This document shows positions 1-20,385 of a DNA stretch of 20,385 nt, one piece after another. Position 1 is the stretch's first letter; each line of letters starts with the position of its first letter. This stretch comes from a virus: IMG/VR virus record IMGVR_UViG_3300026197_000016, positions 1 through 20,385 of that record; one strand, given 5' to 3'. Under the pieces are notes generated by a model. The model had not been told where the DNA came from, did no database searches, and saw only the letters and a list, made by a program, of their open reading frames with translations. Position numbers and translations under genes: made by a program.

Positions 1-138
1 ACAGAAACCGTGGAAATTGATGCAACCGAATTTTTAAAAAAGATCAACCAGGCCCTTGAGCAGGTTAACGAAGTACGCAAAACCTTAAAGTCGATTGACC
101 TAGACGATTTTGATATAGAAACGGGAGGCCACAAATGA
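1..138 (+). CDS. C-terminal end of an unknown protein (partial)
   Basis: The frame is open from base 1 and encodes 45 residues before TGA at 136-138; the start lies outside the window. The visible part is charged and helix-forming: a leucine/isoleucine-spaced stretch (roughly residues 10-32) is followed by an acidic segment with DLDDFDIE. No family is recognisable. Its stop overlaps the ATG of the next gene as ATGA at 135-138, so it looks like the end of a translationally coupled early or middle gene. A short coiled-coil-like accessory protein would fit, but that is a guess. Confidence 0.6.
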   Translation, partial: TETVEIDATEFLKKINQALEQVNEVRKTLKSIDLDDFDIETGGHK

Positions 139-271
139 GTAAGCCTGACAAGTGCAACCACGAGTATAGGGAAAAGTTCTATGGGTGGAAATGCACAAAG
201 TGTGGTAAGATTATCCCTCATAGTTCCTCTGATAGGACGAGACCTAAGTGAAAGGAGGCCACAAATGAGTA
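124..271 (+). repeat. Duplicated 18-bp translation-initiation module
   Basis: The same 18 bases, GGAGGCCACAAATGAGTA, occur at 124-141 and 254-271, 130 bp apart. Each copy contains the Shine-Dalgarno sequence, the spacer, the ATG and the second codon of a small gene (starts at 135 and 265). The surrounding sequence is unrelated, so either a short cassette was duplicated or both sites were selected for the same strong initiation context. Confidence 0.8.
135..251 (+). CDS. 38-residue zinc-ribbon-like mini-protein
   Basis: The ATG is preceded by a strong GGAGG (124-128) and overlaps the previous stop as ATGA. The 38 residues contain a CxH pair near the N-terminus (CNH, residues 7-9) and a CTKC pair (residues 20-23), spaced as in a treble-clef or zinc-ribbon knuckle: CxH, about 10 residues including YGWK, then CxxCGK. 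The C-terminus is basic and Ser-rich. Tiny Cys-rich proteins of this kind are common in phage genomes and often go unannotated; their roles are mostly unknown, with nucleic-acid or protein binding likely. It is real judging by RBS, overlap and motif, but its function is not known. Confidence 0.65.
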   Translation: MSKPDKCNHEYREKFYGWKCTKCGKIIPHSSSDRTRPK

Positions 272-468
272 TGCTTGATCGTGTTTTTGGCCGAGAACCT
301 GGAACTACTAACAAGGACGAACTGGTGGAAGAATTAGAGGAAGAAGTGGCGCGCTGGGAAAGCCGGATGTACCGCAACTTAACGACCACGCCACCGCTTT
401 CCATTGAATTCCGGGAAACCCCAAAAAAGCAACCGCCACAAAGGCCCTGGATGGGGGTGAAAAGATGA
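265..468 (+). CDS. Small acidic/basic phage protein of unknown function
   Basis: The frame is open from an ATG at 181, but the start at 265 is chosen because an excellent AAAGGAGG lies 7 bases upstream, whereas the 181 ATG has no RBS and lies inside the zinc-ribbon gene. The 67-residue product begins MSMLDRVFGRE, has a central acidic helix (residues about 18-32, DELVEELEEEVARW) and ends in a Pro/Lys/Arg-rich tail. No family is recognised. The stop overlaps the next ATG (465-468), implying coupled translation with the nuclease-like gene. Confidence 0.6.
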   Translation: MSMLDRVFGREPGTTNKDELVEELEEEVARWESRMYRNLTTTPPLSIEFRETPKKQPPQRPWMGVKR

Positions 469-1124
469 GCAAACTGCGATTCTATTTAAGCCATGCCAAC
501 AACGAGACTGATACGCACTTCGGATTGAAGCTGGCAGCTTGGAAGTGGCTTGCCGATAAATGCCAGATAATTGGTATGGAGGCTACTGATGACGACGGTG
601 GGCGTATAGATGTTGGTGGAATAAAGATCAATTGGGGCAGGGAAAGGTTTACCTATGACCGTGAATGGGAACGATATACCTTTCAGGAGTATAAGGAAAT
701 TATTACACCTGACATAGAATCGGCGGTGTTAAGACGTGTCGAAGCGAAAGCATCAAGATCGGATTTCTCGAGACAGTTCGGAAACTTCGGAGAAGATCCC
801 TCTGACCTGACCCCTACGGGACCGGAAGATAGCGAGGAATTACGCGAAGATTCTGTTGAACGAGAGGAAACCGAGATTACTGGTTATAGATACATCATTA
901 CGCCAGCAGGAATGTTTGAAAGAGACGAGATCCCGTCCAGTTATGGCTGGTTGGAGGCGTACCCCGAAAACAGCCTCAACGCAGAGTGCCGGAAAAATCC
1001 GACAAGTAAGATCATACCGGCTCCGTATGGACGAGACCAGAAAGTACTAAGTTGGGTCAGGCGGTTGGCTTGGGGAGCGTCAAGTCGCATGGCCAGGAGG
1101 TTCAAGGTGATAGATGATGAATAA
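465..1124 (+). CDS. Probable PD-(D/E)XK-type nuclease (MmcB/VRR-like fold)
   Basis: 219 residues. The N-terminal half reads like a restriction-endonuclease core: a helix (HFGLKLAAWKWLADK, residues 18-32), a strand ending in GGRIDV with Asp49, and, after an unusual charged stretch, VEAKASRSDF with the E93-A94-K95 motif followed by S97 and D100. After an acidic linker (about 108-138), residues 141-165 (YRYIITPAGMFERDEIPSSYGW) match the pattern 'YYl..P.Gl...eeiP..wGl' common in small phage and bacterial DNA-repair nucleases of the MmcB or restriction-like type. The known families cut DNA with Mg2+ held by D, E and K. It overlaps its neighbours on both sides (465-468 and 1117-1124). The fold assignment is by motif only; the substrate is unknown, and a non-catalytic role is possible. 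Confidence 0.55.
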   Translation: MSKLRFYLSHANNETDTHFGLKLAAWKWLADKCQIIGMEATDDDGGRIDVGGIKINWGRERFTYDREWERYTFQEYKEIITPDIESAVLRRVEAKASRSDFSRQFGNFGEDPSDLTPTGPEDSEELREDSVEREETEITGYRYIITPAGMFERDEIPSSYGWLEAYPENSLNAECRKNPTSKIIPAPYGRDQKVLSWVRRLAWGASSRMARRFKVIDDE

Positions 1125-1830
1125 AACAGGCATAGAATACGTTGACTATACATGGAACCCGGTTACAGGATGCTATCACGATTGCGGTTATTGCTATGCC
1201 CGCAGGCTGGCCGAAACAAGAATGAATGATATTTACCCTAACGGTTTTGATTATACTTTTTGGGAAGATCGCCTAGACGAACCTGTCGGGGCTGAGCCTT
1301 CTTCAATCCTGGTCTCCAGTATGGGGGATTTGTTCGGGGAGTGGGTACCGATAAAGGACTTGGTGAGTGTCTTGGACGTGGCGGCAGATTTACCTAAACA
1401 CGACTTTGTGTTCCTTACCAAAAACCCGAAGCGGTACCAGCAGGTTATTAGTACGTTCTTTAAGCCGGAAGACCTGGATCACTTCTGGCTTGGTACAAGT
1501 GTTGAGATTGGTAAAAACCTTCCTAGATTAAGCAAGCTACCTAGTTATATGAATAAGATCGTTAGTCTTGAGCCGTTACTTGGACCAATAGACCTTGAAA
1601 CAGGAGATGGTAGAGAGGTCTGGTATGGTGCAGAGGAGCTAGACTGGATCATAATAGGGGCTAAGACTGGTCCTGATAGTATGCAGCCCGATAAAGAATG
1701 GGTAGAAGAGCTATTGGACTTTGGTCTCAGGCGAGATGTTCCGGTATTGCTCAAGGACAACCTGGATTGGCCGGTTGAGGTCAGGGATTTTCCTGATAAT
1801 TACAACGTGCCTGATGGAGAGGTTGAATAG
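1117..1830 (+). CDS. Gp37/Gp68-type phage radical SAM protein (DUF5131)
   Basis: About 237 residues. The radical SAM signature CYHDCGYCYA (CxxxCxxC) lies about 20 residues from the start, after the family-typical WNPVTGC. Further family blocks follow in order: VSSMGDLFGEWVP, FLTKNPKRY, LGTSVE, SLEPLLGPI, and WIIIGAKTGP near the C-terminus. The three Cys would bind a [4Fe-4S] cluster that cleaves S-adenosylmethionine; the substrate of this phage and prophage family is not established. Two adjacent ATGs (1114, 1117) are possible; 1117 is preferred because AAGGTGA (1104-1110) is 6 bases away. The gene overlaps the end of the nuclease-like gene by 8 bases. Length and motif order are normal, so the protein appears intact. 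Confidence 0.85.
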   Translation: MNKTGIEYVDYTWNPVTGCYHDCGYCYARRLAETRMNDIYPNGFDYTFWEDRLDEPVGAEPSSILVSSMGDLFGEWVPIKDLVSVLDVAADLPKHDFVFLTKNPKRYQQVISTFFKPEDLDHFWLGTSVEIGKNLPRLSKLPSYMNKIVSLEPLLGPIDLETGDGREVWYGAEELDWIIIGAKTGPDSMQPDKEWVEELLDFGLRRDVPVLLKDNLDWPVEVRDFPDNYNVPDGEVE

Positions 1831-1939
1831 CGACCCTTGCCGTATTGGCAAAACGAAAGCAGGCAACTTAAAGTATAAATTGAATTGCAAAAAGACAGGA
1901 ATTAAGTGTAGGGCCTGCCAGGGTGAACTTGACTTTTAA
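1814..1939 (+). CDS. Possible 41-residue Cys-rich mini-protein
   Basis: This short frame overlaps the last 17 bases of the radical SAM gene and ends at 1939. It encodes MERLNSDPCRIGK... with four Cys at residues 9, 25, 32 and 35 and a CRAC pair near the C-terminus, which could bind a metal. No convincing RBS precedes the ATG, and many residues are basic. It fills otherwise unexplained sequence, but it may be a chance ORF. Confidence 0.3.
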   Translation: MERLNSDPCRIGKTKAGNLKYKLNCKKTGIKCRACQGELDF

Positions 1940-1953
1940 TTGTGGGGGGCGGG

Positions 1954-2085
1954 ATGCACAAAATGTCAAATTTCACGGCAAACAAGCACAGCGCTGCCTT
2001 TGAACTTATAGGCCGGGGCCACTGCAGGGCCTTTTCAATATGGCCCGATTTGGCCCCTTTTAGTACAAATAAGGTCGGGGGGTGA
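1954..2085 (+). CDS. Possible 43-residue ORF upstream of terminase
   Basis: An ATG sits just after a G-rich run (GGGGGGCGGG at 1944-1953), and the frame stays open for 43 codons up to a TGA that overlaps the terminase small-subunit RBS. The product (MHKMSNFTANKHSAAFELIG...) resembles nothing I recognise. The G-run is too close to the ATG to be a good RBS. Alternatively this stretch is an untranslated leader: AGGCC and GGCCT around 2009-2032 could pair as a weak hairpin. Confidence 0.22.
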   Translation: MHKMSNFTANKHSAAFELIGRGHCRAFSIWPDLAPFSTNKVGG

Positions 2086-2091
2086 TCTGAT

Positions 2092-2586
2092 ATGTATTCC
2101 GAAGCCAAAGAAAAGCGGCTGCGACAGTTAAGTATTCTAAAGTTTATGGGGGCTAGCTGGGCAAATATAGAAGAAAAAATTTGCAATGACCCCAGCTTAA
2201 GCGCTCACGAAGGTACAGTTAGCCTGAAAACCGTACGTAAAGATTGGTATAACCGCGATGAATGGCTCGACAAAGTGTGGGATTTCGACGACACCGACAC
2301 GCTGGCCAAAAGCGTTGTAGCTGAAAAGCAGCGGTTAAAGCACAAAGCCTGGGAAATGTTGCGGCAGCTACAAAACGAAGCCGAAGAAGCCCGCAAACCC
2401 TTTAACGATAGCAACCCGCAATACGGCGCGATGTTGGGCGTACTGCGGTTTATTAACAACCTGGGTAGCGATGAAGTTGAATTACTGCAAAGCCTGGGTG
2501 AAGTGGAGAAAGAACCTGACAGACACGAGGTAACACTTGAAAACGCGCAGCAAAAGCTCGCTGATAGACTCTCTGAGACAACTTAA
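2092..2586 (+). CDS. terS: Putative terminase small subunit
   Basis: 164 residues, assigned from position directly before terL and from architecture. Residues about 1-60 form an N-terminal helix-turn-helix-like region (ILKFMGASWANIEEKI..., then TVRKDW), as expected for the DNA-recognition domain that binds the packaging site. A central helical segment (about 75-135, with KHKAWEMLRQLQNEAEEA) would form the oligomerisation core, and an acidic C-terminus ends in QQKLADRLSETT. GGGGGGTGATC lies just upstream of the ATG. The gene overlaps terL by 50 bases. Known TerS proteins form rings that recruit DNA to the large subunit. Sequence similarity alone is weak, so context carries the call. Confidence 0.7.
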   Translation: MYSEAKEKRLRQLSILKFMGASWANIEEKICNDPSLSAHEGTVSLKTVRKDWYNRDEWLDKVWDFDDTDTLAKSVVAEKQRLKHKAWEMLRQLQNEAEEARKPFNDSNPQYGAMLGVLRFINNLGSDEVELLQSLGEVEKEPDRHEVTLENAQQKLADRLSETT

Positions 2587-3889
2587 GCCTGAGCCACGTC
2601 GGCAGTTTATTTATAACGAGTTGACTGCCGAGCAAGCCCACGCCCTTTTGTATGACTGGGAAGCCTGGGCCAGGCCAGAACAGCTACCGCCCGCCGGCGA
2701 CTGGATGACCTGGCTAATTGTGGCGGGCCGGGGCTGGGGTAAAAACCGGACTGCCGCTGAAACCATCAGACACTTTATAGAAGCCGGCGAAACCCGCAAA
2801 ATGCTTTTAGTTTCAAAAAACCCGCAGGATGCCAGGGAAGACATGATTGAAGAGGAACGCAGCGGGATACTGGCAATTATGCCGCCTAGTCTGCAACCCG
2901 ACTGGCAACCAGGTAACAAGCGCCTGGTATGGCCGGACGGAACGCTGGCCCACGTTAGGACGGGGGCCAAACCTGACAATATCCGAGGTGGCGGTTACGA
3001 CCTGGTATGGATGGACGAACTAGCCGCCTGGGATTACCCACGCAAAACCTATGACAATATCCAATTTGCCTGTCGCCAAAGCGACCCTCGACAAATAATA
3101 ACAACAACCCCAAAGCCCATATTAATCATGGAAGAACTAAAAGAGCAAGCAAAAGAAAGCTCGGACGTAGTATTTACCACTGGTACAACCTGGGAGAACG
3201 TAGATAACCTTTCAGATAAGTTTATGAATACGGTTGTAGCTAGATACCGCAATACCAGAATGGGCCGGCAGGAATTGGAAGCAGAAATTTTAACTGACAA
3301 CCCGGACGCCCTTTGGGATCACGAAATTATTAAGTACAAACCCAAAGAAGAACTGATCAAAAACGGCCACCTAATAAACTTTGAGCGCGTTGCAGTGGGC
3401 GTTGACCCCGCCACAACCAACAAAACCGAAAGCGACGAAACCGGTATAGTTGTGGCCGGCAGGCGTGGCGATCAGTTCTATTTGCTGGACGATTTAAGCG
3501 GCAGATACAGCCCTCACGGCTGGGCCAGTAAAGCAATCAAGGCATTCCATACCTACCAGGCTGACAGGATAGTTGCAGAGAAAAACCAGGGCGGTGATAT
3601 GGTTAAAACCACAATCCAGGACATGGAGAGAGTGCCAGTTAAGCTGGTAAACGCAAGTCGCGGAAAAGACGTAAGGGCAGAACCAATTTCCGCAATTTAT
3701 GAGCAGGGCCGGGCCTACCACCTTGATGACCCGGAAGACAAAGACAAATTTGAAGAACTAGAACGGCAATATACCACCTGGGTTCCTGGCGAGAACTCAC
3801 CAGACCGCTTGGACGCGGCAGTTTGGGCGCTGACCTTTTTAAAGCCCAAAAGCGGCGGTTACAGTGGCGGCAGCCCAGGCAGCCACTGA
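2537..3889 (+). CDS. terL: Terminase large subunit
   Basis: 450 residues with the complete order of a packaging motor. The N-terminal ATPase has a P-loop at residues 63-70 (AGRGWGKN), Walker B at 154-161 (YDLVWMDE) and a coupling motif (IITTTPKP, about 187-194). The C-terminal RNase H-like nuclease has candidate acidic residues D290 (VGVDPA), E348 (VAEKNQGG) and D423/D426 (SPDRLDA). The start is TTG at 2537, supported by GAGG at 2527-2530; it lies inside terS. The enzyme pumps DNA through the portal and cuts it. An oddity is Asn (AAC, 2744-2746) at P-loop position 70, where Thr or Ser normally binds Mg-ATP. Otherwise the gene looks intact. Confidence 0.95.
   Translation: MKTRSKSSLIDSLRQLKPEPRRQFIYNELTAEQAHALLYDWEAWARPEQLPPAGDWMTWLIVAGRGWGKNRTAAETIRHFIEAGETRKMLLVSKNPQDAREDMIEEERSGILAIMPPSLQPDWQPGNKRLVWPDGTLAHVRTGAKPDNIRGGGYDLVWMDELAAWDYPRKTYDNIQFACRQSDPRQIITTTPKPILIMEELKEQAKESSDVVFTTGTTWENVDNLSDKFMNTVVARYRNTRMGRQELEAEILTDNPDALWDHEIIKYKPKEELIKNGHLINFERVAVGVDPATTNKTESDETGIVVAGRRGDQFYLLDDLSGRYSPHGWASKAIKAFHTYQADRIVAEKNQGGDMVKTTIQDMERVPVKLVNASRGKDVRAEPISAIYEQGRAYHLDDPEDKDKFEELERQYTTWVPGENSPDRLDAAVWALTFLKPKSGGYSGGSPGSH
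3862..3888 (+). terminator. Hairpin at the 3' end of terL, possible weak terminator
   Basis: CAGTGGC (3862-3868) pairs perfectly with GCCACTG (3882-3888) around a 13-base loop, just before and touching the terL stop codon. The following bases (ATCTATTTGATTT) are T-rich but lack a continuous T-run, so termination would be partial at best. Its position immediately before a promoter supports a transcription-unit boundary. Confidence 0.4.
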
Positions 3890-3894
3890 TCTAT

Positions 3895-3923
3895 TTGATT
3901 TAAAAAAAGCATACTTGTATAAT
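3895..3923 (+). promoter_or_regulatory. Sigma-A/sigma-70-type promoter for the structural operon
   Basis: TTGATT (3895-3900) and a perfect TATAAT (3918-3923) are separated by exactly 17 bases, with an A-rich spacer. It lies in the only sizeable intergenic gap of the head region (3890-3968) and points at the portal gene. Transcription would start near 3930, giving a leader of about 40 bases. Confidence 0.7.
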
Positions 3924-3934
3924 CCCCGCAGGCC

Positions 3935-3965
3935 GGTAACCTTTTTACCAATAGGAAAGTGGTAA
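3935..3965 (+). promoter_or_regulatory. Leader with two mutually exclusive small hairpins over the portal RBS
   Basis: GGTAA (3935-3939) can pair with TTACC (3945-3949). The same TTACCA (3945-3950) can instead pair with TGGTAA (3960-3965), which would place the RBS region ATAGGAAAG in the loop just before the portal ATG at 3969. The stems are only 5-6 bp, so a regulatory switch is speculative. Confidence 0.3.
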
Positions 3966-3968
3966 TTT

Positions 3969-5375
3969 ATGAGTTCTGAAAATGGCCACAACCCACAAGA
4001 TTTATCCTCTTTTGCCCAGATGGGCGCTAATTTTGCAAGCGACCTGATGGAAACCCGCGGCTTGAGCAGGGCTGGCCTGCAATTTGGAGGAGAACGGGAT
4101 ATAGAAGAAGCCCTGGGCTATACCAAAAACCCGCAACCGGAACACTTTCGTGACTTCTACGACAGCCGGGACATTGCAAGCGTAATAGTGGACAGGCCCG
4201 CTCACGACACCTGGCGCAAAAGGCCCAAGGTCAAAGATGGTTCCGAGGGCGAAAGCGATTTTATCAAAGGGTGGCAGCAACTTGTAAGCCAACATAAGAT
4301 ATTCCATTACCTAGAACGCCTTGATAAACTGTCCGGTATTGGCAGATATGGCGTTTTGTTGATTGGTTTTAAAGACGAAAACAATAACGATCTATCGCAG
4401 GAAATCAGCAACCCGCAGGGCATAAATTATTTAACGCCCTTTTGGGAAGAAAAGGCCGAAATTGAAAAGTTTGAAACCGAAACCGGCGAAGAACGGTTTG
4501 GTCGGCCCACGCTCTACGATATTGACATGGAAGCCGACATTGAGGGCTTCCAGATGGAAGAAGCCCACGAAGACGTACATTATTCACGCGTAATCCACGT
4601 TGCAGAGGGCCTTTTAGACAACGAAGTGTACGGTGAACCAAGGCTACAAAAAGTTTTTCACCGGTTGCAAGATCTAGACAAGTTATTGGGCGCTGCGCCC
4701 GAAGCCTATTGGCAGCAAGCGGCAAAGGGCTACCACGTTGAAGAAAAGGAAAATGCGAATTTAGAAGATGAAGATTTTGACGAGATCACCGATGAAGTTA
4801 ACGCCTTTCTTCACGGCTTTAAGCGGGTATTTACCACCAGTGGCGTTAACCTTAACGAGCTGGCCGGCAACACCAACATAGATCCCTCAAACCCGTTTGA
4901 CATTGCGATTTCTGTTATTGCAGCAAAAACCGGCATACCAAAGCGAATTTTAACCGGTAGTGAACGCGCCGAACTGGCAAGCAGCCAGGACAGAAAGAAC
5001 TGGTTTGACCGCGTAGAAGAAAGGCAAAATCAGTTTGCAGCCCCAATGATTTTGGAAAAGTTAATTGACCACCTGGTTGACTATAACGTATTAACCCCGC
5101 CCAAAAACGGCGGTTACGAAGTTGAGTGGCCAAACCTTTGGACGCCCACAGTTAGCGAACGCGCTGAAATAGCAAATAAACGGGCGCAAGCCCTCGACAA
5201 GGCCAGCGGTGGGCAGCCCAAAAGCCTGATGGATGAAGACGAAATCCGTAAATATGTATTCGACATGGAACCGCGGGAAATGCCCACAGAGCAGCAATTA
5301 AGCGATAACGAAGAAAATGAGCAAGTCCGAAAGCAATTTGCCGCGGCCAAGAAACTGACCAGATTAGAAAAATAA
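3969..5375 (+). CDS. Portal protein, DUF1073 type
   Basis: 468 residues, a normal length for the DUF1073-type portal family. Recognisable blocks include the N-terminal helical segment, FRDFYDSRDIASVIVDRPAHDTWRK (about residues 60-85), YLERLDKLSGIGRYGVLLIG (about 113-133), an RVIHVAEGLL segment (about 208-218), and a helical region with IAAKTGIPKRILTGSERAE near residues 316-334 followed by SSQDRKNWFDRVEERQ. The protein forms the dodecameric ring at one head vertex through which terminase packages DNA and to which connectors bind. It starts a new transcription unit behind the promoter at 3895-3923, with AGGAAAG as RBS. It is strongly acidic, with no sign of disruption. Confidence 0.88.
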   Translation: MSSENGHNPQDLSSFAQMGANFASDLMETRGLSRAGLQFGGERDIEEALGYTKNPQPEHFRDFYDSRDIASVIVDRPAHDTWRKRPKVKDGSEGESDFIKGWQQLVSQHKIFHYLERLDKLSGIGRYGVLLIGFKDENNNDLSQEISNPQGINYLTPFWEEKAEIEKFETETGEERFGRPTLYDIDMEADIEGFQMEEAHEDVHYSRVIHVAEGLLDNEVYGEPRLQKVFHRLQDLDKLLGAAPEAYWQQAAKGYHVEEKENANLEDEDFDEITDEVNAFLHGFKRVFTTSGVNLNELAGNTNIDPSNPFDIAISVIAAKTGIPKRILTGSERAELASSQDRKNWFDRVEERQNQFAAPMILEKLIDHLVDYNVLTPPKNGGYEVEWPNLWTPTVSERAEIANKRAQALDKASGGQPKSLMDEDEIRKYVFDMEPREMPTEQQLSDNEENEQVRKQFAAAKKLTRLEK

Positions 5376-5391
5376 CCCACGGGGGCCTTGT

Positions 5392-6381
5392 ATGACCCCA
5401 CAACACGCCAAAACCTGCGACCACAACCACAGCAAAGAAGAAAAGCTGATAAGCGACCCGGGCAAATCCAAATACCTTGAGCAGCTGGCCCAGGCCGCGG
5501 AGAATGTGGACCCTACCCGTACCAAAACCCTGCGGCGGGATTATATGGCGGCAGCTTACAAGCGCTTCCGGCATTTGAAGGGCCTAATACGCAAAGCAGT
5601 GGTCGATTTAGACGTGTTCGAACTGGGCCAGGGGCCGCAAAGCCAGCTTGCAGAATTGCCCGACAGAGGGGATTTTGTCTTTAAAACAGATGCCGAAAAG
5701 GTTGATGTTTTTAGCAACTGGTTGGACGGCAGGCTAAAAGAAGGCATTTTAGAACCGCCTGAGCAATTTCCCGACCGCTGGCAAAAGCAGTACGTACGCA
5801 GGGCCTATAATAGCGGTGTCAGGCAGGCTCAAAGAAAAATGCGGCAAGCCGGCATGGACGTACCACGGCTGGGCCGGGCAGAATTCCGTAATATCTTTAA
5901 CCAGCCTATCCATAAGCAAAAGCTGCAATTACTTTATACGCGTAACTTCAAGGCGCTCAAAAACATAACAGATGAAGTGGACGGCCAAATTAGCCGAGTT
6001 TTAACCAACGGGCTTTCCCAGGGGTTTAACCCGCGCAAAATGGCCAGGCAGCTAAATAACAGGGTGGACAAGATAGGCATAACCCGCGCCCGGACTATGG
6101 CAAGGACAGAGACAATATACGTCCATAACGAGGCAGCGCTAACCCGCTACGAACAGATGGGCGTTGAAGAAGTGTCCGCAAAGGTGGAATGGTTAACCGC
6201 AGGCGATGCCAGAGTTTGCCCGGAATGTTCGAGCCTTTCCGGCACAAAGTACACAATAGAAGAAGCCCACGGCTTGATACCTTTACATCCTAATTGCAGA
6301 TGTTGCTGGGAACCGGCAACTTTCCACAGACAGGCTTTTAACGGAGGTGAATTATGGCTAACAAAAAGATACCAAAGTTAG
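5392..6381 (+). CDS. MuF/SPP1 gp7-type minor head protein
   Basis: 329 residues. The N-terminal two thirds is helical and basic; the C-terminal third is the Mu F-type domain: RTMARTETIYVHNEAALTRY (around residues 234-253), WLTAGDARVCPECSSLSG (around 267-284), and a terminal HPNCRC block (around 302-307). The CPxC and CRC cysteines with His suggest a zinc site, as is usual in this family. These proteins bind the portal and are packaged in small numbers; in SPP1 gp7 affects DNA delivery. The RBS before 5392 is poor (CGGGGGCC), suggesting translation following the portal gene. The last 28 bases overlap the next gene. Confidence 0.88.
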   Translation: MTPQHAKTCDHNHSKEEKLISDPGKSKYLEQLAQAAENVDPTRTKTLRRDYMAAAYKRFRHLKGLIRKAVVDLDVFELGQGPQSQLAELPDRGDFVFKTDAEKVDVFSNWLDGRLKEGILEPPEQFPDRWQKQYVRRAYNSGVRQAQRKMRQAGMDVPRLGRAEFRNIFNQPIHKQKLQLLYTRNFKALKNITDEVDGQISRVLTNGLSQGFNPRKMARQLNNRVDKIGITRARTMARTETIYVHNEAALTRYEQMGVEEVSAKVEWLTAGDARVCPECSSLSGTKYTIEEAHGLIPLHPNCRCCWEPATFHRQAFNGGELWLTKRYQS

Positions 6382-6881
6382 ATAGAGCAATGTTAGTGGA
6401 AATGGTTGATCACTTTGAAGCTGAAAACCGGCGCGGCCAGGTTTACCAGGCCAGCCACGTTTTTAGCGCGGTGGCGGCGGGTGGCAGCAAAAATGTACTA
6501 ATAATTGCAGGCGACCAGCCGCTCTTCATTTCAGTTGTTGTAAAGTCCACAGTTAAGACAGAGATTAACCCCTTTAGAGGAACCACAGTTAGCGCAAACG
6601 GCAGCGCCCTTGACGTTGGCCCCACTTGCATAAACGAAATCGAAACAACCAGCCCCACAGCGGAAATGTATCAAGGACCAACAATAGATTCGGACGGTAC
6701 TGAACTGCCGAGCGAATTTATCCCGGGTGGCGGCAAACAGAACGCGGAAATAGGTGGGGAAGCCAGCGTTGTAATGAATTATATTTTTGCTGCCAACACA
6801 AATCACTTAATCAGGGTGACAAATTCTACAAGTGGTTCGGAAGGGGATTTCCATATTAAGGCAACCTGGGTAGAGGGATAA
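6354..6881 (+). CDS. Beta-rich head-module protein of unknown function
   Basis: 175 residues, starting within the MuF gene with GGAGGTGA upstream (6342-6349). An N-terminal helical segment (residues 1-35, DRAMLVEMVDHFEAENRRG) is followed by alternating strands: FSAVAAGGSKNVLIIAG, FISVVVKSTVKTEINPF, a Gly/Ser-rich stretch around residues 112-136, and a C-terminal VVMNYIFAANTNHLIRVTNS...FHIKATWVEG. This pattern suggests a compact beta-sandwich or jelly-roll, such as a capsid spike or decoration. I do not recognise a named family. It sits between the MuF protein and the protease, a slot often used for accessory head proteins. Confidence 0.6.
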   Translation: MANKKIPKLDRAMLVEMVDHFEAENRRGQVYQASHVFSAVAAGGSKNVLIIAGDQPLFISVVVKSTVKTEINPFRGTTVSANGSALDVGPTCINEIETTSPTAEMYQGPTIDSDGTELPSEFIPGGGKQNAEIGGEASVVMNYIFAANTNHLIRVTNSTSGSEGDFHIKATWVEG

Positions 6882-6882
6882 A

Positions 6883-8622
6883 ATGCCCTGGACAATTGAT
6901 GATGCAAACGACCATATACAGGGCTTAACCCAAACGGAAAAAAAGCAATGGGTAAAATTGGCCAATAAAGTACGCGCCCAGTGCCTTGACCAAGGTGGCG
7001 ACGAAAGCACCTGCGATGCACGGGCAATAAAAGTGGCCAACGCGAATTACGACCAGGTATCTTTGGGGGCTGAAAATATGCCAGAAAAACTGACAAACAA
7101 ATTAGCTAAAAAAGACCTAGCCAGGTTTACGGCCAACGCTAACCAGGGCGGCATCAGGACAGATACCCTGGAAGGCAGGCCCCACCTGGTTATACCGGTT
7201 GTGGCGCTAAAAGAGGCCGTTGTCAAAGGGCAATTTTTGCCCGGCCAGGAAATTAGGAACTCGAAAAACCTTTGGACTGACGTACCTATACCGATACATC
7301 ATCCTAAAAACCACAGCGCCCGCGAACTGCAAATAATAGATAACCGTGTAGTAGGTCGTTTTTACAACATCAGGGTAGAGGAAAACAAGTTAAAGGGTGA
7401 AATTTGGATAGACGAAGAAAAAGCCCGGAACAAAGCCCAGCAAAACAACGCCCGGGCCAAAGAAGTGTACGAAACCTATCGGCGGCTTAAAGCCGGAGAA
7501 CCAATGGACGTTTCCACGAGCTACTGGCACGATACCGTACAGGAAAGCGGTACTTACAAAGGCAAAAAATACAAAGGCAAGCAGATTAACCTTAAGCCGG
7601 ACCACCTGGCTATATTGCCGGATGAATATGGCGAACTGTCTTTGCCGGATGGTGTAGGTGTGCCGCTTAAAAACCAGAGAGGTGATGATAATGTGAAGTC
7701 TGAAAACCAGCGCAGCACTGCCAGGACACCGACTTACAGCAACACAAGTACGGAAAGTTGGAGCCGGCAAACCCTATCAGAATTTGCCGCCCAACGCGGC
7801 TGGGATGTTGACACCGTTGCAGACATGGACGATAGGCAGCGCAGGATTGCAGCTGAATCCAGCCTTTTGGGCTTGGAGGATGCCGACGAATGGAATATAC
7901 TGACGTTTTTCCAGGTAGTTGACGGCAACGGTGTATTATATAAAAACGCCCTTGCAAGTGTACGCGGTGGGCGCGGCCAAGCAGCAGATGTACCACAAAG
8001 TGCATACGATTCCGCGGCTGCCAAAACCAAAACCCTGTTGCAAGACGAATTCGACGTTGAGTATAGCGAAAACAGCTTGAGCGTAATAGACAAAGTATTT
8101 AATCTATTTAGAGGTGAGCAAAACATGGACAACAAACAAGAGCTTGTAGAAAAAATCATGGAGAAGGCCGGTACAGAAGACCTGTCCGAAGGTGATCTCC
8201 TGGATACCAAGGAGGAGGTTCTTAAGGCAATGGCCAAAAACCTTGAAGAGGGCGGGGGCGAAGAGCCGGAAGAAGAGGAAGGAGAAACCGAAGGACCTGA
8301 AACGGATCAGTCAGAGGAAAACCAGAGTAGCGAACTAAGCGAAGAAAAGATAATGGAGATCGCTAAAAATGCGGCCAGGGAGGTAACCGAACAGGAAAAG
8401 AAAGAAAACCTGGTTAACAAGCTGGCAAATTCGGATCGGGTAAATTACACCAAAGAAGAACTCAAAAAGATGCCTTTCAGCGCGCTTAAAAAGACAGAGC
8501 AAAACGCCATACCAGGCAACTTTGTCGGCGCTGGGGGCAGCCTTGCAAGCAATCAGGGCGGCACAACGGAAGTCGAACTGGTTGAGACCAGTGGAGTTTT
8601 AAGCAGAAAAGAGGGTGAATAA
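6883..8622 (+). CDS. Prohead protease (DUF2213-like) fused to middle domain and acidic scaffold
   Basis: 579 residues in at least four parts. Residues 1-55 resemble the small ChaB-like module (KKQWVKLANKVRAQCLDQGG with C34 and C44, then DARAIKVAN). Residues about 65-268 are DUF2213-like, with PVVALKEAVVKGQFLPG, VPIPIHHPKNHS, a VVGRFYNIRVEENKLKGEIW strand region, DVSTSYW, and DHLAILPD near the end. Residues about 280-400 are a separate unrecognised domain. From about 415 onward it is a highly acidic, helix-forming scaffold with an EEGGGEEPEEEE stretch and a FVGAGGSLASNQGG C-terminus. By analogy the protease matures the prohead after the scaffold has organised capsid subunits. RBS-like sequences occur inside the gene before residues 271 and 415, suggesting internal starts. 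Confidence 0.75.
   Translation: MPWTIDDANDHIQGLTQTEKKQWVKLANKVRAQCLDQGGDESTCDARAIKVANANYDQVSLGAENMPEKLTNKLAKKDLARFTANANQGGIRTDTLEGRPHLVIPVVALKEAVVKGQFLPGQEIRNSKNLWTDVPIPIHHPKNHSARELQIIDNRVVGRFYNIRVEENKLKGEIWIDEEKARNKAQQNNARAKEVYETYRRLKAGEPMDVSTSYWHDTVQESGTYKGKKYKGKQINLKPDHLAILPDEYGELSLPDGVGVPLKNQRGDDNVKSENQRSTARTPTYSNTSTESWSRQTLSEFAAQRGWDVDTVADMDDRQRRIAAESSLLGLEDADEWNILTFFQVVDGNGVLYKNALASVRGGRGQAADVPQSAYDSAAAKTKTLLQDEFDVEYSENSLSVIDKVFNLFRGEQNMDNKQELVEKIMEKAGTEDLSEGDLLDTKEEVLKAMAKNLEEGGGEEPEEEEGETEGPETDQSEENQSSELSEEKIMEIAKNAAREVTEQEKKENLVNKLANSDRVNYTKEELKKMPFSALKKTEQNAIPGNFVGAGGSLASNQGGTTEVELVETSGVLSRKEGE
8125..8622 (+). CDS. Putative nested in-frame scaffold protein (internal start)
   Basis: Inside the protease gene, AGAGGTGAG (8110-8118) is followed after 6 bases by ATG at 8125, in the same frame (codon 415). 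Translation from here would give 165 residues: an N-terminal helix (DNKQELVEKIMEKAGTEDL), a strongly acidic linker, a second helix (EEKIMEIAKNAAREVTEQEKK) and a Gly/Ser-rich C-terminus. Separate in-frame production of scaffold from within a protease gene is well known (lambda C/Nu3). The spacing and RBS are as good as those of the true genes nearby, but expression is inferred. Confidence 0.55.
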   Translation: MDNKQELVEKIMEKAGTEDLSEGDLLDTKEEVLKAMAKNLEEGGGEEPEEEEGETEGPETDQSEENQSSELSEEKIMEIAKNAAREVTEQEKKENLVNKLANSDRVNYTKEELKKMPFSALKKTEQNAIPGNFVGAGGSLASNQGGTTEVELVETSGVLSRKEGE

Positions 8623-8624
8623 CA

Positions 8625-9098
8625 ATGGCTGACAACGCAATCCTACGAAAGAACCTGCCCGGTGGGGCCTTGCAAAAGGAAAACATAGATACCGGTCCAG
8701 CCCCGGCGGCCGAAGAGATGCATCCGGGCAAAGTTGTTGAAGTTAACTATGATAGCGGCTGGGAAATGCGGCTACACCAGACAACCAGGCCCGGACTGCG
8801 AGTTGTACGCGGAGGCTTTGAAGAGGGCCTAGATCAAGTATATGCCGCAGACGACCTTATACGCTGGTATGTATTACACAGCGGGGAAGAGGGCATGGCC
8901 TACGTTTACGCGGAAGACGATGCCGGCGACGCTGCGGTTTCCGCAGGGGACATACTGTACAAAACCGCCAATGGGGACCATAGTACAGCCCACGAGGGCC
9001 AGCTCGACGTAAACGCGACAGACGGTGTGGCCACCGCGATAGCATTAGAAGACGTTTCAAGCGGTGAAAGCCAGTTGACCAAGATACTCAAACTTTAA
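8625..9098 (+). CDS. Putative head decoration/stabilisation protein
   Basis: 157 residues, starting 3 bases after the protease gene, with GAGGGTGA as RBS. The position between protease/scaffold and major capsid protein is the usual slot for decoration proteins (lambda gpD-like genes). The sequence begins with an extended Pro/Gly-rich arm (LPGGALQKENIDTGPAPA), then a beta-rich body, with GAGDILYKT-like strand turns (around residues 110-118, SAGDILYKTANGD) and a C-terminal VATAIALEDVSSGESQLTKILKL. The last block resembles trimeric small beta-barrel decoration proteins in pattern only. No named family is certain. Confidence 0.6.
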   Translation: MADNAILRKNLPGGALQKENIDTGPAPAAEEMHPGKVVEVNYDSGWEMRLHQTTRPGLRVVRGGFEEGLDQVYAADDLIRWYVLHSGEEGMAYVYAEDDAGDAAVSAGDILYKTANGDHSTAHEGQLDVNATDGVATAIALEDVSSGESQLTKILKL

Positions 9099-9115
9099 TT
9101 CAGAGGTGAAGACTT

Positions 9116-10108
9116 ATGGCTAACCAGTCCACAGCACAGATGTTTGGAGATTTGACAGCCAACGCGCTTGAACGCCTTAAGCAGAACAACTTTGACCCCA
9201 AAGCGCTGCGGACTAACCGAACGCTGCCCAAAGATGCCTGGAAGGAAATAGACGATCAAATTTACAAGATTGCCCGCAGGCGTTTTCAGGCCATCCAGGC
9301 CCTGCAAAACGAAGGGCTTGAGCAAAATCTGGGCGGCTTGCACGTTTTATTCGATATGTGGGAACAGGTTTCCGACTTTGGGGAAGTAACCCAAAGCATG
9401 GACTTCCAAGACCAGGCCCCGGGCGACCAGCCTGATTTTCAAAATTACATGATCCCCATCCCGTTAACCCACGGGGATTTCCAACTGGGCGCGCGAAAAC
9501 TTATGGCGCTTGAAAACAAGCAGAACGTAACCGTTGACAGCGCCATGATAAGCCAGATAACCAGGCACGTTACTGCCAAACTGGAAGATACACTTTTCCA
9601 CGGCACTGACGTAACCCTAAATGGCAACCCAGCGCCCGGATTGCTTACCCATGATGACAGCATAAACGTAACCAGTGATGGTGGCTGGACAGGCAGCTGG
9701 GGGAGCAACCCTGGGGATATTTACGAGGATATAAAGCACCTGATCCAGACGCTCAAAGACAACCGCCACCACGGGCCGCTGATTATTTTCCTGGCCAATG
9801 ATGCGTACGAGGCCATGAATATACCGGACCCGGAAGGCAGCGGGGATTTGGAGTTGATGGACAGAATAGAAAACATGGCAAAAGTTGGCCAGCTGGTAGA
9901 AGTTGACCAGCTTGATGACAATTACGTTGTTGCCCTTGACCCCGTTGAAGATATAATCCAGCTGCCATACGCAGCTGACTTACAGGCCGTTGAATGGGAA
10001 ACCCACGGTGGGTATGTAACCAACTACAAGATATTTTCCGCAATGGCCCCACGTGTAATGTCAGATGAGGACGGCAACGCGGGGATCTGCTACGCTACTG
10101 ACGCTTAA
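9116..10108 (+). CDS. Major capsid protein (HK97-fold, encapsulin-like group)
   Basis: 330 residues. Family-typical blocks are LPKDAWKEIDDQIYKIARRRFQAI (around residues 37-60), EGLEQNLGGLHVLFDMWEQVSD (around 67-88), a DFQNYMIPIPLTHGDFQLGARKL stretch (around 107-129), TAKLEDTLFHG (around 153-163), then an A-domain region with VALDPVEDIIQLPYAADLQAVEWETHGGYVTNYKIF (around 271-306) and a C-terminal RVM.DEDGNAGICYATDA. This pattern matches phage capsid proteins that accompany DUF1073 portals and DUF2213 proteases. GAGGTGAAG precedes the ATG. It should be the most abundant virion protein; the following GC-rich hairpin may help separate its expression from the connectors. Confidence 0.85.
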   Translation: MANQSTAQMFGDLTANALERLKQNNFDPKALRTNRTLPKDAWKEIDDQIYKIARRRFQAIQALQNEGLEQNLGGLHVLFDMWEQVSDFGEVTQSMDFQDQAPGDQPDFQNYMIPIPLTHGDFQLGARKLMALENKQNVTVDSAMISQITRHVTAKLEDTLFHGTDVTLNGNPAPGLLTHDDSINVTSDGGWTGSWGSNPGDIYEDIKHLIQTLKDNRHHGPLIIFLANDAYEAMNIPDPEGSGDLELMDRIENMAKVGQLVEVDQLDDNYVVALDPVEDIIQLPYAADLQAVEWETHGGYVTNYKIFSAMAPRVMSDEDGNAGICYATDA

Positions 10109-10135
10109 TACTTAAGTGGAGGTGTACGACGAACA

Positions 10136-10159
10136 CCGGGGCCTGGCGCGCCGCCCCGG
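10136..10159 (+). terminator. GC-rich hairpin after the major capsid gene
   Basis: CCGGGGC (10136-10142) pairs perfectly with GCCCCGG (10153-10159); the loop contains the palindrome GGCGCGCC. No T-run follows (GTTCTGATT), so it is unlikely to be an efficient intrinsic terminator. It could act as an attenuator, a transcript-end stabiliser or a processing site, lowering downstream connector expression relative to capsid. A smaller GGTGT/ACACC stem (10121-10137) overlaps it on the left. Confidence 0.4.
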
Positions 10160-10168
10160 GTTCTGATT

Positions 10169-10513
10169 ATGGCTAATTTTGTTGAGGAAAGCGATGTTAA
10201 GGAAATTCTAGATACTGATTTGGATAATTTAACGCCTTTTATAGACACCGCCCACTTGGACGTAAAAGACCTTGAATATTCAGACGACAGACTGGCCCAG
10301 ATAGAAAAATGGCTTGCGGCCCATTACGCAGCAATTAGGGATAAACGCGTTGAAAGTAAAAGCATTGAAGGCGACAGGGAAGATTACGCAGGTGAAACCG
10401 GCATGGGCTACAACGCAACACAGTACGGCCAGCAAGCCCTGATGTTGGATAAAGAGGGTCAGCTGGATACCACAACCGACACTAAAGACGTAAAATTTAA
10501 GCATACGGGGTAG
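10169..10513 (+). CDS. Putative head-tail connector (adaptor) protein
   Basis: 114 residues. It is the first gene after the capsid protein, where head completion adaptors (gp6-like or similar) normally lie. It is helical: EESDVKEILDTDLDNLTPFIDTAH at the N-terminus and RLAQIEKWLAAHYAAIRDK in the middle (around residues 41-59), then YGQQALMLDKEGQL (around 91-104). The pattern FI..A...V.......D..L..IE.WLAAHY...RD, followed by QYGQQAL.LD, is typical of these adaptor proteins. No GGAGG is close to the start; the GC-rich hairpin lies just upstream. Function is inferred from synteny and pattern. Confidence 0.65.
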   Translation: MANFVEESDVKEILDTDLDNLTPFIDTAHLDVKDLEYSDDRLAQIEKWLAAHYAAIRDKRVESKSIEGDREDYAGETGMGYNATQYGQQALMLDKEGQLDTTTDTKDVKFKHTG

Positions 10514-10515
10514 TT

Positions 10516-10863
10516 ATGGCTGGCACAATCAAGGTGATGACAGAGTTGAGCGGGTTTGATGCCTGCGATGCCTGGCTCGGTAATATGATAATGGAGGCCG
10601 GGCCAGTTTACCTTGTTGGCAGCGCCGTTGAGTATTCCGTTTTCGTTGAGTTTGGCACTTCTAAAATGGCAGCACAGCCTTATCTTTTCCCGGCTGCGGA
10701 TGCCGCCTTGCAGGAAATTCATCAAATTTGGGATTCTGTAGGTTACGATATCAACAAGCTAATTAGGGTTCTGGCCCTGCGGATAGAAGCGTATGCAAAA
10801 ATGCGCTGCCCGGTTGACACCGGCAACTTGCGGGCCAGCATAACCGCAGAGAGGGTATCATGA
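10516..10863 (+). CDS. HK97 gp10-like head-tail protein with permuted motif order
   Basis: 115 residues, starting 3 bases after the previous gene. It contains both hallmarks of the HK97 gp10 family but in reverse order. Residues 33-60 carry LVGSAVEYSVFVEFGTSKMA followed by AQPYLFPA, which is normally the C-terminal half. Residues 84-110 carry a helix (RVLALRIEAYAKMRCPVDTG, then NLRASI), which is normally the N-terminal half. Joining the end to the beginning would restore the usual order, so this looks like a circular permutation. The family acts at the head-tail junction or tail completion. The frame is continuous, without sign of frameshift, and the gene overlaps the next by ATGA. Confidence 0.7.
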   Translation: MAGTIKVMTELSGFDACDAWLGNMIMEAGPVYLVGSAVEYSVFVEFGTSKMAAQPYLFPAADAALQEIHQIWDSVGYDINKLIRVLALRIEAYAKMRCPVDTGNLRASITAERVS

Positions 10864-11216
10864 GCAGGGCAAGGCGCAATCGGAATTTTATTAAAGCCAA
10901 CGGCGAAGACATAACAAAAATGCCGCGTACGCAAACCGGTGAAGATGAAAGCGGCAACCCGGTTTATGAATACCTATCCGAAGACGAAACCACTATCCGG
11001 GCGCTAACCAAAAGCCAGGGCGCAGATGCCGACAGGTTGCAGCGCAGCCTTGGATCCAGCGAAAAAGAAATAATGACCATAATCATAAGTGACGGGGTCA
11101 ACTTAAACCCAAACACGCGCTTTAGAATAGACGGCTTTGAGTACTCGATTAGGCAGCGCAAACCGTCTAAAAAGGGCAAGTTAAAAGTTCAAATTGAGAG
11201 GAATATAGTACAATGA
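10860..11216 (+). CDS. Putative head closure/neck protein
   Basis: 118 residues, translationally coupled by ATGA overlaps at both ends, with GAGAGGGT as RBS. The N-terminus is basic (MSRARRNRNFIKANGED); the body is predicted beta: TKMPRTQTGEDESGNPVYEY, then IMTIIISDGVNLNPNTRFRI and FEYSIRQRKPSKKGKLKVQIERN. The 'nG..fT...T...D..G.P.y....T.....' pattern, then a '..D...F.idG..Y.I...' pattern, resembles small beta-barrel stopper or neck proteins. Its place between gp10-like and tail-completion genes agrees. Homology is not certain. Confidence 0.55.
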   Translation: MSRARRNRNFIKANGEDITKMPRTQTGEDESGNPVYEYLSEDETTIRALTKSQGADADRLQRSLGSSEKEIMTIIISDGVNLNPNTRFRIDGFEYSIRQRKPSKKGKLKVQIERNIVQ

Positions 11217-11701
11217 CAACACCGCCCGAAATAAAGGAATCTTTGATAGAAATTTACGACGCTAATTGGGATACAGCCAATGTGGCCAAACCCCTTGATA
11301 TTAAAACAGAATCTTTCAGCGAAGTTTATCCTGACGGGATAACCCTGCCGGCCATGACAATACCAACAACCACGGAAAATTCCGTAGGCGAAACCGGGTA
11401 CGTAGCAATGAGCAATTCTGGCCCAGTCCAGCAAAAAGTGGGCCAGGCCCAGGTGAACCTTTGGATCACCAAAGAAGGCGCTCACGATTTAGGTACTTAT
11501 GACGACAACATCATAAGCCCGGAGGGCTGGCTTGACCGCGCCCGCAAAGAAGCGGGCCGTATAACCAGACAAAAAGTGATTTTACTGCCTGGTTACGATT
11601 ATATTGCCTGGGATAGCGGCCAGGACAGGCATGAAAAAGACCGGCAACCGGTGATTTTCCGCAGGATGTCATTCGTAAAATACAGCTACAAAACACGGTG
11701 A
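11213..11701 (+). CDS. Putative tail terminator/completion protein
   Basis: 162 residues, with ATG overlapping the previous stop. It is an alpha/beta-type sequence: ESLIEIYDANWDTANVAKPLDIKTESF, then VNLWITKEGAHDLGTYDD, and a conserved-looking helix WLDRARKEAGRITRQ (around residues 106-120) before strands IFRRMSFVKYSYKTR at the end. Position directly before the small acidic gene and tube gene is where tail terminators (gpU or gp17-like) occur. No motif proves the function; synteny is the main support. Confidence 0.5.
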   Translation: MTTPPEIKESLIEIYDANWDTANVAKPLDIKTESFSEVYPDGITLPAMTIPTTTENSVGETGYVAMSNSGPVQQKVGQAQVNLWITKEGAHDLGTYDDNIISPEGWLDRARKEAGRITRQKVILLPGYDYIAWDSGQDRHEKDRQPVIFRRMSFVKYSYKTR

Positions 11702-11706
11702 TAATT

Positions 11707-11937
11707 ATGTGGATTAAGTGTGTAGGAGATACTAAAAGCCTTTTCCTGCGGGACAAAATGGATGAACCGCTGGAATTTTCCAGCAACGGCACAACCCAGG
11801 TTCCACAGGAATTGGGCGAATATCTGGTGGAGCATTACCCGAAAATAAAAGAACACAGCACGCAAACCGCGGAAGTTGAAACCGCGGAAGAACCGGAAGA
11901 CACAGACCAAGAACTGGAGGTAGGTAACGATGGCTGA
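11707..11937 (+). CDS. Small acidic-tailed protein before the tail tube gene
   Basis: 76 residues from ATG at 11707, chosen because GGTGAT (11696-11701) is 5 bases upstream; a GTG at 11698 would add three residues. The N-terminus is compact (MWIKCVGDTKSLFLRDKMDE, then PQELGEYLVEHYPKI) and the last 25 residues are almost all acidic or polar (ETAEEPEDTDQELE). Its N-terminal half looks like the short YxxC/ELxEyLl.hyp.i proteins found between completion and tube genes of many siphophages; role unknown. The end overlaps the tube gene by 8 bases. Confidence 0.6.
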   Translation: MWIKCVGDTKSLFLRDKMDEPLEFSSNGTTQVPQELGEYLVEHYPKIKEHSTQTAEVETAEEPEDTDQELEVGNDG

Positions 11938-13150
11938 CTCTAGCGCGATATTACCGCAGTCTGTACATCACGTTGAAGAAGATGACGATTTGGCAATTCC
12001 TGACGACGCCCACCTTTTGCCTTTTGCGGATGTAGTTGATGTTTACGACTGGACCAACGAAGTACCGATTAACCCACGAACCGGCGTTGGCCATATAGAC
12101 CCGCAAAAGTTCGATAGGGGCCAGGAGGAACATACTTTTACCACTGAATTCAATTTGCAGGGCAGTATTGCAATGCCCGCGATCACGGACAGCACAGTTG
12201 ACAGCGTAAATTGCGCGCCGGTTTACGAGGCCATTATACGCAAAGCCAATAATATGCTTAACCGGCGCACAGTTATATGGAAGGTGGAACATCCAGGCGA
12301 AGGCGCTGATGGCGCAGGCCGGGACGTGTATGTTGTTGCAAGGCACTGCGCGCCCAATACTTTGACCCTGGAAGGCGACGCCGAAGATAACAGCCCACTT
12401 ACAGTAACTTTGGAATATATGGCCCCAAAGGTTCGACCGTACCATATAGACCAGCCCGGTAGTGCAACCACGCTTACGATAGAATCCAGTACGTCAGAAA
12501 GCGGGGATGTAGAAGTACAGGGCATAGATGACACCGACACCGAGACCACGGAAACCGTAAGCCTAAGCGACGGCAGCGGCACAACCACGGCAACCCTTAA
12601 AGAAATCTACGCAGTTTGGGCCATTGACGACTTCACCGGGGACCTAACCGTAACGGACGGCAGCGGCACAACCTACATGACAATCTACGGCAGCGAGACT
12701 TACTGGGGTATAGAAGGCGACAAAGGTGTGCCTGTAACGCCTTCAAGCGGTAGCAAGGTAGATACCCACGATGGCGATGAGCAAAAGTTCCTAGATAATA
12801 CTGCAACCTGGCAAGGAGCGGCACTTGCGCCGGAGTACAATTCTGTTAGCCTGGAAATCAATAACAACATAGAAACCAAGAACACGGCCAACAGAATAGG
12901 CGTTGAACTGCGGCCAAGCATAAGGGAAACCATACTAACCGCCACGGTTGCGGGGCCAAAACAGCCAAACCAAAAAGCCGATGCCATTATCCGCAAACTG
13001 ATGGGTGATTTGGTCTGGAATTTAAGCCAGAACACGATTACGCTGCCAAACGCCGTATGCAGCGACTCCGGCAGCAAGGTTTACACCGCAGAAGAAGCCT
13101 ATGCAAGCGCAGATGTTGAGTTTACTTCTAAGGGCATAAATATCAGTTAA
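11930..13150 (+). CDS. Major tail tube protein with inserted beta domain
   Basis: 406 residues, with GGAGGTAGG as RBS. The tube-fold halves are residues about 30-170 (with DVVDVYDWTNEVPINPRTG, FTTEFNLQGSIAMP, a helix YEAIIRKANNMLNRRTVIW, and TLEGDAEDNSPLTVTLEYMA) and about 288-406 (SVSLEINNNIETKNTANRIG, a KADAIIRKLMGDLVW helix, and ADVEFTSKGINIS). Between them, about 176-285 is a Thr/Ser/Asp-rich beta domain with two copies of the tripeptide-like unit DGSGTT, probably Ig-like and exposed on the tail surface. Synteny before the chaperone pair supports tube rather than sheath. No second sheath-like gene is present, so the tail is probably non-contractile. Confidence 0.72.
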   Translation: MADSSAILPQSVHHVEEDDDLAIPDDAHLLPFADVVDVYDWTNEVPINPRTGVGHIDPQKFDRGQEEHTFTTEFNLQGSIAMPAITDSTVDSVNCAPVYEAIIRKANNMLNRRTVIWKVEHPGEGADGAGRDVYVVARHCAPNTLTLEGDAEDNSPLTVTLEYMAPKVRPYHIDQPGSATTLTIESSTSESGDVEVQGIDDTDTETTETVSLSDGSGTTTATLKEIYAVWAIDDFTGDLTVTDGSGTTYMTIYGSETYWGIEGDKGVPVTPSSGSKVDTHDGDEQKFLDNTATWQGAALAPEYNSVSLEINNNIETKNTANRIGVELRPSIRETILTATVAGPKQPNQKADAIIRKLMGDLVWNLSQNTITLPNAVCSDSGSKVYTAEEAYASADVEFTSKGINIS

Positions 13151-13162
13151 GGAGGGTAATAC

Positions 13163-13555
13163 ATGGTAGATTTAGATAACTACAAGATTGACAGGGGGCC
13201 GGACGGCGAGCGGTTAACCCACAGGCAGTATATTGAGATGTTTGATATAACGGTAAAATACAAGCATCCAAACTGGGGTGACAAAGCAGAATTTAGCCAG
13301 GATTTTGGCCCTGGTGTGCCGCAAGCTGAACAGGTGGACCCGAAGAACATCCTTAAATACTTTAAGAAGACTTTTGTTGACCCGGATTTTAGCGATACAA
13401 CCGCAGAAGAATTAAACGACATGGACGGGGATTTTGTACAAAAGTTGCTGGATATTGTCGGCAACCTTTACAACCATCCGGACAACCGGGAAATGGATTT
13501 GGATTTAGGCGATGAGGCCGATAAAAAAAAGTCGAAGAGCGAGAACGAAGGCTAA
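13163..13555 (+). CDS. Tail assembly chaperone, short form (G-like)
   Basis: 130 residues, with GGAGGG upstream. The product is acidic at its C-terminus and contains a body with FDITVKYKHPNWGDKAEF and KYFKKTFVDPDFSDTTAEEL, then DMDGDFVQKLLDIVGNLY. It lies between the tube and tape measure genes, the fixed place of the lambda G/GT-type chaperones that hold the tape measure before tube assembly. A slippery run near the end (13525-13531) allows an extended form. Sequence similarity within this family is always low, so position and frameshift are the main evidence. Confidence 0.75.
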   Translation: MVDLDNYKIDRGPDGERLTHRQYIEMFDITVKYKHPNWGDKAEFSQDFGPGVPQAEQVDPKNILKYFKKTFVDPDFSDTTAEELNDMDGDFVQKLLDIVGNLYNHPDNREMDLDLGDEADKKKSKSENEG

Positions 13556-13755
13556 TATGGATTTTGCACGAAATGAATTACACCTTAACCGGCCCCAACT
13601 CAATGTTCAATCTCATGGAAGGGGATTTGGAATATTTGGTCGAAGTCTACAACCAGATGCACGGCCAGGGGGCCGGTGAATCACCTCGAGAGAAGTTGCG
13701 CAGTGGCGACAAAAAGCTAATTGAGAGGGTGAAAGACAAATATGGCCGAAACTAA
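13163..13755 (+). CDS. Tail assembly chaperone, -1 frameshift fusion (GT-like)
   Basis: After the slippery A AAA AAG, the -1 frame reads GTC from 13531 without a stop through the end of the short form and on to TAA at 13753-13755, adding about 74 residues to the first 123 (about 197 in total). The T part contains NYTLTGPNSMFNLMEGDLEY, LVEVYNQMHGQG and ends IERVKDKYGRN. It has no good start of its own: the first possible start in this frame is a TTG at 13564 with no RBS. The end overlaps the tape measure start (13742). The fusion is expected as a minor product that recruits the tube protein. Confidence 0.75.
13525..13531 (+). promoter_or_regulatory. Programmed -1 ribosomal frameshift site A AAA AAG
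   Basis: The heptamer is in the correct phase (codons AAA 13526-13528, AAG 13529-13531 of the short form) within a run of eight A. A GAGG at 13514-13517, about 7 bases upstream, could act as a stimulatory internal Shine-Dalgarno. No obvious downstream pseudoknot or strong stem was seen. Confidence 0.78.
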
Positions 13756-16700
13756 ACAAGTAGGCGTACAGGTTGGAGGTAACGCCGCAGGCTTTAATAG
13801 TGCCATAATGGGCGCGCAGCGTAAGCTCAGTACGTTCAAAAAAGCTGCCCTGGGCGTTACCGCCGCCGTTGGAATTGCAGCTGGCGCAATGGGCGCTAAG
13901 AGTGTTTCTGCAGCTGCTGACTTCCAAGGCGCAATGACAGAATCCGTTGCTATAATGGATAATGTTTCCGACAGTATGCGCAATGACCTGGCCGAAGCCG
14001 CCCGGGAAGTTGGCCGAACCACAAAGTTTAGCGCCACAGAAGCGGCCGAAAGTATATATTACCTGGCCAGTGCTGGCATGGATGCCGCGGAATCGGAAGC
14101 CTACCTGGCAGATATGGCCAAGTTTGCCCAGGCAGGTAACTTTGATATGGCAAAGGCCACAGAACTGGCCACCGATGCCAATAGCGCCCTGGGCCGACAA
14201 ATAGACCAGATGCCCGCCCTTATGGATTCCCTGGTACAAGCGGAATCCGATGCCAACGCAACCACAGAGCAGTTTTCCGAAGCCTTAACCAACAAAGCAG
14301 CCCCGGCAATGAACCGCCTTGGAATTGGCATGAACGAAGGTATAGCTTTGTTGGAAGTATTTGCAGATGCCGGGCTTAAAGGACGGCGCGCAGGAACCAT
14401 CATGGCCAGGACTCTAGAGGGCCTGGAAAAACGCGCCCGGAAGAACAGCGATGTATTTAAAGAATTGGGCGTACAGGTGTATGACCAAAACGGTGAAATG
14501 CGCAGCACAATAGATATAGTAAAAGACCTGGAAAACGCCTTCGAGGGCATGAGTACGCAGGAAAGACAGGCTGCGCTGGAAAAAATGGGCTTTAACGACA
14601 GGGCAATGCAAGGGCTTGACTTGCTTTTGGGCAATTCCGAAGCCCTGGAAGAATATTACAAAAAGCAAAAACAGGCAGGCGGCAAAGTTGACGAAGTTGC
14701 CAGCAAGCAGATGCAACACTTCAACGCCCAGATGGGCCTGATGGGCGATAACATAAACGATATATTTATTGGAATTGGGAACAAAATGCTGCCCGGCTTA
14801 ACCGATCTACTTAAAAACGGCCTTGTACCAACAACCCAGGAACTCTCTAAAATAGTTGAAGAATCCGACAGCTTTATAGGCTTTTTAGACAAAGCAAGTG
14901 AACAATGGCTGCCAGGCATGAACACAGAATTTAAGCGCCTTTGGAATGAAGGTGGCGGCAACTTTGTCGGTATGTTGCGGCAAGTAGGCCGCGAGCAGCC
15001 AGCTTTCCAGGGCGCGCTTAACGCAGTTGCCGGCGGCATTGAAGCCGTTGCGAACTGGTTTGATAGAGTAGACTGGCAGCACCAAAAAGAACAAGCCCTG
15101 AACATGGCCGGCGATGTTGGAGAGGAATTTAGCGCCCTGGGCCAGACAATTTCTGACGCTTTGGGCAACCTTACAGGGTTTGAACCAAAGGCCGGCATAG
15201 ACTTTAAGTGGGATATTGAAACCGGCCTTGGAGAAGCGCTGGAAAAAGAATTTGGCATTGGTCAACAAGAAGCCGGCACGGCGGCAGCTGGCATACGCAG
15301 CGCGGTATTTGCTTTCATAACGGGCGGCACAGGCAGCGTATTCCTGGGGGCTTTGGCCGCCACAGTGGGCGTAAACCTGGCCGCAGAGCCGACAGTTAAG
15401 TTTGCCAGTGACCTAAAAACCGCGGTTATGAGCAATAAATCCGCGGAAGAACTAAAAAATCAAGGCGTTGATTTTGGCAACTTGCCCTTTGACGTCTGGC
15501 CGGTTGTTAAGTTCGGCCGCAATATCAGAAAGGCAGTGCAAGAAGAGGACACCTGGCAAACCCTTAAAGAAGTTGATATGCCGGGCAAGTTAGATTTAAT
15601 TATTGACCCCGTAATTGGCTTTTCACAAAAGCTTGCGGCAGCTGCAAAAAGCAGCCAGCCGGTTGAGGACTTCCAGCAAATTGATCTTGGGGCCATAGAC
15701 GTTTTAATAGACCCGCAAATAGAATTCGGTCAAGATTTAGCGACCGCGGCAAAAAGCACAAAGCCCATGAAAAGCCTGGTTGATGTTGGAATAGAACATC
15801 CTGTCAAATTAACGCTGGGCCTGGCAGGGGCCGGTGCAGGAATTTGGTGGGCCGGCGGTAAGGCCGCCGCTGCGGCAAAAGGCGCGGCCGGTTTGGTTTC
15901 CACTATTGTTTCTACCATACCAGCCACGTTAGCCCTGGGGGCTTTGGCAGCAACCGCAACTATAGGAATTACCATTTTAGATAAAAAGATAACTTCCGAG
16001 GAAACCGAATATGACGACTTTGCAGGCTGGGCCGAAAAGACGTTTGAAACCGAAATGCCGGACAGCATGGAACATACCGTAAACCAAATATGGCTGCAAG
16101 CAAAGCAGTTAAGCCTTAAGCAAATTTTCCAGGATATTTCTGATGCCTGGGAAACCTGGGAAAACGAAGGCCCGCCCTGGTCAAATATCAATTGGAACGA
16201 AACTTTTCACCCACCGGATTGGGCGCAGGATATTAACTGGGGCGAAATACCTTGGATGGATATTATAAATCCATTTCAAAAAGATGACTGGCCCGACGTA
16301 ATATCTGATTGGCCAGGATGGGATGCAGTTGCAAAAATTGGTAGCCTGGGCAAAAGCGCCTGGAAAACTTACGTTGGATGGCCAGGCTGGAAAACCCTTG
16401 ATGACTGGATTTTCCCCGAATGGGGCAAACTGGCAGACATAGATAACGTAAATTGGAAACAATTTACCAAGTTTGAGGGCTGGGCAAACTTACTCGAAAG
16501 TGTAACCTGGCCCGGCTGGGGTGAGCTATTCCCGGAACTGGCAAGCGTTGACTGGCAGAAGTGGACGACTTTTACCGGGTGGGCAAATTACATAGAAGCA
16601 AACTGGCCCGGCTGGAAAGAGCTTTTTGGCATCAACCAGATTGATTGGAATAAATGGACAAGTTTTAAGGGCTGGGCAAACCTGGTAGGCGATTTTGACA

Positions 16701-17797
16701 AGTGGCCGGGCTGGGATTGGGCCAACGTAGGCCCGCTTAAGCTGGGTGACTGGGTAGAAATTGCCTGGAATAAAGCAGCCGAAAAGTGGCCCGGCTGGGA
16801 AACCGTAATTGGCACAGTTGATCCCTTTAACCTGCGCGACAAAGTAAAGAAAGTAGGCAAAAACGCCTGGAAAAAATTGATGAACTGGCAGGGTTGGGAG
16901 ATTGCGGGCATTGACCAAATTGACTGGAAGCAATACACCATTTTTAAAGGCTGGAAACAATACATTGACGCCCAATGGCAGGGCTGGAAGCAATTATTTG
17001 GAATTAAGAAAATAGACTGGGCCAGCTTAACAACCTTTGACGGCTGGCAGCAATTATTTAAAGATGCTGAATGGCCGGGCTGGCAGGCGCTTTTCCCGAA
17101 GTTGTCAAAAGTTGATTGGGGTAAATTTGCCAGCTTTGACGGTTGGAAAGAAATCTTTGCTGATGTTCAATGGCCGGGCTGGGCAAACTGGATAGACCCC
17201 GTTGACAGCTGGAAAGATTTAATTGGCTGGGATAACTGGAAATCAATCTTTCCGGAATGGCCGGGCTGGGATACTTTTATGAACTTAACCCCAAAAATCA
17301 ATTTTGGTATAGATGTGCCAGATCTGCCGCCCTGGTTACAATGGATTTGGAACAACGCCCGCGGGGCCTTTGGGGCTGCCGTGAACAGAATTTGGGGCGG
17401 TGGCGGGAATAACAACAACAATGACCAAGGCGAAGGCCACCAAAGCGGAACGCCATGGACAGGTTCTGGGCCGCGCGACCAAATTGCCGGATTCGTCCAC
17501 AACCAAGAAGCCGTAATTCCTTCAAACGTACTTAGAGGCGGCCCAGGGCCTATCCTTGATTTCCTTGGGTATAACCCCGGCCAGGGCAGCCTGAACCAAG
17601 AATCCGGGCGAATTGCCGGCAAATTAGACAAAATAGAGCAAAACACTGCCAAAGTTGTGGAAAAATTAGAGGCAGTGGCCGGCGGTGATGGCGGCCAGAT
17701 TACAGTTGATATTAACGGCATTACCAGCCTGGAAGAAGTGCTGGCCAGGATAACCGAAGAATGGGATGACCAGCGCAGAGCAAAGGGGGTAGCATAA
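13742..17797 (+). CDS. Tail tape measure protein with Trp-rich repeat array
   Basis: 1351 residues. The N-terminus (about 1-380) is TP901/phage-tail-minor type: a hydrophobic start, then ADFQGAMTESVAIMDNVSDS, AESIYYLASAGMDAAES and a long helical region with GIGMNEGIALLEVFADAGLKG. Hydrophobic, membrane-like stretches lie around residues 520-548 and 690-746. Residues about 543-681 contain imperfect repeats of about 36. From 857 to 1176 there is an array of WPGW/WQGW repeats. The end has a Gly/Asn linker (GGGGNNNNND) and a typical C-terminal block VHNQEAVIPSNVLRGGPGP. GAGAGGGTGA precedes the ATG. By the usual 1.5 angstrom per residue the tail would be near 200 nm if the whole chain is extended. 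Confidence 0.9.
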   Translation: MAETKQVGVQVGGNAAGFNSAIMGAQRKLSTFKKAALGVTAAVGIAAGAMGAKSVSAAADFQGAMTESVAIMDNVSDSMRNDLAEAAREVGRTTKFSATEAAESIYYLASAGMDAAESEAYLADMAKFAQAGNFDMAKATELATDANSALGRQIDQMPALMDSLVQAESDANATTEQFSEALTNKAAPAMNRLGIGMNEGIALLEVFADAGLKGRRAGTIMARTLEGLEKRARKNSDVFKELGVQVYDQNGEMRSTIDIVKDLENAFEGMSTQERQAALEKMGFNDRAMQGLDLLLGNSEALEEYYKKQKQAGGKVDEVASKQMQHFNAQMGLMGDNINDIFIGIGNKMLPGLTDLLKNGLVPTTQELSKIVEESDSFIGFLDKASEQWLPGMNTEFKRLWNEGGGNFVGMLRQVGREQPAFQGALNAVAGGIEAVANWFDRVDWQHQKEQALNMAGDVGEEFSALGQTISDALGNLTGFEPKAGIDFKWDIETGLGEALEKEFGIGQQEAGTAAAGIRSAVFAFITGGTGSVFLGALAATVGVNLAAEPTVKFASDLKTAVMSNKSAEELKNQGVDFGNLPFDVWPVVKFGRNIRKAVQEEDTWQTLKEVDMPGKLDLIIDPVIGFSQKLAAAAKSSQPVEDFQQIDLGAIDVLIDPQIEFGQDLATAAKSTKPMKSLVDVGIEHPVKLTLGLAGAGAGIWWAGGKAAAAAKGAAGLVSTIVSTIPATLALGALAATATIGITILDKKITSEETEYDDFAGWAEKTFETEMPDSMEHTVNQIWLQAKQLSLKQIFQDISDAWETWENEGPPWSNINWNETFHPPDWAQDINWGEIPWMDIINPFQKDDWPDVISDWPGWDAVAKIGSLGKSAWKTYVGWPGWKTLDDWIFPEWGKLADIDNVNWKQFTKFEGWANLLESVTWPGWGELFPELASVDWQKWTTFTGWANYIEANWPGWKELFGINQIDWNKWTSFKGWANLVGDFDKWPGWDWANVGPLKLGDWVEIAWNKAAEKWPGWETVIGTVDPFNLRDKVKKVGKNAWKKLMNWQGWEIAGIDQIDWKQYTIFKGWKQYIDAQWQGWKQLFGIKKIDWASLTTFDGWQQLFKDAEWPGWQALFPKLSKVDWGKFASFDGWKEIFADVQWPGWANWIDPVDSWKDLIGWDNWKSIFPEWPGWDTFMNLTPKINFGIDVPDLPPWLQWIWNNARGAFGAAVNRIWGGGGNNNNNDQGEGHQSGTPWTGSGPRDQIAGFVHNQEAVIPSNVLRGGPGPILDFLGYNPGQGSLNQESGRIAGKLDKIEQNTAKVVEKLEAVAGGDGGQITVDINGITSLEEVLARITEEWDDQRRAKGVA
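15370..15785 (+). repeat. Imperfect 36-residue repeats in the tape measure protein
   Basis: Residues about 543-681 contain four related units. Each has a strand like 'D/EPxVxFxxxL' followed by a helix with Ala/Lys and a turn before the next 'VD/ID'. Examples of the core are EPTVKFASDLKTA, WPVVKFGRNIRKA, DPVIGFSQKLAAAA and DPQIEFGQDLATAA. Divergence is high; this is seen in protein rather than DNA. Confidence 0.6.
16310..17269 (+). repeat. Tryptophan-rich WPGW repeat array in the tape measure protein
   Basis: Over about 320 residues (857-1176) the tetrad W-P/Q-G-W occurs eleven times (nine WPGW, two WQGW). Six FxGW motifs and several (I/V)(D/N)W(K/Q/N)K(W/F/Y)T-like strands alternate with it. 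A typical unit is 'xWPGWxxLFxxxxxIDWxKWTxFxGWxxx', about 28 residues. At DNA level the core TGGCCCGGCTGG or close variants recurs. Function unknown. Confidence 0.85.
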
Positions 17798-17799
17798 AT

Positions 17800-18360
17800 A
17801 TGGCACATAATTTTACGCTAGGCAGCAAAACTAACGAAGATTTGAATATTTCTATGCTAAACTCACCGCGGGAAGCCTTGCCTGAGGTCATAGGCAAAAT
17901 AGAGGAAAACCACAACCGCCCGGGCGGCCATGACTACGGCGGGGATTATGCGGGCTTGATAATCAAGCTGGAATGTTATTTCACAAGGGCCGGTCATGAG
18001 GAAAACTTGCAAGAGGATATTCGGGCTTTAACAGACCATTTAACAAACAATGAAGGCAGGCCCCGGGAGATGGATTTAACCTTTCCAGCAGAGCCCAATA
18101 AGACCTATTCAATTAGATATGACGGCAGTGGATTGCAAGTTGAGCGCGGTTTAAGCAGCAACCAGGGGGAGTTCACTTTAACACTAATTGCGGTTGACCC
18201 GCGCGCAAAAGCACCAGAGGATAAAATTACACAGAACGTGTCTAGCTCGCCAGAGAAAATTGAACTGGTCAATAGTGGCAATATAAACACGCCATTTAAG
18301 ATGGAAGTCACTAATAAAGGCGACAGCCAAATTAGTGGCATAACGATAGAACTCATGTAG
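17800..18360 (+). CDS. Distal tail (Dit)-like protein
   Basis: 186 residues, starting 3 bases after the tape measure stop. Position right behind the tape measure gene is that of Dit, the hub at the tail tip. The sequence shows an N-terminal strand (MAHNFTLGSKTNEDLNISML), a DYGGDYAGLIIKLECYFTRA strand block, a helix (EENLQEDIRALTDHLTNNEG), a PNKTYSIRYDGSGLQVE strand and FTLTLIAVDPRAK, followed by a short C-terminal beta part. This is the N-terminal Dit ring-domain order (strand-helix-strand-strand). The C-terminal extension is short (about 45 residues), so no large carbohydrate-binding insertion is present. Confidence 0.72.
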   Translation: MAHNFTLGSKTNEDLNISMLNSPREALPEVIGKIEENHNRPGGHDYGGDYAGLIIKLECYFTRAGHEENLQEDIRALTDHLTNNEGRPREMDLTFPAEPNKTYSIRYDGSGLQVERGLSSNQGEFTLTLIAVDPRAKAPEDKITQNVSSSPEKIELVNSGNINTPFKMEVTNKGDSQISGITIELM

Positions 18361-18372
18361 AGGAGTGGTATC

Positions 18373-18762
18373 ATGGCTTTTTCAGATTATTTGGCCAACA
18401 ATGTATTGGATGAAATCTATAATCAGGGGGATTTTACCCCACCAAGTTCTCTATACGTTGCGCTTTATACGGACGACCCGGGTGATGACGACACTGGCAC
18501 AGAAGTGGACGCCCCAAATTACAACAGGCAGGAATGTACGACCGCTTTTTCCGCGGCGTCCAGTCGTAGCGTAGAAAACGATACGGAGATATTATTTGCT
18601 GAAGCCGGGGAAAGTTGGGGGTTAGTAACCCACGTTGGAATACGGGATGCCGCAACAGGCGGTAACCTTTTAGATCACGGGGCTCTTCCAGTTGAGAAGC
18701 AGGTTGATGAAGGGGACCAGCTCCGCTTGAAACCGGGCGATATTGTTTCTTCTTTGAGCTAA
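18373..18762 (+). CDS. Tail tip/fibre-associated protein (small appendage family)
   Basis: 129 residues, with AGGAGTGG as RBS. It follows a well-recognised phage pattern: SDYLANNVLDEIYNQGDFTPP, SLYVALYTDDPGDDDTGTEV, then PNYNRQ at around 49-54, a WGLVTHVGIRDAATGGNLLD segment (around 81-100), and a C-terminal GDQLRLKPGDIVSSL strand. Members occur in tail-fibre regions of many phages, and the motif 'YvaLyT.dP...dtGtEv....Y.R' is characteristic. The exact role is unknown; assembly or attachment of the adhesin is likely from its place next to the DGR target gene. Confidence 0.7.
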   Translation: MAFSDYLANNVLDEIYNQGDFTPPSSLYVALYTDDPGDDDTGTEVDAPNYNRQECTTAFSAASSRSVENDTEILFAEAGESWGLVTHVGIRDAATGGNLLDHGALPVEKQVDEGDQLRLKPGDIVSSLS

Positions 18763-18772
18763 GGGAGGCAAA

Positions 18773-20287
18773 ATGACTAAACCATACAAAACTAATAACG
18801 CTGTAAAGGCTGATTTAAACTCAGACTTTGCCCACGGGACCGACACCAAAATTACCCCTTCCAGCACAGCGGACTTCCCGGATGAAGGCGGCTACATTAT
18901 GGTAGAAGACGGGGTGGAGTGGGCAATCTACGAGTACACAGGCATATCCGGGGGCGACCTCACAGGATTACAGCAAGGACAAACACGCAACGAATCAACC
19001 TCTAGTCATACCTTTTCGAGTTCCGACAGTACAGTACACCTACGGGTAACAGCTGGATACCTCAATGACGTAATAGATAGGTTAAGCGATGCGCAGATTT
19101 TAGGTATAGAATTTAATCAAACCCAAGACACCTGGCAACGTATAGATCAGTTCGGCAACGCAGTAGAGCGGACAACAGGAGAACTCGCTGAAATGCCTCT
19201 TTTTAACGAGATAACGCGGGTAGTGTTAGACAGCAACGGTAATGAGGTAGCAGAATGGGAAGACGACGATTATTCCCACGCCCCTGCGGATAAATCCCAT
19301 AACGTCTTTGCTAGGTTTGGAAAACGCTGGCAGAGGCGAGAAGTGGTGACTGAGGGCGGCGATAGGATATTCCGCTGGTGGCTGGCGAACTACTCGGCAA
19401 GTGGATTTTCTCTGAATCCTACTTTTAAGTACGGCGGCAGTGAGCGCCAGTACGCTTATATCGGAGCTTACAACGCTTGTGCGTATTCTGACGATGGAGG
19501 AACAACCTGGTATTTAGGTTCACGTTCAGGCGTTACTCCAGCTCACGGAAATGGCGATTATTCAGGCTTAGACGGAAACACATTAAGCCACTTTGACATT
19601 GAGGAAGCTCGTCAGTATGCTCAAAATATAGGAACTGGATTCCAGCTATACTTACCATGGACACGTGGTCTCTATACGCTTATGAATCTGATATACTGGG
19701 GAGCACCAGACCTACAAAGTCTACTGGGGCGAGGAGTTGTTGATCTAGCAAGCGGTACTGGCTATGCGGGCAAGGACACAGGAGCGGATAGTATAGATAG
19801 TCAAATAGACAATCCAACTTTAACTGGCACAGGGACAGGCACGGATGGGGAGACGCCAATCTGCTCGTTAGGAGTCTCTTCGCCTTACGGTTTAATCTGG
19901 GAATTTATCGACGGTTACGAAGCTGTAGACGCGGGATATAGAATTTTATCAAGGGATAGCTTTAGCGGAATCGGGCCACCTAACTGGACGTCCTCAGATT
20001 ATGAAGTTAGTTCGGCAAGCCCCTTAACCGACGACGATGGATATATTAGCGACCTGGAAGATGAGGAACTATTGAATCTGCTGTTTATCCCCAAGGCAAC
20101 AGCTGGGAGCGATTCAACGTACATACCAGACTATCTATACAGCCACGATTCAGGCGAGAATAATATCTTGCTATCGGGCGGCAACTGGGATGATGGCTCG
20201 CAGGCGGGTCTCAGCTTCCTGCTTTCGCCTGACGTCGTCGGGTCTTCGAACCGCACTTACGGCGCTCGCCTGGAGTTCATCGGTTAA
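18773..20287 (+). CDS. DGR-diversified tail adhesin (C-type-lectin-like target protein)
   Basis: 504 residues, with GGGAGG upstream. Residues 1-90 are a small beta module; a helical/linker part follows (TAGYLNDVIDRLSDAQ, around 92-107). From about 180 it follows the pattern of known DGR target proteins: NVFARFGKRW, YAYIGAYNACAYSDDGG, SRSGVTPAHG, a helix HFDIEEARQYAQNIGTGFQL, WTRGLYTLMNLIYWGAPDLQ, GRGVVDLASGTG, then a GLIWEFIDGYEAVD block. The end is the variable region: NILLSGGNWDDGSQAGLSF then SSNRTYGARLEFIG (464-504). This fold displays varied residues for receptor binding. Codon usage here is less GGC/GCC-rich than in the head genes, hinting at separate origin. Confidence 0.9.
   Translation: MTKPYKTNNAVKADLNSDFAHGTDTKITPSSTADFPDEGGYIMVEDGVEWAIYEYTGISGGDLTGLQQGQTRNESTSSHTFSSSDSTVHLRVTAGYLNDVIDRLSDAQILGIEFNQTQDTWQRIDQFGNAVERTTGELAEMPLFNEITRVVLDSNGNEVAEWEDDDYSHAPADKSHNVFARFGKRWQRREVVTEGGDRIFRWWLANYSASGFSLNPTFKYGGSERQYAYIGAYNACAYSDDGGTTWYLGSRSGVTPAHGNGDYSGLDGNTLSHFDIEEARQYAQNIGTGFQLYLPWTRGLYTLMNLIYWGAPDLQSLLGRGVVDLASGTGYAGKDTGADSIDSQIDNPTLTGTGTGTDGETPICSLGVSSPYGLIWEFIDGYEAVDAGYRILSRDSFSGIGPPNWTSSDYEVSSASPLTDDDGYISDLEDEELLNLLFIPKATAGSDSTYIPDYLYSHDSGENNILLSGGNWDDGSQAGLSFLLSPDVVGSSNRTYGARLEFIG
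20162..20287 (+). repeat. DGR variable repeat (VR)
   Basis: The 3' end of the adhesin gene, starting at AAT of residue 464. Its first 18 bases match the downstream template copy at 16 positions. Adenine is rare here (about 16 of the last 116 bases), as expected after repeated adenine replacement. The right border, where the initiation-of-mutagenic-homing element would lie, cannot be fixed because the template copy is cut off. Confidence 0.8.
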
Positions 20288-20367
20288 CGGGATACAGAAT
20301 GCAGTTGGAAGTGTTAATCAATATGGCAAATTTTAATCAGGGTAGTACGGAGTTAGGGTATATAGGC

Positions 20368-20385
20368 AATATCTTGCAATCAGGC
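20368..20385 (+). repeat. Start of DGR template repeat (TR), cut by the window end
   Basis: AATATCTTGCAATCAGGC matches 20162-20179 (AATATCTTGCTATCGGGC). The two differences are A to T (20378 versus 20172) and A to G (20382 versus 20176), each with A in this copy. Homology begins abruptly at this base; the 80 bases between the adhesin stop and this point (20288-20367) show no convincing gene. Only 18 bases are visible. Confidence 0.75.

Follow-up and report, generated by a model that had tools for sequence, protein, structure and literature searches.

The right end of a phage contig very probably carries the left half of a diversity-generating retroelement that targets a tail protein

The window, meaning the whole 20,385-bp stretch of DNA analysed here, is a complete and linear IMG/VR record that holds the structural module of a tailed phage: terminase, portal, a Mu-F-like head protein, a major capsid candidate, tape measure, the distal tail protein Dit, a Gp80-like protein and, at the right end, a gene for a 504-residue protein that is the subject of this analysis. 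The last of these genes lie on the plus strand, with Dit at 17800–18360 (phrog_202, E 2.6e-16), the Gp80-like (podophage GP4 fiber I) protein at 18373–18762 (PF23140, E 6.7e-39) and the 504-residue open reading frame at 18773–20287, the last confirmed as first described. The nearby Dit gene places this protein at the tail tip. No Rfam family, tRNA or tandem repeat was found; the 1351-aa tape-measure protein (13742–17797) does contain an array of tryptophan-rich repeats (WPGW..., FxGWxx), whose divergence puts them beyond the reach of a tandem-repeat finder. At the other end of the window, upstream of the terminase genes, a DUF5131 gene (1114–1830; phrog_2045) weakly resembles a radical SAM mobile-pair protein.

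The 504-residue protein belongs to the phrog_5302 tail proteins (E 2.4e-31), and its AlphaFold2 model, built with 28 homologs, reaches a pTM of 0.78, with pLDDT mostly between 65 and 95 beyond residue 100 and residues 1–95 poorly predicted. When the model was compared with the PDB by Foldseek, the top structural match was TaqVP, from a Thermus aquaticus prophage (PDB 5VF4; E 2.4e-12), followed by five variants of the Bordetella phage protein Mtd, including 1yu4 (E 0.002–0.03), with Treponema TvpA ranking tenth. A sequence profile of the family likewise gave TaqVP (E 5e-6) as its sole PDB match below 0.001. TaqVP is an FGE-type C-type lectin whose variable repeat (VR), some 40 residues long, lies at the very C-terminus (PMC6328139). 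The window protein has a candidate VR of the same size and position, and its model places this VR in a C-type-lectin fold, apparently of the FGE type. The two proteins are nonetheless only 18% identical, and TaqVP consists of a single domain, whereas the window protein is extended at its N-terminus by a region that the model predicts with low confidence. Mtd, from phage BPP-1, is also a tail protein with a C-terminal VR in a C-type-lectin fold, although its match to the window protein is structural only (11–13% identity). These are targets of diversity-generating retroelements (DGRs), and many accounts describe phage DGRs that act on tail proteins with a C-type-lectin fold (PMC8144416, PMC7290462, PMC6328139). 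Hence the gene at 18773–20287 is a candidate DGR target encoding a probable receptor-binding tail protein with a C-terminal C-type-lectin domain.

Near the 3′ end of this gene, the 18 bases at 20162–20179 (AATATCTTGCTATCGGGC) recur at 20368–20385 (AATATCTTGCAATCAGGC), 206 bp downstream, with 16 of 18 identical in direct alignment. Both mismatches have adenine in the downstream copy (20172 T versus 20378 A, and 20176 G versus 20382 A), so that codon 467 reads CTA (Leu) in the gene and CAA (Gln) in the copy, and the change in codon 468 (TCG/TCA) is silent. In all these particulars the preliminary description, which had proposed a DGR from this repeat, was exact. The copy, which we read as the beginning of a template repeat (TR), is separated from the stop codon by an 80-bp non-coding spacer (20288–20367). 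Because the record stops at 20385, the putative TR is cut off after 18 bp and the window contains no reverse transcriptase (RT) gene. Published practice asks that at least 75% of the mismatches between TR and VR fall at TR adenines (PMC8144416); in the window the count is two of two, over 18 bp only.

It is worth considering that so short a repeat, at the very end of a record and with only two mismatches, could be a chance duplication or a contig-end assembly artefact beside an ordinary C-type-lectin tail fibre. By our own estimate with equal base frequencies, about 1e-5 matches of this quality are expected within 400 bp; from the rate of such pairs in the window itself (48 in 7.7 million, a number that includes many genuine repeats), the expectation is about 0.002. 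The adenine rule adds little when only two mismatches are available, as 11 of the 48 comparable pairs obey it too. Nonetheless, a search of the whole window for the last 18 bases gives only 13 of 18 as the next best match, and one would not expect an artefact of assembly copying to show differences at two of 18 positions, both of them adenines. The copy also has the register and spacing that the relatives lead one to expect, and the gene departs from the relatives' templates mostly at adenine columns, as described below. We regard an origin without any DGR as very improbable.

A search with the single protein found no close relatives in viral or genome contigs, and a profile search yielded 27 viral and 15 genomic loci. 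Among these, the closest relative of the window target is in L147 (IMGVR_UViG_3300033145_000568), a 61.6-kb viral contig whose target is 41% identical over 406 aa. Unlike the window, L147 has its TR and RT complete: the VR lies at 6294–6406, the TR at 6493–6605 and an RT with a GNYLSQ motif at 6741, and of the 20 mismatches between the two repeats 19 have A in the TR. The two VRs have near-identical ends (NILLxGGNW...RLEFIG) and the geometry is closely shared, with a VR-to-TR offset of 199 in L147 versus 206 in the window and a repeat that begins about 80 bp past the stop codon in both (6414 and 6493 in L147; 20287 and 20368 in the window). In addition, the 18 bases at the window's end align with the start of the L147 TR and with that of another relative, L202 (GCGATATCCTGC). 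The BPP-1 DGR has the accessory gene avd; in contrast, no open reading frame of at least 80 aa lies between target and RT on the coding strand of L147. The interval between TR and RT there (6606–6740) is predicted to fold more stably than its composition would suggest (−45.4 kcal/mol, z −2.87) and is closed by a long helix, GCGGGGAG/CUCCCCGC; it matches no Rfam family and may belong to the DGR template RNA.

Comparison with the complete DGRs of relatives allows the VR of the window to be delimited and its history to be read. The last ~39 codons of the window target align with the relatives' VRs and TRs, gap-free to ten of the TRs; the gene carries, as a DGR target should, a VR at its 3′ end, spanning codons 464–502 (20162–20278), its 3′ limit being set by the relatives. 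We restricted the comparison to columns where at least 70% of the relatives' TRs agree; the window VR differs from these TRs at 14 of 25 consensus-adenine columns and at 9 of 50 other columns (Fisher p = 0.0013), a contrast biased somewhat towards adenine by the A-mismatch-forgiving score with which the TRs were picked. A second test depends less on that choice of TRs. Ten codons are AAT or AAC (AAY) in at least seven of the ten relatives' TRs, and at these the window VR encodes N, D, D, Q, L, P, D, S, N and T, keeping a pyrimidine (C or T) as third base in 9 of 10, which is as expected when the two adenines mutate and the third base is copied. Overall, the window VR departs from the relatives' TRs mainly at adenines. 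The end of the repeat is informative as well. At the IMH position of L147, the VR ends GGAGTTCATAGG and the TR GGAGCTCAGGG, a T-to-C difference that recurs in most close relatives (GAGTTC or GAATTC in the VR, GAGCTC or GAACTC in the TR). The end of the window VR, GAGTTCATCGG (20273–20283), resembles that of L147 and is a putative IMH element, its function assigned by analogy; the corresponding TR end lies beyond the record, where the T-to-C change in L147 and most close relatives predicts GAGCTC.

The same arrangement recurs over a considerable distance. DGRs of this architecture are known in crAss-like phages (PMC7290462), and two such phages, cr6_1 and cr10_1, have a C-terminal target domain homologous to that of the window, the order target–TR–RT with an annotated RT directly downstream, and mismatches that are A in the TR at 21 of 21 and 17 of 17 positions, in agreement with a DGR in the window. 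Their targets differ from the window protein in being only ~30% identical over the C-terminal 140–160 aa; crAss-like phages belong to another phage order than the window, and the genes of cr6_1 contain in-frame TAG codons. Across the relatives with at least 1.5 kb of downstream sequence, an RT lies within 1.5 kb downstream in 32 of 40; in cr50_1 it is upstream of the target, and the remaining seven (L083, L085, L160, L178, L181, L182 and L187) have no RT in the stretch examined. A complete Oceanotoga phage genome (OR420712) has a target homolog and no RT, and since the RT-less seven include a complete phage genome, the target alone is no proof of a DGR. No RT was found among 42 records with terminase relatives and 50 with Gp80 relatives, which indicates that these genes do not track the DGR. 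In L210 the target gene is downstream of the RT (at about 5529) rather than upstream; cassette order therefore varies within the group.

These counts bear on a second alternative, in which the element has decayed, so that a TR fragment and a once-diversified VR remain, the RT is lost or broken and the gene is no longer mutated. The RT-less seven give this idea precedent, and the RT of the window phage would lie outside the sequence seen. Against it stand the 32 of 40 comparable relatives that keep an RT, the intact reading frame of the window VR, and the visible 18 bp of the TR, which differ from the VR at adenines only and show no decay. We consider decay unlikely, if somewhat less so than the absence of any DGR.

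Taken together, the predicted fold, the VR–TR–RT order of the homologs, the VR-to-TR offset and the adenine-dominated mismatches support the DGR proposed in the preliminary description, and we are highly confident that the window closes, at its right end, with the left half of a phage DGR whose target is the 504-aa tail protein. The RT half is absent, the assembly having broken off before it. The element is truncated and of the usual phage type, within a large and well-described group; its RT, the rest of the TR, homing, receptor binding and any activity are inferred. If so, the RT gene would lie some hundreds of bases past position 20385; reverse transcription of the TR transcript would introduce errors at adenines, and the error-bearing cDNA would replace the VR, by the mutagenic retrohoming known from other DGRs (PMC8144416). 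The outcome would be a variant ligand-binding face of the C-type-lectin domain at the tail tip, with altered host binding.

A search for an RT (RVT_1) found none in the 20,385 bp of the window and recovered the enzyme in 3 of 3 DGR-bearing crAss-like phage genomes; its absence is thus informative for the window and says nothing about the missing part. No record continuing past 20385 was found, an exact pattern 5′ of the TR giving no match, and an RT profile scan and adenine-tolerant TR search of the relatives' loci returned distant relatives only. One match to the adenine-tolerant TR pattern, in L082, is a chance hit in an unrelated phage gene, and one match to the VR 3′ end pattern, in L143, lies in a record without an RT. 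Two records, L002 and L009, come from nearly the same phage as the window, with proteins mostly 99–100% identical; the parts of L002 searched contain no copy of the target, the 4.4-kb L009 record is wholly from the terminase-to-head region, and no second strain covering the window VR was found. The other genes of the window have no detectable match in the 12.6 kb around the L147 target. Since the two phages have, over the stretches compared, the target gene and no other detectable gene in common, we suggest, tentatively and with a little less than even confidence, that target, TR and RT may move together as a cassette among tail modules that are otherwise unrelated.

The analysis identifies the protein with which an uncultured tailed phage probably binds its receptor, together with the part of the binding face that is expected to vary. 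DGRs have been surveyed at large scale in genomes and metagenomes (PMC8144416), and those cut in this manner would escape surveys based on the RT; a contig that ends inside an adenine-richer second copy of the 3′ end of a tail gene is a usable sign of such an element. In four relatives, L086 (MT836662), L170, L171 and L186, the target matches stop at most 20 bp from the end of the sequence, much as the window ends inside the TR; assemblies may break at such places owing to the DGR repeats or to the hypervariability of the VR.
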